NCBI GenBank assembly: GCA_020353055.1
Contig: CP070686.1
Coordinates: 970,218-1,034,217 of the forward strand
Origin: Caldifarciminota bacterium
Lineage (GTDB): Bacteria; Hydrothermota; Tepidihabitantia; SM23-42
Length of the DNA: 64,000 bases
Direction: 5' to 3'
This document shows, one piece after another, positions 1 through 64,000 of the stretch; the stretch's first letter is position 1, and every line of letters begins with the position of its first letter. The notes beneath the pieces are model-generated. The model saw only the letters and a list, made by a program, of their open reading frames with translations. It searched no databases and was not told the origin of the DNA. Both the position numbers and the translations under genes were made by a program.

Positions 1-2
1 GT

Positions 3-1187
3 GATTATTATGCCCTTGAGGCCTTAAGATATGACAAAGGGCCGAAGCTCTACAAATATCCGGGGGAAATCAATAAACAGGTCTACATTCCACTGGGTGC
101 AGGTATAGTAATTCCACCCTGGAATTTTCCTCTGGCAATTTTGACCGGTATGACAACCGCGGCATTCGTCAGCGGCAATACCGTGATTCTGAAACCATCA
201 AGCGACTCGCCGGGAATTGCGGCTATCTTTATGGAGATTGTAGAAGAAGCAAAGGTCCCCGTAGGCGTTGTCAATTTTCTTACAGGACCCGGCGCAATAG
301 CAGGTGATTACCTGGTTCGACATCCAAAAACACGGTTCGTTGCATTCACGGGTTCAAAACCTGTTGGCCTGCGTATTGTTGAGCAAGCAGGTAAGACACA
401 GCCTGGCCAAATTTGGATCAAGAGAGTCGTTGCTGAGATGGGCGGGAAGGATTTGATAATTGTGGATTCAGAAGCGGATATCGACAGTGCTGTAGCAGGT
501 GTAAGAACTTCGGCATTCGGATTTCAGGGACAGAAATGTTCCGCCTGCTCGCGTTTAATCCTTGATGACAAGATCTATGACCAGTTCATGAAGAAATTCA
601 TCCCGACGGTTGAAGCAATAACCGTTGGTCCGACAAAAGACAACAGTAATTACATGGGACCCGTGATCAACGAGTCTGCCTACAATTCGATACTTGAATA
701 TATCAAAATCGGCAAATCTGAAGGGACTTGTGTCAGCGGCGGAGAACCAGCACCGGGTGACGGATGGTTCATAAGACCGACGGTCATTACCGACATCGCA
801 AGCAAACACAGGATATTCCAGGAAGAGATCTTCGGTCCGGTACTCGGTGTCACACGAGCGAGGGACTTTGAACATGCAATACAACTAGCCAATGACTCGG
901 AATATGGACTCACCGGTGCCGTCTATACGAAGAATAAGAAGAAAATAGAAAAGGCAAAGCGAGAAGTCTTTGTCGGCAACCTATACATTAACCGCAAATG
1001 CACCGGCGCTCTGGTCGGTATCCAACCGTTTGGCGGCTTTAACATGTCCGGAACCGACTCCAAAGCCGGCGGTCCTGATTATCTCATGCTTTTCACACAG
1101 GCAAAAGCGATCGCCGAATACATCGGCTCCAGGAAAACGTCCAAGAAGACTCCACGCAGAGCTGCCAAGAGGAAACGGAGAAAGTAG
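3..1187 (+). CDS. L-glutamate gamma-semialdehyde (1-pyrroline-5-carboxylate) dehydrogenase, 5'-truncated
   Basis: NAD-dependent aldehyde dehydrogenase of the RocA/PutA C-terminal type, oxidising glutamate semialdehyde to glutamate at the end of proline and arginine breakdown. The open frame runs in from the window edge at base 3, upstream of the first ATG (141), so the N-terminus, roughly 120 residues by family length, is missing. Visible features are the nucleotide-binding PPWNFPLAI segment, the general-base glutamate in AEMGGKD, the nucleophilic cysteine in FQGQKCSAC, and the EIFGPVLGV and PFGGFNMSG segments of the family. The reading frame continues after the usual end (AKAIAEY) into a Lys/Arg-rich tail of about 20 residues, which is unusual. 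Its TAG stop overlaps the GTG of glutamine synthetase by one base, so the two are translationally coupled in a glutamate-centred operon. Confidence 0.9.
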   Translation, partial: DYYALEALRYDKGPKLYKYPGEINKQVYIPLGAGIVIPPWNFPLAILTGMTTAAFVSGNTVILKPSSDSPGIAAIFMEIVEEAKVPVGVVNFLTGPGAIAGDYLVRHPKTRFVAFTGSKPVGLRIVEQAGKTQPGQIWIKRVVAEMGGKDLIIVDSEADIDSAVAGVRTSAFGFQGQKCSACSRLILDDKIYDQFMKKFIPTVEAITVGPTKDNSNYMGPVINESAYNSILEYIKIGKSEGTCVSGGEPAPGDGWFIRPTVITDIASKHRIFQEEIFGPVLGVTRARDFEHAIQLANDSEYGLTGAVYTKNKKKIEKAKREVFVGNLYINRKCTGALVGIQPFGGFNMSGTDSKAGGPDYLMLFTQAKAIAEYIGSRKTSKKTPRRAAKRKRRK

Positions 1188-2503
1188 TGATCGATACCAT
1201 ATTCAAGAGGGTCGAAAAAGAAAAAGTCAGGTTCATTGATCTCTGGTTTTCAGACGTGCTTGGCTCGGTGAAGAACGAAACGATCCCTATTCAGCATTTG
1301 AAGAAAACCTTGAAAGAAGGTATCTGGTTTGACGGTTCTTCGGTTGAGGGATTTGGTCGCATCTTCGAAAGTGACATGTATCTTAAACCAGATCCCAAGA
1401 CCTTCGCCATTATTCCGAGAGATGAGGAGAAGACCGCGCGATTCATCTGCGACGTTTATGCACCTGACCACAAACCAGCCCCGGTCGATCCACGTTGTAT
1501 CCTTAAAGCGAATCTGGACTTGCTTCATAAGAAGGGCATGGAATTCTACGTTGGCGCTGAACTGGAATTCTATCTATTCAAACGCGACGGTGATAAGGTA
1601 ATGGCTTTGCCGCATGACCGCGTCGGTTATTTTGATCTCGGTGGTGACCTCGGTTTGAAAATAAGAAAGACAATGTGCGACCGTCTACAGGAATATGATA
1701 TCCAACTCGAGGCCGGACATCATGAAGTAGGTAAAGGGCAACATGAGATCGATCTTCTATACACCGACGCTCTGACCCTCGCCGACAACATAATCACGGC
1801 CCGCATGGTAATCAAACAGGTTGCCGAAGAATACGGTTTGTTCGCGACTTTCATGCCCAAACCGCTATTCGGAGCACCGGGCAATGGAATGCATATCCAC
1901 CAAAGCATATTCAAAAACTCTAAGAATCTTTTCGCCGACGCTAAAGACGATTACGGACTCTCCGAATTGGCCTACGGCTATCTCTCTGGTGTGCTCAAAT
2001 ACATGAAAGAAATAAGTGCCCTCACCTCGCCGCTGGTCAACTCATACAAGCGATTGGTCTCAGGATTCGAGGCTCCGGTATACATATGTTGGGGACGCAT
2101 GAACCGCTCTGCATTGATCCGTGTTCCCAAAATAAGCCATAAAAAATACAAAAGCACGCGTATAGAACTCCGCTCTTGCGACCCCTCTGCAAACCCATAT
2201 CTACTCTTTGCGGTTGTACTGAGAGCAGGTCTTGAAGGAATCAAAAGGAGCATGAAACCTCCGGCACCAGTTGAAGAGAACGTATACGCGCTGGAAATTG
2301 ATGTTCTGAAAGATAAAGGTATTGACCTGCTGCCCCGCTCACTTTATCAAGCACTGGAATACTACGGCAAAAGTGAAGTCGCCAGGAGTGCACTCGGTGA
2401 CACACTGTTCCAGAGATACTACGACATCAAATTGAGAGAATGGGATGAGTACTCAATCCAGGTATCAAAATGGGAAGTGGATAAATACCTGGAGCTATAT
2501 TAA
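1187..2503 (+). CDS. glnA: Glutamine synthetase, type I
   Basis: ATP-dependent synthesis of glutamine from glutamate and ammonia; cytosolic dodecamer. The 438 residues match the short GSI-alpha form (about 440) rather than the longer adenylylated GSI-beta form, and I see no clear adenylylation loop. Visible motifs are WFDGSSVEGFGRI near the N-terminus, the metal-ligand segments AELEFYLF and GKGQHEID, the ATP-site GNGMHIHQS (Asn where most enzymes have Ser), the flap glutamate in NSYKRLVSGFEAP and the TRIELRSCDPSANPY segment. An Arg sits where Bacillus GS has its feedback-inhibition Arg62. GTG start at 1187, overlapping the upstream stop. Paired with the semialdehyde dehydrogenase it would turn amino-acid-derived glutamate into glutamine. 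An intrinsic terminator follows 50 bp downstream. Confidence 0.97.
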   Translation: MIDTIFKRVEKEKVRFIDLWFSDVLGSVKNETIPIQHLKKTLKEGIWFDGSSVEGFGRIFESDMYLKPDPKTFAIIPRDEEKTARFICDVYAPDHKPAPVDPRCILKANLDLLHKKGMEFYVGAELEFYLFKRDGDKVMALPHDRVGYFDLGGDLGLKIRKTMCDRLQEYDIQLEAGHHEVGKGQHEIDLLYTDALTLADNIITARMVIKQVAEEYGLFATFMPKPLFGAPGNGMHIHQSIFKNSKNLFADAKDDYGLSELAYGYLSGVLKYMKEISALTSPLVNSYKRLVSGFEAPVYICWGRMNRSALIRVPKISHKKYKSTRIELRSCDPSANPYLLFAVVLRAGLEGIKRSMKPPAPVEENVYALEIDVLKDKGIDLLPRSLYQALEYYGKSEVARSALGDTLFQRYYDIKLREWDEYSIQVSKWEVDKYLELY

Positions 2504-2555
2504 CTCAACGATTAAAGTGATGAAAACTTAGATCAAATTGATGTTTCTATTTCCC

Positions 2556-2590
2556 AAACGTGGTGGTCCAAAAAACCACCACGTTTTTTT
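2556..2590 (+). terminator. Rho-independent terminator after glnA
   Basis: A perfect 12-bp stem (2556-2567 with 2575-2586) with a 7-nt loop, running into a T tract at the 3' side. It ends the glutamate operon. The A-rich left arm means it may also work weakly in the other direction. Confidence 0.93.
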
Positions 2591-2852
2591 CTATTACCTA
2601 AAACTATGCTAGTTCCGTGATTATACCGGCACAGGTCGAGGATTCCCGCAAATCGGAGCAGTGACAGCAATACAGATTCCGAAGATAAAAAAGACCAAGA
2701 ACAAGACGGCCCGGGTTTACGATCGCATGGTTTTCCATGCGCCTGAGATCATGGCGACACGTCCAGAAACTCAATAGGGACACTTGTGTACGGACCTCCT
2801 CGTATTCTTCTTAATTCTGGAACCCAAAGCGCACTTGTCGAACCATTAAACC
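2591..2852. other. Non-coding spacer between glnA terminator and the next promoter
   Basis: About 260 bp with no convincing reading frame on either strand. The only structure I see is a small perfect hairpin (7-bp arms 2724-2730 and 2735-2741, TTTT loop) without a following T tract. No remnant of a recognisable gene was found in six-frame reading. Confidence 0.6.
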
Positions 2853-2881
2853 TTGACAATACCTGCATTTCTGCACATAAT
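2853..2881 (+). promoter_or_regulatory. Promoter of the secreted FG-GAP protein operon
   Basis: TTGACA at 2853-2858, 17-bp spacer, CATAAT at 2876-2881. The predicted start is G2888, so the 11-nt leader begins with the Shine-Dalgarno purines GGAGAAGG (2888-2895) before ATG 2899. Confidence 0.8.
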
Positions 2882-2898
2882 TAATACGGAGAAGGAAT

Positions 2899-4299
2899 AT
2901 GCAAGTTTTGTATATTTTGCTCTTCTTATTGAGTGGTTTTGTTGAGAAGTGGTATCTACCTATAGGAAGGGGCACAGTAGAAGGAAGGATCTTTGTAGAA
3001 GACACTGACAGAGATGGAAATTATGAACTATTCATCGATCCTCCCGGTGATACAAATACGATTTGTGTGTGTGAACTTCATCTACCCAACATTTGGGACA
3101 TAGATTCAATTCGAGATCTACATAGACCCAAACCAATATGTATGGGTAATTTTGATCTCGACGGTTTATACGAAATAGCCTATTATGGCGGATTATCGAA
3201 TAGGCTGCGAATAATCTCCGTTCTTGAATCCCCCGATTCCCTTGCATATCCAACACAAGAGGTGTGGCGTGATACCATTGGCATTGCGCAAGGAACAGCA
3301 TCGGCGTACGATGCAGACAGAGATGGTATCCCTGAGATTTTTTTCTGTCATTGGGTTTATGAATCAGTGGGGGATAACCAATATGCTCTAATAGATACTT
3401 TTCACTTTTATGGATACTGCACACAGGGTTTCGGTGATTTTGACAACGATGGAAAGATTGAGTTAGTGGGCGGAGACCTCTCTGGCAACTACTGGATTTA
3501 TGAAAGCCCCGCAGATAATACTTATGAATGTGTTTATCAAGGTTATCTACCCACCGGCAACATCTTTGATTGTTTCTCCGTTCCTGATATGGATGGTGAC
3601 GGTAAAGTAGAATTTGTAGTAAAAGGATATTCCATTGCGAGCGCTGAAATACATGCATTCATTCTTGAGGCAATTGCAGACAATACTTACGAAATCATTG
3701 AGACCTTCATACTTCCTGGTGGTGACTATTACGGTGGTTGGTCTGGTGTAGGAGATGTCGACGGCGATGGTTCTCCTGAAATTGCCCTCGAGGCTCTCCA
3801 GAGTGTCTTTCTCATCAAAACCGCGGGTAACGATTCGTTTTATCTCTGGCAATCAATACCTGGAAGCGCAGGCGGGTCTAGTGTTGTTGTCTTTGACCTC
3901 GATGGGAATGGGTTTGCAGAGATTATCATTTCCGGCGCGTTACATACACACATATATGAATATGAATCAACCGGCGTCGAGGAAATCGGCCACAGTATCA
4001 CACCACACTATTTGCACCCGCTACAAGTCTACCCTAATCCTTTCCACAATGGACTGACTATTACGTGGCAGTCGGGAGAAGCTGCATGGCAAATGGAAGA
4101 AACCTCTTTAAAGATCTATGATATATGTGGTAGACTGATAAGAGTTTTTCCCACTGATCAACTGACCAGTTCGTCGATCAACACAGTTAGTTGGGACGGA
4201 ATAAATAACTCCGGTCAATGTATTTCTCCAGGAGTCTATTTTGTATGCCTTGAGAATGATGAACTCTTCTTAATCAAGAAAATAATAAAATGCAAATAG
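2899..4299 (+). CDS. Secreted FG-GAP/VCBS beta-propeller protein with C-terminal sorting domain
   Basis: 466 residues. A short hydrophobic N-terminus (MQVLYILLFLLSGF) is a probable signal peptide. The body holds about six FG-GAP/VCBS-type calcium-loop motifs of the form DxDxDGxxE (DTDRDGNYE, DADRDGIPE, DFDNDGKIE, DMDGDGKVE, DVDGDGSPE, DLDGNGFAE), as in integrin-like propellers. The last 80 or so residues form a FlgD-Ig/Por-secretion-type sorting domain: YPNPF, then KIYDICGRLI, then WDG, then SPGVYFVCL and a basic end. By family knowledge such tails direct export through a type IX-like route and surface attachment; no secretion machinery is visible here. Start chosen from the strong ribosome site directly upstream. 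It is followed after 27 bp by a second protein of the same class, likely co-transcribed. The cargo role is unknown, probably adhesion or binding. Confidence 0.8.
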   Translation: MQVLYILLFLLSGFVEKWYLPIGRGTVEGRIFVEDTDRDGNYELFIDPPGDTNTICVCELHLPNIWDIDSIRDLHRPKPICMGNFDLDGLYEIAYYGGLSNRLRIISVLESPDSLAYPTQEVWRDTIGIAQGTASAYDADRDGIPEIFFCHWVYESVGDNQYALIDTFHFYGYCTQGFGDFDNDGKIELVGGDLSGNYWIYESPADNTYECVYQGYLPTGNIFDCFSVPDMDGDGKVEFVVKGYSIASAEIHAFILEAIADNTYEIIETFILPGGDYYGGWSGVGDVDGDGSPEIALEALQSVFLIKTAGNDSFYLWQSIPGSAGGSSVVVFDLDGNGFAEIIISGALHTHIYEYESTGVEEIGHSITPHYLHPLQVYPNPFHNGLTITWQSGEAAWQMEETSLKIYDICGRLIRVFPTDQLTSSSINTVSWDGINNSGQCISPGVYFVCLENDELFLIKKIIKCK

Positions 4300-4320
4300 C
4301 CAAGATCTCTTGGCTGGAGG
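4298..4320 (+). promoter_or_regulatory. Intercistronic hairpin abutting a ribosome-binding site
   Basis: An 8-bp inverted repeat (4298-4305 with 4308-4315) starts within the stop codon of the upstream gene and ends next to GGAGG (4316-4320), the ribosome site of ATG 4327. It is too tight for a terminator and has no T tract. It may set the ratio of the two secreted proteins or stabilise an end; that is inference. Confidence 0.45.
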
Positions 4321-4326
4321 CATAAA

Positions 4327-6570
4327 ATGTATCTACTCGTATCCATTATTATTGTAGTCTTCCCTGGAAATTGGTTTGACGGCGAAGAACTAGCAGTAGA
4401 GTTCAATAACATTCAAACCCAATCGCACAGTGAGTACTTCCCGCCGGCCCTGGCAATAACGGGAGGCAGATATTACGACTCGCTCAATGTGAGGCTGGTT
4501 GGTAACTGGCCTTTTGGTGCAGCCCATGCAGTAACGGCCGATTCGACAAGGAATCTCATTTTTTGTGGCTCCGGTGGCGGTGTCTATATTTATGATGTCA
4601 CAACACCTTCAAATCCCATCACGCTATCCGAGGCCATACATACTGCTGGGTGTGTTCGCGGTTTCTTCTATGACTCATCTACTCAGGTACTCCTAATTGC
4701 AGCACAATCAGCTGGGATTGAGTTATGGGATGTCTCCAATCCGCTAGCACCCGACAGACTCGGTAGTTGCATGACACCACCTCACTCACTTGGTGTAACG
4801 GCCTTCGGCACGTATGCCTATATTGCAAACGGTGATTCGGGTTTATACATCATGAATATCTCTGACCCCACAAATCCTTATGAAATCGGTCATCATCCCG
4901 CATTCTTTGTGGTTGATATCGATATTGCCTGGCCATATGTGTATCTTCTTCAGAGCGACGGTGACATAGGTGGACTGAGAGTTATTAACGTCTCTGACCC
5001 TACAAATCCTCAAGAGGTTGCATGGTGCCACATTCCAGGCGGCGCCGTTCATATGCAAATAGTGGATACGCTTATTTATGTAGCTTCGTACTTCATGGAT
5101 CTCACAGTGATTAGTGTCGCGAACCCACTCAATCCCTCAATAATCGGTAGTTGCTATATCTTAAGTACTGGCTTGGGCTATGATGTAGATGTGAAAGGCG
5201 ATTATGCATATCTTGCTGATGACGCGGGCGGTCTTCGGGTGATTGATATATCAAATGCTTCGAATCCCGTTGAGATAGGGTATTACATCAATCCAGAACA
5301 CGCCTGGGCAATCGAAGTCCTTGGTTCTTATGCTTATGTAGTAGATAATAGAGTTGGACTATGGGTAATCGAAATTTCAGATCCTGCTAATCCACAGGGA
5401 GTCAGATGTGATACATTGCCGGATTATGCTATGAAAGTCGCTATCTCAGACACATTTGCCTATCTAGCCAATAACCACGGCGGATTGAGAATCATTGATA
5501 TATCAGGGCTCTATGCTCCGGCGGAAATAGAGGATTATAGTAGCCCTGGTTATGCATACGGTGTCGCTGTAACTGATACTTTAGCCTACGTTGCAGACCA
5601 TTGGTCCGGGCTTAGAATAATCAATGTTACAGATCCGGCAAATCCATTTGAGGTTGGTTCATATGATACACCAGGCGAAGCTAGAAATGTTATTATTATG
5701 GGGATTTATGCATACGTTGCTGATTGGACATGCGGCTTGAGAATCATCGACATATCAAATCCATCATCTTGTTACGAAATAGGGAGTTACGATACCCCAG
5801 GTTCTGCGTGCAATCTGGCAATTAATGATACAATTGTCTTTATTGCCGATAGAGATGCTGGGTTAAGGATAATCAATACCTCGGATCCATCGTATCCAGT
5901 AGAGATCGGGGTGTACGACACACCAGGCATTGTTTTGGATGTCGCAGTATCAGATTCTTATGCATATTTGACCGACTGGTACTACGGCATGAAAATCATC
6001 AATGTATCAGATCCCTCAAACCCCTATCAAGTTGGCTATTACAGCCCTCAAGACTACTATGCCTATGGTGCTACTTTATCAGGGTATCATGTTTATTTAA
6101 CAGGCGCAAGAAGCTTCACTGATGATTGGGGACTCAACATAATTGATGTCTCAGACCCAACAAATCCTGCACAAGTAGGTCATTACTTCAATCCCTCGAT
6201 TGCTTACCCCTATGACGTGACGATATCCAATGGCTATATTTACGTAACCGCCAGAGAATCGGGCCTTCAAATCTATGAATTCTTTGGTGCTGAAATCGAA
6301 CAAGATCGTAGAGATATTCAACCAGGCAATTTTGTTCAAATAAATAATCCAGTTAAGAGATGGCTTCACCTTGTTATAAATCATTCAGGTTTTGTATCAA
6401 TCGAACTCTTCGATGCGCAGGGGCGAAAAATCAAGAAAATCCTAGACGGCACTATCAACGGTCCGAGACTACATTCCGTAGACCTGGCGACTCTTTCCTC
6501 AGGTGTATATTTCGTTCAATTAGAGACAAGCAGTTACAAAGAAGTAAAGAAAGTGATACTGGTAAAATAG
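4327..6570 (+). CDS. Secreted LVIVD-repeat beta-propeller protein with C-terminal sorting domain
   Basis: 747 residues. Hydrophobic signal-like start (MYLLVSIIIVVFPG). From about residue 90 there are roughly 13 tandem units of about 45 residues with the LVIVD signature, e.g. GLRVINVSDPTNPQEV, GLRIIDISNPSSCYEIG and GMKIINVSDPSNPYQVG, each followed by a turn and a YAYVAD-like strand. This predicts one or two large beta-propellers. The C-terminus has the FlgD/Por-type tail (VSIELFDAQGRKIKK ... SSGVYFVQLET ... KKVILVK), so the protein is probably exported and anchored at the surface. The ribosome site GGAGG lies 6 nt before the start. Substrate or partner cannot be read from sequence; LVIVD proteins in other bacteria are mostly uncharacterised surface proteins. 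Confidence 0.82.
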   Translation: MYLLVSIIIVVFPGNWFDGEELAVEFNNIQTQSHSEYFPPALAITGGRYYDSLNVRLVGNWPFGAAHAVTADSTRNLIFCGSGGGVYIYDVTTPSNPITLSEAIHTAGCVRGFFYDSSTQVLLIAAQSAGIELWDVSNPLAPDRLGSCMTPPHSLGVTAFGTYAYIANGDSGLYIMNISDPTNPYEIGHHPAFFVVDIDIAWPYVYLLQSDGDIGGLRVINVSDPTNPQEVAWCHIPGGAVHMQIVDTLIYVASYFMDLTVISVANPLNPSIIGSCYILSTGLGYDVDVKGDYAYLADDAGGLRVIDISNASNPVEIGYYINPEHAWAIEVLGSYAYVVDNRVGLWVIEISDPANPQGVRCDTLPDYAMKVAISDTFAYLANNHGGLRIIDISGLYAPAEIEDYSSPGYAYGVAVTDTLAYVADHWSGLRIINVTDPANPFEVGSYDTPGEARNVIIMGIYAYVADWTCGLRIIDISNPSSCYEIGSYDTPGSACNLAINDTIVFIADRDAGLRIINTSDPSYPVEIGVYDTPGIVLDVAVSDSYAYLTDWYYGMKIINVSDPSNPYQVGYYSPQDYYAYGATLSGYHVYLTGARSFTDDWGLNIIDVSDPTNPAQVGHYFNPSIAYPYDVTISNGYIYVTARESGLQIYEFFGAEIEQDRRDIQPGNFVQINNPVKRWLHLVINHSGFVSIELFDAQGRKIKKILDGTINGPRLHSVDLATLSSGVYFVQLETSSYKEVKKVILVK

Positions 6571-6656
6571 TCCCCCTTCACCATTCTGTGCAGCGACTTG
6601 GGGAATCTATTTGACCGGTACTGACTTACATTATCAACAGCGCTGTATAGGGAAAT

Positions 6657-7226
6657 CTAATAATTCTCGCCGAATTTGTTATGGGATACGATTTCTCCCA
6701 AAGTTTTACGTGGCCTGGCTGGTATGCCGGCGATCGCTTCTTCTGTTGAACGTTCGGCGGGATAGCCGAGTACCAGCAGCGCCACCACTCTATATTTCCG
6801 AGGTAATTTCAGTAGATTGCGCAGCCTTGATTCACCGTACCAGCCTACCCAGCAAGAACCGATTCGAAGATCGGTTGCCGCAAGGGTCATGTGCGTCATG
6901 GCGATCGACACATCGACCAGGTGATTCTCATGCCCGGCGAGTTGCGCAATGTAATGGGTGAGTGCCTTGCTGTAACAGCCAACAATAACAAGGGGAGCTT
7001 CTTTCATAAAATTCACAATGCGCCGGGTGCCAGCCGGGACAGTATCAGGTATCTGCGTAATAACCGCGGGATCATCGACGACAACAAAATGCCAGGCCTG
7101 ACGATTGCTCGATGACGGTGCGAGTCTGGCCGCTTCCAGTATCTGCAGCACCTTTTCCCGCTCGACCTTCTGCGCGGAAAACCTGCGCACGCTCCTGCGC
7201 CATTTTATTGCCTTAAACACATCCAT
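6657..7226 (-). CDS. Nitroreductase-family flavoprotein
   Basis: 189 residues, typical of single-domain FMN-dependent nitroreductases. The N-terminus shows the family signature WRRSVRRF followed by ILEAARLAPSSSNRQAW, which binds FMN phosphate. The middle has the SIAMTHMTLAATDLRIGSCWVGW segment and the end VLGYP. Expected to act in the cytosol on NAD(P)H and a small oxidant; the substrate cannot be assigned. ATG 7226 has a weak GGCGGG ribosome site. The nearest promoter (7344-7371) lies 112 bp upstream and a 26-codon leaderless reading frame sits between. It follows the rnf genes in the same direction, but a separate promoter suggests a separate transcript. Confidence 0.88.
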   Translation of the reverse strand: MDVFKAIKWRRSVRRFSAQKVEREKVLQILEAARLAPSSSNRQAWHFVVVDDPAVITQIPDTVPAGTRRIVNFMKEAPLVIVGCYSKALTHYIAQLAGHENHLVDVSIAMTHMTLAATDLRIGSCWVGWYGESRLRNLLKLPRKYRVVALLVLGYPAERSTEEAIAGIPARPRKTLGEIVSHNKFGENY

Positions 7227-7257
7227 AATTCCCGCCTGCCTCGATTTGCCTGACTAC

Positions 7258-7338
7258 CTACTCCCTCACTAAACCAGCAAAACCGAACCGCACGGTCATT
7301 CCGCCATTCAGGTAATCATCGGAATATCTTCTTTGCAC
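7258..7338 (-). CDS. Possible 26-residue leaderless small protein or leader peptide
   Basis: GTG at 7338 lies exactly 5 nt after a consensus -10 box, the same geometry as the leaderless genes of this window. The frame runs 26 codons to TAG, 31 bp before the nitroreductase start. The peptide contains arginines, a YSDDYLNGG stretch and a MTVRFGFAG stretch; I do not recognise it. It could be a true small protein, a leader peptide that controls the nitroreductase, or chance. Confidence 0.35.
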   Translation of the reverse strand: MQRRYSDDYLNGGMTVRFGFAGLVRE

Positions 7339-7343
7339 AATTC

Positions 7344-7371
7344 ATTATATAGCATCTTCGCTACCTGTCAA
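7344..7371 (-). promoter_or_regulatory. Promoter upstream of small ORF and nitroreductase
   Basis: Perfect TTGACA (7371-7366), 16-bp spacer and TATAAT (7349-7344) on the minus strand. The predicted start is about 7337, at the GTG of the small frame. Confidence 0.85.
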
Positions 7372-7443
7372 TCCGGAATTCACGCCCAGATGTTTTTGTG
7401 ATAAAGCAATTGACGCAGTTTTTTTTGGCTGAGATACTACGGT

Positions 7444-8028
7444 TTATGCCAGTCCGAAGAGGCCGCTGAAACCTAGAAAGGCGAGGGCCATGAGGCTGGC
7501 CGCGATGAAGGAAATAGGATAACCCTTAAGCGACGGGTTGATCGGCGCCAAATCCAAGCGCTCACGGATCGCGGCAAAGGTGATGATGACCAGCGTAAAA
7601 CCAACACCGGTCCCAATCGCGAAAACCGTACCGTCGACAAAACTGAATTTGTTGTCGATATTCAAGAATGTAACGCCGAGTATCGCGCAATTGGTTGTGA
7701 TCAAAGGCAGATAAATGCCCAAGGCATTGTACAATGCACGATAAGATTTCTTTAGAAACATTTCAACCAGCTGCACGAGGGAAGCAATGGTCAGAATAAA
7801 AACAGCCGTACGCAGGAAAACGAGGTCCAAGGGTAAGAGCACCGCATTGAACACGACCCAGGTGATCCACGCCGCGAGTGTCATGACGAAGATCACTGCC
7901 ATACCCATGCCGGTTGCCGTTTCAACAGTGCTCGAAACTCCGAAGAAAGGACACAAGCCGAGAAAACGCATCAATACGATATTGTTGACCAAGAAAGCAC
8001 CTAGGAATATGAGGGCCGGACCCTTCAT
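7444..8028 (-). CDS. rnfA: Ion-translocating electron transport complex subunit A
   Basis: 194 residues, six predicted membrane helices. With RnfE it forms the pseudo-symmetric membrane core of the Rnf complex, which couples ferredoxin:NAD+ electron transfer to Na+ or H+ pumping. Both conserved cysteine motifs of the core [2Fe-2S] site are present: LGLCPFFG early in the protein and TTNCAILG in the middle. It overlaps rnfE by 4 bp. It is the last gene of rnfCDGEA as seen here. In other Rnf operons an rnfB gene normally adjoins this set, and none does here. Confidence 0.96.
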   Translation of the reverse strand: MKGPALIFLGAFLVNNIVLMRFLGLCPFFGVSSTVETATGMGMAVIFVMTLAAWITWVVFNAVLLPLDLVFLRTAVFILTIASLVQLVEMFLKKSYRALYNALGIYLPLITTNCAILGVTFLNIDNKFSFVDGTVFAIGTGVGFTLVIITFAAIRERLDLAPINPSLKGYPISFIAASLMALAFLGFSGLFGLA

Positions 8029-8627
8029 AATGACTCCTTCTTTACGTATTTGTTTATCAAGGCCTTCAGGATGCCGATCACAAGAAAAGCCCCGGGCGAC
8101 ATGATCATGAAGATTACCGGTGCACTCTTGAATGCCTCGCCGAATACTGTCATGCCCAAGAAAGTACCGTTACCCAGAATCTCCCGCAGACTTCCCATTA
8201 TGGTCAGGGCAAGCGTGAACCCGAGGCCGGTGCCCAAACCATCGAGTACCGAATCGATCACCGGACTCTTTGATGCAAACGCCTCAGCCCTGCCAAGTAT
8301 CATACAATTGACGACGATCAAAGGAACGAAAACGCCAAGCGCCCGGTACAGATCAGGCTGAAATGCTTGCATCATGTAATCAATGATGGTGACAAAAGTG
8401 GAAATAATGAGAATGAAGATCGGAATCCTGACCTCGTTGGGGATATTCTTCCTTAATAGTGAAACAATCAGATTCGAAAACACAACCACGAAGGTCGCGG
8501 CAATACCCATACCGAATCCATCACGTACCGTACTCGATGTCGCCAGCGCCGGGCAGAGTCCGATCATGAGAACAAAGACGGCATTGTCTTTGATCAAACC
8601 ACGAGTGAAGATATTAACCTTGCTCAC
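8025..8627 (-). CDS. rnfE: Ion-translocating electron transport complex subunit E
   Basis: 200 residues, six predicted membrane helices, homologous to RnfA but in inverted topology. The two cysteine motifs IGLCPALA and VVNCMILG match the proposed iron-sulfur site shared with RnfA. It overlaps rnfG by 4 bp upstream and rnfA by 4 bp downstream, so the order C-D-G-E-A is translationally coupled. Confidence 0.96.
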   Translation of the reverse strand: MSKVNIFTRGLIKDNAVFVLMIGLCPALATSSTVRDGFGMGIAATFVVVFSNLIVSLLRKNIPNEVRIPIFILIISTFVTIIDYMMQAFQPDLYRALGVFVPLIVVNCMILGRAEAFASKSPVIDSVLDGLGTGLGFTLALTIMGSLREILGNGTFLGMTVFGEAFKSAPVIFMIMSPGAFLVIGILKALINKYVKKESL

Positions 8628-9520
8628 TCTATGTATTCCTTGAATTTCCCGATTCCATTAAACACACCGTTGATCAACGCCTTGGAAGACACCGTCGCAC
8701 CGCTGATCGCTTCGGGAACACCGGTTTTGAATTTCTCGAGAAACTCTTCGTTTCGTATCACTTCTCCAATACCGTCAGTTTCCTGCGAATAGAGAATGGT
8801 TATGCCGGTGATGATTTTCTGTTTGTTATATCCAACCATGAATTTTATGTCATCTAGATAACCCTGTACTACACCTACGAAGATTATCCCCAGAGTATCT
8901 GAACCGCTAACTGCCTTCCAGAGCGTATCTCTTATTACTTCGACGAACTCATCCGCATCTGAGAATACGACGCCGGGATCACACGAAGGCACCACACATG
9001 CACCATAAATCTCGATCCCTTTCTTGACTCCTGCGGTCACGGCACGTGATGATATCGTTGCCGCCGTTATCGCTTCGATCGACCCGCCTTCCTGTTCAAG
9101 AGCAATATCGGCTGCGGTTTTACCCTTGAATTGCTCGGTGAAACCGAGTTGCGTGATCTTCGCACCGAGGCCGGGTGTTTCGGCAAGACCCTCGGCGGCA
9201 CTGGCAACTCTAATCCCGGTTATCTTACCATCATTATCGAGGCCCACGGTTATCGGGATCGGACCAGCATAACCCTGGGGAAACACACGAAATACAATGC
9301 CGATATTATCTCCAGAAGAATCGACCGCTTGCCACAATGTATCTGTTATGATCTCTCTGTATTCGTACGCGGCGATCACTTCTTCAAGACCACTCAGGGT
9401 CAACTGAGCCTGAGTCTCGGCGATGCGCGGCTCTGTGAATGCATAAACGAACGACAGGATGACCGCACAAGTCACCGCGACAACAAATAGTGTGATTATC
9501 ATCTGCCGTATGCCGGTCAT
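8624..9520 (-). CDS. rnfG: RnfG with two tandem FMN-binding domains
   Basis: Periplasm-facing flavoprotein of the Rnf complex. It has one N-terminal membrane helix (about residues 8-28). Usual RnfG is about 180-220 residues with a single FMN_bind domain; this one has 298 and two. Domain 1 (about 61-165) carries ETPGLGAKI and the flavinylation-like motif EAITAATISS (Thr155). Domain 2 (about 198-288) repeats the plan with a DTLWKAVSGS start, ETDGIGEVI and a better-conserved EAISGATVSS (Thr276). In known RnfG the threonine of the SGAT-type motif receives FMN through a phosphoester made by ApbE. So the protein may carry two covalent FMNs, though motif 1 has Ala in place of Gly. Two cysteines (174 and 180) lie in the linker between domains. 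Confidence 0.93.
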   Translation of the reverse strand: MTGIRQMIITLFVVAVTCAVILSFVYAFTEPRIAETQAQLTLSGLEEVIAAYEYREIITDTLWQAVDSSGDNIGIVFRVFPQGYAGPIPITVGLDNDGKITGIRVASAAEGLAETPGLGAKITQLGFTEQFKGKTAADIALEQEGGSIEAITAATISSRAVTAGVKKGIEIYGACVVPSCDPGVVFSDADEFVEVIRDTLWKAVSGSDTLGIIFVGVVQGYLDDIKFMVGYNKQKIITGITILYSQETDGIGEVIRNEEFLEKFKTGVPEAISGATVSSKALINGVFNGIGKFKEYIE

Positions 9521-10536
9521 TTTTTTACTCCTTTTTTCCTCTGCTCACCGAATATGCGTTCTTTCGTCAATCGATCAATCAAAGGGGTGAAAACATTCAT
9601 GAGCAGAATAGAATAAGAAACACCTTCTGGGTAACCTCCCCAGAGTCTTATGATAATAGTGATGACACCGCAGCCAACTCCGAATATCCATCTACCCTTC
9701 CTCGTGATCGGCGAGGTCACCCAGTCAGTTGCCATGAAAAAGGCTCCAAGGACCAGTCCACCACTGAAGAGATGGAATAAAACACTCCCCTGCGTCGGCA
9801 ACAGCCAAGCAAGCAGAGCAAAACTGCCGAGATATCCAACGACGATACGGTAATCTATAATCCGCAAGAAAAGCAGGAACAAACCACCGAGGAGCAGAAA
9901 GAGAACCGATGTTTCGCCGATACATCCACCGATCTTACCGAAAAAGAGATTACGTATCGTCTCGAAATCATTCAGCTGTCTGATGATTACCTGAGGATCG
10001 CCGTAGTTGGCGGGGTTCTTCAAGAGGCTGAGCGGCGTCGCCGCGCTTATCCCATCGATGCCAGACAGTGTACCGCCTACCGGGGATAACCATTCCTTGG
10101 TCATCAAAGAGGGCCAAGAAGCCATCAAGAACGCGCGGCCGGCTAGAGCCGGATTGACAAAGTTGTAACCTAAACCTCCGAATAATTGCTTAGCGAAAAT
10201 TATGGCAAATGCACTGCCAACCGCCGGTAGCCACCACGGAACACCAGGCGGTAGATTAAAAGCGAGAAGCAGACCGGTCAGGACAGCGCTGCCATCGGTA
10301 ATCGTAATCTTCTTTCCCAGCATACGTTCCAGCAGGGCTTCCGAACAAACCGCCACGATGATACTGATGATCGTTATAACAAGAATGCGCATACCGTACA
10401 GATACGTGGAGAAAACCAGCGCGGGCAGTAGCGCAATCGTGACAACGCGCATTGCCACGCTCGTCTTGTGTTTTGCACTTATGTGCGGCGAAGCTGCAAC
10501 GACGAATAGTTTCTTTATGTCTTCGATCTTCTCCAT
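9517..10536 (-). CDS. rnfD: Ion-translocating electron transport complex subunit D
   Basis: 339 residues, about nine to ten membrane helices. It carries covalent FMN by family knowledge; the flavinylation motif DGISAATPL is present (Thr about 167). GYNFVNPALAGRAFL and TDWVTSP segments are typical of RnfD/NqrB. It overlaps rnfG by 4 bp and the upstream rnfC by 22 bp. Confidence 0.96.
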   Translation of the reverse strand: MEKIEDIKKLFVVAASPHISAKHKTSVAMRVVTIALLPALVFSTYLYGMRILVITIISIIVAVCSEALLERMLGKKITITDGSAVLTGLLLAFNLPPGVPWWLPAVGSAFAIIFAKQLFGGLGYNFVNPALAGRAFLMASWPSLMTKEWLSPVGGTLSGIDGISAATPLSLLKNPANYGDPQVIIRQLNDFETIRNLFFGKIGGCIGETSVLFLLLGGLFLLFLRIIDYRIVVGYLGSFALLAWLLPTQGSVLFHLFSGGLVLGAFFMATDWVTSPITRKGRWIFGVGCGVITIIIRLWGGYPEGVSYSILLMNVFTPLIDRLTKERIFGEQRKKGVKK

Positions 10537-11807
10537 ATCTCACTCTTTCCATATTTGAAATAATGAACAAGCGGAATCGCAGCAGGGCACATGTAGGCAC
10601 AACACCCGCATTCAATACAATCGAGCAAACCGTAGGTCTTGGCCATGTCAAAATTCTTGTTCTTAACAAAACTGCATATTTCAGTGGGCATCAGTCCCAT
10701 GGGGCAGGAATCAACACAAGCCGCACACCGAACGCACGGACCTTCCTCAATTGCCTTTTCAGCGGGCCAAACCAGGATACCTGAGGTACCTTTGACAACT
10801 GGTACATCATCCGCATACTGAGCAATGCCCATCATCGGTCCACCCAGTATTACTCTTTCCGGCTTATCCACGTAGCCGCCACAAAAATCTATCACCGAAT
10901 TCACCGGCGTGCCGATGCGTACAAGAACATTCTTCTTCTCCCTCACACCATCACCGGCGACGGTCAGCACACGGTCGATCAGGGGTTTACCATACTTAAT
11001 AGCCATCAACGCGGCATGACAAGTTCCCACGTTATGCACCACGCAACCGACATCCATGGGAAGTCCGCCCCTGGGTACTTCTCTTTTCAGAATCGCCTTG
11101 ATCAATTGCTTCTCTGCACCCTGAGGATATTTGGTCTTCAACGCAGCGACCCGAACATCTTCGTCCCTGAAAAGCTCGATCGCGTTCTTCTTGTTGTCTT
11201 CAACCGCAAAAATGAGGGTAGATGCATGCAGTATTTTCTGGAACACCCTGGCACCTTCGATGATGGTAGCCGCGTGTTCAAGCATAAGCCGGTGATCAGC
11301 AGTAAGAACAGGCTCGCATTCGCAACCATTGATTATGAGCGTGTCGATCTTTTTATCTTTGGGCGGCGACAGCTTAACATGGCTGGGAAATGCAGCACCA
11401 CCAAGACCTACAATACCTGCCTCTTTGATGGAATGTAGCAATTGCGCTTCTGTTAAGTCGTCAGTGTTCCTCTCCGCATTTACATCTATGACCCAGTCTT
11501 CTGAATCATTCCCTTCAATGATGCAGCAGGATGCGGAGCCGATCACTGGATGTGCATGATCAATAATATCAATGACCTTGCCCGAGATACTGGCGTGAAC
11601 AGAAGCCGATATGAAACCATCGGCCTCGCCAATTTTCGTGCCGATCTTAACGTCATCACCTTTCTTGACCAAAGGTGTGGCCGGTTTCCCAGTATGCTGC
11701 GAAAAGGGGATGTACACTTTTTTAGGCACTGGCATTACTTCGATTGTACTATCTTCGGTATTTTTACTTTCGGGAGGATGAACGCCACCAGTGAATCCAG
11801 ATAACAT
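10515..11807 (-). CDS. rnfC: Ion-translocating electron transport complex subunit C
   Basis: Cytosolic NADH-dehydrogenase-like subunit of Rnf. From ATG 11807 it has 430 residues. It shows an N-terminal barrel-sandwich start (FTGGVHPPE), the NADH/FMN glycine-rich GLGGAAFPSHVKL, a central SLBB-like segment, and two [4Fe-4S] motifs near the C-terminus (CVRCAACVDSCP and CIECGCCAYMCP). A frame extends 6 codons upstream to TTG 11825, but that would overlap the -10 box. ATG 11807 lies at the predicted transcription start, so the message should be leaderless. First gene of the rnf operon. Confidence 0.95.
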   Translation of the reverse strand: MLSGFTGGVHPPESKNTEDSTIEVMPVPKKVYIPFSQHTGKPATPLVKKGDDVKIGTKIGEADGFISASVHASISGKVIDIIDHAHPVIGSASCCIIEGNDSEDWVIDVNAERNTDDLTEAQLLHSIKEAGIVGLGGAAFPSHVKLSPPKDKKIDTLIINGCECEPVLTADHRLMLEHAATIIEGARVFQKILHASTLIFAVEDNKKNAIELFRDEDVRVAALKTKYPQGAEKQLIKAILKREVPRGGLPMDVGCVVHNVGTCHAALMAIKYGKPLIDRVLTVAGDGVREKKNVLVRIGTPVNSVIDFCGGYVDKPERVILGGPMMGIAQYADDVPVVKGTSGILVWPAEKAIEEGPCVRCAACVDSCPMGLMPTEICSFVKNKNFDMAKTYGLLDCIECGCCAYMCPAAIPLVHYFKYGKSEIWRRSKT

Positions 11808-11814
11808 GGCATCT

Positions 11815-11842
11815 AGTATAATCAAAATACCAACTTCGTCAA
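11815..11842 (-). promoter_or_regulatory. Leaderless promoter of the rnf operon
   Basis: TTGACG (11842-11837), 16-bp spacer, TATACT (11820-11815), then 7 nt to ATG 11807. No ribosome site is possible on this leader. Confidence 0.82.
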
Positions 11843-11876
11843 GAAAAAACGTAGAAGAAGCTCTGGGGTGTAATTA

Positions 11877-12797
11877 CTATGGGGTGATAATATAACCGGT
11901 GAAAGTCAGCACCGCATTCCCACCGATCTTGACACGGTATATCTGACCGCGTGTCATTTCGATGTGCACGTAAACCTTACCCTGTTTCTGCTGCAGATGA
12001 CCCTGCTCGATTATCATCCGCGAGAAATTCGTATCGTCGACCAATTTGTGCTTGAGCAAATAGCAGCCCAGGGTGCCAGCGGCCAAGCCAGAGATCGGGT
12101 TTTCGTTAATACCTATCGACGGTGCGAAATGACGCATGAACGCCGTGCTCTCAACATCGAATTTTTGCAGGCAGAAAACAATGACTCCGCTAATGCCGAG
12201 GCGGACGCAGTAGCTGTCCATCAGTGAAAAGTTCGGCTTGATATTACGCATGTCCTTCAACGAACGTAGCGGTATGACAAGATCAAAGAATCCAGTTGAG
12301 ATGACATCCATCGGTAAGCCTGTTGCACTAATATCTTCTGCACTGATGCCAAGGAATTTCGAAACCATCGCTGTGTTCACGTCTAAGTCGAGATACGTCG
12401 GTTTTGCCAGCGTAATTGTTGCCCTCTTGATCTTCTCACCTTCAACTCTCAACTCCACTGAATTTATACCGGTCTTGGTTCGCTGTTTGACCATCGTCTC
12501 AGGATCTTTCAAGGCTAAGAGACCTTCACCGCTGAGAGCGAAATACGTGGCAATTGCGGCATGGCTTGAGAAGTTTATCTCGTTTTTGCCGCTGAAGAAA
12601 CGTAAGGAAATATCTGCTTCGGCAGTAGTTTCGGGAAAAACAAATGCAGTATCGGATGCCGGATTGAGATCAGACGCAAGTGTCAGCATTTCCTGATCGG
12701 TCATTTCCTCGGGAGCCAAGACAACCCAGGCTGGATTCCCACCATAAGGCAATGCTGTAAATGTACTGTATTTTTTTACCTTAATCCAACCGGGCAT
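11877..12797 (-). CDS. Divergent PhzF-family isomerase/epimerase-like protein
   Basis: 306 residues, family-typical length, with the two pseudo-symmetric DAP-epimerase-like halves of PhzF proteins. The start matches the family: KYSTFTALPYGGNPAWVVL. Two usual signatures are altered. The catalytic glutamate of PhzF (Glu45 in the NxxSETAF context) is Asp49 here (NPASDTAFVF). The GHATLAAA glycine/histidine motif reads SSHAAIATY, with His79 kept but the glycine lost. The late GINEDPVTGSA motif reads GINENPISGLA. It may be a family member with altered or lost activity, and the substrate is unknown. Monocistronic from its own leaderless promoter. Confidence 0.8.
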   Translation of the reverse strand: MPGWIKVKKYSTFTALPYGGNPAWVVLAPEEMTDQEMLTLASDLNPASDTAFVFPETTAEADISLRFFSGKNEINFSSHAAIATYFALSGEGLLALKDPETMVKQRTKTGINSVELRVEGEKIKRATITLAKPTYLDLDVNTAMVSKFLGISAEDISATGLPMDVISTGFFDLVIPLRSLKDMRNIKPNFSLMDSYCVRLGISGVIVFCLQKFDVESTAFMRHFAPSIGINENPISGLAAGTLGCYLLKHKLVDDTNFSRMIIEQGHLQQKQGKVYVHIEMTRGQIYRVKIGGNAVLTFTGYIITP

Positions 12798-12803
12798 GTA
12801 AAA

Positions 12804-12831
12804 ATATTACACATATTTATTTCCTTGTCAA
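12804..12831 (-). promoter_or_regulatory. Leaderless promoter of the PhzF-like gene
   Basis: TTGACA (12831-12826), 16-bp spacer, TAATAT (12809-12804), 6 nt to ATG 12797. Confidence 0.82.
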
Positions 12832-12920
12832 TATTCCAACGAATAGCTCTACTACACGGTCAAAACAGAGACAGGTTGGAGTCAAGACCCTGACGGCGCA
12901 GATTACGATTATAACTACTG

Positions 12921-13793
12921 TTACTCCGCATCCATTTCTGCAATTCTTCGCAGAAGATATTGAATAAGGAGGGGATGATCTTCTTTCCGCATAGCGAGCA
13001 CCAGGTCTTCCTTCGACAAAGTACCATAAGCAACTTTGCGAACTGCCGGTGAGGCGGACATAACGAGCTCGTCAACCCCTGGTAACGTATCTCCCTCGAC
13101 TCTCAAAGACATCATGAAATAATCACTCAAGATCTCTTCCTGTTTTGCCTCGAAGAAAAACAGCCCGCCACCCAGCCTGCGAAGACCGGATAAAGAGGCA
13201 TACCTGACTCCATAGAACGGGTCGGCCAATCCCTTCATGAGATAAACTCTTTCATCCTCAGTCGCAATTCCACTCAGGGCATGATAAGCAGATTTCCTGA
13301 CGGGGGCCACGCTATCATCCAGCCCCTCCAATATATACGGCAATGCCTTGTAGGAACCGGACTTACCAAGAGCCGTAAATGCTCCTGAACGGATCGACCA
13401 CTCTGCATCCCTGATGCATCGGGCAGCTGGTTCAATAATCTTCTCTCCGCCGATCTCACCCAGCACCCAGAGAGATTGTTTCAGAGCACGAGCTTCTGCA
13501 TCACTGCCGCGATAGTCAAGATGCGCGGCTATCTCCTTTATCGCCGGTTGCCCAATCTCCTTCAGTATGTTCTTCAAAGTATGCCGTTCCACCGAAGACT
13601 TGGTGTCGAATTGCGCAACGAGAAAACTGATCGTTGTATCGGCCGTCGAGGAGTGCAGACCAAGTGCCACGAATTTTGCAACTGCCGAGTCCTTCACCGA
13701 TTGGTAGTTGACCAATCGCGTGGTGGCTTTATCGTACAAAGCCTCAAAATCTACACCCCACAGAACGCCGGCAAGAAGAATGGTGATCATCAT
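12921..13793 (-). CDS. Exported HEAT-repeat protein
   Basis: 290 residues from ATG 13793; an upstream in-frame extension to 13898 lies inside the preceding gene. A GGGAG ribosome site overlaps the end of that gene, 7 nt before the start. Short hydrophobic signal (MMITILLAGVLWGV). The rest is helical, with HEAT-like units such as IIEPAARCIRDAEWSIRSGAFTALG and ALPYILEGLDDSVAPVRKSAYHALS. Predicted periplasmic scaffold for protein-protein contact. It is coupled to the G-D-D repeat protein, which suggests they work together. Confidence 0.7.
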   Translation of the reverse strand: MMITILLAGVLWGVDFEALYDKATTRLVNYQSVKDSAVAKFVALGLHSSTADTTISFLVAQFDTKSSVERHTLKNILKEIGQPAIKEIAAHLDYRGSDAEARALKQSLWVLGEIGGEKIIEPAARCIRDAEWSIRSGAFTALGKSGSYKALPYILEGLDDSVAPVRKSAYHALSGIATEDERVYLMKGLADPFYGVRYASLSGLRRLGGGLFFFEAKQEEILSDYFMMSLRVEGDTLPGVDELVMSASPAVRKVAYGTLSKEDLVLAMRKEDHPLLIQYLLRRIAEMDAE

Positions 13794-13797
13794 CACT

Positions 13798-15513
13798 TTA
13801 CTCCCAGTCAATACGAATCCCATAGGCACCTCTTTCCCAGAACTGTGCGTCCTCGCCCGATGAGTAAGCATCGTCACCTTTGATATCGAGGAGCACACCG
13901 ATACTGCCGTATTCCCTCCGGAAATCTCCGTAACCCTGTGTGTTATGCAGGCGCTTTACAGCGTATGTGTCATCACCAAACTCATCGATCAGCAGCCCGA
14001 TACCATTGGCATTACCTGCGCCCTGGCTGAGATCATAGGAGGCGTATGTATCATCACCCTGAAGATCGTACAGCAGCCCCAACGAAAGATCATGGCCACA
14101 GCCTTGTGATACACCCTTGGCAACATAATTATCATCACCGCTTTCGTCGATCAATAGACCAAGCGCAATGTGAGTACCGCTGCCCTGTACATACTGATAT
14201 CCAACATAGTTGTCATTGCCTCCGTTTTCAACTATCGCTCCCAAACCGTACCAGTAGGCAGCACCCTGGCCAAAGATATCACCAACATAATAATCATTAC
14301 CGCCGCCTTCTAATATGACTCCGATACCGGCTGGAAGGTCTGGTCGAAACCCGATAGCAAAACCCTGCGACATCGAAAGGTAGTGGTCGAGGTATCTTAT
14401 CTCATCAAGATACACCTGTCTGATAAGATATCGGTCATTGCCGCCATCATCGGCGAGAATACCGATCCCGTATGTTGAAGCAAATCCCTGCGCATAAAGC
14501 GCACCCTCGTAAACATCGTTACCACTCAGATCCCTGAGGATACCTACCCCAAAGCAGCCCGCACCCTGGACGAATGTATCACCACCATACCGATCATCAC
14601 CGGTTTCATCAATCAAAACACCTACCCCAAATGCCCCGGCGCCGACTGCGAAATTACGCGCGCCATACTGGTCATCACCACCCTTTTCAAGAATCACCGA
14701 AACGCCCAATCTACCGCATGCGATATCGTAATCGCCGCCGAAATATGAATCATCACCTGATTCATCGACGATAACGTTAAGATAACCATGTTGTCCAAAA
14801 AGATGGTATGTATCATCACCGCCGAGGTCGATGATGACCGCGAAATCGCGCTGGTAGATATTCGGCCCCGAATCGCCAACGACAAGCGTGCCAAACTCAA
14901 ATTCCCGACAATACAAGACATCACCCACGACACCTTTCAATTCCATCTTTGATAACGGCAAGTTCAAACCTTCAAACGTGTATTCATCGAGCGCGGCAAG
15001 AACCGTGTGTGCGGCAAGGAGAAGTTTTCTGTAATCGATATGACGAGCATGCTCGCTCAAATAATACGTAAGGGAATCGTATTTGCTCTCATATGCTTTT
15101 TCTTCCGCGATCGAACCGGTCGGCTCAGGGGAAAAGACAACGAGTTCTTCCAGCACGTTGAGTATCTCGAGCGACTCGGCTGGAAACGCATGTGAAAGTA
15201 ATTCGTAACTCTGCTCCAACGCCGTGAGAAAATCGTATTTATATTTTCCCGGCTCGAATGTATACAAGCTCATCAATGTTGTGAATGCTTCATGCAGGGA
15301 ATTCCGATGAAAAGCATCGCTGAGCATCCGCACGAAATGGATCGACTCCAGCGGCTCTTCAAGCACGACATCGACTATTTCAAAACGATGGTCATCACGT
15401 TTAACATAATCACTACGAAATGTAAGATCCTCTCTGGAGAGACCGATAAAGGCGAGGCTCGAATCGAGATGAGCATAAAACGATTGGCTGATCAGGAAGA
15501 GTAATATCGCCAC
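13798..15513 (-). CDS. Exported protein with about 12 G-[DN]-D-x-Y tandem repeats
   Basis: 571 residues. GTG start placed 5 nt after a -10 box. Short hydrophobic N-terminus (AILLFLISQSFYAHL), a signal peptide. The first 220 residues are not recognised. From about residue 230 there are about 12 repeats of about 27 residues with the consensus GDDxY, seven or so residues, QGxG, then GVGVLIDE (e.g. GDDRYGGDTFVQGAGCFGVG). One unit (about the sixth) carries an insert of about 18 residues. The regular period, glycines and acidic turns suggest a beta-solenoid that may bind calcium. I cannot assign a family with confidence or a function. Its stop overlaps the ribosome region of the HEAT protein downstream. 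Confidence 0.72.
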   Translation of the reverse strand: MAILLFLISQSFYAHLDSSLAFIGLSREDLTFRSDYVKRDDHRFEIVDVVLEEPLESIHFVRMLSDAFHRNSLHEAFTTLMSLYTFEPGKYKYDFLTALEQSYELLSHAFPAESLEILNVLEELVVFSPEPTGSIAEEKAYESKYDSLTYYLSEHARHIDYRKLLLAAHTVLAALDEYTFEGLNLPLSKMELKGVVGDVLYCREFEFGTLVVGDSGPNIYQRDFAVIIDLGGDDTYHLFGQHGYLNVIVDESGDDSYFGGDYDIACGRLGVSVILEKGGDDQYGARNFAVGAGAFGVGVLIDETGDDRYGGDTFVQGAGCFGVGILRDLSGNDVYEGALYAQGFASTYGIGILADDGGNDRYLIRQVYLDEIRYLDHYLSMSQGFAIGFRPDLPAGIGVILEGGGNDYYVGDIFGQGAAYWYGLGAIVENGGNDNYVGYQYVQGSGTHIALGLLIDESGDDNYVAKGVSQGCGHDLSLGLLYDLQGDDTYASYDLSQGAGNANGIGLLIDEFGDDTYAVKRLHNTQGYGDFRREYGSIGVLLDIKGDDAYSSGEDAQFWERGAYGIRIDWE

Positions 15514-15518
15514 TTTAG

Positions 15519-15546
15519 ATTATATCACCGTAATCCCCAAAATCAA
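15519..15546 (-). promoter_or_regulatory. Leaderless promoter of the G-D-D repeat gene
   Basis: TTGATT (15546-15541), 16-bp spacer, TATAAT (15524-15519), 5 nt to GTG 15513. It is back-to-back with the divergent promoter at 15549-15576; the two -35 boxes are only 2 bp apart. Confidence 0.8.
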
Positions 15547-15548
15547 GA

Positions 15549-15576
15549 TTGACTCGACTAATGCCGTGAATATAAT
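15549..15576 (+). promoter_or_regulatory. Promoter of the large secreted propeller gene
   Basis: TTGACT (15549-15554), 16-bp spacer, TATAAT (15571-15576). The predicted start, 15583, is the first base of GGAGG, so the 10-nt leader is little more than a ribosome site before ATG 15593. Confidence 0.82.
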
Positions 15577-15592
15577 ATGTTGGGAGGAAGCA

Positions 15593-18346
15593 ATGAGATA
15601 TTTTTTATGTTTTCTGATCGCTGGGAGTGTTTTAATCGCTGCGAATATAAAACCAGACGATTTCCCAGGGATGGACGTTGAAATAAACCCTGCAGGCACA
15701 CGGTTTGTCACCAATCCGTCAGGCAATACCGACCCGCTGAAGAACACGACCGATTTCTGTGGAAATCAACGCGCCGAAGTCGTATGGGTAGATCGAAATC
15801 ACCAAAACGCCGTCGCACAACACACGGCCATCGCCGGCGACGGTATGTGGATACAAGCAGGATGGTACCTGAACAACGAAAGGACAAACTTGTATCGCAC
15901 GCTGGGCACAAACACACCGCTTTGGTCTTTCCCGCTGCCTGCCGCCGATTGGTTCATCTCGACCGATGTGTCGATGAACGGCGAAGGGATCGGCGCCCTG
16001 GCTGACGGTGAAGCATGCTACGGCTTCTCATCGGCCAGTGCGGCACCGAATTGGACCTACAGTCTGCCATTGGGATTCAACTACTCTTCCAGTGCGCAAG
16101 GACCGACGATATGCATAACCGATGACGGTTCGGTCTACGCCGCCCTTGCACAGCAGGCCGATGAAGGCCGCCTATACCTTTTTGACGCTTCTGGAGACAC
16201 GATCCGCACGTTCAGTTTCAATCCTACGCTTGGCATCTACGGCATCGACATGGCCCCTGATGGTTCGGTAATCTGCGTATCCACATACAATGCCATATAT
16301 GTTTTCAACGCAGATGGTTCGCGCCGTGATTCAATTACACAATACGGCCAAACACCGGCAAAGATCTCAGCCGACGGGAAGTATCTGGTAAAAGGTGACT
16401 TCTACACACGCGTGTACCTCTATCGGTGGAACGGCACCAGTTACGATCAGGTCTGGCAGTATCCCACCGGTCATCCCTGGGTTGCCTCGGTGGCGATTTC
16501 AGACGATGGTTCAACGATAATGGCCGGAACATATCAGTACAGCCCGAGCAATTCCGGCAAGGTCTTGCTATTCGACTCCTCATCTGCAACGCCCCTCTGG
16601 GAATACAGCCAATACGGCGATTATGTTCCAACCTGTGCGCTCAGCGAGGATGGTTCACGCGCCGTTGCCGGCTCGTGGGGGCAGTACAACGCTACATTCG
16701 GTGACGTACTGACCGTCTTTGACCGTAATTCTTCGACGCCGATCTTTCAACTTTTAGATGATATCGATGAACCCGGCTCGATTTTTTCCGTGGACATATC
16801 CAAAGATGGCTCATTCATAACGGCCAGTGGCAAAGCCGTCCATGCCCGTCAATTCGGAAATGGTGGTGAGGTCTATGCAATACGCATGCTCGATCCTTTG
16901 AGTAATGATGTCGGCATTGAAAGAATCAATGCGCCGACGCCCTTCTTGCAGGTCGGACAAACCCTCACACCGCAGGTAGTAGTGCGTAATTACGGAACGC
17001 AAACTGCGGGTTTCAATACTGTATGCTACATCCGCGACTCACTCGCCCAGATCTTGTTCGCTGATACGTCAACGGTAAGCGGACTCGCTGGCGGGTCGAG
17101 CACAACAGTCAGTTTCTCACCCACCTGGGATGTACCATCATACGGACGCTATCTGACAACGATGTTCACCACGCTACCCGGCGATGAGTTTCCGCAGAAT
17201 GATACGCTGGCGCAGGGCAGCATCTGCTTCCACGATGGTGCGGTTACCGGTATTTCTTATCCTTTCTTCGAAATCACCCTTAACTACACGAACGCCCCCC
17301 GAGTTACTGTCGCGAACCACGGAAGTTATGCAGAGCAGATGGCTGTAGCATGCGAAATTTACGACGGCGTGGGCGCCCTCGTCTACAACGGAAGCGGACA
17401 ATGTTATCTCAATCCCTTGGAATCACAGCTCGTAAATATCGCACCCAGCTGGAGTCCTTCCGATACCGGATTATACGGTGTGTATTTCTTCACCGAGGTC
17501 ACGGACGATTACGTGCCATCCAACGACACGATGACGACGAACTCTTGTGCAACAACCGAGATACTTTATGATGACGGCCTTCTGGATACTTACGGTTATG
17601 TATCCACCACGTTTGCCGACAACAAATTTGCCGAAAAGATGATCCCGTGCTTGTCGCCACCATACTACATCACTCAGATTCGCTTCTACAGCAGCAGCAC
17701 CGATCCTATAGCCGTATCACTGAACAAGGATTCTCTCGGTTTACCTGGATTAGATCCGTCGTACCATCTGTCACCGCTCGATACTGTCGGTGCAGCAGGA
17801 TCGGGCTGGGCTGTTAATGAATATACCACGCCGATACAGATGACGACCAGCGAGCCCTTCTGGATGGTACTGCACTGGCTGTCCGGCTCGCCCAACGCAC
17901 CCTATGTCGGTATGGACAATACTCAGCCGTTGGATAATCTCTCATACTGGTATTGGACGGATCCTGGTAGTCCTGGCTGGCACGCCTGGGTAACGTATGA
18001 CTTCATGATGAGGGTCATGACGGCGAGCGAGGTTGGCATCGAGTCATGGGACAACAAGTCGTTCAGCAAGTTCATGCTGCTGGCGCCAAGCCCAAATCCA
18101 TTTGTGAGCAATCTCAAGATAAGTTTCTCGGTGCCGCGCAACGGTCTATTCTCAATGAAAGCATATGATATCGCGGGAAGGTTAGTTGCCAATATCATCG
18201 ACAAAAACTTCGCCGCGGGCGAACATGAAGTAATCTGGAACGGCATCGACGATAACGGTCGCAACATTTGTTCGGGAATATATTTCCTGAAGGCTAGTTA
18301 TGAAAACGAGACAGTGACCCGCAAGGTGATCCTGCTCGCCGATTAG
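15593..18346 (+). CDS. Large secreted beta-propeller protein with C-terminal sorting domain
   Basis: 917 residues from ATG 15593. The frame is open back to 15566, but that ATG overlaps the -10 box and precedes the ribosome site GGGAGG. Signal peptide MRYFLCFLIAGSVLIA. Residues about 60-430 hold a WD40/PQQ-like propeller with repeated ISDDGSTIMAGT, LSEDGSRAVAGS and ISKDGSFITASG strands. About 440-660 look like Ig/CARDB-type beta-sandwich domains (VVVRNYGTQTAGF, VTVANHGSYAEQ). The C-terminus is a FlgD/Por-type sorting tail (SPNPFVSNLKISF, YDIAGRLV, WNGIDDNGRN, CSGIYFLKA, KVILLAD). Probably a cell-surface protein; ligand unknown. It shares a divergent promoter region with the G-D-D repeat protein. 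Confidence 0.82.
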   Translation: MRYFLCFLIAGSVLIAANIKPDDFPGMDVEINPAGTRFVTNPSGNTDPLKNTTDFCGNQRAEVVWVDRNHQNAVAQHTAIAGDGMWIQAGWYLNNERTNLYRTLGTNTPLWSFPLPAADWFISTDVSMNGEGIGALADGEACYGFSSASAAPNWTYSLPLGFNYSSSAQGPTICITDDGSVYAALAQQADEGRLYLFDASGDTIRTFSFNPTLGIYGIDMAPDGSVICVSTYNAIYVFNADGSRRDSITQYGQTPAKISADGKYLVKGDFYTRVYLYRWNGTSYDQVWQYPTGHPWVASVAISDDGSTIMAGTYQYSPSNSGKVLLFDSSSATPLWEYSQYGDYVPTCALSEDGSRAVAGSWGQYNATFGDVLTVFDRNSSTPIFQLLDDIDEPGSIFSVDISKDGSFITASGKAVHARQFGNGGEVYAIRMLDPLSNDVGIERINAPTPFLQVGQTLTPQVVVRNYGTQTAGFNTVCYIRDSLAQILFADTSTVSGLAGGSSTTVSFSPTWDVPSYGRYLTTMFTTLPGDEFPQNDTLAQGSICFHDGAVTGISYPFFEITLNYTNAPRVTVANHGSYAEQMAVACEIYDGVGALVYNGSGQCYLNPLESQLVNIAPSWSPSDTGLYGVYFFTEVTDDYVPSNDTMTTNSCATTEILYDDGLLDTYGYVSTTFADNKFAEKMIPCLSPPYYITQIRFYSSSTDPIAVSLNKDSLGLPGLDPSYHLSPLDTVGAAGSGWAVNEYTTPIQMTTSEPFWMVLHWLSGSPNAPYVGMDNTQPLDNLSYWYWTDPGSPGWHAWVTYDFMMRVMTASEVGIESWDNKSFSKFMLLAPSPNPFVSNLKISFSVPRNGLFSMKAYDIAGRLVANIIDKNFAAGEHEVIWNGIDDNGRNICSGIYFLKASYENETVTRKVILLAD

Positions 18347-18348
18347 AT

Positions 18349-19569
18349 CTATTTCAATTCTAAGAGCAGGCGTTGGGCCGCATCATCTAACGCCTGCCGA
18401 GGATTTCGTTCAAGCCTCATCGCCTCCTCTATCGCGTCGTTGAGGTAGATACGGCCGGCGAACCATTCTTTGGTTTTTGGTTCGGTCCGGGCGAAATCGA
18501 GCTGAGCGACAATCCTCTCATAAGCCGGGTTATCGTCAACGAATTTCTCATAAGCCTCAGTCTTGGTGACGCTGCGTCTTGTTGGTAAGTAGTAACTCGC
18601 TTCGGTCCAACGCATCTGGTTTTCGGGTTGTAAAAACCATTTTATGAATTCCCACGCCAACTCTTTCTCGGCCCTGCTCGCTTTATTGAACATGCCGATG
18701 TTCGTTCCGGCAATTACGATGGCCTGAACCTTTCCTTGAGGAAAAGGTGCCACACCGATCTCGAACTGGACCTTTCCTTTCATGAATGCCCACGAGACTA
18801 TCGATGCGGGAATCATCACAACGTTTCCGGAAAGAAATTCATCCTGCCGTTGAAAACCCGGATTCAAGTAAAATAGACTATCCCTGACAAGAGCTGTGAG
18901 GTATTCAATGACACCGGTACCTTCTGGCGAGTTGAAGGCTGGTTTACGGTTCGCCTCATCAAAGAGTATGCCACCCTGTTGATACAGCATTGTCGAAAAG
19001 TACCACACGTCGAGCGGCCAGGATGTTGGCCAAACACCTCCTTCCCTGATGCGCAAACAAACCTGTCTGAACTCTGCCCAATCCACCGGGAACGAATCAA
19101 TATCATACGCATCGAACAACTCTGTATTGTAATAGAAAACAGGAACACTCTTGTTGAATGGTAAAGTCACCAGAAGTGTATCATAGGTATTGTCTTCAAT
19201 GAATACGGGAAAGAAATCGTCCAAATTGAATGCCGGTTCAGCGCGGACGAATTCGGTCAATGGCACCAATTCGCCGGCCCGTAGAAATTGATCGGTCCAG
19301 GATTCGTACATCTGGGCAATGACAGGTGGATCGTTTGACGCAATCGCGCCCATGAGCTTTTGCGCAAGGACATCATACGAACCCATGTGCACCCCGCGAA
19401 CCTCGCCCTCGGGATGCAACTTGTTGAAATCATCAATCATTTCGGTTAGACGACGGCCCAAAGGACCGCCCATTACATGCCAGAAATCAACCACCACCGC
19501 GTGTTCTTCCTTGCAGCCCCCAATTAACAGCAAGAAAACAACCAATGATATGTATACTCTGCTATTCAT
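18349..19569 (-). CDS. Extracellular solute-binding lipoprotein (ABC sugar type, family 1)
   Basis: 406 residues. The lipobox LLIGGC (Cys19) marks an outer-leaflet or periplasmic lipoprotein. The body matches maltose/glycerol-3-phosphate-type binding proteins: VDFWHVMGG start, the DPPVIAQMYESW and GELVPLTEF segments and the late ELAWEFIKWFLQPENQ motif. By family it would capture a carbohydrate or glycerol phosphate for an ABC importer, but no permease or ATPase gene is nearby. It lies 31 bp after the peptidase/Omp85-like gene, in the same direction and probably on one message, without an obvious ribosome site. Confidence 0.85.
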   Translation of the reverse strand: MNSRVYISLVVFLLLIGGCKEEHAVVVDFWHVMGGPLGRRLTEMIDDFNKLHPEGEVRGVHMGSYDVLAQKLMGAIASNDPPVIAQMYESWTDQFLRAGELVPLTEFVRAEPAFNLDDFFPVFIEDNTYDTLLVTLPFNKSVPVFYYNTELFDAYDIDSFPVDWAEFRQVCLRIREGGVWPTSWPLDVWYFSTMLYQQGGILFDEANRKPAFNSPEGTGVIEYLTALVRDSLFYLNPGFQRQDEFLSGNVVMIPASIVSWAFMKGKVQFEIGVAPFPQGKVQAIVIAGTNIGMFNKASRAEKELAWEFIKWFLQPENQMRWTEASYYLPTRRSVTKTEAYEKFVDDNPAYERIVAQLDFARTEPKTKEWFAGRIYLNDAIEEAMRLERNPRQALDDAAQRLLLELK

Positions 19570-19600
19570 TGAGTACTGGAAAAATGGAGTTACTCGAAGA

Positions 19601-22411
19601 TCACCAATCTGGGCTCAGAGTCAAATAGAATTTCCACTCCGAACGCAAATTATCCTCGGGTGTGTTATAGTATTCGTACCAGCCGTTCAAGTTGTGCGCC
19701 CGCGCAAAATCCAACCTGAATATTATGTACATGAAAGTGAATCTCAAACCAGCACCGACCCCAAGTTTAAGGTCTTTTAAACGGAAACCACCATCGGTTT
19801 CATAGAGTTTGAAAGAATCTGTGTACACTGCTCCAAAATCGGCGAAAATGTCCGCGCGGATGTTCCTGATCTCAAGCGGTAGCGGAAAAGCGATGTTCAA
19901 CCGATCTATGAATGGAAAACGAAGCTCCAGGTTAAGAAACCCTATCTTGTTGCCGGTGAATGCGTAATAGTCGTAGCCCCGGAGGGAATAGGGTCCTCCG
20001 ATCGACCAATAGTCAAGGTTCTCGCCGAAACTGCCGGCGAGTACCAAGCGTGATGCAAAACTCACGCGGGACGATAATCCAAAATACCTGCGATAATCGA
20101 TAATCGCACTCTTGAGATCTTTGCTACTCAACAACGTAGCATAACCTCCTATCCGGAAACGCCTGCCATCATGTGGCCCGAGCGGCCCGTACTTTATGTT
20201 GTCAAAAACCAGGGCAATCTCCGGGTAGAAAAAATTAAAATTCTCGGTCTCGGAAAAACTGGAACGATAAAAGGGGAAATAATCCAGCCACCGCGTTTCG
20301 TAAAGCTTATACGCGTACAAACCCAACTCAACCCTGAAAAACCGATTAAGAGGATACTGAATAGCACCGCCCAATCCTAAATAGCGCCACTCCAGGAGAT
20401 CATATCCTTCGGAGAAGTAATTCAGATATTGAAAGATCGACGCGCCGAAATCGGTTCGCTTTTTCAGATACCAGTAATTGATAAATATATCAGAACTCAG
20501 AATGCTACCGTAGAAATTGGAGGCGAATTGAAAATGATGATTACCCAGTATGTCGCTGACCCCGATCTGCCCCACACCGGAAAAACCCAGTACCGAGAAG
20601 TACTCGGCGCTCGCCGAGAAGTAATCAAAAGTGAATTTCGGCCTGTATTTCCTGATGTCATCCTCATCAAGGGGTTCCGGCGCATAATAATCACCCTGTG
20701 CAATTACGGTGCTATCATTTGGCGTGTACTCGAGCATCTTGGTCAGTGGATCTTTCACGATACAGACATCATATCCATAATCATTGTAATAGGAAAAAGC
20801 AATCTTACTGCCATCCGTCGAAATTGAAGGATAGTAGATCCCGCTGAAGACATCGGTTCTCTTAGTGACCCTTCCCTCTTCCATTGAGTAATAGTAGAGG
20901 TTATATGCCGAATCATAATCAGCAACAAAAAAGATGCCACCATCAGCAGCGAAAGTTGGCGACGCGAGATATTCTGAACGCGGGGAGATTCGCATAAGTT
21001 CACCATGGTCATATAGAAACAAAGCATGCTGGCCGTAGTAATAATCCTCATTCGAATCGGGACGGTCAGAAATAAAAGTGATCATATCATCAGAAAGGAT
21101 GTCCGGATCACTCTCCGAATATATATCATTCGTAACATTCTCAATAATGCCTGTCTCGATATCACATACATAGATATCCGAATACGAATCCTTCAGGCCG
21201 GTAAAAATGATCTTTTTACCATCCGGGCTGAACCTCGGCGCATAGATACCGGTAAGGTCGAATTCCAGACGCTTGTGCACATCCCCGTTCGTGGCACTAA
21301 CGACGTACAGCACGTCATTACCGCGGGATTTTGCAGCGAAAGCAATGTAAGCACCGTCGCGCGACCATGACAAACCACCATGATACAGATGCAATCCCTC
21401 GTAGCCCGAGGAGTATGCTGATTTCACCAATTTGCCTATTAGTCTCCCGTCGATACTTGAAACAACCAAGATCTGCGCGGTACCGCCTCGATCGCTGATG
21501 AAGGCAATCTTATCACCGTTCGGCGATATTGCCGTCGATACATTATAGAACGAATTCGTCTTCTTGTGGTCGTAGATGATACGGCCAAAGTTATCGAAAT
21601 AATCCAGTTCATCAACCTCTGGCCAATACTGCATCTGATAGTATCTGAGCCAGCGTTTGTTGAACTCTTCAGGCGTCACACCGAACGCAGCCATGAACGC
21701 AGGCTCAAGATTTCGCTTCATCTTCATGAGATGGAGAAATTCTCCGACCTTTTCCCGACCATACTTGTCGGCAACATATCTATAGAACGCCTGACCTTCT
21801 TTGTAGACGATCCAACCTCCGTAGCCACCGAGTGAATAGATAGGGATGAGTTTGTTATTGATCACCAAATCTCTAATGTATATGTCGGCATCAACGTCCC
21901 AACCCTGCGACATGAATTCACAATGTCCTTCAAAAACCCACAAGGGTATTGAGTAGAGTATATCACCGCTGAAAATCGCCTCCAGGCGCGAAGGAAAGAA
22001 TATCGTGAATTGAAAAATATGGGTCAATTCATGAACCAAAATATGTCGAAATTCCTCGTAATCTCCGGTAAAAGGTACAACCATTCGGTTCTTCAATATT
22101 TCGGAAAAGCCGCCCGTGGCTTCTTCGATAAGTTCTAACAGAATATTCGTTTGAGAAAAATCGTTTGGTGAATTGTATATTACTGCCGGTATCGTGAAAT
22201 CGATCTCCATGCCCAATTCCTCACTGAGCATAGTATAACCATCCTCGAGGATAATCTCAGCAAATGCTGCGAGTTCATCGCAGCCTTCATAGAAATAGAT
22301 ATCAAAATGCTCTGTTCCGAGGACACGGAAATCGAAGTCTTTGTATTGTATTTTGTTCTGACCAAAGTACTGCGTAAAGATCATTAATCCAAATATCATA
22401 ATGGAATTCAT
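19601..22411 (-). CDS. Outer-membrane fusion: gluzincin-like peptidase, TolB-like propeller, Omp85-like barrel
   Basis: 936 residues, three modules. Residues about 25-290 resemble peptidase MA-like/M1-type domains, with a zinc motif HELTH (127-131) and a downstream WVFEGHCEF that supplies glutamate (161 or 165), so the site looks intact. About 300-590 are WD40-like PD40/TolB propeller repeats (ISPNGDKIAFISDRGG, FSPDGKKIIFTG, ISTDGSKIAFSYY). About 600-936 form an outer-membrane beta-barrel with the Omp85-superfamily loop-6 signature GGPYSLRGY (SLRGY 809-813), ending in alternating strands and a terminal aromatic residue (Trp). A hydrophobic start provides the signal. Peptidase and propeller should lie in the periplasm below the barrel or outside it. 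Function unknown; handling of cell-surface polypeptides is a guess. Leaderless message. Confidence 0.82.
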   Translation of the reverse strand: MNSIMIFGLMIFTQYFGQNKIQYKDFDFRVLGTEHFDIYFYEGCDELAAFAEIILEDGYTMLSEELGMEIDFTIPAVIYNSPNDFSQTNILLELIEEATGGFSEILKNRMVVPFTGDYEEFRHILVHELTHIFQFTIFFPSRLEAIFSGDILYSIPLWVFEGHCEFMSQGWDVDADIYIRDLVINNKLIPIYSLGGYGGWIVYKEGQAFYRYVADKYGREKVGEFLHLMKMKRNLEPAFMAAFGVTPEEFNKRWLRYYQMQYWPEVDELDYFDNFGRIIYDHKKTNSFYNVSTAISPNGDKIAFISDRGGTAQILVVSSIDGRLIGKLVKSAYSSGYEGLHLYHGGLSWSRDGAYIAFAAKSRGNDVLYVVSATNGDVHKRLEFDLTGIYAPRFSPDGKKIIFTGLKDSYSDIYVCDIETGIIENVTNDIYSESDPDILSDDMITFISDRPDSNEDYYYGQHALFLYDHGELMRISPRSEYLASPTFAADGGIFFVADYDSAYNLYYYSMEEGRVTKRTDVFSGIYYPSISTDGSKIAFSYYNDYGYDVCIVKDPLTKMLEYTPNDSTVIAQGDYYAPEPLDEDDIRKYRPKFTFDYFSASAEYFSVLGFSGVGQIGVSDILGNHHFQFASNFYGSILSSDIFINYWYLKKRTDFGASIFQYLNYFSEGYDLLEWRYLGLGGAIQYPLNRFFRVELGLYAYKLYETRWLDYFPFYRSSFSETENFNFFYPEIALVFDNIKYGPLGPHDGRRFRIGGYATLLSSKDLKSAIIDYRRYFGLSSRVSFASRLVLAGSFGENLDYWSIGGPYSLRGYDYYAFTGNKIGFLNLELRFPFIDRLNIAFPLPLEIRNIRADIFADFGAVYTDSFKLYETDGGFRLKDLKLGVGAGLRFTFMYIIFRLDFARAHNLNGWYEYYNTPEDNLRSEWKFYLTLSPDW

Positions 22412-22417
22412 ACAATA

Positions 22418-22445
22418 ATTATACTCAGACCCCCATACGTGTCAA
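22418..22445 (-). promoter_or_regulatory. Leaderless promoter of the peptidase/Omp85-like gene
   Basis: TTGACA (22445-22440), 16-bp spacer, TATAAT (22423-22418), 6 nt to ATG 22411. Divergent from the promoter at 22452-22479, with 6 bp between the two -35 boxes. Confidence 0.9.
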
Positions 22446-22451
22446 CGGTCG

Positions 22452-22479
22452 TTGACTCACTATCTGCGATTTGTATAAT
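22452..22479 (+). promoter_or_regulatory. Leaderless promoter of the LpxH-like gene
   Basis: TTGACT (22452-22457), 16-bp spacer, TATAAT (22474-22479), 6 nt to ATG 22486. It fixes the start at 22486 rather than the in-frame ATG 22471, which lies upstream of the -10 box. Confidence 0.9.
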
Positions 22480-22485
22480 AGAACG

Positions 22486-23178
22486 ATGCACGTCTTCATA
22501 AGCGACGCCCACATACGTACCGACAACAGCGAGCGCTGCCGAATGCTCCTCAGATTCCTCGATGAAATGCGACCACATCTTACAGATCTGTATATTTTGG
22601 GTGATCTGTTCGAAATTTGGTTCGAGTATAGTCTCGTCTTCCCGAAAGACTATTTCCAACCACTTGCCGCTTTTCATAATATACTGAATGACGGCAAGAA
22701 AATCCACTACGTGTTGGGTAATCATGAGATAACAATAGGAAATTTCCTAAGCAATTTTGGTTTTATCGTACACCGGGGACCAACTGTTTTTGATATCGAC
22801 GGCCGGCGCGTACTACTCGCTCACGGAAATACCATCGACAAGCGCCTCTGGACATCCTTCTGGGAAAATCTGTTGACCTCGAGGCTGAATCATATGCTCT
22901 TTCGTCTGCTCCATCCCGACCTCGGTATTTCACTCGCCCAGTCAATCGCTCGCTTTTCCCGAAGGCAACCTCCGAGCAAGAGACTGATGGGCATGTTGGA
23001 GAATTACGCCATGCGTCGGTTGAATGATGTCGATATCGTAATTCTCGCTCATTCACACAGCCCGGTTTTCAAGAAGATCCTGCCTAACAAATACTACATC
23101 AATGCTGGAGATTGGGTCACTCACTTCTCTTACGTAACAATCGACGGCGATAGAATATCCTTGAAGTACTTCAAGTGA
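22486..23178 (+). CDS. UDP-2,3-diacylglucosamine hydrolase-like metallophosphoesterase
   Basis: 230 residues from ATG 22486. Calcineurin-like phosphoesterase of the LpxH group, which cuts UDP-2,3-diacylglucosamine to lipid X in lipid A synthesis. The metal-site motifs are present in order: SDAH at the N-terminus, GDLFEIW, GNHE, then LAHGN and the late HSHSP. Classical LpxH has GNRDF at the third motif; GNHEI here is closer to related LpxH-like enzymes, so the substrate is likely but not proven. It stands alone, facing a patatin-type gene. Confidence 0.82.
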   Translation: MHVFISDAHIRTDNSERCRMLLRFLDEMRPHLTDLYILGDLFEIWFEYSLVFPKDYFQPLAAFHNILNDGKKIHYVLGNHEITIGNFLSNFGFIVHRGPTVFDIDGRRVLLAHGNTIDKRLWTSFWENLLTSRLNHMLFRLLHPDLGISLAQSIARFSRRQPPSKRLMGMLENYAMRRLNDVDIVILAHSHSPVFKKILPNKYYINAGDWVTHFSYVTIDGDRISLKYFK

Positions 23179-23257
23179 ACAAGATACGTCCGTTACGCTG
23201 GTGATATTCCTGGCAATATGATAAGTGCGATGCGTTTATGATTATTGCCGAGTATTA

Positions 23258-24148
23258 TTAGAAGAGATGCTTTTTCAACCTTTTTCCGAGTCGATAGCGG
23301 AATGATGTAATCGATCTTATCTCATCGATATTTCGCAGGGCCGCTTCCCGCCCACGTTCGATCAATGCATCGATCGAATTGAAGTCTGCCCAGTGGAAGC
23401 CGTGAACATCGGGCACTATGCACAGATCTGCGTGGCCGAGAATAAGATGGTCAAGGTGATATTTCATGAACGAATAGGATCGCTGATTTATCTGAAATCC
23501 TGTATTCGGCTCACCCTGAAAGCTCGGACGTTTATTCAAGTAGACAGCAAGCACAATACTGGCGCCCATGCTACGTAATGGCTCGACTGGAATGTTATCG
23601 ATGACCCCACCGTCGACGAGCAGCCGCTTCCCTTGAACAAAAGGAGGAAATATTCCTGGGATGGCGCAGCTTGCCCACACGGCGTCTGCGAGCGGGCCCT
23701 TTCGAAATATGACCTCTTCGCCACTTTGAATATCAAGTGCATTGCATGCGAATTTGAGCATGCAATCGTCAAAACTATTTTCGCCGAAGACATCATGAAA
23801 TATCTTCTTGGTCGCTTCATATTTTGAATGTGATCGTTTGAACAATAACGAACCAAGATAGAATTTCTCGAAAACCTCATGTCTGAAGCGCTCGAAGATA
23901 TTTTCCGCGCTGGTGTAGAATTTGTCGAGTTCCAGGTTCCTGAATTCCTCCGATGCGATCATCAACCTGGCTTTCTCCTTCAATCCCTCCGCTGAGCCCT
24001 GCCGACTGTAAACTGCTCCAACGACCGAGCCGATTGAGGTACCGGCGACATAGGTCGGTTTTATCCCATTTTCTTCCAGGACTTCCAACACCCCCACATG
24101 AGCCAATCCTTTTGCTCCACCGCCGCCCAGGGCAATGCCAAAGCTCAT
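23258..24148 (-). CDS. Patatin-like phospholipase (RssA/YchK type)
   Basis: 296 residues. Serine-aspartate dyad lipid acyl hydrolase. The oxyanion motif GGGGAKG is at residues 8-14, the nucleophile Ser38 in GTSIG, and the catalytic Asp179 in VDGG. No signal peptide; cytosolic or membrane-associated. It ends the minus-strand operon HEAT protein-guaA-GGDEF and overlaps the GGDEF gene by 4 bp. The natural substrate is unknown. Confidence 0.9.
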   Translation of the reverse strand: MSFGIALGGGGAKGLAHVGVLEVLEENGIKPTYVAGTSIGSVVGAVYSRQGSAEGLKEKARLMIASEEFRNLELDKFYTSAENIFERFRHEVFEKFYLGSLLFKRSHSKYEATKKIFHDVFGENSFDDCMLKFACNALDIQSGEEVIFRKGPLADAVWASCAIPGIFPPFVQGKRLLVDGGVIDNIPVEPLRSMGASIVLAVYLNKRPSFQGEPNTGFQINQRSYSFMKYHLDHLILGHADLCIVPDVHGFHWADFNSIDALIERGREAALRNIDEIRSITSFRYRLGKRLKKHLF

Positions 24149-26100
24149 TTGCCACGCATGGTTTGAGCGATTATGATGCGATCGCGCCCCTGTTCCTTGG
24201 CGAGGTAAAGCGCTCGGTCTGCCATCTCGATCAGGTCCACCCTCGTGGTTGCGTCATTTGGATAATGGGCGATACCGATACTCACCGTGAACTTTATCTT
24301 TGCACCATCAAAGCTCACTTCGGATTTGAGCAATTGGTCCTTCATGCGGATAACTTTGTCCATCGCCTTCTTTAGTGAACACCCGGGGACGATTATAGCG
24401 AATTCCTCACCTCCGTATCTTGCGGCGATGCCGATCTGTGATATTAATCGCCCCAGGAATTTTAGAACCCTATCACCGGCCTGGTGTCCATAGGTATCAT
24501 TGATCTTCTTGAAGTGATCGATATCGAGGAGTATCAAAACTAACTCATCGACCTCGTTAATCTGCGCTTCGAGTATTTCCTGGAAGTGACGGTGATTGTA
24601 CAGATCGGTCAATCCATCACGAATCGAAAGTTCCTTCACCTTGCCGTACAGGATCGCTCTCTGCCAGGCAAGCGACAGTTGATAGGAAAGAATATTCAGT
24701 ATTCTTACGTCGTCTTCGTTGAATTTCCTTCGTTGATGATCTTCGAGCCATATCACACCGAGCAGCTCGTCATCCTGCTGAATTGGCACACCCACAAAGG
24801 ATGTGTTTGGTGTTTTGACACCTTTGTTAAAAACAACCAGGTTTCCTTTACCAAGATCATCCTTGATTATTGAATTCCGATGGCGGGCTACAAAACCTAC
24901 GAGCCCGTCATCCAGTGGGAATTTTGTGTTCTCCTCAACATAGGTGGAAACTAACACGACACCAACATTATTGATTTCATCAACGCTGGCGATCGAGACA
25001 TCGTCACAGGGCATGAAATGCCTGAATGCATCAATTGTGTTGGACAGAATTTCCTTCAGATCCAATCTCTTGTGCAGTTTTTCGGCGAGTTCGGCGATCG
25101 AAGAAAGATGCTGTACATCGTAGCGTGCTTTCTCGTAGAGCCTCAGCATCGCCAAAAGAAAACCACCTGACTTGGCCGCTTCATCGAATACGATCTTGTC
25201 CTTTTCGCTGAATGATCCTGTCTTTCGGTCAATGGCCAGTACCCCAGCCACATCGTCGATTAATACGATTGGCGCGATCATGATCGAACCGATCTGTACG
25301 GGTCCACGATAGTAACCAAGTTCGTCCGGACTCTGCAAATATTCTTTAATGAGAATTGACTTGCGTTCGGTTATCACCTGACGGTACAATCCGGATTTGA
25401 CATTCACTACCGCTTCAGGAAAAAACAACTCTGAATGCGAGAAACCCTGAACAAGGACCAAACCGTTATCGTTGTTCGCAAAGATTGCCGTTGTGTGTGC
25501 ATCGAACACATTGTGCAAGAATCTCACGAAATAGAGCAACGGGCGTTCTATTCCCTTATGCCGGTCGATCTCGCCGACCGAGGTATGCAATCTGTCTGAT
25601 TCATATGTTGCCGGAGAAAAAAACTTCTCTCTGGTCTCATACCTCGAAAGTAACCTCGCCATGCGTCCCTGATGACCCTGTACACTATCGATCATATAAC
25701 CTATCATGAACACCGAAAAGAGAAGAAAAACAAGAGGCAAGACATGAACCGAGCGGGTGATTAGACCCGAAGAAAATTCGATACCGATTATCCCCAGAGA
25801 TACGATCCAGTAATTCCGTGCATTATCTCTAAAGCCGATAACGAGGAAAGTCAGGAAGTACATAAGAAACAGCGGCGAACTGATACCGCCTGATAACTGC
25901 ACCGCGAGGTTTGCAGCCACACCCGCGATGATGGTATGCAGAAGACTTATCTTTCTCAGTGAAACATATGATATGTAGTAGGCAGCGACTGCAAATAGGA
26001 ACAGGTAACTGTAGGGTGCGCCTAAATCATGATTCAGAACGCCCAGGGCGCTGACCACGCCATATACTACTGCGCCGGCATAAATGATTGCTATTCCCAT
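24145..26100 (-). CDS. Membrane diguanylate cyclase with GAF domains
   Basis: 651 residues. About five or six membrane helices fill residues 1-135, followed by a short linker and two GAF-like domains (about 165-310 and 330-480). A C-terminal GGDEF domain has an intact signature, RYGGEEF (GGEEF about 563-567), preceded by LVLILLDIDHFKKINDTYGH. Expected to make cyclic di-GMP in response to a ligand or redox cue at the GAF domains. I see no RxxD product-inhibition site just upstream of the signature. It overlaps guaA by 10 bp and the patatin gene by 4 bp. Confidence 0.9.
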   Translation of the reverse strand: MGIAIIYAGAVVYGVVSALGVLNHDLGAPYSYLFLFAVAAYYISYVSLRKISLLHTIIAGVAANLAVQLSGGISSPLFLMYFLTFLVIGFRDNARNYWIVSLGIIGIEFSSGLITRSVHVLPLVFLLFSVFMIGYMIDSVQGHQGRMARLLSRYETREKFFSPATYESDRLHTSVGEIDRHKGIERPLLYFVRFLHNVFDAHTTAIFANNDNGLVLVQGFSHSELFFPEAVVNVKSGLYRQVITERKSILIKEYLQSPDELGYYRGPVQIGSIMIAPIVLIDDVAGVLAIDRKTGSFSEKDKIVFDEAAKSGGFLLAMLRLYEKARYDVQHLSSIAELAEKLHKRLDLKEILSNTIDAFRHFMPCDDVSIASVDEINNVGVVLVSTYVEENTKFPLDDGLVGFVARHRNSIIKDDLGKGNLVVFNKGVKTPNTSFVGVPIQQDDELLGVIWLEDHQRRKFNEDDVRILNILSYQLSLAWQRAILYGKVKELSIRDGLTDLYNHRHFQEILEAQINEVDELVLILLDIDHFKKINDTYGHQAGDRVLKFLGRLISQIGIAARYGGEEFAIIVPGCSLKKAMDKVIRMKDQLLKSEVSFDGAKIKFTVSIGIAHYPNDATTRVDLIEMADRALYLAKEQGRDRIIIAQTMRGK

Positions 26101-27599
26101 TCTATAGTTGCCGGTGGTTTGGATGTGATATCGAACACAACCCGGTTGATTCCCTTTACCTCGTTGACGATTCTCCGCGAAACACGGTCCAGAAATCCAT
26201 GAGGCAACCTGACCCAGTCTGCCGTCATACCGTCGTCACTGCATACTGCCCTCACTGCGCACACCGAATCATATGTTCTCTTATCGCCCATAACGCCGAC
26301 ACTACCGAGCGGTAGTAGTACGGCAAAAATTTGCCAGATCTCACGGTAATTCCTAAGACCCTGTGCTTCTTCCTGAAGTATCCGGTCAGCCTGCCGTAGG
26401 GTGCGCAGGCGTGAGGGATTGACGACACCGACTATCCGTACCGCCAAACCAGGACCAGGAAAAGGTTTCCGCTCGATGAAAGATGAAGGAAGTTTGAGAT
26501 GTCGGGCAATGTCGCGTACTTCGTCCTTGAAAAGCATTCTGAGCGGTTCGATTATTTTCAGTTTCATCCTCTTGGGCAAACCGCCAACGTTATGGTGGCT
26601 CTTTATGACATCAGCCGGTCCGATGCCGCTACCGGATTCAACGACGTCGGGATAAAGTGTACCCTGAACCAGAAACTTGACGTTACGTACCCGTTTTGCC
26701 TCAGCCTCAAAGATCTTGATGAATTCATGCCCGATTATCTTCCTTTTTTTCTCGGCATCCTTAACTCTGGCAAGCCTTTTCAAAAATCTCTGCCGGGCAT
26801 CAATCACGCGTAGGTTCATAATCGAACTCAAGTTCGCATCAACTTCTTCCCTCTCGTCCATCCTCAAAACACCATTGTCGACAAATACACCGATCAGATT
26901 TCTACCCAGAGCGCGCGCAGCTATTGTGCCAGCAACCGTAGAATCAATACCGCCGCTGATCCCGCATATCGCCCTATCACGCCCCACCATCTTCTTGATG
27001 CGGGCAATCTCCTCGTCGACGAACCTGTGCACTGACCAGGTTCTACGTCCATGACATATATCGAATACGAAATTCCTGATTATCCCCTTGCCGTGCTGGG
27101 TATGACGGACTTCTGGATGAAATTGCAGACCGTAGAAATTCCCTGATTGAAATGCCGCGATCGGCGTTGTCTCGGTACGGGCTATCACCTTCCCATTTGG
27201 TGGCATCTCGGTCACGACATCACCGTGACTCATCCAGACCCTGATTCTACGAGGGATTCTTTTGAACAGAGGATTACTGTAATGGGTCAGAAAAGCTAAT
27301 CCATACTCCCTGGTTCTGCTTTTTTTGACCTTGCCGCCGAACAACTGAGCCGCGAGCTGCATACCATAACAAATCCCTAAAACAGGCACGCCCAGCGCGA
27401 ATATTCTGCGGTATGCCTTGATGTTAACGTTGTAAACGCTGCCTGGCCCTCCGGAGAGAATTATTCCTTCGACATTTCTATCCACCAGTGAAGAAAAATC
27501 ATCCAGACAACTAACGATTTCTGAATATACTTTGCACTCTCTTACCCGTCGCGCGATGAGCTGGGTATATTGTGATCCAAAATCGATGACCGCTATCAT
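26091..27599 (-). CDS. guaA: GMP synthase (glutamine-hydrolysing)
   Basis: 502 residues, usual length. It converts XMP to GMP using glutamine and ATP. The class I amidotransferase domain comes first, with the nucleophile in GICYGMQ and the LQFHPEV histidine/glutamate. The ATP-pyrophosphatase domain follows, with the P-loop GISGGIDST, and then the dimerisation domain ending KPPATIEWE. It sits 24 bp after a HEAT-repeat gene and overlaps a GGDEF gene. GMP synthesis ahead of a cyclic-di-GMP synthase may be a chance pairing, but it places both under one promoter. Confidence 0.97.
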   Translation of the reverse strand: MIAVIDFGSQYTQLIARRVRECKVYSEIVSCLDDFSSLVDRNVEGIILSGGPGSVYNVNIKAYRRIFALGVPVLGICYGMQLAAQLFGGKVKKSRTREYGLAFLTHYSNPLFKRIPRRIRVWMSHGDVVTEMPPNGKVIARTETTPIAAFQSGNFYGLQFHPEVRHTQHGKGIIRNFVFDICHGRRTWSVHRFVDEEIARIKKMVGRDRAICGISGGIDSTVAGTIAARALGRNLIGVFVDNGVLRMDEREEVDANLSSIMNLRVIDARQRFLKRLARVKDAEKKRKIIGHEFIKIFEAEAKRVRNVKFLVQGTLYPDVVESGSGIGPADVIKSHHNVGGLPKRMKLKIIEPLRMLFKDEVRDIARHLKLPSSFIERKPFPGPGLAVRIVGVVNPSRLRTLRQADRILQEEAQGLRNYREIWQIFAVLLPLGSVGVMGDKRTYDSVCAVRAVCSDDGMTADWVRLPHGFLDRVSRRIVNEVKGINRVVFDITSKPPATIEWE

Positions 27600-27623
27600 C
27601 TGCTTACATTCCCAAATACAGCA

Positions 27624-29645
27624 TCAACTCATCCGCTTCAGAAAACTGGAAGCCAGATCAGACAGTTTCCTGTCTTCGGCATTACTCAGGTCTAACAAAT
27701 GCATCTTGGCATCATCACCGCCAAGCTTGGCAAGTGTGTTCACACCGAGCACCTTTATTTCGTTGGCCGTCGCGTCTTTTCTCCATTCGATACGCTTTAA
27801 CAGATTACCGATCCAGTGAACGGCTTCGAAAACTCTCTTCTCGTCCACGATTTTCAGCAATTCAACGTACACTTCGTCACCAGCAGCACCAAGCGGTGAT
27901 AGCAGTTCGATAACTTCTTCGGCGTCAAGCATGCGGCGTAACCCGCGAAGTGCTTCGGCTTTCACTTTTGCTGAACTGTCGTCAAGAGCCTTTTGAAGAC
28001 TTTCCTTTTGATTGAACTTACTAAAGGTCCGCACCAGTTCAATGCGTACCCGATAGTCTTCATCGTTAAGCATTCCCTCAAGTTCAGGAATCACGTCCGG
28101 GTCTCCAATTTCACCGAAAATCCGCACGATATTGCGTCGAAGATACCATTCACGTGCATGGAGATTCTCAGTGAGAACCGACGCACGCTCCTTGCCTATG
28201 TTCTTCAAAACATCGATGAGCTTCATCCTCACCGAGAAATCTTCGGCATCACGCAGCAACTGAATCGCTTCGCTCACCGCGTCGCCCCCGAAGCTAACGA
28301 TCGCTGACCGGACGTCCGGGTACAAACCACTTTCCCATAATAAAGAAAAGAGCATATGAAGTACGGATGGATTGCGTGTGTCTCTCAGGTATCCAATCAC
28401 ATGTTTTCTGGTCGGTAACGACAATTTGGTACGCCCGAGGATCTTCCCAAAGGGTTCGATCAACATTTCGCATGCATCTGCCTGTCCGTGCTCTACCATC
28501 ACATCATACAATAGAGCTAAATCCGACAGAACCCGTTCAATGACGGAATCAGACGGTTCCCCTTCGATGGCAGAGGAAATGCGCGAAACCACTTCACGAG
28601 CCATGACATACTTCTTTTCTCGCGCCAAACGGTCCGCAAATACGATCAACGAACGCAGCGCACCGGCGCGCAAATCTGTATTTTGTGCTTCGATCATTCC
28701 ATCATACGGTTCGAGCGCGGTTTCCAGATCATGTTCTTCGATTGTCGAAGAAACCGCCTCCTCTGTTAGTATGTCAATACCGGCGTGGATTAAGTACTTA
28801 TGAATATTCAATTGTCTGTTCCTCAACTGGGGCACGACTTCTTTCAGTTGTTCCCTATCGAGGGCGCTCATTACCTTCACGATCTGCTCACTTCTACCCT
28901 GCCGCTCCCAGTTATTCATGACTTCTATCAATGTTTCATTACCCATCCTCGATAACAGCGACCGTGAAAAAGGCCGGATCTCGATATCCTGGAGAAGCGC
29001 GACCCTCTTCTCTACCGGCAAGAGGTCGACAACACTCGCCATTGCCTCCCGATAGGGGTGCCAATCATTACTGGATACGTGCTCAATACGACTCATGACG
29101 TCGGCAAAGGGTACTCTCGCGTCTGAAACGGCGGCGCGTTCGCGCACGATCTTGATCAGCGCACGGATCGCTTTTATGATTTCCTCATGGGTATTACTCC
29201 TACCCGGCTTGCCTTCGCTTGAGGATGCCTCATCTGTCCCTTTCAATAATACTTTCTGTACGCCTCTCGCAGTTAGAGCCTGTGCAAATCCATCACCCTT
29301 GATTTCCGGGTTAGCGGTAACCAGCAATGCATGCAAATTCACGATATCGTCGCTGCTTACGCCTGGTCTAAAGGTTATGCTCGCCACCCCTTTTTTGACC
29401 AGTTCTTCAACGAAGGAGATGAACGGTGAATCAGACGGAGTTTCCGTCCTCGAATTGCCGACTATGAGTGCACCGTCAGACAAAATTACCGAAAACTCGC
29501 CATTATCGGTAAATATTTTCTGGAGAATGGATATCGTGTTCGATACCGCCTTACTTAAGGCTGGATGTTCAAGAGTGTAGGATCGAGCCGCATCGAGACC
29601 AGCTGCGACCTCCGTCATCAGCTCCTGTATGAGCCTCTGATCCAT
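27624..29645 (-). CDS. Cytosolic HEAT-repeat protein
   Basis: 673 residues, no signal peptide. Residues 1-140 form a mixed alpha/beta region (FSVILSDGALIVGNS, VASITFRPGVSSDDIVNL) that looks like a sensory or dimerisation domain. The rest is helical, with recognisable HEAT units late in the protein (VIPELEGMLNDEDYRVRIELVRTFSKF, LQKALDDSSAKVKAEALRGL). Probably a scaffold for protein assembly. First gene of the operon with guaA, GGDEF and patatin genes. Start fixed by a leaderless promoter. I do not recognise a specific family. Confidence 0.72.
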   Translation of the reverse strand: MDQRLIQELMTEVAAGLDAARSYTLEHPALSKAVSNTISILQKIFTDNGEFSVILSDGALIVGNSRTETPSDSPFISFVEELVKKGVASITFRPGVSSDDIVNLHALLVTANPEIKGDGFAQALTARGVQKVLLKGTDEASSSEGKPGRSNTHEEIIKAIRALIKIVRERAAVSDARVPFADVMSRIEHVSSNDWHPYREAMASVVDLLPVEKRVALLQDIEIRPFSRSLLSRMGNETLIEVMNNWERQGRSEQIVKVMSALDREQLKEVVPQLRNRQLNIHKYLIHAGIDILTEEAVSSTIEEHDLETALEPYDGMIEAQNTDLRAGALRSLIVFADRLAREKKYVMAREVVSRISSAIEGEPSDSVIERVLSDLALLYDVMVEHGQADACEMLIEPFGKILGRTKLSLPTRKHVIGYLRDTRNPSVLHMLFSLLWESGLYPDVRSAIVSFGGDAVSEAIQLLRDAEDFSVRMKLIDVLKNIGKERASVLTENLHAREWYLRRNIVRIFGEIGDPDVIPELEGMLNDEDYRVRIELVRTFSKFNQKESLQKALDDSSAKVKAEALRGLRRMLDAEEVIELLSPLGAAGDEVYVELLKIVDEKRVFEAVHWIGNLLKRIEWRKDATANEIKVLGVNTLAKLGGDDAKMHLLDLSNAEDRKLSDLASSFLKRMS

Positions 29646-29650
29646 ACTTA

Positions 29651-29678
29651 ATCATATCTCATTTCTTTGATTTGTCAA
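29651..29678 (-). promoter_or_regulatory. Leaderless promoter of the HEAT-guaA-GGDEF-patatin operon
   Basis: TTGACA (29678-29673), 16-bp spacer, TATGAT (29656-29651), 5 nt to ATG 29645. Confidence 0.85.
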
Positions 29679-29689
29679 TGAAAAAACCC

Positions 29690-29717
29690 TTGATAACACA
29701 CCTTTTCTGTATATAAT
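29690..29717 (+). promoter_or_regulatory. Promoter of the UDP-sugar dehydrogenase gene
   Basis: TTGATA (29690-29695), 16-bp spacer, TATAAT (29712-29717). Predicted start about 29724. The roughly 33-nt leader is one of the few of ordinary length here and carries AAGGGAG (29745-29751) before ATG 29757. Confidence 0.8.
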
Positions 29718-29756
29718 AGCGCAAAGTAGTCAGATATTCACACGAAGGGAGTAAGA

Positions 29757-31058
29757 ATGCTCAAGGAACTCATCAAAAAAAAGAAAGCTATTATCGGAAT
29801 AGTTGGCCTGGGATATGTGGGTCTTCCGATTGCGATCGAAGTCGCCGCGAAAGGCTTTAAGGTAATCGGTATAGATATCGACAAAGACCGTGTCAGAAAA
29901 ATCAACCGAGGTATTTCTTTTATAAGTGATGTGGAATCAAAAGAACTGAAGAAATACGTGCACCAGAAATACATCAGAGCAACGACTGACCACCGACAGC
30001 TCAGTCGGTGCGACGTAATCCTGATTTGCGTTCCGACCCCGGTCAATGAAAACAAAGAACCAGATCTGGCGCCGGTGATTAAAAGCACCGAGTGGATTAA
30101 AGATAACTTACGCCGTAATCAATTGATAATATTAAAGAGTACAACATACCCAGAAACAACCGAGAGGGTACTGTTGCCCATTCTTGCTAATTCCGGGCTT
30201 AAAGTTGGCAAAGATTTCAACCTGGCTTTCTGTCCGGAGCGGATCGACCCTGGAAACAAGAGATATGGAGTTATCAACACTCCGGTCGTAATCGGCGGAG
30301 TGACCAGCCAATGCACAAAAATTGCCACATTTTTCTACAAGCAGTTCGTTACACAGGTTCACCCGGTTTCATCTCCACGGTCGGCCGAAATGACGAAGAT
30401 CCTTGAGAACACCTTCCGTAACGTAAACATTGCACTCGTCAATGAGTTCGCCCAACTTTGTGAACGAATGGGTGGCATCAACATATGGGAGGTGATTGAA
30501 GCCGCTCAGACTAAACCCTTCGGGTTCATGCCTTTCTTTCCAGGACCAGGCGTGGGAGGTCACTGTATTCCGATTGACCCCTATTATCTATCCTGGAAAG
30601 CACGGGAATATGATTTTCACACTGTCTTTATCGAATTGTCCGCACGCATAAACGAAGAAATGCCGTATTTCGTGGTCAACAAAACAATCGAAGTACTGAG
30701 TACTTCTGGCGTGTGCCCAAATCGGGCAAAAGTGTTGTTATTGGGTATGGCTTTTAAGCGAGATATATCCGATCTCAGACACTCACCTGCAATGAAGATT
30801 TACGAAATAATCAAACCACGGGTAGGATTAGTAAGATATCACGACCCCCATGTACCGGAATTCATGCTCGGCGATCGGAAAATGAAGTCCGTGAAATTGA
30901 CCCTTCGTGAAATCAAGAAATATGACGCAATTGTGATTCTCACCGATCACTCGGCGTTTGATTATGAGTTTATAACCAAAAACGCGCGGCTCATCGTCGA
31001 TACGCGCAATTCAGTGCCTGACGGCCCCCGTATCTACAAACTGGGGTGTCGGCATTAA
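29757..31058 (+). CDS. Nucleotide-sugar dehydrogenase (UDP-N-acetyl-D-glucosamine 6-dehydrogenase type)
   Basis: 433 residues. NAD-dependent four-electron oxidation of a UDP-hexosamine to the uronic acid for surface polysaccharide. The N-terminal Rossmann motif is GLGYVGLPIA, the middle domain has the EMTKILENTFRNVNIAL helix, and the catalytic Cys270 lies in PGPGVGGHCIPIDPYYL. That wording is typical of WbpA/TviB-type UDP-GlcNAc dehydrogenases rather than UDP-glucose dehydrogenases. The C-terminal UDP-binding domain (AFKRDISDLRHSPA) is complete. No other sugar gene is next to it. Confidence 0.9.
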   Translation: MLKELIKKKKAIIGIVGLGYVGLPIAIEVAAKGFKVIGIDIDKDRVRKINRGISFISDVESKELKKYVHQKYIRATTDHRQLSRCDVILICVPTPVNENKEPDLAPVIKSTEWIKDNLRRNQLIILKSTTYPETTERVLLPILANSGLKVGKDFNLAFCPERIDPGNKRYGVINTPVVIGGVTSQCTKIATFFYKQFVTQVHPVSSPRSAEMTKILENTFRNVNIALVNEFAQLCERMGGINIWEVIEAAQTKPFGFMPFFPGPGVGGHCIPIDPYYLSWKAREYDFHTVFIELSARINEEMPYFVVNKTIEVLSTSGVCPNRAKVLLLGMAFKRDISDLRHSPAMKIYEIIKPRVGLVRYHDPHVPEFMLGDRKMKSVKLTLREIKKYDAIVILTDHSAFDYEFITKNARLIVDTRNSVPDGPRIYKLGCRH

Positions 31059-31126
31059 TTAACATTGACACTTGTACCTGCCCCATCTGGGATCAAAGGC
31101 AAATCGGCTCCATACTAAGCAGTTAT

Positions 31127-31161
31127 AAAAAAACCGGCCGCGACCCGCAGGTCGCGACCGG
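31127..31161 (-). terminator. Rho-independent terminator for mutS operon and candidate small RNA
   Basis: GC-rich 12-bp stem with one mismatch (31134-31145 with 31150-31161) and a 4-nt loop, followed on the minus strand by a run of seven U (31133-31127). It lies about 75 bp past the mutS stop. Confidence 0.9.
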
Positions 31162-31204
31162 GAGGGGAAATGAATCTAATAATTTGACAATAAATTCTGA
31201 ATAC
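31127..31204 (-). ncRNA. Candidate small RNA of about 78 nt between mutS and the dehydrogenase gene
   Basis: A perfect promoter (31211-31238) starts transcription at about 31204, and a strong intrinsic terminator ends it at about 31127. No start codon sits at the leaderless position and no reading frame of note lies inside. The RNA would have an AU-rich single-stranded 5' part and a pyrimidine tract (CCCCUCCC, about 31168-31161) that could pair with purine-rich Shine-Dalgarno sites and partly merges with the stem. It ends in the GC hairpin and U tail. This is the layout of a trans-acting regulatory RNA. Its existence is inferred only from promoter and terminator. Confidence 0.55.
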
Positions 31205-31210
31205 CCGTTT

Positions 31211-31238
31211 ATTATAATAAACCGCCTCTTACTGTCAA
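31211..31238 (-). promoter_or_regulatory. Orphan promoter overlapping the mutS stop
   Basis: TTGACA (31238-31233), 16-bp spacer, TATAAT (31216-31211). The -35 box contains the mutS TGA. The -10 box lies inside a perfect 16-bp palindrome (31207-31222), which could be an operator. Confidence 0.75.
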
Positions 31239-33685
31239 GAGGACCGGTCCACAAACAAATCCTGCTGCGAAAGCTTCGTCTTCTTCATCTTCCTCATACT
31301 GAAAACTTCACCCTCTTCAAAATCCCGCAGCACCTCTTTTGCGCGCTGGATAACTGAATCAGGTAACCCGGCAAGCCGAGCCACCTGTATTCCGTAAGAT
31401 TGGTCACTCGGGCCAGCACTTAATTTGCGCAAGAATATCACTTCATCGCCCCACTCTTTCACCAGGAAGTTATAGTTCTTCACACCCTTCAGAAAATCTT
31501 CAATCCGGGTCAGTTCATGAAAGTGGGTGGCGAAAAGCGTCCGCGGTTTCTTTTTGGTGTGCAGGTACTCGACCACCGACCACGCGAGCGCCAGGCCGTC
31601 ATAAGTAGAAGTACCCCGACCAACTTCATCCAGAATAACCAGACTCTGATCCGATACGTTGTTCAATATGTTCGCCGTTTCCATCATTTCCGCAAGGAAC
31701 GTACTGACACCTCGCGATATATCGTCGCTTGCTCCGATACGAGTGAATATCTTGTCGACCAGGCCGATCGAGGCTTCCTTGGCCGGTACAAAACTACCCA
31801 ACTGAGCCATGATCGTGATCAACGCCACCTGACGCAAATAGGTCGATTTCCCAGCCATGTTTGGACCAGTGATGATTATGATTTGATTACGTTCCCGATC
31901 AACATATGTATCATTCGGTATGAATGAACCTCGTTCCAGAATTTTCTCCACAACAGGATGCCGCCCATCTTTGATTACGGTTCTGCGATCATCAGTGACA
32001 ACCGGGCGAGAATAGTTATTGATTGCTGCGTTATGAGCAAAAGACTGCAGTACATCCAAAAACGCAATAGCCCTCGTTGTCTCAAGAATCGCATTACTCT
32101 GTTTTGCCACATGCTCACGGATTCCTGTATACAGATCATACTCAATGGCCCTGGTCTTCTCCTCCGCTCCCAGTATTTTCTCTTCAAATGATTTCAGCTC
32201 AACAGTGTAGTATCTCTCGACATTCGTCAACGTCTGCTTTCTGATGTATTCAGGAGGTACCAGGTGCAGATTCGGCTTTGTAACCTCCACAAAGTATCCG
32301 AAAACCGAATTGTATGATACCTTAAGAGAAGATATACCGGTTCGTTTACGCTCACTTTCTTCGAATTCAAGAAGCCATTTCTTGCCGCCTCGTGCGACCG
32401 CCCGCAATTCGTCCAATTCCTCCGAGTAACCTTCTTTGATTATGCCACCTTCCTCAAGCGTCGCTGGAGGACTGGGCACCAGTGCTTCATCAACCGTTTT
32501 GACAATGTCACCGAAATCACCAATAGCATTGTAAATGCCTGCAATCTTTTCACTCTCACACCCTTCGATCAGTTCCTTCACATTAGGATATATAGAAAGT
32601 GACTCTTTCAATGCAACCAGTTCCCGCGGTAATATCCTCTGACACGCGAGCCGTGCAGTTATTCTTTCAACATCTTGAATGGTCTTAAGAACATTCCTCA
32701 ATTCCTCGCGCAAATATTCTCTCGTCCTCATTTCCTCAACGCTATCGAGTCTCTGCTCGATCGATTCCCTGTCGACGAGTGGTTCATTCAGTTCTCGACG
32801 CAACCTTCTCTTGCCAAAGGACGTCATGCAATTATCGAGTATGCCCAACAAGGTCCTCGAGTGTTCTCCATGGATATTTTCCAGGATCTCAAGATTACGT
32901 CTCGTCGTCGAATCAAGGTAAAGCGACTCATGCGTCTGGAACAGCGAAATGCGGTCGATGTGAGTAAGTGGCACCTTCTGATTTTCTGAAACGTAATAAA
33001 GCAAAGCACCGGCCGCGGCAATACCGAGTTTCTTCTCCTCAATCCCGAAACCGTCCAGAGCCACGACGTGGAAATGATCGAGCAACATCTTATGGGCTAT
33101 TTCGTAGACAAAATGAAATCCATCGAGCTCCGTAACGGTCTGTTCAATCCCTAATTCCACCCCTTCTGGGATGACAACTTCCTTCACCTCCCGCCTCAGC
33201 AATATTTCCGATAACTGATCAGACAATACTTCTCCACATGAAAATTCACCACTTGTTAGATCGCAAAATGCAATACCGGTGTGCTTGTCATCAGGCAGAC
33301 ATGCAGCCAGGAAGACTGTCTTCGTAGCGTCGAGAAGAGAAGGCCTCAGAATAGTACCGGGCGTAATCACTTCGATGACATCGCGGGCGACAAGTTTCTT
33401 TCCTTTCGTCGCGGGTTCCAACTGTTCGCATATTGCCACCTTGAGGCCGTGCTTAACTAATTTTGCGATGTAGCCGTCAGCCGCTTTGATCGGGACGCCT
33501 GCAAGTGGCACGCGAGTGCCCTTGCTGATGGTCTTCGAGGTCAGTGTAATGCCGAGATAAGAACTCGCCAATTTTGCGTCGTCGTAGTAGAATTCGTAGA
33601 AATCGCCGACGCGGAACAGCAGTAAAACACCCTTATATTTGTTCTTGATCTTCTGATATTGTTCAAGAAGTGGGGTAAGATGCAT
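31235..33685 (-). CDS. mutS: DNA mismatch repair protein MutS
   Basis: 816 residues from ATG 33685; an upstream in-frame extension to 33736 lacks family match. The N-terminal mismatch-recognition motif with the Phe-x-Glu wedge is present (RVGDFYEFYYDDA). The C-terminal ATPase has the P-loop GPNMAGKST, ARIGASD-type signature FTRIGASDDISRGVSTF, Walker B LVILDEVGRGTST and the ATHFHEL switch. This is MutS1, acting in post-replicative repair with MutL, which is not in the window. It is the last gene of the lapA-lapB-SPOR operon, 73 bp after the SPOR gene. A strong terminator follows. Confidence 0.97.
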   Translation of the reverse strand: MHLTPLLEQYQKIKNKYKGVLLLFRVGDFYEFYYDDAKLASSYLGITLTSKTISKGTRVPLAGVPIKAADGYIAKLVKHGLKVAICEQLEPATKGKKLVARDVIEVITPGTILRPSLLDATKTVFLAACLPDDKHTGIAFCDLTSGEFSCGEVLSDQLSEILLRREVKEVVIPEGVELGIEQTVTELDGFHFVYEIAHKMLLDHFHVVALDGFGIEEKKLGIAAAGALLYYVSENQKVPLTHIDRISLFQTHESLYLDSTTRRNLEILENIHGEHSRTLLGILDNCMTSFGKRRLRRELNEPLVDRESIEQRLDSVEEMRTREYLREELRNVLKTIQDVERITARLACQRILPRELVALKESLSIYPNVKELIEGCESEKIAGIYNAIGDFGDIVKTVDEALVPSPPATLEEGGIIKEGYSEELDELRAVARGGKKWLLEFEESERKRTGISSLKVSYNSVFGYFVEVTKPNLHLVPPEYIRKQTLTNVERYYTVELKSFEEKILGAEEKTRAIEYDLYTGIREHVAKQSNAILETTRAIAFLDVLQSFAHNAAINNYSRPVVTDDRRTVIKDGRHPVVEKILERGSFIPNDTYVDRERNQIIIITGPNMAGKSTYLRQVALITIMAQLGSFVPAKEASIGLVDKIFTRIGASDDISRGVSTFLAEMMETANILNNVSDQSLVILDEVGRGTSTYDGLALAWSVVEYLHTKKKPRTLFATHFHELTRIEDFLKGVKNYNFLVKEWGDEVIFLRKLSAGPSDQSYGIQVARLAGLPDSVIQRAKEVLRDFEEGEVFSMRKMKKTKLSQQDLFVDRSS

Positions 33686-33758
33686 CAAGGCAAGATCGCT
33701 ACAATAATCCCCGGCTGTTTGCACGCGATGCCGCAACCCATAGCCGTATCATGGTGCG

Positions 33759-34514
33759 TCAGGGACCCCGTACTACATTACCCTTCAGTCCCATCGAATT
33801 CAGTTTCGAAACGTATTCCTTTGCCTTTTCCAGACTCGCAAACTCACCGGACCACACGCGATAGTAAGTCTGTCCTTTAACGAGCGCCTCGACTATCTTG
33901 ATATCAATGCCTTTCTCGCGTAATGATGCGGCGTAATTTTCAGCATTTTCCCGGTTGCGGTAAGAACCGAGTTGTACCGTGTAGTATTCTTTAGCTGATT
34001 CCTTTTTTTGCGTTATATTCGCCGCCCGCTCACTCCACACCGATTTGGGAAACCTGCTTTGCAGTGAGCCAAGTATCGACTCGCCCCGCCCAGTATTTCC
34101 GATGCTGATATAGGAAACCCCCTGCCAGAACATGATCTCATCGTGGTATTCAGTATCGGGATAACGCTTCAAGAGTTCATCGAAATTCGCTATGGCAGTC
34201 GCGAAATTCTTACGTGCGATATTTACCTTGGCGATCTCCAGATAGGCGATATCGGCGTAACGAGATTGGGGGTAATCATTGATTACACTGTAGTAGTACT
34301 GCGCTGCAGAATCAGGATTGACGGACAAACGGCCGAGATAGTAGTAGACTTCACCGATGCGGGGATGATCCACATCCTTCTTCAACTCATAAAATATCTC
34401 TTTGGCGCGGCTGAATTGAAAAGAGTTGAATAAACGAATTGCCTCATCTATGTCCTGTCCGAACAGTAGAAAAGGGATTACAATACAGGCGAGAATGATT
34501 CTATGGCGTGACAT
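33759..34514 (-). CDS. Exported TPR protein with SPOR domain
   Basis: 251 residues. Signal peptide MSRHRIILACIVIPFLLFG. Residues 25-160 hold TPR-like helices (AEIRLF-type pairs, YYYSVINDYPQSRYADIAYL, FDELLKRYPDTEYHDEIM) as in YbgF/CpoB-like proteins. The C-terminal 70 residues are a SPOR domain (YTVQLGSYRNRENAENYA ... YYRVWSGEFASLEKAKEYV), which binds denuded peptidoglycan at division sites. Probably an envelope or division factor. Its start lies 37 bp inside the end of lapB, so translation is coupled. Confidence 0.85.
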   Translation of the reverse strand: MSRHRIILACIVIPFLLFGQDIDEAIRLFNSFQFSRAKEIFYELKKDVDHPRIGEVYYYLGRLSVNPDSAAQYYYSVINDYPQSRYADIAYLEIAKVNIARKNFATAIANFDELLKRYPDTEYHDEIMFWQGVSYISIGNTGRGESILGSLQSRFPKSVWSERAANITQKKESAKEYYTVQLGSYRNRENAENYAASLREKGIDIKIVEALVKGQTYYRVWSGEFASLEKAKEYVSKLNSMGLKGNVVRGP

Positions 34515-35608
34515 TTTTCACAGATGAAAGAAAAATCTGTCCTCGTGTTTCCACAATTATTGCACGCATACTCCCTCGCGTACAGAACCTCTTCCATTTC
34601 ATCCAATGCGGTTATCATTGATTCATCATCGGTCTTCAGTTTTAACAACCTTATCTTTGGCAAGACACTCTGCGGGAATTGCTCTGCCAGCTTCGTGTAC
34701 AAACTCTGCGCAGCTTCGATGTCATTTTTCTTCTCGTAAAGATTCGCCAAAGCAAAAGCTACAGAGAAATTCCTCGGCAACTTCGCCACGATCTTTTCAT
34801 ATAGGGGAATTATATCATTAAACGAACCCAGCTCGAAACTGGTTCTCTCGAAATGCGGCATTACCAGAAATGCGTATTCGGGGTGATCATTGATTATCTT
34901 GAGATAACTTTCGCGCGCCTTCCTGACATCACCCCTGCGTTCAAAGAGATTGCCCATGTAGAAGGTACCGGTTATCGAATCCGGTGCAATCCTTAACGCC
35001 TTTCGTAACAAATTAGAAACTTCCTTTTCCTTCTCCTGATCGCCTTCATTCAATGTATCCATTTTCCCCCGTGCCACCATTGCATAGTAAAATGCCCGCC
35101 GGTAGTCATTCTTTGGGGCAAATTTACCCTCCTCGTAGACAGCTATACAGTCGCCATAACTGCCCATATCTTCATATGTCCGAAGGATAAACCCGTAGGC
35201 ATCATTATCCTTGTTGTCGATCTTCAAGATTTCTTTCAAAAATGATATAGCACGGTTCGGCCGCTTCGCATCGAGCGCGTCCTGGGCAAGTGCATAATAC
35301 AATTTTTTCTCTTCATGTTTCTTCAAAGTTGGTCTTGCGGTAAGCGATTGATGAATCTGCATTGCGCGTACGGGGTCCCCTCTCTTCCGGTGTAGATCTC
35401 CTAACCGAACATAAGCATCGAACAGGTCAGAATCAGCACTGACCGCTTCTTTAAGCCGTTTCATTGCCAGTTCCTCATTATTATCAAGCAATGCGATGAG
35501 GGCCTCCAGATAAGGATGGCGACCAGTCTTTTTTTCGCGTTGCCGATGAAAATAAAGATACAGCGTCATTGCCATCAAAGCCACCACGAGGATTATCAGC
35601 ACGGTCAT
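34478..35608 (-). CDS. lapB: LapB/YciM-type TPR protein with C-terminal zinc ribbon
   Basis: 376 residues. One N-terminal membrane helix (TVLIILVVALMAMTLYLYF), TPR units through residues 30-340, and a rubredoxin-like metal site at the end (CNNCGNTRTDFSFICEKCH). This is the LapB plan. In Escherichia coli LapB regulates lipid A synthesis by guiding LpxC to FtsH. The start ATG overlaps the lapA stop as ATGA with GGAGG just upstream. It lies in the classical lapA-lapB order, which supports the call. Confidence 0.9.
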   Translation of the reverse strand: MTVLIILVVALMAMTLYLYFHRQREKKTGRHPYLEALIALLDNNEELAMKRLKEAVSADSDLFDAYVRLGDLHRKRGDPVRAMQIHQSLTARPTLKKHEEKKLYYALAQDALDAKRPNRAISFLKEILKIDNKDNDAYGFILRTYEDMGSYGDCIAVYEEGKFAPKNDYRRAFYYAMVARGKMDTLNEGDQEKEKEVSNLLRKALRIAPDSITGTFYMGNLFERRGDVRKARESYLKIINDHPEYAFLVMPHFERTSFELGSFNDIIPLYEKIVAKLPRNFSVAFALANLYEKKNDIEAAQSLYTKLAEQFPQSVLPKIRLLKLKTDDESMITALDEMEEVLYAREYACNNCGNTRTDFSFICEKCHAIESFSPVL

Positions 35609-35901
35609 TTTTCCTCCTCGAGAGGCAGATTGCGCAACGCATCAAGCTCTTTTTTCAAATTCTTGTTCTCCCGGTTCATCCGATAGAGACCGGTACGGAG
35701 CACGATCTCATCGGCCAGCGCGAACACGAGCACGAAGACCATGCCGGCGACGAATGCGTAAAAACACACCATGGCCAGAGAAATCTCAGAAATCCTCTGA
35801 CCAAATATGTCCAAATCAACTCTTGTTTGGGAATTTAGAACCATGAAGCCGATCATGAAACCAATTACGAGTATCACAAAGACTAGTCCCAAAAATCTCA
35901 T
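35605..35901 (-). CDS. lapA: LapA-domain membrane protein
   Basis: 98 residues from ATG 35901; the TTG one codon upstream is less likely. Two membrane helices (about 3-23 and 42-65) and a charged, coiled-coil-like tail (YRMNRENKNLKKELDAL) match LapA (DUF1049). In E. coli it partners LapB in controlling lipopolysaccharide synthesis. First gene of the operon with lapB, the SPOR protein and mutS. Confidence 0.88.
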   Translation of the reverse strand: MRFLGLVFVILVIGFMIGFMVLNSQTRVDLDIFGQRISEISLAMVCFYAFVAGMVFVLVFALADEIVLRTGLYRMNRENKNLKKELDALRNLPLEEEK

Positions 35902-35916
35902 CAAACCTCCTGTTCA

Positions 35917-35944
35917 ATAATATTCATATATATATATTTGTCAA
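35917..35944 (-). promoter_or_regulatory. Promoter of the lapAB-SPOR-mutS operon
   Basis: TTGACA (35944-35939), 16-bp AT-rich spacer, TATTAT (35922-35917). The predicted start, 35910, is the first G of GGAGG, giving a 9-nt leader before ATG 35901. Confidence 0.85.
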
Positions 35945-36201
35945 CACGGTTATGCCATGCAAAGCAGGGGCTTCACCCTGCAAACTCGAGGCACGAATAT
36001 CAAATTCCTAAACAGTATCAATGCCGTACAGACTTCTCCTGGATGGCTACCAGCCAGCCTATGCCATTCGTATGACCATTCGCAATCAACACAACCCCCG
36101 AAATTGCGGTAATTACGGAAACTGTGTTTATCCACGGGTTATTGTTCGAGTGAGCGTAGCGAAGCGATAACCATTCCGGGGGTGCCTACCGGACTCGGCG
36201 C
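35945..36201. other. Intergenic stretch upstream of ddl
   Basis: About 260 bp between divergent promoters with no convincing gene. A 49-codon frame (ATG 36021 to TAA near 36170, plus strand) has no promoter or ribosome site and I do not call it. The right end carries a REP-like palindrome (36137-36172). Confidence 0.5.
36137..36172. repeat. REP-like imperfect palindrome, copy 1
   Basis: Imperfect inverted repeat of about 10 bp (arms near 36137-36146 and 36163-36172, two wobble pairs) with the inner motif GAGCGTAGCGAAGC. A related palindrome in the opposite sense is at 43552-43588. Such GTAGC-GAAGC palindromes recur between genes in many bacterial genomes. Confidence 0.5.
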
Positions 36202-36229
36202 TTGACCTTTAGACCATTGTGAGTATCAT
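36202..36229 (+). promoter_or_regulatory. Leaderless promoter of ddl
   Basis: TTGACC (36202-36207), 16-bp spacer, TATCAT (36224-36229), 5 nt to ATG 36235. Confidence 0.75.
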
Positions 36230-36234
36230 CTGGT

Positions 36235-37158
36235 ATGGATAAAGAACGCAGACTACTGCAGAAAAAGGTAATCGGCGTCTTGTACGGCGGATGGTCATCA
36301 GAGCGCGAAATATCGTTGGGTTCTGGCACCTGCGTAATCAAAGCCCTCAAGCGACAGGGCTTCAAGGTGAAGGCAATAGATGTGCAGCGGGATCTCACAA
36401 GAAAACTGAAAGGCATCGATATTGCCTTCAACGCATTACATGGACATCCTGGAGAGGACGGCACGATACAGGGTGTCCTCGATTTTCTAGGTATTCCCTA
36501 TACTGGGTCAGGAGTGATCGGGTCGGCGATCGGCATGGATAAGATCATCTCGAAACGTCTCTTCGAGGCAGTCGATATACCAACACCTCCGTACTACTAT
36601 GATGAACAATTCAACATTGATGAAGCCATCGCCAAACTCGACTTTCCGGTCGTAGTCAAGCCCAGAGCCGAGGGTTCTAGTGTCGGTGTTACGATCGTAG
36701 ATTCGAAGAAAGAATTGGAGCGCGCCGCCAGAAAAGCACGCCGGTACGGAACCTACTTTTTCGAGAAGTATATCCCCGGAATGATGGCGACGTGCGGGAT
36801 ACTCAGCGATGTGCCACTGCCGATTCTCGAGATCGCACCCCGGACGAGGAAATTCTACGACTACAAATCAAAGTATACCAAGGGCATGACCGAATATATT
36901 ATCCCGGCGCGCATCCCGGAGAAAAATTACAAGGAAACTCAAAAATACGCACTCGCCGCACACCGCGCAATCGGCGCCCATGGCTTTTCTCGCGTGGATT
37001 TCGTCCTCGGCAAGAACCACCAACCATACGTTCTGGAGGTAAATACTATTCCCGGACTTCTATCCGAATCAAACTTACCGCTTGAGGCAAGGGCGATGGG
37101 ACTCGGTTATGACGAATTGATATACGAAATCCTGAAGACATCTTTGAAAAGGCTCTGA
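36235..37158 (+). CDS. ddl: D-alanine--D-alanine ligase
   Basis: 307 residues. ATP-grasp enzyme making the D-Ala-D-Ala dipeptide of peptidoglycan. Visible are VLYGGWSSEREISL at the N-terminus, ALHGHPGEDGTIQGVLDFL, the GSGVIGSAIGMDK loop, VVKPRAEGSSVGVT, the ATP/Mg segment FSRVDFVLG and LEVNTIPGL at the end. Leaderless ATG. It leads a group with the nucleotidyltransferase-like, SPFH and cyclase-like genes, spaced 2-30 bp apart. Confidence 0.96.
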   Translation: MDKERRLLQKKVIGVLYGGWSSEREISLGSGTCVIKALKRQGFKVKAIDVQRDLTRKLKGIDIAFNALHGHPGEDGTIQGVLDFLGIPYTGSGVIGSAIGMDKIISKRLFEAVDIPTPPYYYDEQFNIDEAIAKLDFPVVVKPRAEGSSVGVTIVDSKKELERAARKARRYGTYFFEKYIPGMMATCGILSDVPLPILEIAPRTRKFYDYKSKYTKGMTEYIIPARIPEKNYKETQKYALAAHRAIGAHGFSRVDFVLGKNHQPYVLEVNTIPGLLSESNLPLEARAMGLGYDELIYEILKTSLKRL

Positions 37159-37188
37159 CCACATAGTTTCTATTACCGTATTCATCTA

Positions 37189-38013
37189 TTGAACAAATCA
37201 AAAAGCGGAAAAAATCGCCGAGAATTCGTCGGCTTGAAAAAACACACTCACGTCCAGCGCACGCATATATTAAAAGAATTCGTAATACCGACACTGCACC
37301 GAGAACTTGGTGATAATCTGGTTGCGGTAGCCGCAGACGGGTCGTATGCGCGGTGCGAGGATACCGACTATTCGGATCTCGAACTGATGATTTTCGTCAA
37401 GAGCAAAGGAAAGATGCCGAACGGATTTTCGAAAGTGTATGATGGCATGCTCATCGAAGGTCTGTTCGTCACCGAAGAGGATTACCACCGCATGATACAC
37501 GAACCAAATGAATGGTGGTATATTGCCGGATCTGACGAACTCATGCCAATAATGAATAAGGCATTCGTGCGGAAGGTGGAGCGCTACCGCTTGAAGAAAA
37601 AGGCACTGAAGTGCAACACCATAGCACGCGAATTAATCTACGAAGCACAGGAGGCCTTCGGAAAACTTTTCACCGCGATCGACTGCCGCAACCGTGAAAA
37701 CCTGTTCGTGATATTGTCCGAAGTGGTCCTGACTACCCTGAAGCTCCTCGCGTATGTCAACCAGAAACCCTATACATCTTCCAAGAAATTCATCACCGAG
37801 GCCAGAAAATTCAGAAAAAAACCTGACGGGTTTGACGAATTTATTGGACTGGTGACCGAGGCCGGCTATCTCGATTGGCGGCTTCTGGAAAAATGTGCAG
37901 TAAAACTATTTAAGGGCATTGAGAATTACTTCAAATTGAAGTATGATGATAAGATATATGATGATGATCTGTCATCCATATATCGTAAGGACAAAAGCAA
38001 AAAAAGGAGGTAA
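37189..38013 (+). CDS. ANT(4')-like nucleotidyltransferase
   Basis: 274 residues from TTG 37189; the start is uncertain because there is no clear ribosome site. The polymerase-beta-type nucleotidyltransferase signature is intact (DGSYARCEDTDYSDLELM: GS, then D-x-D spacing with the acidic pair). The C-terminal helical half (YTSSKKFITEARKF, LLEKCAVKLFKGIENYF) resembles the C-terminal domain of kanamycin nucleotidyltransferase. In the known family this transfers AMP to the 4'-hydroxyl of aminoglycosides. The setting beside ddl and an SPFH gene suggests a housekeeping substrate, so antibiotic modification should not be assumed. The Lys-rich tail ends 2 bp before the next start. Confidence 0.75.
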   Translation: MNKSKSGKNRREFVGLKKHTHVQRTHILKEFVIPTLHRELGDNLVAVAADGSYARCEDTDYSDLELMIFVKSKGKMPNGFSKVYDGMLIEGLFVTEEDYHRMIHEPNEWWYIAGSDELMPIMNKAFVRKVERYRLKKKALKCNTIARELIYEAQEAFGKLFTAIDCRNRENLFVILSEVVLTTLKLLAYVNQKPYTSSKKFITEARKFRKKPDGFDEFIGLVTEAGYLDWRLLEKCAVKLFKGIENYFKLKYDDKIYDDDLSSIYRKDKSKKRR

Positions 38014-38015
38014 TC

Positions 38016-38957
38016 ATGTTTTTGTTAGGTATACTCATCATAATCGGTATGTTTGTCTTCAGGAATATGTACAAGGTAAGACCAGATGATCTGAAGATCC
38101 AGGATAAGCTCAAAACCAGAATGTACGTAACATTCGGTGCGTCGGCGCTTGCCGCTATCCTCATCATCGCATCAGTACTACGAATCGTGCCACCAGGATC
38201 AGTTGGGATCCAGGTTCTGTTCGGACGGGTGTTGACCAAAGCTACCCTCTCGGAAGGATTGAACATCGTGAACCCATTTGTCGATCTTGAAATCATGACC
38301 GTCAGGACACAGGCATATACCATGTCCATTGCTGCCGAGGAAGGACAGCGCTACGGAGATGACGCCATATCATCGTTGACAAAGGACGGACTCGAAGTAC
38401 AGATGGACCTGACCGTCTGGTACCATTTGCTCACATCCGAGGCGGCAAACGTGTTTCAGAAGATCGGCAGTGACTATGTCGATAAAATCGTCCGTCCTGC
38501 TGCACGGACCGCGATAAGAAACACCGCAGTGAGGTACATGGCGGTCGAGATTTACTCTGACAAAAGAGAAGAAGTGCAGAATCAAATATCAATCACCCTG
38601 GAAAAGGACTTCACTGAAAGGGGCATTGTCCTGGAAAAGGTTCTGCTCAGAAATATCAGTTTACCGCCGAAAGTGAAGAACGCCATCGAGGTCAAACTCG
38701 AGGCCGAACAGGAAGCACAGAAAATGCAGTTCGTTCTTCAGAAGGAGCAGAAAGAAGCAGAACGTAAGAAAATCGAAGCAAGCGGTATCGCCGAGGCTCA
38801 AGATATTATAGCGAAATCACTCGTCGGCGAGCGGGGGCGGGCATATCTTTCCTGGAAATATCTGGAGAACCTCAAGAATCTCTATGAATCGCCGAACAAT
38901 ACGATATTGATCGCGCCGTACGACAAGAGTTTCGTACCGCTGCTGCAGGTTAAGTAA
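38016..38957 (+). CDS. SPFH/prohibitin-type membrane protein
   Basis: 313 residues. Two hydrophobic N-terminal segments (about 1-16 and 36-56) are followed by the SPFH domain (VPPGSVGIQVLFGRV ... GLEVQMDLTVWYHL) and a long coiled coil (about 225-275, VKLEAEQEAQKMQFVLQKEQ). This plan is prohibitin-like and predicts large membrane-attached ring or cage assemblies that mark microdomains or control proteases. AAAAGGAGG ribosome site upstream. It is followed after 4 bp by a cyclase-like protein, an unusual partner. Confidence 0.9.
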   Translation: MFLLGILIIIGMFVFRNMYKVRPDDLKIQDKLKTRMYVTFGASALAAILIIASVLRIVPPGSVGIQVLFGRVLTKATLSEGLNIVNPFVDLEIMTVRTQAYTMSIAAEEGQRYGDDAISSLTKDGLEVQMDLTVWYHLLTSEAANVFQKIGSDYVDKIVRPAARTAIRNTAVRYMAVEIYSDKREEVQNQISITLEKDFTERGIVLEKVLLRNISLPPKVKNAIEVKLEAEQEAQKMQFVLQKEQKEAERKKIEASGIAEAQDIIAKSLVGERGRAYLSWKYLENLKNLYESPNNTILIAPYDKSFVPLLQVK

Positions 38958-38961
38958 TTGC

Positions 38962-39546
38962 GTGGATGCTCCAGGTAAACAGGTAAACGCGACTTTGCTG
39001 TTCGCGAGGATCCGCGACTTCGCACGCATCGTCAATATCCTTACGCTCAATGAAACGCACGAGTTCGTTACCGACTGCGCCGAAACCATAATGACTGCCG
39101 CAGTGAAATATGGTGGTTCTCTTGCCAACGTAACGGGTGATGAAATACGCCTTGTGTTTGCCGATCCGAATGCCGAAGATGATAACCCCAAACACGCCGT
39201 GATCTGCGCCCTCAACATACAAAACAAAATTGATGATATCAGCGTGAAGTGGCGCCACGCTCTCGATTTCTTGATTGAAATAGACATTGGCATAAGCACG
39301 GGGACGATTCTTGTCGGTAATGTCGCGCGTGCCGCAAGAAAAATGTACACGCTCATCGGTAAACACGTGACCCTCGCGACGCAATTAGCCGAACTCTGCC
39401 GGAGCTACAACGTCAGCATATTGCTTGACGGCTCCACCTACGAAAAGGCAAAGGATTATTTCACGTTTCGTAAATCCGGCGACCGTCTGTTACTTGGTTT
39501 TACCGAACGGATCGATGTGTACACGCCATTGGTGAGCGCAGAGTAA
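38962..39546 (+). CDS. Class III nucleotide cyclase-like domain, probably degenerate
   Basis: 194 residues from GTG 38962, a single adenylate/guanylate cyclase-like domain with no sensor. It keeps the fold motifs (LLFARIRDFARI, GGSLANVTGDEIRLVF, GISTGTILVGNVA, YTLIGKHVTLATQLAELC). In the first motif the usual metal-binding Asp of FADIRGF is Arg (FARIRDF), while the second Asp (TGDE) is kept. With one of two metal ligands lost, cyclase activity is doubtful; it may be a nucleotide-binding or protein-contact module. Co-directional with and 4 bp from the SPFH gene. Confidence 0.8.
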   Translation: MDAPGKQVNATLLFARIRDFARIVNILTLNETHEFVTDCAETIMTAAVKYGGSLANVTGDEIRLVFADPNAEDDNPKHAVICALNIQNKIDDISVKWRHALDFLIEIDIGISTGTILVGNVARAARKMYTLIGKHVTLATQLAELCRSYNVSILLDGSTYEKAKDYFTFRKSGDRLLLGFTERIDVYTPLVSAE

Positions 39547-39586
39547 CCACGATGGCGCCGCGGTCATGACGTCGAAACGACGCGCC

Positions 39587-39982
39587 TCATGAATCGGGTA
39601 ATTCACCGGCGACGTCTCGGAAGAAGATGCGATCGGCGTCAAACATCTTGGGCAAATTCTGCATCTGGTCATAGGTCAACCAGCAGTACTCCTTGACCTC
39701 ATCCGGATTTACGGCGATGTCATCCCGAATGATTTTTGCGTGCCACCAGTGAAGGAGGTATTCTCTATCATTGGTTGGACATTCCCAAACCTTTCTCAAG
39801 GGTTCGACAATAATGCCCATTTCCTCATTGGCTTCGCGTATGACGGCCTGGGCATGCGTCTCGCCATCCTCGACCGCGCCGGTTATCGGACACCAGAAAT
39901 CCTCGGCCACGCCGTGTTTTGCCCGCTTGATAAGAAGATACTCATCACCCCTCTTTAGTACGACCGCCACCGCATCCTTCAT
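39587..39982 (-). CDS. Nudix hydrolase
   Basis: 131 residues. The Nudix box is intact: G, five residues, E, seven residues, then REANEEMGI. It has the MutT-like start VAVVLKRGDEYLLIKRAK. Expected to hydrolyse a nucleoside diphosphate linked to another group in the cytosol; the substrate is not readable from sequence (dihydroneopterin triphosphate, dATP and others are possible). Leaderless message with its promoter next to a MITE-like element. Monocistronic. Confidence 0.9.
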   Translation of the reverse strand: MKDAVAVVLKRGDEYLLIKRAKHGVAEDFWCPITGAVEDGETHAQAVIREANEEMGIIVEPLRKVWECPTNDREYLLHWWHAKIIRDDIAVNPDEVKEYCWLTYDQMQNLPKMFDADRIFFRDVAGELPDS

Positions 39983-39987
39983 GAAGC

Positions 39988-40015
39988 ATTATAGATAATG
40001 CACGCCAATCGTCAA
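39988..40015 (-). promoter_or_regulatory. Leaderless promoter of the Nudix gene
   Basis: TTGACG (40015-40010), 16-bp spacer, TATAAT (39993-39988), 5 nt to ATG 39982. Confidence 0.87.
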
Positions 40016-40019
40016 CCAC

Positions 40020-40126
40020 GGGGACAGACACACACTTTTGCAGATGTAACATCACTGTAATCTATCTTTTATCACCATAATCGACCTGCACAGCAGAAAA
40101 AGTGTAAAAAGTGTATGCCTGTCCCC
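40020..40126. mobile_element. MITE/REP-like element of 107 bp with terminal inverted repeats
   Basis: Terminal inverted repeats of about 20 bp with two mismatches, GGGGACAG at the left end (40020-40027) and CTGTCCCC at the right (40119-40126), followed inward by a shared CACTTTT-type stretch. No coding capacity. Termini of this GGGGACAG...CTGTCCCC type are, from memory, found around REP-associated Y1 transposase (IS200-like) genes, so this may be a non-autonomous relic. No transposase is in the window. Confidence 0.6.
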
Positions 40127-40341
40127 AATCGTTCAATGCATCCTGGCACAAATTTGACACAAGGTAAGGATAACCACTTCTATCTGCCGTAATAACATAT
40201 GATATATGTTACGCGCTACGGACTCCCCGTCCGTGAACCAACATTTTCTCAACTTTAATAAATCATCACGAATGCTTGTTTTATTATGCTATAATGATAA
40301 ATAACAACTTATTGCATCTTCTTAGATCGGGAGTCTCGATG
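40127..40341. other. AT-rich non-coding stretch before the HEAT-like gene
   Basis: About 215 bp with no reading frame of note. It holds a short palindrome (near 40196-40212, AACATAT...ATATGTT) and an isolated TATAAT near 40290 without a matching -35 box at 16-17 bp. Confidence 0.5.
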
Positions 40342-40369
40342 TTGACATAGCAGACCTATATATTATAAT
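40342..40369 (+). promoter_or_regulatory. Promoter of the AT-rich HEAT-like gene
   Basis: TTGACA (40342-40347), 16-bp spacer, TATAAT (40364-40369). Predicted start 40376 begins with AGGAAG, a 10-nt leader before ATG 40386. The in-frame ATG 40368 overlaps the -10 box and cannot be used from this promoter. Confidence 0.87.
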
Positions 40370-40385
40370 GCTAGCAGGAAGAACT

Positions 40386-42536
40386 ATGTCAAAAGCAAAT
40401 TCTAATGTAAATATAGATGAATATAGATTTCCTACAATACCAAAACACTCTATCCCAATTGTATTTCTCATATTTGTATTCGGTTTATTCTCATACGTTA
40501 ACAGTTCATATATTAGTGATCCATGGAAAGTCGTTAAAGAGGCTGATATTATAGTGGAAGGAAGATTCGAGAGTCATATTGATACAACTATGCTTGGTAT
40601 ATTCAAGATTACACATATGTATAAGGGTAAAACAGACACAGACAAAATAGTTGTTTATTTATATAATCAAGAATATTATCGTATAACCCCAATCCAAGTC
40701 TCAGAAAGGATGTTATTGATTCTGAAATCAAGGAAAGCGGCTGACCTGAACGTGCGAAAACTCTATGACAGTTATGAATCAATCGATGCACCACTTTATA
40801 TCCCCGCTCAACAACCAGCAGCAGTATTTTCTATATTAGATATAGCTAACGATTTACGAAGATGGGATATTGAAAAATATTTATGGATAAACGAAGTTCT
40901 GCAGTGTGATAGTAGTGAACGTTATGATAAATTATTTTCAAGTATTAATAGTCCTAACGGGATAATACAGAGTTATGCCATGCGTGCTCTATCGGAGGAT
41001 ATTAATAATGAAATCCAACGCCTTACATCATTCGAGGAAAAAGCAGAACGATACGTAACGCTTCTTGATACCACCAACATCGTGAATCTCGAACTTTTTG
41101 CTTTACGATTTTTTACTGAAAATTATTACCCGGCGGTCTATCCAGTTTTGTTGCGCCGCTTTGAAAATATGCCAGATTCTGTGCTACATGTAATCCGTTA
41201 TTACATTGAAACATTTGAGAAATATCTTGATTCTACAACCGTGCTCATATTGTTTCATCGTATAGTTGATTGGGATTATATTTACTATGCTTGGTTTGAC
41301 TACCCATATCGTCAGAACAGGCTTGGTTTGCTCGGTTATGCTGAGAAAGTTGCTCAAATGTTGAACTCCCATTTACCGCAAAAAAGGCATGAAATATATT
41401 CTCAGTTAAATCGAGAATTCAGTTCAAGGAGCCAGGATTCACTATTTACAGATCTGATTTTTCCTTATATGGATAAAATTTATGCATCATACGTAACACC
41501 CCATCGCACTGAATTTTTAACGGAAATGTATGAAAGGACCAGAGAAAGTAGAATATTGCCGTTGATGGCAAAAGGGGGTGAATTGAGTGCATTGCCTTAC
41601 CTAACAAACGCTTTATATGATAGTGCATATTCAGTTGAAGCTGTTCTTTCTGCGCTTGGTTCCTATACAGATAAAGAGGTTGGTTCTCTTCTTGTTGACT
41701 TCATAGAAAACACAGACAACAAATCCTTAAAGAATAGCGCCATTGACGTTCTGACTAAGGTGCTTTCTAATACACAACAAACTCCATCTCCAAAAACAAT
41801 AGGTTTTGTGATGGGTATGCTCAAATCATGGGAGAGTTGGGATATGAGAGCAGGAGGAGTGAACCAACTACTGAACTTAGTCAGTGCTTCCAAATCGGAC
41901 ACAATGGCTGTTTTACTCATAGCGAATATAACGAAATCAACGAATTCTGAAAAAAAGAAAGCATTGATCCACAAATTAGATGTAAAAAACTCAGACAAGA
42001 TTTTTGATTTTTTGTTGTCAGTAATGATCAATAATTCTGAAACACTTAGTGTTAGGAAAGCCGCTCTTTGGCAACTTGCTAGGGATAGAGAGCCGCGGAT
42101 TTGTAAGGCAATATATGATATTGCAGCTTCAAAAGGTGATGATATTTCCCTGCGTATAGAAGCAATAGGCCTTTTATTGGATCGTCAGAAAGAACTGTCT
42201 CTAGCCGTTATCCCTCTAATTGACGTTATGGAAACCCTCACCACATGGAAGGAATACAAGGATCTTTGGAGTTGGACTGGGTATATGAGCTACATATCGG
42301 ATGATGATTTAAATAATGAATCGAGGAATGAGTTCGATTACTGTCTGAGAAAGTTCTACGTAGAGTATTTGATAAACGAGCCTGTTACCACGCGTTTTGA
42401 ATTCATACGGACTTTCCGCACAAGAACCGATTGGAAGTTGTATGAAACCTATAGCACAGCTACTCAGGATCCCGACAAATATATAAAAGAAGAAGCTCAA
42501 TATGCATTAGAGGAAATTAGTAGAGAAAACCGTTAG
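40386..42536 (+). CDS. HEAT-like membrane or exported protein of unusual base composition
   Basis: 716 residues from ATG 40386. One hydrophobic segment (about 22-40, SIPIVFLIFVFGLFSYV) could be a signal or anchor. Residues about 45-130 form a compact domain with VVKEADIIVEGRFESH, reminiscent of domains in other uncharacterised exported proteins. The remainder is helical and HEAT/ARM-like (LPYLTNALYDSAYSVEAVLSAL, VRKAALWQLARDREPRICKAI). No catalytic motif. The gene is visibly more AT-rich than its neighbours and uses A/T-ending codons heavily, which suggests recent acquisition. It stands alone between a MITE-like element and a structured non-coding stretch, with its own promoter and terminator. 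Confidence 0.7.
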   Translation: MSKANSNVNIDEYRFPTIPKHSIPIVFLIFVFGLFSYVNSSYISDPWKVVKEADIIVEGRFESHIDTTMLGIFKITHMYKGKTDTDKIVVYLYNQEYYRITPIQVSERMLLILKSRKAADLNVRKLYDSYESIDAPLYIPAQQPAAVFSILDIANDLRRWDIEKYLWINEVLQCDSSERYDKLFSSINSPNGIIQSYAMRALSEDINNEIQRLTSFEEKAERYVTLLDTTNIVNLELFALRFFTENYYPAVYPVLLRRFENMPDSVLHVIRYYIETFEKYLDSTTVLILFHRIVDWDYIYYAWFDYPYRQNRLGLLGYAEKVAQMLNSHLPQKRHEIYSQLNREFSSRSQDSLFTDLIFPYMDKIYASYVTPHRTEFLTEMYERTRESRILPLMAKGGELSALPYLTNALYDSAYSVEAVLSALGSYTDKEVGSLLVDFIENTDNKSLKNSAIDVLTKVLSNTQQTPSPKTIGFVMGMLKSWESWDMRAGGVNQLLNLVSASKSDTMAVLLIANITKSTNSEKKKALIHKLDVKNSDKIFDFLLSVMINNSETLSVRKAALWQLARDREPRICKAIYDIAASKGDDISLRIEAIGLLLDRQKELSLAVIPLIDVMETLTTWKEYKDLWSWTGYMSYISDDDLNNESRNEFDYCLRKFYVEYLINEPVTTRFEFIRTFRTRTDWKLYETYSTATQDPDKYIKEEAQYALEEISRENR

Positions 42537-42571
42537 GCCTATTGGCGCTAAGAAGAGAACGACAAAAACGT

Positions 42572-42602
42572 AGGGGAGTGATTTTATTCACTCCCCTTTT
42601 TT
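42572..42602 (+). terminator. Rho-independent terminator after the AT-rich HEAT-like gene
   Basis: Perfect 10-bp stem (42572-42581 with 42588-42597), 6-nt loop and a following T tract. Confidence 0.93.
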
Positions 42603-43181
42603 GCTTGTGCCATATCTGTCCCAAAACATATGGGTGCAAAGGGAGACACCCCCTTCTCTCCAAAAAAGCTTTCTGCAAACGCCGAAAACTTCCTGGAGAC
42701 CTCAGATCCCCCCTCCCGGCGATCGCGAACGCTAATTGCTTGTGGTTATCGCCGAGTTGGAAGACTCCTGCCACTTTAATCAGGCTCATGCCACTCTTCT
42801 TAGATCTATCGATAAGGCTAAATAATAGACAGAATTCCACCGCTTCTGCATTACTATTCTTGATGAAAAAGGAAGCGGTATCCTCGTGAATTCAAATGCA
42901 CATACTGATGCATTAATTCACGGGACCAGCAATGGACAGAAAGGTGCAAGTGATTGATTGACAAGCTTTTGGGCGGTTTTCACCGCAATTTAAGAAGTTA
43001 CGAAAAATCATCGATTCGGATTCTCTCTCGATATCGAAGTCTCGATATCGTCGAGACGAGATGGAAGTCCGTTGCCCTATCAGGGAAACCCACATCGAAT
43101 TATTGCAAGATCAACATTCCTCCACTTTGTAACTTGAAAAACAGGTGTTTATTCATGATTTTGTCCTTTAACAGCATAGCA
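42603..43181. other. Structured non-coding stretch of about 580 bp
   Basis: No supported gene. A minus-strand frame (42517-42840) has no promoter or ribosome site and runs through the terminator of the HEAT-like gene, so I do not call it. Structures seen: GGGTG/CACCC hairpin (about 42630-42653); an 8-bp inverted repeat (42839-42846 with 42872-42879); a 14-bp bulged hairpin (42885-42922); and a doubled CGATATCG palindrome (about 43024-43062). It may hold a non-coding RNA or the remains of an inserted element. Confidence 0.45.
42885..42922. repeat. Long bulged stem-loop
   Basis: Arms 42885-42892 pair with 42915-42922 (8 bp) and 42895-42900 with 42909-42914 (6 bp), with a 2-nt bulge (42893-42894) and an 8-nt loop. 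No T tract on either side, so it is not a simple terminator. Confidence 0.65.
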
Positions 43182-43209
43182 TTGACAAAAACACACCATT
43201 AATTATACT
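43182..43209 (+). promoter_or_regulatory. Leaderless promoter of the DUF2007-like gene
   Basis: TTGACA (43182-43187), 16-bp spacer, TATACT (43204-43209), 5 nt to ATG 43215. Confidence 0.87.
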
Positions 43210-43214
43210 CGTTC

Positions 43215-43481
43215 ATGCTCAAGAGTGTTTACCTCGCCCCCGACGAATTCATTGCCATAACGATCAAGGAAATGCTCGCCGGCAAGAACATAAAAGCGAT
43301 CACCCGGCGCTTCGAAACGACCTGGTTGGACGGGCTACCCAAGATCATGAAGGGCGGTTGGGGCGACGTTCTGGTAGATGAAAAAGACGAAAAAGATGCC
43401 GAGAAGTACATCCGGGAATTTCTCGAAGAACACCAAGAACTCGAGCCGGACAGTGAACAAGACAACAAAGATAATACTTAG
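43215..43481 (+). CDS. DUF2007-like small protein
   Basis: 88 residues. The pattern VYLAPDEFIAITIKEMLAGKNIKAITR, then GGWGDVLVDEKDEKDAEKYI, fits the small ferredoxin-fold DUF2007 proteins (putative signal-transducing or PII-like), whose role is unknown. The C-terminal 18 residues are very acidic. Leaderless ATG. Monocistronic, followed by a repeat patch. Confidence 0.65.
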   Translation: MLKSVYLAPDEFIAITIKEMLAGKNIKAITRRFETTWLDGLPKIMKGGWGDVLVDEKDEKDAEKYIREFLEEHQELEPDSEQDNKDNT

Positions 43482-43551
43482 ATAGAGCAAACCTTCAGTT
43501 CTGCAATCCGTTCTCGTATGGCAAGAGCCTTGCCCTACGCTTCATCGGGGG

Positions 43552-43588
43552 AGATTGCTTCGCTCTGCTACGCAGAGCTCGCAATGAC
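43552..43588. repeat. REP-like palindrome, copy 2
   Basis: ATTGC ... GCAAT ends (43554-43558, 43581-43585) enclose a CTCTGC/GCAGAG stem and the motif GCTTCGCTC...CTACGC. On the minus strand it shares the GAGC-GTAGC-GAAGC core with 36137-36172. Typical intergenic REP-like sequence; role unknown. Confidence 0.6.
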
Positions 43589-43630
43589 AGGGTAGATAAT
43601 ATTGCATCCACAATCTTCATTTATTGAGAT

Positions 43631-43650
43631 CGACGGCGGCGCAGCCGTCG
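43631..43650. repeat. Short GC-rich hairpin upstream of the lipoprotein operon
   Basis: Perfect 7-bp arms (43631-43637, CGACGGC, and 43644-43650, GCCGTCG) with a 6-nt loop, ending 7 bp before the -35 box of the next promoter. No T tract. It may be an operator or a leftover terminator stem. Confidence 0.5.
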
Positions 43651-43657
43651 TGATTGC

Positions 43658-43685
43658 TTGACATCCATATCTCCCTTGTTATAAT
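43658..43685 (+). promoter_or_regulatory. Leaderless promoter of the lipoprotein-btuFCD-type operon
   Basis: TTGACA (43658-43663), 16-bp spacer, TATAAT (43680-43685), 5 nt to GTG 43691. Confidence 0.9.
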
Positions 43686-43690
43686 AGGCT

Positions 43691-44635
43691 GTGAAATGGC
43701 ATCTGCTACTAACCTTCGTCATTCTGGTGATGCTATCATGTATTCCCGGCGTAGCACCACGAGTCGGTCGCATTGAAGCCGTATACATCGGTTCAATATT
43801 GGAAGACATCCGCCGGGACAAACCGATCAGCGCAGGAGTAACCGACCTTGAAGGCATAAAAATCGTCCACACGATAACCGAACCCGTATTCATGGAATAT
43901 TTTCTCCAGCGTATGGGTTTGCACGAACTATTGAGTGACCTTGATATTGATTTTGTCATCGGCGACACGGTGGTATATAGTGACAAATATTTTTCTATTC
44001 AGAAATCGATGGGATATGCCATCAAGAACATACGGGGACTTAGATTCGCTATGGTATGCAATGCCGAAGACTCACTGACTGTGCAAGATCAGATAAGCAT
44101 TTCGTTATTGAAAGAGCGCAGCGACATACTGTGGGTCATCGATAAGGATCTCCTCGCTATGTCACCCGCTGTGATCAAATTCCACGTCGATGGAAGAGCA
44201 CTCTCCGATACCAGTATATCGACGATCAAGGTGAAGGATGACGCTAACCTGATGCGCAAAATACGTGACTTCAGGGCAAGAATCGAAAAAGAATTGAACA
44301 GCGAAATTCTACTTGGGGAACCCATCGATGACCACGTCTTTTCAACTATCGTGGAGAAGGAAAAAGTTGATGTTATAATCTACCCCCAGGACCTCTTTAC
44401 CCAAACCGGGGATAAAGTTTCAATGACGCTCCGCGCGCTAATGGAAAGCATCGCATTTGAAACGAAATTCAGAAAGACCGAGATGGAACCTGAAGAGATC
44501 TCGGAAATCTGCACGAATGCCGGTTATTTAAAGTGGGGAAATCTTAAAGAAACAAATATCGTTCTAGTACCTGACGCAAAGTCAGGAGAGCACATTTTCG
44601 ATTATTATTATGAAAGGAAAGAGAATGAAGATTAA
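43691..44635 (+). CDS. Uncharacterised lipoprotein, possibly 5'-nucleotidase-like
   Basis: 314 residues from GTG 43691. N-terminal lipobox VMLSC (Cys17). The body is alpha/beta; segments such as LRFAMVCNAEDSLTVQDQISISLLKERSDILWVIDKDLL and a late VDVIIYPQDLF ... MTLRALMESIAF faintly recall metallophosphatase/5'-nucleotidase proteins. The metal-binding Asp/His motifs are absent, so any relation is distant. First gene of an operon with a membrane protein and corrinoid-type transport genes, so a role in uptake or salvage is possible. Confidence 0.55.
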   Translation: MKWHLLLTFVILVMLSCIPGVAPRVGRIEAVYIGSILEDIRRDKPISAGVTDLEGIKIVHTITEPVFMEYFLQRMGLHELLSDLDIDFVIGDTVVYSDKYFSIQKSMGYAIKNIRGLRFAMVCNAEDSLTVQDQISISLLKERSDILWVIDKDLLAMSPAVIKFHVDGRALSDTSISTIKVKDDANLMRKIRDFRARIEKELNSEILLGEPIDDHVFSTIVEKEKVDVIIYPQDLFTQTGDKVSMTLRALMESIAFETKFRKTEMEPEEISEICTNAGYLKWGNLKETNIVLVPDAKSGEHIFDYYYERKENED

Positions 44636-45278
44636 CTGGAAAAGACTTGCCTGGGTAGTATTCGTCATACTCTACGCTGGTTTATTCTTCTTCAATTGTC
44701 TCAAACCTTTTAACAACTGGTTCGCACCTTACGTCTTTACCATCATCCTCGTGGTCTGGTTGGCTTACGAATACTACAACAAAAATCTCTTTTTTCAATC
44801 AGGTCTCATTCCCGATTCCTTGTATTTTTGGTTATCCCGAGCCCTGTTCGCGCTTTTCTTCTATTCTTCCTTTGTGATCGGCATCGCTACGGTGATATGG
44901 TGGCCAAAAAACCAGATGGGCCTCTACCCCTTTGTCAATATTCTAGGGATAGCAGTACTGGTTGTCTCGATCTACCTCAGGCAAATAACTTTCCATAAAA
45001 AACCCAACGACCGCGAAAAAGTAAAATACTTTTATCTGAGTCTGTGCCTGTTGAACATCTCCATCGCCTTGGGCTACGGTTCGTTATTTCTACTGGGATA
45101 CGCTGTTGTCATCGGTCTTCCGCTTACCTACTGGAACTATTGGCACGAGGGAAAAGTCCTATCCGACTTCGCCGACTATATCAAAAAGCAGGGTGTAGCT
45201 AGCACCAAAGGCATCAATTACACAAAATACTGGGGAAAATATCTCGCCAGCAGAGAGAAAAAGCCGAAGCAAAAGTAA
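44625..45278 (+). CDS. Polytopic membrane protein of unknown function
   Basis: 217 residues from ATG 44625; the ATG at 44610 is also in frame but lies in the AAAGGAAAG stretch that serves as ribosome site. About five membrane helices lie between residues 5 and 165 and the tail is basic. The C-terminal half (LTYWNYWHEGKVLSDFADYI) has a loose likeness to isoprenylcysteine/phospholipid methyltransferase-type membrane enzymes, but the conserved histidine-proline motif is missing. It overlaps the lipoprotein gene by 11 bp and precedes btuF-like by 9 bp. Confidence 0.55.
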   Translation: MKINWKRLAWVVFVILYAGLFFFNCLKPFNNWFAPYVFTIILVVWLAYEYYNKNLFFQSGLIPDSLYFWLSRALFALFFYSSFVIGIATVIWWPKNQMGLYPFVNILGIAVLVVSIYLRQITFHKKPNDREKVKYFYLSLCLLNISIALGYGSLFLLGYAVVIGLPLTYWNYWHEGKVLSDFADYIKKQGVASTKGINYTKYWGKYLASREKKPKQK

Positions 45279-45287
45279 TATTCATTA

Positions 45288-46100
45288 ATGTTTTCGTCAA
45301 AACGAAGAATCATCTTCACATCATTTTTACTCCTATTTTCTCTCTTATCGTGCGCTCAGAATCATAAAAGAGATGGTTACCGGATCGTTTCATTATCCCC
45401 GGCGATGACCGAGATCCTTTTTAGTATCGGTGCCGGCGACAAAATAGTCGGTGTTACTACATTTTGCACTTTTCCGCCGGAGGCAAAAGAAATCACCAAG
45501 GTCGGTGATTTCTCGCATCCTTCGATCGAGCGCATAATCGGACTGAATCCAGATCTGGTAATCGTGAACCTACCTGAACAGAGCCGCGTTAAAAAAGAAC
45601 TCGATAAACTAAAGGTCAAGACATTTGTATCTTCGCCTGCGTCTCTGTCAGAACTCTACAGCGAATTAGCTGCACTCGGTACTGAACTGGGTCAACGAAG
45701 AGCAGCGGATTCACTGATATCATACATGAAACAGAACCTACAGGCAGTAACCCCTGCTGAGCGCAGGAGGGTGTACATTGAGATATCACCAAGACCGCTC
45801 ATCACGATCGGCTCGGCTACCTTCCTGAACGACTTGATCCATGACGCAGGTGGGGTCAACATCTTCACCGACCTGAGCAAAGACTATCCCGTAGTCACAC
45901 AGGAAGCGGTAATTGCCAGAAATCCTGAAGTAATCATCGTGCTACACCCCCTGGACATAACCGGACGCGTAGGCTGGCAGAGTATTCATGCAATAAAAAA
46001 TGGCAACATCTACGGAAATCTGGATCCAGATCAACTCATGCGACCCGGCCCGAGGCTGGTCGATGGTTTCAGAAAATTGAGAGAAATCCTCAATGATTAA
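45288..46100 (+). CDS. ABC transporter substrate-binding lipoprotein, cobalamin (BtuF) type
   Basis: 270 residues. Lipobox FSLLSC (Cys21). Helical-backbone binding protein with BtuF-like start RIVSLSPAMTEILFSIGAGD, then VGVTTFCTFPPEAK, IIGLNPDLVIV and a C-terminal RPGPRLVDGFRKL. Binds a corrinoid, or less likely heme or a ferric siderophore. It overlaps the permease gene by 8 bp. I see no cobalamin riboswitch upstream, because the gene lies inside an operon. Confidence 0.85.
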   Translation: MFSSKRRIIFTSFLLLFSLLSCAQNHKRDGYRIVSLSPAMTEILFSIGAGDKIVGVTTFCTFPPEAKEITKVGDFSHPSIERIIGLNPDLVIVNLPEQSRVKKELDKLKVKTFVSSPASLSELYSELAALGTELGQRRAADSLISYMKQNLQAVTPAERRRVYIEISPRPLITIGSATFLNDLIHDAGGVNIFTDLSKDYPVVTQEAVIARNPEVIIVLHPLDITGRVGWQSIHAIKNGNIYGNLDPDQLMRPGPRLVDGFRKLREILND

Positions 46101-46998
46101 AATAACCCTGATGATCATCGCCTTTCTGATGGCCGTAGCGGTCGGGATCCTCGCGGGCCCGGCGGCGCTGGACGCGCAGATCATTCAATTGCGTGTCTGG
46201 AGGGTAGTTCTGGGTATATTTGCCGGTGGCGTGCTTGCATTCTGCGGTTGTCTTCTGCAGGGATTATTCGGCAACCCCCTCGTCGAACCCTATACCCTTG
46301 GTTCTGCATCTGGTGCTGCGTTGGGCGCCTCGATCGGTATTCTAATTTTCGGTGCCATAAGCCCTATCCTTGCCTTTCTTGGTTCGCTCGGGACGGGCCT
46401 CTTCGTTTACACGGTTGCGCGTATCGAAGGAGGACTTCTAAGAGACCGCCTCATCCTTGCCGGTGTAGTAATGAGCTTCTTATGTTCATCCCTCGTCATG
46501 ATCATAATGGTTGTCGGTGGACGGGAACTATACGAAATCCTATACTTACTCATGGGCTACCTTGGGGTTATCATCAATAGCTCAAACCGAATGATGATCA
46601 TCGTATTGATCATAATTTCCCTGGGGCTTGTTGCTTTCCTTTACAGATTCCACCGTGAACTGGATATCATTTCTCAAGGCAGTGAAACCGCTGCCGGACT
46701 GGGTATTAACATCCAGACTTTTTCGATTATCGTGTTTTTTTCGAGCGCACTGCTCATCGGTCTGACCGTATCGATCGTCGGTGCCATAGGCTTTGTCGGG
46801 CTGATCGTACCTCACGTTTCAAAACTACTTTTCGGACCAAAACACAGATTCAATCTCGGCGCATCGTTTATTCTCGGTGCAACATTCCTGCTCTTCGCCG
46901 ATGCGCTTTCTCGAGTCATTACCGTTTACGAACTGCCGGTCGGTGTTGTAACATCATTGGTTGGTGTTCCGTTCTTCATATTTTTATACAAGAGATGA
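46093..46998 (+). CDS. ABC transporter permease, FecCD/BtuC type
   Basis: 301 residues, eight to ten membrane helices. Family motifs WRVVLGIFAGGVLAFCGCLLQ and GNPLVEPYTLGSASGAALGAS in the first half and AIGFVGLIVPH late in the protein identify the vitamin B12/siderophore permease family. A homodimer would form the channel. It is slightly short compared with BtuC (about 330). It overlaps the ATPase gene by 4 bp. Confidence 0.92.
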   Translation: MIKITLMIIAFLMAVAVGILAGPAALDAQIIQLRVWRVVLGIFAGGVLAFCGCLLQGLFGNPLVEPYTLGSASGAALGASIGILIFGAISPILAFLGSLGTGLFVYTVARIEGGLLRDRLILAGVVMSFLCSSLVMIIMVVGGRELYEILYLLMGYLGVIINSSNRMMIIVLIIISLGLVAFLYRFHRELDIISQGSETAAGLGINIQTFSIIVFFSSALLIGLTVSIVGAIGFVGLIVPHVSKLLFGPKHRFNLGASFILGATFLLFADALSRVITVYELPVGVVTSLVGVPFFIFLYKR

Positions 46999-47771
46999 AC
47001 GCGCTGCAGGTTATAAACGCACGATTCCATTACGATACTAGTGTAGTGATCGATAACGTATCACTTTCGCTGACAAAGGGTGAATTCCTCGGGATAATCG
47101 GGCCCAACGGCGCCGGCAAATCAACGATGCTACGGCTCATGTGTGGCATCCTGAAGCCGAGAAGCGGCGATATCACACTCTTTGACAAAACACTTTCTGA
47201 ACAATCTCAAAAAACCATTGCCCGGCAGATCGCTTTCGTTCCGCAGGAAACACATTTCACTTTGAATTTCACGGTCGAGGATGTCGTGATGCTGGGACGT
47301 TATCCGTACCAGCGTCCGTTTGCGCGCGAGGAAAAAAAGGACTTCGAGGCAATCGATTACGCGATTGCCGCAGCGCAGGTTGAGCATTTGCGCAAAAGAC
47401 CAATTAATTCCCTATCATCAGGGGAAAGACAGCGTGTGGTGATCGCTCGGGCGCTTGCCCAAGTGCCCCGCATATTGTTACTCGACGAACCGACGAGTCA
47501 CCTCGATCTCCATCATCAGTACTCAATAATGGAATCGCTTAAGAAGTTAAATGCTGAAGGTCTCACGGTCGCAGTCGTGCATCATGACCTTAACCTGGCC
47601 AGCCTATATTGCGCGCGCCTCGTGCTTATGCATGGAGGAAGAATCGTGGCCAGCGGCACTCCGAATAAATTGATCAACGAAGAGACCCTGAATCAAGTAT
47701 ATGGCGCAAAGGTCCGGATCGTACAGCATCCGGATAGAGGGGTGCCACAGATATTTCTTCACACCGAGTGA
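46995..47771 (+). CDS. ABC transporter ATP-binding protein, FecE/BtuD type
   Basis: 258 residues. P-loop GPNGAGKST, signature LSSGERQR and Walker B ILLLDEP followed by TSHLDLHHQ and the switch histidine in VHHDLN. It energises the preceding permease. Together the three genes form a full corrinoid-type importer. Confidence 0.95.
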   Translation: MNALQVINARFHYDTSVVIDNVSLSLTKGEFLGIIGPNGAGKSTMLRLMCGILKPRSGDITLFDKTLSEQSQKTIARQIAFVPQETHFTLNFTVEDVVMLGRYPYQRPFAREEKKDFEAIDYAIAAAQVEHLRKRPINSLSSGERQRVVIARALAQVPRILLLDEPTSHLDLHHQYSIMESLKKLNAEGLTVAVVHHDLNLASLYCARLVLMHGGRIVASGTPNKLINEETLNQVYGAKVRIVQHPDRGVPQIFLHTE

Positions 47772-47775
47772 AACT

Positions 47776-48195
47776 ATGAAGATCATCAATGAAAGACTTT
47801 CGCTGCAGACCAAAGGTCCTGGCGACCTGATCAACATCACCGAAGAAATAACCAAAAGCCTGGCGGCAACAAAACTGAAAACAGGTCATGTTATCGTATT
47901 CCATATTGGATCAACGGCAGCGATTACGACTTTTGAATACGAACGCGGGATGATAAAGGACATGCAGGAACTATACGAAAAAATCGTGCCGCATAACAAA
48001 CACTATCATCATGATGATACATGGGGAGATGCTAACGGGTTCAGCCATTTGCGTGCCGCGCTGCAGGGCCCTTCACTGACCATCCCCTTTGAAAACGGCG
48101 AACTCTTGTTGGGCACGTGGCAGCAGGTGGTGCTTGCCGAATTCGACAACAAACCACGAAACCGCCAGGTCGTGGTGCAAATCATCGGCGAGTAA
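47776..48195 (+). CDS. YjbQ-family (UPF0047) protein
   Basis: 139 residues from ATG 47776; the frame is open back to 47701 but that part overlaps the ATPase gene. It has the family core GHVIVFHIGSTAAITTFEYE, the HNKHYHHDD stretch and the C-terminal LLLGTWQQVVLAEFDN with the conserved histidine-rich centre. Some members substitute for thiamine-phosphate synthase in E. coli; the true role is not established. It lies 4 bp after the transporter ATPase gene. Confidence 0.9.
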   Translation: MKIINERLSLQTKGPGDLINITEEITKSLAATKLKTGHVIVFHIGSTAAITTFEYERGMIKDMQELYEKIVPHNKHYHHDDTWGDANGFSHLRAALQGPSLTIPFENGELLLGTWQQVVLAEFDNKPRNRQVVVQIIGE

Positions 48196-48208
48196 GCAAA
48201 ACACGTCC

Positions 48209-48988
48209 CTAATCGATGATCTCGATCTGGGATTGGCTTTTGAGTATTATTTCAGGCTTGCCGCGGTATTCCTTGATCAATCCCCTCACCCGAACGTAAC
48301 GATTGAGGTAGTAATCCTCAGGGTGCTGAGGGAATTTGTGGAAATCGCTGGCGAATATCACCGCGGTGAAATAGCGCCGCCAGTCACTATGGAAATTCAA
48401 GAAACAAACCTTGCCGGTATTGTTCGTCGCAACGATCTTTCCCTCCACGATCTTTGTCCGCTTGTAGTATTTGTCTGCCTCGTCCCATTTTATTACATCA
48501 ATATCAATTGATCGTGTTGAAGTTCTGGCAACAATCGTATCGGTTGTATCCGAGACCTGAAACACTGGTAGTGCCCACAGTCCTTTGTGATTACGGATCG
48601 CAAGTTTCTCTAATTCCTTCATCTCTTCAATAAACATTGTATCGGGTGGATAAAACCGCAATTCGGCATATCCTAATCTGATCATTTCAGCGTTCACATT
48701 GACATCATCAATGAACACATATCTGAGTAATCTGCCATAGTCGTCTTTGTCAGTAACGTCTCTCTTCAATTGCACATTCTTACCCATGATCAGCCACGCA
48801 AGCGCGTGCTTGGCAATATCACCGCCAGGGTCATTGATCTCCGGTGCATTGATACCAAGAAGCCGTATCGAACTCCCGGATCCGGTTCGAAAGGTATCGC
48901 CGTCAATCACCTCGCCGACCTTTTCCGTTTTCGCACAGAAAAAGAAGAGAATTATCATCAGAACACCGACCGCTCGTATCATACTCAC
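48209..48988 (-). CDS. Exported thermonuclease (SNase)-like protein with C-terminal OB-like domain
   Basis: 259 residues from GTG 48988. The hydrophobic start ends in FFFC, a possible lipoprotein site. The SNase domain (about 23-145) keeps the catalytic pattern: VIDGDTF, the Arg/Glu pair in IRLLGINAPE and the second Arg in DDYGRLLRYVF. Residues 165-259 form a separate beta-rich domain (VEGKIVATNNTGKVCFLNF), like the OB-fold modules of YhcR-type nucleases. Probably digests extracellular nucleic acid near the surface. Leaderless GTG; the gene stands alone. Confidence 0.85.
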   Translation of the reverse strand: MSMIRAVGVLMIILFFFCAKTEKVGEVIDGDTFRTGSGSSIRLLGINAPEINDPGGDIAKHALAWLIMGKNVQLKRDVTDKDDYGRLLRYVFIDDVNVNAEMIRLGYAELRFYPPDTMFIEEMKELEKLAIRNHKGLWALPVFQVSDTTDTIVARTSTRSIDIDVIKWDEADKYYKRTKIVEGKIVATNNTGKVCFLNFHSDWRRYFTAVIFASDFHKFPQHPEDYYLNRYVRVRGLIKEYRGKPEIILKSQSQIEIID

Positions 48989-48993
48989 TTTGG

Positions 48994-49021
48994 ATTATAA
49001 CTTTTTTCGACGCCATGTCAA
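48994..49021 (-). promoter_or_regulatory. Leaderless promoter of the SNase gene
   Basis: TTGACA (49021-49016), 16-bp spacer, TATAAT (48999-48994), 5 nt to GTG 48988. Confidence 0.9.
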
Positions 49022-49072
49022 ACCTTATGACCACGCCGTACGACGTAGCACGAAAGAACCGCTTTTTATAAA

Positions 49073-49100
49073 TTGACAACGGGAATTTTCGGAATATACT
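49073..49100 (+). promoter_or_regulatory. Leaderless promoter of ndk
   Basis: TTGACA (49073-49078), 16-bp spacer, TATACT (49095-49100), 5 nt to ATG 49106. The hexamers occupy the first codons of the longer open frame, excluding that earlier start. Confidence 0.9.
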
Positions 49101-49105
49101 CACAC

Positions 49106-49525
49106 ATGGATAAAACGTTACTGATCATAAAACCAGACGCCGTTAAAAGAGATCTGAGCGGCAAAATATTAAAGCAGATCATGGATGCCGGATTCAAGGT
49201 CATTGGCATGAAGATGATGTGGTTGGATAAAGACCAGGGAGGCAGATTCTACGAAATCCACAAAGGCAAAGAATTCTATGATTGGCTCGTGAATTTTATT
49301 TCCTCGGGGCCGGTAGTTGTCGCATGCCTGCATGCGGACAATGCCCCGGTAAAACTGCGCGAGGTCGTGGGTGCGACTGATCCCAAAAAAGCCGCTCCGA
49401 ATACCGTTCGCAACCTCTACGGTACATCGGTTGGCGAGAACGTCGTTCATGCCTCGGCCCCTGATGAGAACCCGCAGCGCGAAATAGATTTCTTTTTCAA
49501 GGCTGGTGAACTCTACGAATATTAG
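49106..49525 (+). CDS. ndk: Nucleoside diphosphate kinase
   Basis: 139 residues, exact family length. It equalises NTP pools by ping-pong phosphate transfer through His115 (NVVHASA, where most have NAVHGSD). TLLIIKPDAVKR at the N-terminus and REVVGATDPKKAAPNTVR are intact. Start fixed by the promoter; the frame upstream to 49073 is promoter DNA. Monocistronic. Confidence 0.97.
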   Translation: MDKTLLIIKPDAVKRDLSGKILKQIMDAGFKVIGMKMMWLDKDQGGRFYEIHKGKEFYDWLVNFISSGPVVVACLHADNAPVKLREVVGATDPKKAAPNTVRNLYGTSVGENVVHASAPDENPQREIDFFFKAGELYEY

Positions 49526-49620
49526 CAGCCGCGTCAATAACACTACGCATTAGACACTTGCCCCCGTTAGGGAGAAATTTCGCTTTTCAACTTCTGTTTC
49601 TGAATTTTTCTTATTAACTC

Positions 49621-49648
49621 TTGACCAAGTAGGAATGGCGGTTAGAAT
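49621..49648 (+). promoter_or_regulatory. Leaderless promoter of the lytic transglycosylase gene
   Basis: TTGACC (49621-49626), 16-bp spacer, TAGAAT (49643-49648), 7 nt to ATG 49656. Confidence 0.78.
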
Positions 49649-49655
49649 TAGCTAC

Positions 49656-51761
49656 ATGAAGTACGTTACGCTGCTTGCGATCCTAATCTTGATCTCGTGC
49701 CCGCACCCCATAATAAAAGAAGTATCTGAAATCGACTATCTGAGAGAAGCGGCGAGAGTCCGCCGCGAAAACCCGATACGCGCTCATCGCCTGCTTACGC
49801 AAAACATCACGAGTAACCGATACGCCGGTGAACGAAACACTCTGCTTCTTGATACGTACATCGACCAGCGCGAATACAAAAGCGCCGTGCATTTGCTGGA
49901 CAGCCTCAATTGGGCAATACCGGTTGATCCCGGGCAGAGAGACCTGATCCTTTTGAAGACCAATGCATGGCAACAACTCATAAACTCGACCGAAGTCGAA
50001 TTGTTGCGAGGTATCGCATTCTTGAATCTGAATGCCTATGACAAGGCAATCGCTTCGCTGTCTATTGAAAGTGGGCCAGAAGATTATCGTCTTATCAAGC
50101 TGGCGAATGCCTACAAGGAATCAGAGAACTATGAAGATGCGCTTCTGACCATCTTCACGATCAAATCGCTTCGCGACTACCTCTTTGATGAGTACCAGGA
50201 AGTGCTATTTGACATATTACTCGGATTACCCGACATGGATATGATCGCATCCGGAATAGAACATCTGCACGATCCTGCCCTGAGGGAGTATATCAGACTC
50301 AGGATGTACGAAAAGATGAAGGCGAGAAAACAATTAACGTCCACCGCCTGGAATCTTATCAACAGCTATCCAGGTACACCCGGCGCGCATTACGCTTCCG
50401 GATTAGTAAAACCGAGGACAAAGTCCGAGAACAAAGCATATGGCCGTGTGCTCTATTACAACAATGAATACACCCAGGCATTGAAATACCTCAAGCGTGG
50501 GATCCAGGACGAAACTGTCCAGTATTACCTTGGCAGGATCTATTACGATATGAATGAATACGGAAGGGCTCTTTTACACTTGAAGAAATGCTCCTGGGCA
50601 GCAGCCTATTATTATCGAGGAAGAATCTACGAAAAGATAGGCGATAACAGCCTGGCGATCGGGATGTACGATTCACTTCATTACCTGCGAAAGGGTTCGG
50701 AATACGCCGTGCGCGGGCAGAAACGGAAGGCATTTTTGCTTGAAGAACTCGGCGATACCCTGAATGCAGTGGAGACATTCCTGAACATAGATGAAAGAAA
50801 CACCAATTTCAGAGCCGCGATGCAACTCTTGAGAATTGGTGATCTGAGAAGAGCGTTGACCATTCTCGAAAGGGAGGACGAACCCGAATTCGTATACTGG
50901 AATATGCGTTCCCTGGAACGCCTCAACCAGAAGACAGACAGCCTGAAAGAGTATCTCCCGGTAAAATATCCTTTATCATACTACTCGCTCGTCAACTATG
51001 ACCCTACACATTTCATAGATACGTTACCAATGAATGTCTGGATAAGCCAGTTTGCTGATACAGTAGTCACCTTCTCGAGGGAAGACTCCCTGCACATCGG
51101 TAATGCGGTGGATTTTTTCCTCCTCAATGAGAATGAATATGCAATTGCCGAATTGAAAATGGTCGACGCGGACAATCCACTGGAATTGATTTTCTTGAGC
51201 CGATTGTGCGCGAAGTACGGAGAAGATAAACAATCGATACGATACGGACTGCAGGTCAAAACACCGGCCGCAAGAAAAAATATCCTTAAATTGCCCGTTG
51301 AATTGCTGCGACTGCAATATCCGATCCGCTATGCTTTTACTATAACGGAAAATTATCCAGAATTGAGCCTGGCCCTGGCTATGATCTGGCAGGAGAGTCT
51401 GTTCGATCCCGTTGCTGTTTCGCCGGCGAATGCAAAAGGTCTCATGCAAATAATCCCCTCGACGGCAAGAACGATCGCAAGAGACCTTGGAGTTACTGAC
51501 TACACCTATGCAGACCCAACGATTTCAATCAAGTTCGGGACCCATTATTTCAAGGAGATGTTGAAGGAATTCAACTCGGTTCCCCTTTCGCTGGCTGCCT
51601 ACAACGCAGGACCGGTGCGCGTCAGGCGATGGATCAAATACGATCCGAATTCCGAGCTTGAAGCGTTCATTGAATTGATCCCGTATGATGAAACAAGGAA
51701 CTACGTGAAGTTGATCCTCGGTCGGAGGGAAATATACCGATTCCTGACCGGCGGTCTGTGA
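49656..51761 (+). CDS. Slt-type soluble lytic transglycosylase lipoprotein with TPR-like helices
   Basis: 701 residues from ATG 49656; the longer frame from 49635 would spoil the signal peptide and starts inside the promoter. Lipobox LILISC (Cys15). Residues 20-540 are a superhelix of TPR-like units (YLGRIYYDMNEYGRALLHL, YYYRGRIYEKIGDNSLAIGMY), the Slt70 ring. The C-terminal SLT domain has the catalytic glutamate (about residue 580, WQESLFDPVAVS), GLMQIIPSTA and LAAYNAGP. Cuts peptidoglycan glycan strands from the periplasm to give anhydro-muropeptides. Monocistronic, convergent with lspA. Confidence 0.94.
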   Translation: MKYVTLLAILILISCPHPIIKEVSEIDYLREAARVRRENPIRAHRLLTQNITSNRYAGERNTLLLDTYIDQREYKSAVHLLDSLNWAIPVDPGQRDLILLKTNAWQQLINSTEVELLRGIAFLNLNAYDKAIASLSIESGPEDYRLIKLANAYKESENYEDALLTIFTIKSLRDYLFDEYQEVLFDILLGLPDMDMIASGIEHLHDPALREYIRLRMYEKMKARKQLTSTAWNLINSYPGTPGAHYASGLVKPRTKSENKAYGRVLYYNNEYTQALKYLKRGIQDETVQYYLGRIYYDMNEYGRALLHLKKCSWAAAYYYRGRIYEKIGDNSLAIGMYDSLHYLRKGSEYAVRGQKRKAFLLEELGDTLNAVETFLNIDERNTNFRAAMQLLRIGDLRRALTILEREDEPEFVYWNMRSLERLNQKTDSLKEYLPVKYPLSYYSLVNYDPTHFIDTLPMNVWISQFADTVVTFSREDSLHIGNAVDFFLLNENEYAIAELKMVDADNPLELIFLSRLCAKYGEDKQSIRYGLQVKTPAARKNILKLPVELLRLQYPIRYAFTITENYPELSLALAMIWQESLFDPVAVSPANAKGLMQIIPSTARTIARDLGVTDYTYADPTISIKFGTHYFKEMLKEFNSVPLSLAAYNAGPVRVRRWIKYDPNSELEAFIELIPYDETRNYVKLILGRREIYRFLTGGL

Positions 51762-51767
51762 CGATTT

Positions 51768-52238
51768 TTACATTTTCTTCTTGAATAGAATCTCGCGCAC
51801 CAGAAGAAATATTGCGCCAACCGTGATGAACGCATCAGCGAAGTTGTAGGTAAACCACCGCAGATGACCAATCCCCATATCGATAAAATCGATGACGTAA
51901 CCGAAGCGTAATCGGTCTATGGCGTTACCAAGTGCGCCGCCAATGAGCAAACCAAACACGATTAAACCTATCCTGTCCTTGAGCGTCAGTCCGACGTAGA
52001 GGAGAACGATTATTCCTATGATAGACAACGCGTAATTCAACTCGGTCGGACCAACGGACAACCCAAACACACCATAGGGATTGAAGGTCAGCTTGAGACG
52101 CAGAACCGAACCTATGATTTCTGTTGGTGGATCTAAAGGACGAAGGTAATTGACTACAAAGAGTTTTGTTATTTGATCAACAAAAAAAGCAAACAAAGCA
52201 CACAACAGGATCGGTCTGATGCTTTTTTTCTGAACCAT
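51768..52238 (-). CDS. lspA: Lipoprotein signal peptidase (signal peptidase II)
   Basis: 156 residues, four membrane helices. The two catalytic aspartates are in the conserved contexts YVIDFIDM and NFADAFI, with the GGALGNAIDRL motif before them. It removes signal peptides from the many diacylglyceryl-modified lipoproteins in this genome. It follows a dksA-like gene by 34 bp in the same direction. Confidence 0.95.
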   Translation of the reverse strand: MVQKKSIRPILLCALFAFFVDQITKLFVVNYLRPLDPPTEIIGSVLRLKLTFNPYGVFGLSVGPTELNYALSIIGIIVLLYVGLTLKDRIGLIVFGLLIGGALGNAIDRLRFGYVIDFIDMGIGHLRWFTYNFADAFITVGAIFLLVREILFKKKM

Positions 52239-52272
52239 TAAATGGCAAAGATGAGTCTGACTTGGATACTGC

Positions 52273-52635
52273 CTACGAGCACTTGATGCACAATCTTGCC
52301 TGGGGGAGAAACTTCAATCTTCTTTTTGGTATCATTTTTCCGCATCGCTCACAGAAACCATAAGTACCCTGAGCGATTTTTCTCAGTGCATGGTTAATCT
52401 CAAAAAGGGTATCACGTCTCGACGAAATGATCTGGGACGTTATCTCACGACGTTCGGTCTCCGTACCCTGATCGGCCATGTGATTAGAGTATGCTGCAAG
52501 GTCTCCCGATGTTTCCAATTGCGTCTTGGCAATCTGGTCACTCTCGTATTCCAGCTCACGAAGTATCTTCTGGCGTTCCTCGAGCAAAAGTTTCTCAAAC
52601 CGCTTGAGTTCTTCCTTTTTCAATTTCTTAATCAT
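52273..52635 (-). CDS. DksA/TraR-family zinc-finger protein
   Basis: 120 residues. The N-terminal coiled coil (KKEELKRFEKLLLEERQKIL ... TERREITSQI) is followed by a C-terminal zinc finger (CERCGKMI ... RLCIKC) with four cysteines. DksA-type proteins enter the RNA polymerase secondary channel and adjust promoter response to ppGpp. The acidic tip DxxDxA of true DksA is not obvious, so YocK/TraR-like is also possible. The start is preceded by GGAGAAAC and overlaps the TPR gene by 8 bp. Confidence 0.85.
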   Translation of the reverse strand: MIKKLKKEELKRFEKLLLEERQKILRELEYESDQIAKTQLETSGDLAAYSNHMADQGTETERREITSQIISSRRDTLFEINHALRKIAQGTYGFCERCGKMIPKRRLKFLPQARLCIKCS

Positions 52636-53335
52636 CTTGTTTCTCCTTCAACATATTTAAATATGATCTGGCTTTTGTGTGCTGGGGATCTATCCTCAAA
52701 ACTTCCTGCCACTCCTTTCTAGCATCGGCGAATCTTTGCTGACGGTAATAGCAGAGACCCAGGGTGGTCTTCGCTTCCGAGTAGCTCATGTTCTGGGCCA
52801 GGATATCACCAAGCAATCTTTCTGCATCTTCGTACTCATCGAGTTGAAGCAATACCTTCGCAAGTTTCAATTTGATATCGAGAAACGTAGGTCCAAGGCT
52901 TGCTGCTTTTTCGTATTCTTCTCTTGCCTTGACATACTCCTGCAACTCATAGTAGGTATCGCCAAGCTGTCTATATACATTCGCCAATTTTGCCTTCAGT
53001 TTTGGCGAAAAACCTTTTTCCTGCGTTTCGAGTGTCGCAGCCTTCTCAAAAGACCTGATTGCTTCCTCGAACTCGCATTGCTCATTGTATACAATCGCAA
53101 GATTGACGTATGCCTCGATATATGAAGGATTCAACTCAATCGCCTTCTTGAAATAACTTATTGCCTCTGTCTGATCACCGGCGAGGGAATAGACAAGACC
53201 CAGAGCATTATGAACATCGGGGTAAGCGGGGTAGATTTGTACTACCTGTTTTAGCGCGTCGACAGACTCTTTTATCTTACCAGCTTCATACAGTTTCAGA
53301 GCCTCAGCATATAGCCTTTTGGTCTCCTGGTCCAT
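52628..53335 (-). CDS. TPR protein
   Basis: 235 residues, about six tetratricopeptide units of 34 residues across the whole length (YPAYPDVHNALGLVYSLAG, NPSYIEAYVNLAIVYNEQC, MSYSEAKTTLGLCYYRQQ). No signal peptide, so a cytosolic adaptor. Leaderless ATG. First gene of a likely operon with the dksA-like gene and lspA. Confidence 0.85.
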   Translation of the reverse strand: MDQETKRLYAEALKLYEAGKIKESVDALKQVVQIYPAYPDVHNALGLVYSLAGDQTEAISYFKKAIELNPSYIEAYVNLAIVYNEQCEFEEAIRSFEKAATLETQEKGFSPKLKAKLANVYRQLGDTYYELQEYVKAREEYEKAASLGPTFLDIKLKLAKVLLQLDEYEDAERLLGDILAQNMSYSEAKTTLGLCYYRQQRFADARKEWQEVLRIDPQHTKARSYLNMLKEKQDD

Positions 53336-53340
53336 GCGGC

Positions 53341-53368
53341 ATTATAACCATAATTAGTTATTTGTCAA
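53341..53368 (-). promoter_or_regulatory. Leaderless promoter of the TPR-dksA-lspA operon
   Basis: TTGACA (53368-53363), 16-bp spacer, TATAAT (53346-53341), 5 nt to ATG 53335. Perfect hexamers. Confidence 0.92.
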
Positions 53369-53382
53369 TGTACTTGAGGCGC

Positions 53383-53772
53383 TTATGCGGGTATCTTACC
53401 GTGCTTTGCTTCTACTACCTCATTGATACCGCCACGGGGGCGAAATTCGCCACGGACCCGTGCCCAACGTGGTTTGACTGCCTTTACAAAATCTTTCAAG
53501 ATACGGTTGACCGCGTTCTCATAGAATATCCCAAGATTACGATAGCCAAGAATGTAGTATTTCAGCGATCTTAACTCAACGAAAAAGTCATCCGGCTCGT
53601 AGTCAATGGTGATCGTACCCGCATCGGGCATGCCGGTCCGCGGACACAGCGAGCTATATTCAGGAATGACGATTGATATTCTATAGCCTCTGAATTGATT
53701 GGCAATGACTTCGATCTGCGGTAATTTCTCTTTCAATCCAGACCGCGCGTGTTTTCTTGTATAAGTAGTCAC
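53383..53772 (-). CDS. queF: NADPH-dependent 7-cyano-7-deazaguanine (preQ0) reductase
   Basis: 129 residues, short unimodular QueF. It reduces preQ0 to preQ1 for queuosine in tRNA. Catalytic Cys43 (SLCPRTGMPD) and Asp50 are present, with the QueF motif ELRSLKYYILGYRN and PRGGINE. The residue matching the conserved His before the substrate-binding Glu is Tyr84 (IFYE instead of FHE); Glu85 is kept. This is unusual and may affect activity. GTG start directly after a promoter. No other queuosine gene is nearby. Confidence 0.9.
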   Translation of the reverse strand: MTTYTRKHARSGLKEKLPQIEVIANQFRGYRISIVIPEYSSLCPRTGMPDAGTITIDYEPDDFFVELRSLKYYILGYRNLGIFYENAVNRILKDFVKAVKPRWARVRGEFRPRGGINEVVEAKHGKIPA

Positions 53773-53777
53773 GCTGA

Positions 53778-53805
53778 ATTATAGAAGATTTTTCAGAAAT
53801 GTCAA
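53778..53805 (-). promoter_or_regulatory. Leaderless promoter of queF
   Basis: TTGACA (53805-53800), 16-bp spacer, TATAAT (53783-53778), 5 nt to GTG 53772. Perfect hexamers. Confidence 0.92.
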
Positions 53806-53918
53806 CGCTGTTTCGACCTACACAATGTCTTATGGCTGCTTTTCGAGTACAACCAACCTTACAATTCCTTCAGAAATCTTGATGAACCCACACAATATCC
53901 GACCTGAATGAGTGAATG

Positions 53919-55232
53919 TTATCTAACCACTATTATTTTCTGGATGCGGTGATCACCGAATTCAATGAAGTAGATACCGGGGGTCATTGGCCGGCTTGTG
54001 ACTTCACGGCCGCATATATCATACAAGCGATACTCGCCTGTACCAGGTGCTTCGAATCGGGTGCCGATAATTGTAGGACTCAACCACTCTGCCGCTGGTG
54101 AGGTGTACTCGTCGACCGGTGTCGGCGTATCGACATTGCCATAAATATCACTTTCAGCATCACGCGTTTCACTCCAAACGACAAGGAATTTCGAGGATGA
54201 AGCAACGACGGCGGCATGTGATCTATAATAGGGCAGGTCGGCTGAGATCCGGTAGTTGGCGCCGATCAAGCTGCCGTCGGGACTTAGTTTCTGCCCGAAT
54301 ATCGCATGTGGATCTTCACACCATGTTACCAGTAATAGAGTACCATCATATGCAACCGCCGGATCGAGCTGGTTGCTCGAGCCGGTGGCGATTATCACCG
54401 GCGCACCGATCATCTCCCCCTGCGTTGAAACGAACTGCGCGCAGATATCGAGGTCACTATGACCGGGTCGCTTATCCGCCCACGCGATAAGATATCGGTC
54501 GCCAATAAAAACGATTTTCGGATCTACATTGAAACTGGCGAGAGTGGTGGCAATCCTGAACACAGTATCCTCTGGCACGCCGAATTCATCAACAAATCTG
54601 CCGTAGACACCGAACGGTTCATCGTCATTGTACCAAGTGACGAGGCACCGAGCATTATCAAATGCTATGTCCGGACGGCATTCACTCCGCATCGCCTGCG
54701 ACCCGATAAAATCACCCGTATCGATAACCGCACCAGCCGTATCGACACATGAAGCAGCGATCCAATAATAACCGCCCGTGAACCATGAGTCAGACCAGAC
54801 AACGACGTATTTTCCGCCGGTGTAGGCGATCACGGGATCAGCCTGTACCCCCGGCCTGTTGCAGATCGGCACGGAATAAAGTGTGTCGCACGAAGGAGTG
54901 ACCCGCACTCCGATGATGTCGCCATCGCTTCAGCAATGGTTCCGGCTGACAATAAAGAGATTGTTCATATCACTGGCGACATCCAAACCGTCAGCCGTGC
55001 TGTCACAGAATACCAATTTACCGTTCGGATCGATAACATGACCGTCCATACCCACACGTGCGCCAAATATCGCAAATTTCTCATTCACGAAGTAGAAGCG
55101 GCGGTCGATCCAGAAAACGTAGAATAGATCCTCAACATATTCCACTTCGGCATAATCTTGAAAATCATTGACCGTGCAGATCGGAAAATCAGTGCCCAAC
55201 AGCGCGTAGACAAAGAGGATATTACTCAACAC
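53919..55232 (-). pseudogene. Secreted propeller protein gene interrupted by an in-frame TGA
   Basis: Two open frames, 55232-54930 and 54908-53919, are in the same register, separated only by TGA (54932-54930) and seven sense codons. Read through, they give about 436 residues: a signal-like start (NILFVYALLG), repeats with KYVVVWSD, RCLVTWYND, YLIAWADKR, LLLVTWCED and FLVVWSE strands of a beta-propeller, and a FlgD/Por-type sorting tail (YRLYDICGREV ... TPGIYFIEF ... KIIVVR). The flanking residues (SRNHC before, SDGDIIGVRV after) continue the repeat pattern, so the stop looks like a nonsense change, possibly from TGG. It could also be a sequencing or assembly error, or a readthrough site. No strong promoter is seen upstream of 55232. 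Confidence 0.75.
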
Positions 55233-55323
55233 AATGAAGAGCCCGAATCACCAAAAAACAAAGGTCATTATTGAATATCTGAAATGCGGGTAGGGGAAAA
55301 GATCATGATGCAGCGACCACCGC

Positions 55324-56115
55324 TCAATCAAACGAGTGTTCCTCATCAGGGAAAATCCCCCCTTCCACCTCTTTCTTATACTGCTTCACGGCATTTCGCA
55401 TTTCTTCGGACAGACTCGCATAGCGTTTGACAAATCTTGGTGTGAATTCTTCAAAGAGGCCGAGCATATCGTGCAACACGAGTACCTGGCCGTCACAATA
55501 CGGACCGGCACCGATGCCGATAGTCGGAATGTTTATGGCACCGGTGATTCTCCGTGCTAGTTCCCGCGGGATCTTCTCGAGCACGATGGAAAAACAACCG
55601 GCTGACTCCAGTAACTTGGCGTCTTCGAGCATTCTCGCTCCCGCCTCCTCACCGACACCCTGCGTCTTGTACCCGCCAAATTTGTGTATCGATTGTGGGG
55701 TAAGGCCAAGATGCCCCATAACCGGGATACCCAGGTCAACGAGTCGCTTAACCGTCTGTGCCATGGGCTTGCCTCCCTCCAGTTTCACGCCACAGGCACC
55801 CACCTGCAGGAAGCGTCCTGCGTTGTAAACGGCGGTTTCGACAGAGACCTGGTAGGATAAAAAAGGCATGTCGGCTATCACCAAGCTGTTTTTCACTGCA
55901 CGTGCCACTACTTTCGTATGGTATAACATTTCTTCCATGGTAATGGGCAGGGTCGTTTTTTCGCCGGCAAAGACATTGGCGGCCGAATCGCCGACCAAGA
56001 TTATGTCAATACCGACTTCATCAAGAATACGCGCGCTTATGAAATCATATGCAGTAAGACTGACTATTTTCTCTCCAGCCTTCTTCTTGGCAATGACCGC
56101 ATCAACGGTTTTCAT
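55324..56115 (-). CDS. panB: 3-methyl-2-oxobutanoate hydroxymethyltransferase
   Basis: 263 residues. First step of pantothenate synthesis, using methylene-tetrahydrofolate. Motifs ILVGDSAANV (metal Asp), EMLYHTKVVARAV, DMPFLSYQ, GACGVKLEGG, MGHLGLTPQSIH and the late TIGIGAGPYCDGQVLVLHDM are all present. It overlaps the deoxynucleoside kinase gene by 4 bp. Sharing a message with folK links folate synthesis to a folate-using step. Confidence 0.96.
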   Translation of the reverse strand: MKTVDAVIAKKKAGEKIVSLTAYDFISARILDEVGIDIILVGDSAANVFAGEKTTLPITMEEMLYHTKVVARAVKNSLVIADMPFLSYQVSVETAVYNAGRFLQVGACGVKLEGGKPMAQTVKRLVDLGIPVMGHLGLTPQSIHKFGGYKTQGVGEEAGARMLEDAKLLESAGCFSIVLEKIPRELARRITGAINIPTIGIGAGPYCDGQVLVLHDMLGLFEEFTPRFVKRYASLSEEMRNAVKQYKKEVEGGIFPDEEHSFD

Positions 56116-56744
56116 TCTCTTGATAGCACCCGGCGAGGTTCCTTAAGATCCTTTATCTCATTACACAACAGATCAAGGTCCTTTGGATTTGCCAGAAAAT
56201 CGAATCCCTTGATGTTTACGATCAACATCGGCGATGAATTATAGTGAAAGAAAAAGGTATTGTAAGCTTCACTGAGTTTCTCAACATAATCAAACTCAAT
56301 ATCACGTTCGTACACCCGACCCCGCTGTTTGATTCTTTTATATAGTGCTTCCGGACTTGCCTGAAGGTAAATAACTAAATCGGGCCGGGGTATGTCCACC
56401 GAGAGGATCGAGTATATCTTGTCGTAGAGCGCGAACTCATCTTCACTTAGGTTGACCTCCGCGAAGATTCGGTCTTTGACAAAAAGGTAGTCGGTGATAA
56501 CTCGTGAATTGAAAAGGTCTATCTGCGCAATCTCCCTCTGCTTCCGGTATCTTGACATAAGAAAATATATCTGAGTATGAAATGCATATTTCTTCCGGTC
56601 AGCATAGAATTTCGTCAGAAACGGATTTTCTTCAAATTCCTCAAGTACGGTACCGGCATGTAGTTTGTTCGATAAAATCTTAGTGAGGGAAGTCTTGCCG
56701 GCGCCTATTACACCTTCAATCGCTATAAATTTGAATTCCCTCAT
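56112..56744 (-). CDS. Deoxynucleoside kinase
   Basis: 210 residues from ATG 56744, which has a GGGGAGAAGG ribosome site; the frame extends to 56762 inside folK. P-loop IEGVIGAGKTSL, the EEFEENPFL substrate loop, DYLFVKDRIFA (DR[YF] motif) and the LID arginines RIKQRGRVYERD. Salvage kinase of the dGK/dAK/dCK family. The substrate base cannot be read reliably. It overlaps folK by 29 bp and panB by 4 bp. Confidence 0.9.
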   Translation of the reverse strand: MREFKFIAIEGVIGAGKTSLTKILSNKLHAGTVLEEFEENPFLTKFYADRKKYAFHTQIYFLMSRYRKQREIAQIDLFNSRVITDYLFVKDRIFAEVNLSEDEFALYDKIYSILSVDIPRPDLVIYLQASPEALYKRIKQRGRVYERDIEFDYVEKLSEAYNTFFFHYNSSPMLIVNIKGFDFLANPKDLDLLCNEIKDLKEPRRVLSRE

Positions 56745-57201
56745 CGCCTTCTCCCCTTGCATATTCCCTTAAAGTTTTTGCCGCACCGGGGGGACGAAAA
56801 TCCGGCGCAATCTCGGAGAGTATCTTGACTGCGAACCGCCGATTGAAGAATTCCTGGTGAGGAATTTTCAGGTCCGTGCGGTCGATCACGGAGTCACCCA
56901 TGAAGAGGATATCTATATCAATCACTCTCGGCTGCCACCTTCCACGATCTTTCTCCCTGCCCATCTGAGTTTCGATCTCTTTGAACACCTTCAAGAGTTC
57001 AACACCCGAGAGGTCGGTCTCAACTTCCAGAGCAAGATTGAGGTAATCGGGTTGTTCAGAAACACCCCATGGTTTTGTTCTGTATATTTTGGATTTCTTC
57101 AGAATTTCGATGCCTCGTGCTTCTATTGCCTGTACCGCACGTTCGAGATTCTCCTTCAGGTCACCGAGGTTGCTCCCAAGCAGGAGAAAAATCTTTCCCA
57201 T
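56716..57201 (-). CDS. folK: 2-amino-4-hydroxy-6-hydroxymethyldihydropteridine pyrophosphokinase
   Basis: 161 residues, usual length. Transfers pyrophosphate from ATP to 6-hydroxymethyl-dihydropterin in folate synthesis. LLLGSNLGDLKENL at the start, YRTKPWGVSEQPDYLNLALEV in the middle, and the signature RWQPRVIDIDILF with PHQEFFNRRF at the end. Leaderless ATG. First gene of folK-dNK-panB. Confidence 0.96.
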   Translation of the reverse strand: MGKIFLLLGSNLGDLKENLERAVQAIEARGIEILKKSKIYRTKPWGVSEQPDYLNLALEVETDLSGVELLKVFKEIETQMGREKDRGRWQPRVIDIDILFMGDSVIDRTDLKIPHQEFFNRRFAVKILSEIAPDFRPPGAAKTLREYARGEGDEGIQIYSD

Positions 57202-57208
57202 TGCTACT

Positions 57209-57236
57209 ATTCTACTCTAAAGAATTCTTTTGTCAA
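57209..57236 (-). promoter_or_regulatory. Leaderless promoter of folK-dNK-panB
   Basis: TTGACA (57236-57231), 16-bp spacer, TAGAAT (57214-57209), 7 nt to ATG 57201. Confidence 0.83.
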
Positions 57237-57261
57237 GAAAATTGTCGGAATCATCATTGCG

Positions 57262-58323
57262 CTAAGGAAGAACATCAAGGTATCCACGATTCTTTCTGAG
57301 TTCTTCATACGAAAAGAATACCACACCAGAAAATGGCAACGAGGAGACCTGCCTTACTTGAGCCGCGATCTTATCAGTGCTCAAACGGTAGACGCCAAGC
57401 CCTACCGCAACCTGCTGTGGATTATCTACTATTTTAAGGGTCTTATCCAGAATCCCTCCAATATTATTACCATATGCCATCAGACAGACGTAGTCGACCA
57501 GCCCGGCATTCAACCACAGCGGCCAATCCTGGTAAAAATCAACGGCCGCCGATTGGTAGTCGGCCTTCACGGCAACTGAGATTTCCGCATAGGGCTTCGA
57601 GCTTTTTACACGTTCATTCAAGGTTCTGACAAAGCGGCTGAGATCATCGCGCACGAATTTCTGCAGTCGGTTATCGAGATCGGTACTGCCCCACATACTG
57701 TACCTCTGTTCGAAATCACGGGCAACGAAATCGGCCGGGTCAACACCATATTCGCGCATGAATTTGCTGCGCAGAGAGACGTCGAATATGAACTTGCGTG
57801 AGGGATAACGAAAATAGTCCAGGTGAACCCCATCAAAGTCATATTTGTCGAGCAACTCAACAACGACGTTCAGTATGTAATCGAAAACCTGCGCGTTAGC
57901 CGGAGTAAGATAATACCCCTCGATCGCCTGCCTCTCCAACTCCTCAACACCGTAGGCAAGGATCGACCTGCCGGTTCTGTCCTCGACATACCAATTGGGA
58001 TGAAGATTGATTGGATGACGCCGATCTCTCGTCCAGGTTGCGTAACCCCATGAATAAAAGACGTTCAACCAGGCAGATACCTTGATATTTCGTCGATGCG
58101 CTTCGGCGAGGAAATCCCTTAACCATCCATCGTCATATTTCTTCACGACCGTATATTCCGATGGATAATAAGCCTCCCCGAGCGCAAAAAGCTGCAGAAA
58201 AACATGATTAAATCTGCCTTCGAGAGTTATGAAGATATTCTCGTGGTCATCGATGGACCAACGTGGAACCCATATCCCGCGAAAATCCAACGAGAAGGTT
58301 AGCAGCAGGGTCAGTAACAACAC
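57262..58323 (-). CDS. GHL10/YngK-type glycoside hydrolase-like protein
   Basis: 353 residues from GTG 58323. This start gives a clean signal peptide (MLLLTLLLTFSLDF) and sits 5 nt from a -10 box; GTG 58347 is also in frame but lies within the promoter spacer. TIM-barrel of the GHL10 family (formerly DUF187): FRGIWVPRW start, HVFLQLFALGEAYY, KVSAWLNVFYSWG, GVHLDYFRYP with the probable acidic site, and LVDYVCLMAYGNN. Related proteins act on peptidoglycan or extracellular glycans; the substrate is unknown. Exported. Monocistronic. Confidence 0.85.
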   Translation of the reverse strand: MLLLTLLLTFSLDFRGIWVPRWSIDDHENIFITLEGRFNHVFLQLFALGEAYYPSEYTVVKKYDDGWLRDFLAEAHRRNIKVSAWLNVFYSWGYATWTRDRRHPINLHPNWYVEDRTGRSILAYGVEELERQAIEGYYLTPANAQVFDYILNVVVELLDKYDFDGVHLDYFRYPSRKFIFDVSLRSKFMREYGVDPADFVARDFEQRYSMWGSTDLDNRLQKFVRDDLSRFVRTLNERVKSSKPYAEISVAVKADYQSAAVDFYQDWPLWLNAGLVDYVCLMAYGNNIGGILDKTLKIVDNPQQVAVGLGVYRLSTDKIAAQVRQVSSLPFSGVVFFSYEELRKNRGYLDVLP

Positions 58324-58328
58324 ATAAT

Positions 58329-58356
58329 AATTTAGCCAAAAAAACACTTATGTCAA
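58329..58356 (-). promoter_or_regulatory. Probable leaderless promoter of the GHL10 gene
   Basis: TTGACA (58356-58351), 16-bp spacer, weaker TAAATT (58334-58329), 5 nt to GTG 58323. Confidence 0.65.
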
Positions 58357-58420
58357 TTTCAAATTCCGGCCTTTTGATGAACAACAATGCACACTGCAGT
58401 TTTACAGTACAACTATCTTA

Positions 58421-58448
58421 TTGACTTTATGACGAATTTACATAGAAT
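58421..58448 (+). promoter_or_regulatory. Promoter of the slipin-archaemetzincin operon
   Basis: TTGACT (58421-58426), 16-bp spacer, TAGAAT (58443-58448). Predicted start 58455 opens the ribosome site AAGGAGG (58455-58461), an 11-nt leader to ATG 58466. Confidence 0.8.
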
Positions 58449-58465
58449 ATTGCAAAGGAGGATCT

Positions 58466-59218
58466 ATGGGAGTACCAACAATTCTTATCATTGTAGTAGT
58501 GCTGATCATCCTCAGTTCAATCAAAGTTCTTAAAGAATATGAGAGGGCAATCGTGTTCAGACTTGGCCGTTTTGTAAAAGTAAAGGGACCGGGTATCTTC
58601 ATTCTCTGGCCCGGCATCGATAAAATGGCCAAGGTACACCTACGCGTAATAACCATGGATGTACCGCCTCAGGATGTCATCACAAAAGACAATATATCGA
58701 TCAAAGTCAATGCCGTCGGTTATTTCCGGGTATTCGATCCAGCTAAGTCGATACTCGAGGTTGAGGACTATATGTATGCGACGAGCCAACTCGCTCAGAC
58801 GACGCTACGTAGCGTGCTTGGAGAATATGAACTCGACGAAATCCTGATGCAGCGCGAAAAAATAAACGTGAGGTTACAGAAAATCATCGATCAGCAAACT
58901 GATCCCTGGGGCATAAAGGTCTCCACGGTTGAGATTAAACATGTCGACATACCACAGGAGATGCAGAGAGCTATTGCCCGGCAGGCCGAAGCCGAACGTG
59001 AACGTCGCGCAAAAGTCATCCACGCCGAAGGAGAACTACAAGCTGCCGACAAACTCAACCGTGCAGCCAAGATTATCGGTGAAACCAACGTAGGTATTCA
59101 GCTCCGTTTTCTACAGACCCTCACCGAAGTTGCCACTGAGAAGAATTCAACAACCATATTCCCGGTTCCGATCGACCTCTTTGCTCCGTTCCTCAAGAAA
59201 CTCCAGAAAGAAAAGTGA
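58466..59218 (+). CDS. Slipin/stomatin-like SPFH membrane protein
   Basis: 250 residues. One N-terminal hydrophobic hairpin ([17 protein letters not shown]), then the SPFH domain with the stomatin signature ([11 protein letters not shown]-like [42 protein letters not shown]) and a C-terminal coiled coil with [19 protein letters not shown]. Slipins usually pair with an NfeD-type membrane protease gene; here none is present. The next gene, overlapping by 4 bp, is a zinc protease (archaemetzincin). Forms oligomeric membrane platforms. Confidence 0.95.
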
Positions 59219-59700
59219 CGATAGTACATCTGCAAAAAGGGTTGAATTGCTACAACCCAGTTGAAAAATCATTGCAGTATCATCTCAAGGTAGAAGCACG
59301 CTTCGGAGGATATTTCGAAATACCAGCTGATTCATACAACCCATGGCGAAAGCAATACGATCCTGAACGGTTTGCCAGAACGCTGCTCCGGTCCAAGGAA
59401 CCCAACGCCAACTTCCATCTGGGTATCGTCGATGTTGACATCTATGCTCTTGGCATGAATTACATCTTTGGAATTGCCAATCCCCTGCTCGGTTCTGCGG
59501 TCGTCTCATTGTTTCGCTTGACGGGTCCGCGATTGGAGGAACGCCTGGGCAAGGAAGCCATACATGAAACCGGACATCTCCTGGGACTGACCCATTGCGA
59601 TAGCCCTCGTTGCGTAATGTATTTCTCAAACACCATCGATGATACTGACAAAAAGGACATGAGTTTGTGCATGCAATGCAGGAGGAAAATTGAAGAGTAA
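59215..59700 (+). CDS. Archaemetzincin-type zinc metalloprotease
   Basis: 161 residues from GTG 59215, overlapping the slipin stop. The extended archaemetzincin motif is complete: [12 protein letters not shown] (His117, Glu118, His121, His127, Cys128), then Cys133-Val-Met and CMQC (Cys152, Cys155), which bind a second zinc. Soluble single-domain peptidase with a preference unknown even in studied homologues. Tight coupling to slipin suggests it acts at that membrane platform. Confidence 0.93.
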
Positions 59701-60778
59701 GTACACTCTTTTCACACCGGGCCCGATCGATGTTCCTGAAGAAGTATTACAGAAAACATCCTGTCCCCTCTTATATCACCGTGAAAATGCATTCGGGGAG
59801 TTGTATAATAGCGTCACAGAAAATCTCAAGAAGGTCCTTTTCGCACAAAACTGTGAGATATTTTTCTTCACATCATCAGGTACTGGTGCGATGGAGGCTG
59901 CGTGCTGCAATCTTCTATCGCGCAAAGACAAACCGATCGTGGCGATTTCCGGAAAATTCGGCGAACGCTGGCTCGAGCTGTGCACCGCGTACGGCATCGA
60001 CCCCATTGTCATCAAAGCAGAATATGGCAGATCGATCACCCCAGATCAAATCGAAGAAGCCCTCGACAGGGCACGCACATCAACGGTGATATTAACGACA
60101 CTGACCGAAACCTCCACCGGCGCGCTCAACGACATAAAGCAGTTCGGTGAGATCTCAAAGAAACACGACGCCTATCTGGTGGTCGATGGTGTCGCCGGTC
60201 TGGCTGCTGACTATTGCAACCAGGATGAGTGGCATATCGATGCCCTGATCGGAGCATCCCAAAAGGCGTTGATGGCGCCGCCTGGTATTGCATTTATTTC
60301 ACTGTCCAAACGCGCTCTGAAGCGGATGGATGATTCGGATTTGCCCAAGTACTATTTCAACATAAAAACATACGAGAAATTCAGAAGCCGGAATCAAACT
60401 CCATTCACCCCCGCGATCACTATTCTCTGCGGTTTGAACAAAGGATTGAACATGATCCTGGAAAAAGGACTGGAAGAGAACTTCAGAAAACACAAAGAGA
60501 TCGCCGAGTATGTTCGTAAGAGGATAGCCGGGATCGGATTCGAATTGATGGCGGATAAACCTTCGAATGCACTGACCGTAATGAAAATGCCACCGGGAAA
60601 GAACAGCACGGAGATAATAAAAGAGATCAAAGAAAAGCACAGTATTCTCTTCGCTGACGGTCAGGCAAATCTTAGAGGTACGATCATCCGCATTGGTCAT
60701 ATGGGTAATTATTCAATTGAAAAACTATGCGGGGCGCTCGACGTGTTGGAGGCAGTCGCCGGCAAGGAGATGCGCTAG
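59690..60778 (+). CDS. Class V pyridoxal-phosphate aminotransferase (alanine/serine-glyoxylate type)
   Basis: 362 residues from TTG 59690, which has GGAGGAAAA just upstream and overlaps the archaemetzincin gene by 11 bp. FTPGPIDVPEEVL start, SSGTGAMEAA substrate/phosphate loop, TETSTGALNDI, VVDGVAGLAA (PLP-binding Asp) and the Schiff-base lysine in GASQKALMAPPG. The late segment ADGQANLRGTIIRIGHMG is typical of the serine--pyruvate/alanine--glyoxylate group. Likely interconverts alanine or serine with glyoxylate or hydroxypyruvate; the exact substrate is open. Confidence 0.9.
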   Translation: MKSKYTLFTPGPIDVPEEVLQKTSCPLLYHRENAFGELYNSVTENLKKVLFAQNCEIFFFTSSGTGAMEAACCNLLSRKDKPIVAISGKFGERWLELCTAYGIDPIVIKAEYGRSITPDQIEEALDRARTSTVILTTLTETSTGALNDIKQFGEISKKHDAYLVVDGVAGLAADYCNQDEWHIDALIGASQKALMAPPGIAFISLSKRALKRMDDSDLPKYYFNIKTYEKFRSRNQTPFTPAITILCGLNKGLNMILEKGLEENFRKHKEIAEYVRKRIAGIGFELMADKPSNALTVMKMPPGKNSTEIIKEIKEKHSILFADGQANLRGTIIRIGHMGNYSIEKLCGALDVLEAVAGKEMR

Positions 60779-60781
60779 ACT

Positions 60782-61786
60782 ATGCCCAGATATGTAAAGA
60801 TCGGCTACGAAGGTGTCGAGATAGACCTCCCCGTACACGCGCTATATATATACCGCGGTGCCGATCAACTCATCGACAACATATTCACTCTTATCAATGA
60901 CGGAATAGAACGCCGCGAAAGAGTTGTCTTCGTAGGAAACCAGCGTATGTGCAAGATGCTTCGCAAGAAATTCCGTAATCGCATTACCACCGTCAGTGAA
61001 GGAGTGCGCGCAAAATCGCTGATCAACTGGCTGAAGCGTGAATACAAGAAATTGCCCAAGACCCGTGAAGGTCTGAGGGTCCTGGTGGAATGCAACAAAA
61101 CACATGTCGAGTTTGAGAGTGGGCTCGATGACCTGAGCCATCAGCCCGATTACAGGATTTTTGTACTCTGCATGTATGACGTGACCGAGGTCACTTCGTT
61201 TGAACTCGTTGAAACGCTGAAGACACATCCATATGTATTCGTCGAACATCTAATACAGCCCAACTGCTTCTACTCACGCGTAAAACAACAGAACTGGATC
61301 GACGCACTTACCGGCGTTTTCAACAGGAAGTATTTTGACAAACAGCTCAGCACGGAATTACAGCGGGCCTCACGCTACGAGCACAGCCTTGCGGTCATTT
61401 TGATGGATGTCGACAGGCTCAGAATGGTGAATGAAGAATTCGGCATCGAGACCGGGGACGGCGTCCTACAACAACTTGCGAGAATCCTTGAGCGCAGTCT
61501 TCGGAGTGTCGACATCCTTGCACGATACGGCAGCGACGAATTTGCGGCATTGCTGCCGGAGACGAAAAAAGCCTACGCTCAAAAAACTGCCCAAAGAATA
61601 TTGCGAAGTGTCAGGAATCATGACTTTTTCAAAGATGATCTGCGGGTAAAGGAAATAAGTCTATCCGTCGGCGTCGTCGGTTTCCCTGAAGATGCCGGCG
61701 GCGTAAAGGAAATGATCAAAAAAGCAGAACAAGCTCTCCGAAAAGCCAAGCGTCAAGGCGGTAGCACGGTTTTCGGATATGAATAG
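60782..61786 (+). CDS. GGDEF protein with N-terminal MEDS-like domain
   Basis: 334 residues. Residues 1-165 match the MEDS/DcmR-type sensory domain (HALYIYRGADQLIDNIFTLI, ERVVFVGN ... DYRIFVLCMYD). The GGDEF domain follows (about 172-334), with LAVILMDVDRLRMVNEEFG and the signature RYGSDEF (GSDEF about 250-254), one residue off GGDEF. An RxxD product-inhibition site (RSVD) lies just upstream. Probably an active or weakly active diguanylate cyclase. It starts 3 bp after the aminotransferase stop; a terminator is not evident. Confidence 0.88.
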   Translation: MPRYVKIGYEGVEIDLPVHALYIYRGADQLIDNIFTLINDGIERRERVVFVGNQRMCKMLRKKFRNRITTVSEGVRAKSLINWLKREYKKLPKTREGLRVLVECNKTHVEFESGLDDLSHQPDYRIFVLCMYDVTEVTSFELVETLKTHPYVFVEHLIQPNCFYSRVKQQNWIDALTGVFNRKYFDKQLSTELQRASRYEHSLAVILMDVDRLRMVNEEFGIETGDGVLQQLARILERSLRSVDILARYGSDEFAALLPETKKAYAQKTAQRILRSVRNHDFFKDDLRVKEISLSVGVVGFPEDAGGVKEMIKKAEQALRKAKRQGGSTVFGYE

Positions 61787-61836
61787 CATGCAGGCTCTAG
61801 ATCCAGTACAACATAGAAATAATACTGGAATATTTC

Positions 61837-61864
61837 TCGACATTCGTTTTATTTGTAGTATGGT
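61837..61864 (+). promoter_or_regulatory. Probable promoter of divIVA
   Basis: TCGACA (61837-61842), 16-bp spacer, TATGGT (61859-61864). Weaker boxes; predicted leader of about 14 nt with GCGGAGG before ATG 61885. Confidence 0.55.
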
Positions 61865-61884
61865 GACGCAAAAGCGGAGGTAAT

Positions 61885-62334
61885 ATGCCAATCACACCAT
61901 TGGAAATCCGCAAGCAGGAATTCAAGAAAAAAGTGCGCGGCTATGACCCTCATGAGGTACGAGAATTCCTTGACATGGTCGCGACGGAGATAGAAGAACT
62001 GCTGCGAGCTAATGCCGGTCTTTCTGAACGGGTAAAAGACATGGACCTAAAGATCGAAGACTACAGACGCATGGAACAAATACTTCAGGATACATTAACA
62101 ACAACACAAAAAGCTGCCGATGAGCTAAAGAATGGTGCAAAAAAGGAAGCAGAGACAATCATTGCTAATGCCCGGGTCGAAGCACAACGATTTCTGAAAG
62201 AAGCGCAGACCGAACTCAGCAGGATAAGGGAAGAAACAAAGATCGTTGAACATCAGAAACTTCTACTCGTATCTGAGTTTCGCGGATTGCTTGAGTCCTA
62301 CCTGCGTTTGCTTGAGAGACTCGAAAAGAAGTGA
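61885..62334 (+). CDS. DivIVA-domain protein
   Basis: 149 residues. The N-terminal membrane-curvature domain ITPLEIRKQEFKKKVRGYDPHEVREFLDMV is the DivIVA signature; the rest is a long coiled coil (about 30-145). DivIVA marks cell poles or septa and recruits other proteins. Presence in a Gram-negative-type genome is less usual than in Gram-positives but known. It overlaps the PNP gene by 4 bp, giving coupled translation with an unrelated enzyme. Confidence 0.93.
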   Translation: MPITPLEIRKQEFKKKVRGYDPHEVREFLDMVATEIEELLRANAGLSERVKDMDLKIEDYRRMEQILQDTLTTTQKAADELKNGAKKEAETIIANARVEAQRFLKEAQTELSRIREETKIVEHQKLLLVSEFRGLLESYLRLLERLEKK

Positions 62335-63143
62335 AGAATAAGGCAAAACAGGCAACCGAATATATAAGGGAACAAAGCAGGATCAAACCCACCATCGGTA
62401 TCATTCTAGGTACCGGCTTGGGCAGGCTGGCAAAGAACATTCGCGCGGCCGTGTCGATTCTCTATGACAACATCCCGAATTTCCCATCTGCTACCGTGGA
62501 ATTTCATAAAGGCAGACTCCTCATTGGTACCCTGAAGGGTAAACGTGTCGTGGCAATGCAGGGGCGATTTCACTACTACGAGGGTTACAGCGCAAAAGAG
62601 ATCACGTTACCGGTACTCGTGATGAAAATGCTTGGCGTCAAGACGCTGATCGTCTCAAATGTTAGTGGCGGTCTGAATCCTGATTTTAGTCCGGGTGCTC
62701 TCATGCTCATCAAAGACCACATTAACCTTATACCCGACAACCCGCTGCGCGGCCCTAACGAACCAAGACTGGGACCGAGGTTTCCCGACCTCTTCAACTG
62801 CTATGATTCAAAGCTCATTAAGTTGACCGAAAGAATCGCCCGCGAACAGAAGATAATGCTACATAAAGGAGTGTACGTAGCTGTTCCTGGTCCCAACCTC
62901 GAGACGAATGCAGAGTACCGTTTTCTAAGAACGATTGGTGCGGACGCAGTGGGCATGTCCACGGTGCCTGAAGTACTAATGGCACGATACCTAAAACTCA
63001 AAGTGCTGGGACTCTCAGTCATCACGGATATGGGTATAGCCGATTCGGTAAAACCCGCCAGCCTGGTTAAAATTATTAAAGCAGCAGCGAGTGCAGAGCC
63101 ACTTTTGACGCAGATTGTCTCGAATGTCGTCACTCGCCTCTAA
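62331..63143 (+). CDS. Purine nucleoside phosphorylase (family 1, trimeric type)
   Basis: 270 residues. Phosphorolysis of purine (deoxy)nucleosides for salvage. GIILGTGLGRL phosphate loop, MQGRFHYYEGYSAKEITLP, VSNVSGGLNPDF, the base-site glutamate region VPGPNLETNAEYRF and GADAVGMSTVPE. The residue equivalent to human Asn243 is Asp (VITDMG), as I recall in Bacteroidetes-type enzymes; in the human enzyme this change favours adenosine. GTG start within the divIVA stop. Confidence 0.93.
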   Translation: MKNKAKQATEYIREQSRIKPTIGIILGTGLGRLAKNIRAAVSILYDNIPNFPSATVEFHKGRLLIGTLKGKRVVAMQGRFHYYEGYSAKEITLPVLVMKMLGVKTLIVSNVSGGLNPDFSPGALMLIKDHINLIPDNPLRGPNEPRLGPRFPDLFNCYDSKLIKLTERIAREQKIMLHKGVYVAVPGPNLETNAEYRFLRTIGADAVGMSTVPEVLMARYLKLKVLGLSVITDMGIADSVKPASLVKIIKAAASAEPLLTQIVSNVVTRL

Positions 63144-63155
63144 CCCTGCCGCCTC

Positions 63156-64000
63156 ATGAAGAAAAGCATTTGGCTGTTAATCGCTTCGTCCCTACTGATT
63201 TCCCTCTACTGTGCGCGCAAGGAAGAACGCATCACCAATGCCCGGAGGTTCATAGCCGAGTGGAATTATGACCGGGCGCTGACTGAAATCATCGCATTGC
63301 GCAAAGAAAAGGATTCTGAAATACAATATCTTATTGGATATTGTTATTTGCGAAAGAATGAATATCCCGAGGCATTACAGTACTTCGGCGCATCACTGGA
63401 AATGGATACGACCTTCAAGGACAGTATCATAAGGTCATACAATAACCTTTCCCAGAACGCAATAAAGATCAACGAACCGGAACGCGCACTATTCCTTTAT
63501 CAGGAGATCGCTAAACTCGTACCTGAATATGAGCAGGCCAGCAACCTGTATCTCATCGGTGACCTGAATTTCGAGAGCGGAAACTATGAAGCAGCGATCA
63601 GGGCTTACAGACGTGCACTGCAAATCGACTCAACATCTCAGGAAGCAAAGAATGCAAAACCAAAGTTGATCAGAGCACTTGCCGCGACCGGCGACTACAC
63701 GTCTGCTCTACCGATGGCAACGGCCGAATATGAAAGACTGCAGACTGCAGCAAATCTGCTCCTTGTGAGTGAGCTACAGCTTGCCCTCGGAACAAGACAT
63801 TTCGGGGGTGGCATGCTTGACAGCGCTGAGATATATTTTGGACATATCATCGCCAACGGAGAACCGAAATCGATGCTCGACGATGCTTATTTTTATACGG
63901 CTGAGATATACTACGCACGAGGGAGTTATGATGTGGCTCTCGAGTTATACAAGAAGGTACTGCGGCTCGATCCCTATCAGAAAGGTGCGATGACAAAAAA
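63156..64000 (+). CDS. TPR lipoprotein, 3'-truncated by the window end
   Basis: About 281 residues visible from ATG 63156 to the window edge with no stop. Hydrophobic start ending LISLYC, a probable lipoprotein site (Cys19). Then TPR-like units (IQYLIGYCYLRKNEYPEALQYF, LYLIGDLNFESGNYEAAIRAY, AYFYTAEIYYARGSYDVALELY). Envelope-bound scaffold of unknown role. It follows the PNP gene by 12 bp, probably on the same message. Confidence 0.8.
   Translation, partial: MKKSIWLLIASSLLISLYCARKEERITNARRFIAEWNYDRALTEIIALRKEKDSEIQYLIGYCYLRKNEYPEALQYFGASLEMDTTFKDSIIRSYNNLSQNAIKINEPERALFLYQEIAKLVPEYEQASNLYLIGDLNFESGNYEAAIRAYRRALQIDSTSQEAKNAKPKLIRALAATGDYTSALPMATAEYERLQTAANLLLVSELQLALGTRHFGGGMLDSAEIYFGHIIANGEPKSMLDDAYFYTAEIYYARGSYDVALELYKKVLRLDPYQKGAMTK

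Follow-up and report, generated by a model that had tools for sequence, protein, structure and literature searches.

A predicted single-copy small RNA with an invariant C-rich tract in candidate division WOR-3/Stahlbacteria

In the window, by which we mean the whole 64,000-nt stretch of DNA that was analyzed, a perfect promoter lies at the end of the mutS gene and is aimed at no evident protein-coding gene. What is transcribed from this promoter, and what might the transcript do? The mutS gene occupies 31235-33736 on the minus strand, and its TGA stop codon (31237-31235) is overlapped by the promoter's -35 box. The promoter scores 12/12 (minus strand, spacer of 16 nt), and no ORF starts within the promoter-terminator unit (31238-31127, minus strand). 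The initial annotation had read the locus as a perfect TTGACA-16-TATAAT promoter at the mutS stop, with no start codon and a strong terminator, and all of this was borne out on the minus strand. The features of the unit are as follows.

31233..31238, minus strand: -35 box TTGACA, overlapping the mutS stop codon; TTGAC and the fixed 16-nt spacer are found in nearly all homologues
31211..31216, minus strand: -10 box TATAAT, belonging to the perfect TTGACA-16-TATAAT promoter
31207..31210, minus strand: AAAC directly after the -10 box, discriminator or initial RNA; ATAAAC is invariant in 24/24 aligned copies
31127..31204, minus strand: predicted small RNA of 78 nt, with the 5' end inferred from promoter spacing and the 3' end from the terminator
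31183..31189, minus strand: 5' motif UGUCWAA (UGUCAAA in the window), 16-17 nt past AUAAAC; T24, G25, C27, A29 and A30 are invariant or nearly so
31160..31170, minus strand: C-rich tract UUUCCCCUCCC, a candidate for pairing, without variation in the 24 aligned copies
31134..31161, minus strand: terminator hairpin CCGGUCGCGACC-UGCG-GGUCGCGGCCGG, a 12-bp stem with 10 G-C pairs, ultraconserved in sequence
31127..31133, minus strand: terminator U-tract (T7), seen in the sequence

The predicted 78-nt RNA has a folding energy of -31.8 kcal/mol (z = -5.4 versus shuffles), and the fold consists of a single hairpin, with the CCCCUCCC tract outside its loop. On the other flank lies a UDP-sugar (nucleotide-sugar) dehydrogenase-type gene (29757-31058, plus strand). 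Because this gene is convergent with the RNA, the RNA cannot be the leader of anything in the window. A 16-bp perfect palindrome covers the -10 box (31222-31207), from which regulated expression had been suggested. The palindrome is real, but it is present in only 1 of 24 homologues, that of the window's own genome, and we rejected it as an operator.

Perfect TTGACA-N15..18-TATAAT sites number 223 in the genome, nearly all with a 16-nt spacer, versus one for a reversed control pattern. It follows that the unit did not arise by chance, and that its promoter is of the organism's real type. In our promoter survey, which covered a 464-kb sample and 30 promoter loci, what lies past a promoter of this kind is a leaderless start at 5-8 nt, a short Shine-Dalgarno (SD) leader, or a tRNA- or tmRNA-like gene, and a perfect promoter with no ORF after it thus fits a stable-RNA gene. 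As a separate observation, leaderless and SD-led messages in genome G000 (L138-L167, L235-L254) form two translation-initiation classes with one common promoter type, and the short-SD-leader class often precedes signal-peptide proteins or lipoproteins. The same genome has an orphan perfect promoter at L237:12899 (G000:C1, ~372,900), followed by GGAGGGAGGTCC...GACACCTCC, a leader able to sequester its own SD-like site.

A sequence search with a 281-nt stretch of this region found matches among relatives, and the named contigs with the same mutS neighborhood are metagenome-assembled genomes of candidate division WOR-3/Stahlbacteria. A covariance search for copies next to mutS had been suggested; our model, built from 24 copies and searched in 147 genomes of the phylum, finds conserved copies in 25 of them, although mutS is not always adjacent. 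Of the 23 genomes in its own family, 21 carry the RNA, and the model misses it in two whose completeness is 53% and 66%. A sister family in the same order has it in 4/4 genomes, weakly in the case of G025. At an E-value of 0.01, the model detects it in none of the phylum's remaining 120 genomes. It is single-copy in G000 and occupies one locus in most genomes. Exact matches to the core in viral contigs (five, none with the hairpin) reflect chance, and GGTCGCGACC occurs elsewhere in the window at chance level and is not a general terminator sequence.

The aligned copies contain four conserved blocks: the promoter with the invariant ATAAAC, UGUCWAA, UUUCCCCUCCC, and the hairpin CCGGUCGCGACC-UGCG-GGUCGCGGCCGG. 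The 37-nt core, consisting of the C-tract UUUCCCCUCCC and the hairpin, matches the window's copy at 35-37 of 37 positions in 14 relatives. In the same relatives, four-fold degenerate sites of mutS are 29-37% identical, i.e., saturated. The promoter, RNA core and terminator are thereby shown, at the level of sequence comparison, to be under strong purifying selection that is independent of the mutS neighborhood. The initial annotation had proposed a small RNA gene and had named conservation among relatives as the test; conservation extends to the promoter, the C-tract and the hairpin alike, and the proposal is strongly supported. With its own promoter, no ORF, its own intrinsic terminator and conservation independent of neighbors, the locus has the properties of a stand-alone intergenic sRNA gene, and we are highly confident that it is a genuine one.

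Within the hairpin, the aligned copies differ by one compensatory position and several one-sided G-U wobble changes, and the rest does not vary. A GGAGGGG sequence lies 3' of the hairpin in the sister family and in certain genera, where its pairing with CCCCUCC can lengthen the terminator stem. The window's genus lacks this partner, which leaves the C-tract free. Because CCCCUCCC is invariant in 24/24 copies, including those with no possible intramolecular partner, while GGAGGGG comes and goes, conservation of the tract is not due to that stem. The UGUCWAA motif has a fixed spacing to ATAAAC and a variable spacing to the C-tract. In G011 (L014:2795-2910), 12 nt are inserted between the -10 box (TATACT) and ATAAAC, and the 17-nt distance from ATAAAC to TGTCTAA is unchanged. 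This pattern of spacings suggests that ATAAAC-N17-TGTCWAA forms a separate unit, and UGUCWAA is possibly a promoter-proximal element or a second seed. The divergent G025 copy (L132:1440-1587) retains the promoter and hairpin and has lost the CCCCTCC tract; directly after it comes a gene on the same strand whose ribosome site is GGGAGGAA.

Given these conserved elements, we propose the following as the most likely and most economical mechanism. A strong housekeeping promoter would start an RNA of ~78 nt, with an intrinsic terminator of its own at the 3' end, and this RNA would need no Hfq to act in trans. Its exposed UUUCCCCUCCC would pair with G-rich SD sites, GGGAGG(G), located right at the start of short-leader mRNAs, many of them presumably coding for secreted proteins or lipoproteins. 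Pairing at the SD may block ribosome binding, and hence loading, on these other messages. The hairpin would act as terminator and stabilizer, and probably binds a protein. For the combined reading, i.e., a stand-alone, single-copy sRNA gene whose product acts in trans and independently of chaperones through its C-rich tract, we see about as much reason for belief as for doubt, and SD pairing as the RNA's main mode of action is a similarly balanced proposition.

The commonest SD in the window's genome is AAGGAGG, and CCCCUCCC pairs best with GGGAGG(GG). GGGAGG occurs upstream of 15 of 330 ORFs versus 0 of 319 gene-interior samples. Directly after perfect promoters, five of the genus's six genomes have it 3-6 times each and the remaining one has it once; controls give 0. 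Such GGGAGG leaders after the same promoter are common to orthologues of three genes, in two or three species each: a 119-aa lipoprotein-like gene (G000, G003 and G007), a DUF302-like gene and a substrate-binding lipoprotein, the last two names being read off the sequences rather than taken from a family search. Conservation of GGGAGG might reflect no more than its quality as a ribosome site. For target prediction, the analysis covered one 400-kb sample. The 11-nt complement GGGAGGGGAAA, with at most one mismatch, is not enriched (26 occurrences versus 39 in the control), and no 11-nt complementary site is common to orthologous starts in G000, G007 and G004; pairing is therefore plausible, not proven. 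By the predicted pairing, moreover, the C-tract could be hidden in several genera by folding into the terminator stem. The anti-SD role assigned to the tract at the outset is plausible, given the tract's invariance and the existence of short-leader, SD-led transcripts, but the prevalence of AAGGAGG, the small share of ORFs with GGGAGG and the unenriched long complements count against it.

SD pairing leaves the invariance of the hairpin's stem and loop unaccounted for. The invariant stem needs a second explanation, which is probably a protein, and we propose that the hairpin's sequence is fixed because a protein binds it. Taken further, this idea becomes the leading alternative: the RNA could be a sponge or scaffold in which a conserved protein recognizes the hairpin and the C-tract, with mRNA pairing secondary or absent. 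The whole 37-nt core is invariant, including stem pairs that would be free to covary, which points to sequence-specific recognition beyond pairing, and the C-tract is invariant even where it is able to be buried in the stem. However, the usual partners of known sponge and scaffold RNAs are CsrA and Hfq, and model searches that recovered their positive controls detected neither protein in any of 13 genomes. There is also no co-located gene for a partner protein, and the RNA lacks the repeated GGA loops of CsrB/RsmZ-type RNAs, which sequester CsrA. We regard this alternative as possible but rather unlikely. The failure to detect Hfq in the 13 genomes likewise sets the RNA apart from Hfq-dependent sRNAs.

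It might seem natural to attribute the element to mutS itself, either as the mutS terminator with a fortuitous promoter in the gene's 3' end or as a 3'-UTR device acting on mutS mRNA. The -35 box does overlap the mutS stop, and mutS lies directly upstream of the RNA in 17 genomes of the family. However, the RNA persists without an adjoining mutS in three settings: in G015 and in G017 it is flanked by unrelated genes, and in the sister family it sits between an M24-peptidase-like gene and a convergent recO-like gene. The RNA's retention where mutS is not its neighbor marks it as an independent gene. Moreover, the promoter is conserved along with the rest, and an ordinary terminator would not preserve the sequence of its stem. 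These differing neighborhoods largely refute a cis-acting role, which we consider very improbable. On the sequence evidence, the conserved unit is the RNA rather than the neighborhood, and the link to mutS is positional only.

We give an equally low probability to the locus being a site in DNA, for protein binding or recombination, rather than an RNA. Such a site could be single-copy and ultraconserved with a palindromic half (GGTCGCGACC), as here, but it would not explain why one strand has a conserved sigma-70-type promoter of fixed spacing, why that strand also carries a T-tract or other 3' tail, why the stem shows wobble and compensatory changes, or why the spacing between motifs varies. 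Finally, the locus is extremely unlikely to encode a tiny protein, although the strong promoter and short predicted transcript might speak for it, since the linkers between blocks differ by 1-5 nt among species and no ATG or reading frame is conserved.

Returning to the C-rich sRNA that we favor, we consider it quite unlikely that the RNA is, through its invariant hairpin and C-tract, a general modulator of translation, abundant enough to compete at SD-led mRNAs, mostly for exported proteins, while leaderless housekeeping mRNAs escape. If this were true, one RNA would tune one of the two translation-initiation classes in the cell. No small RNA families of WOR-3/Stahlbacteria were found in Rfam, and none emerged from a literature search on Stahlbacteria noncoding RNA. 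In this setting, a gene of ~78 bases without a protein product whose core is nearly unchanged across a whole order bears the mark of a regulatory RNA. It combines constraint far above that on its neighboring gene's silent sites with a single conserved locus, in a lineage that hosts both leaderless and SD-led mRNAs and has no detected Hfq or CsrA. The RNA offers a concrete example on which riboregulation independent of chaperones can be tested in an uncultured phylum.

A pattern search for a promoter followed by a C-tract revealed a second C-rich RNA candidate, at a single locus in 8/8 genomes of sister family f4 of the same class (G028, G030, G032, G034, G036, G038, G097 and G098; loci L230-L234, e.g., L231:999-1130 and L230:2439-2570). 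It consists of TTGACG-16-TATAAT, CCCTCCCC-UAACCAUCAA-CCCCUCCC and then a GC-rich terminator, GCGAGCGGG...CCCGCTCGC, and in several genomes lies between rubrerythrin-like and hypA-like genes. Like the window's RNA, it has its own sigma-70-type promoter and a single locus, and its C-tracts (CCCTCCCC...CCCCTCCC) directly precede the terminator. It differs in having two C-tracts (CCCTCCCCTAACCATCAACCCCTCCC), another locus and another hairpin sequence, and our covariance model does not place it among the homologues (12.5 bits, E = 0.51). That a C-tract followed by a terminator occurs in two independent RNAs of one class lends credence to functional selection on the tract, and the f4 candidate suggests that a C-rich RNA strategy is recurrent in the phylum. 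Two other pattern matches were discarded. The double-C-tract pattern CCCTCCCN{3,20}CCCCTCC mostly hits dispersed repeats such as CCCTCCCCTTTATCCCCTCCC, with similarly high control counts, and a promoter-plus-CCCCTCC match in family f37 (G142, G143) is a leaderless coding gene. Short dispersed repeats of the CCCTCCCCTTTATCCCCTCCC / CCCTCCCCCTACCCCCTCC type reach tens of copies in some WOR-3 genomes (G028, G034, G018, G025).

C-rich UCCC motifs characterize the RsaE/RoxS-type and LhrC-type sRNAs of Firmicutes. The window's RNA resembles these in its small size and in a C-rich motif that is left unpaired and could base-pair at the SD. It differs in its phylum, in showing no sequence relation to them in the Rfam scan, and in having one tract directly 5' of the terminator with an ultraconserved hairpin. 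RsaE is a C-rich sRNA that acts on G-rich 5' UTRs, and its UCCC motif has been proposed to inhibit formation of the ribosomal complex (PMC9266662). Mycobacterial B11/6C also acts as a C-rich RNA on G-rich 5' UTRs (PMC10470900) and, according to a M. tuberculosis study cited there, does so independently of RNA chaperones. Our RNA shares with 6C/B11 (RF01066, Actinobacteria) the C-rich stretch, which in 6C/B11 binds G-tracts in 5' UTRs; unlike the two C-rich hairpin loops of 6C, its tract is linear and adjoins the terminator, its one hairpin leaves the tract outside the loop, and it gives no covariance match to RF01066. In the Cuckoo/CcsR RNAs of Proteobacteria, a small RNA carries the anti-SD C/U motif CCUCCUCCC (PMC3927594), located in the loops of repeated hairpins whose stems diverge, and is linked to DUF1127 proteins (PMC10253847). 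By contrast, our RNA is single-copy with an invariant stem and a linear CCCCUCCC motif, and its neighbors are mutS and the nucleotide-sugar dehydrogenase, or recO-like genes, with no DUF1127 gene among them. An Rfam 15 covariance scan at gathering and E-value thresholds assigned it to no family (best score 21.1 bits versus a gathering threshold of 50). With its conserved C-rich tract complementary to the SD, the predicted RNA is, as judged from sequence, a new and previously uncatalogued family within the C-rich, anti-SD kind of sRNA.
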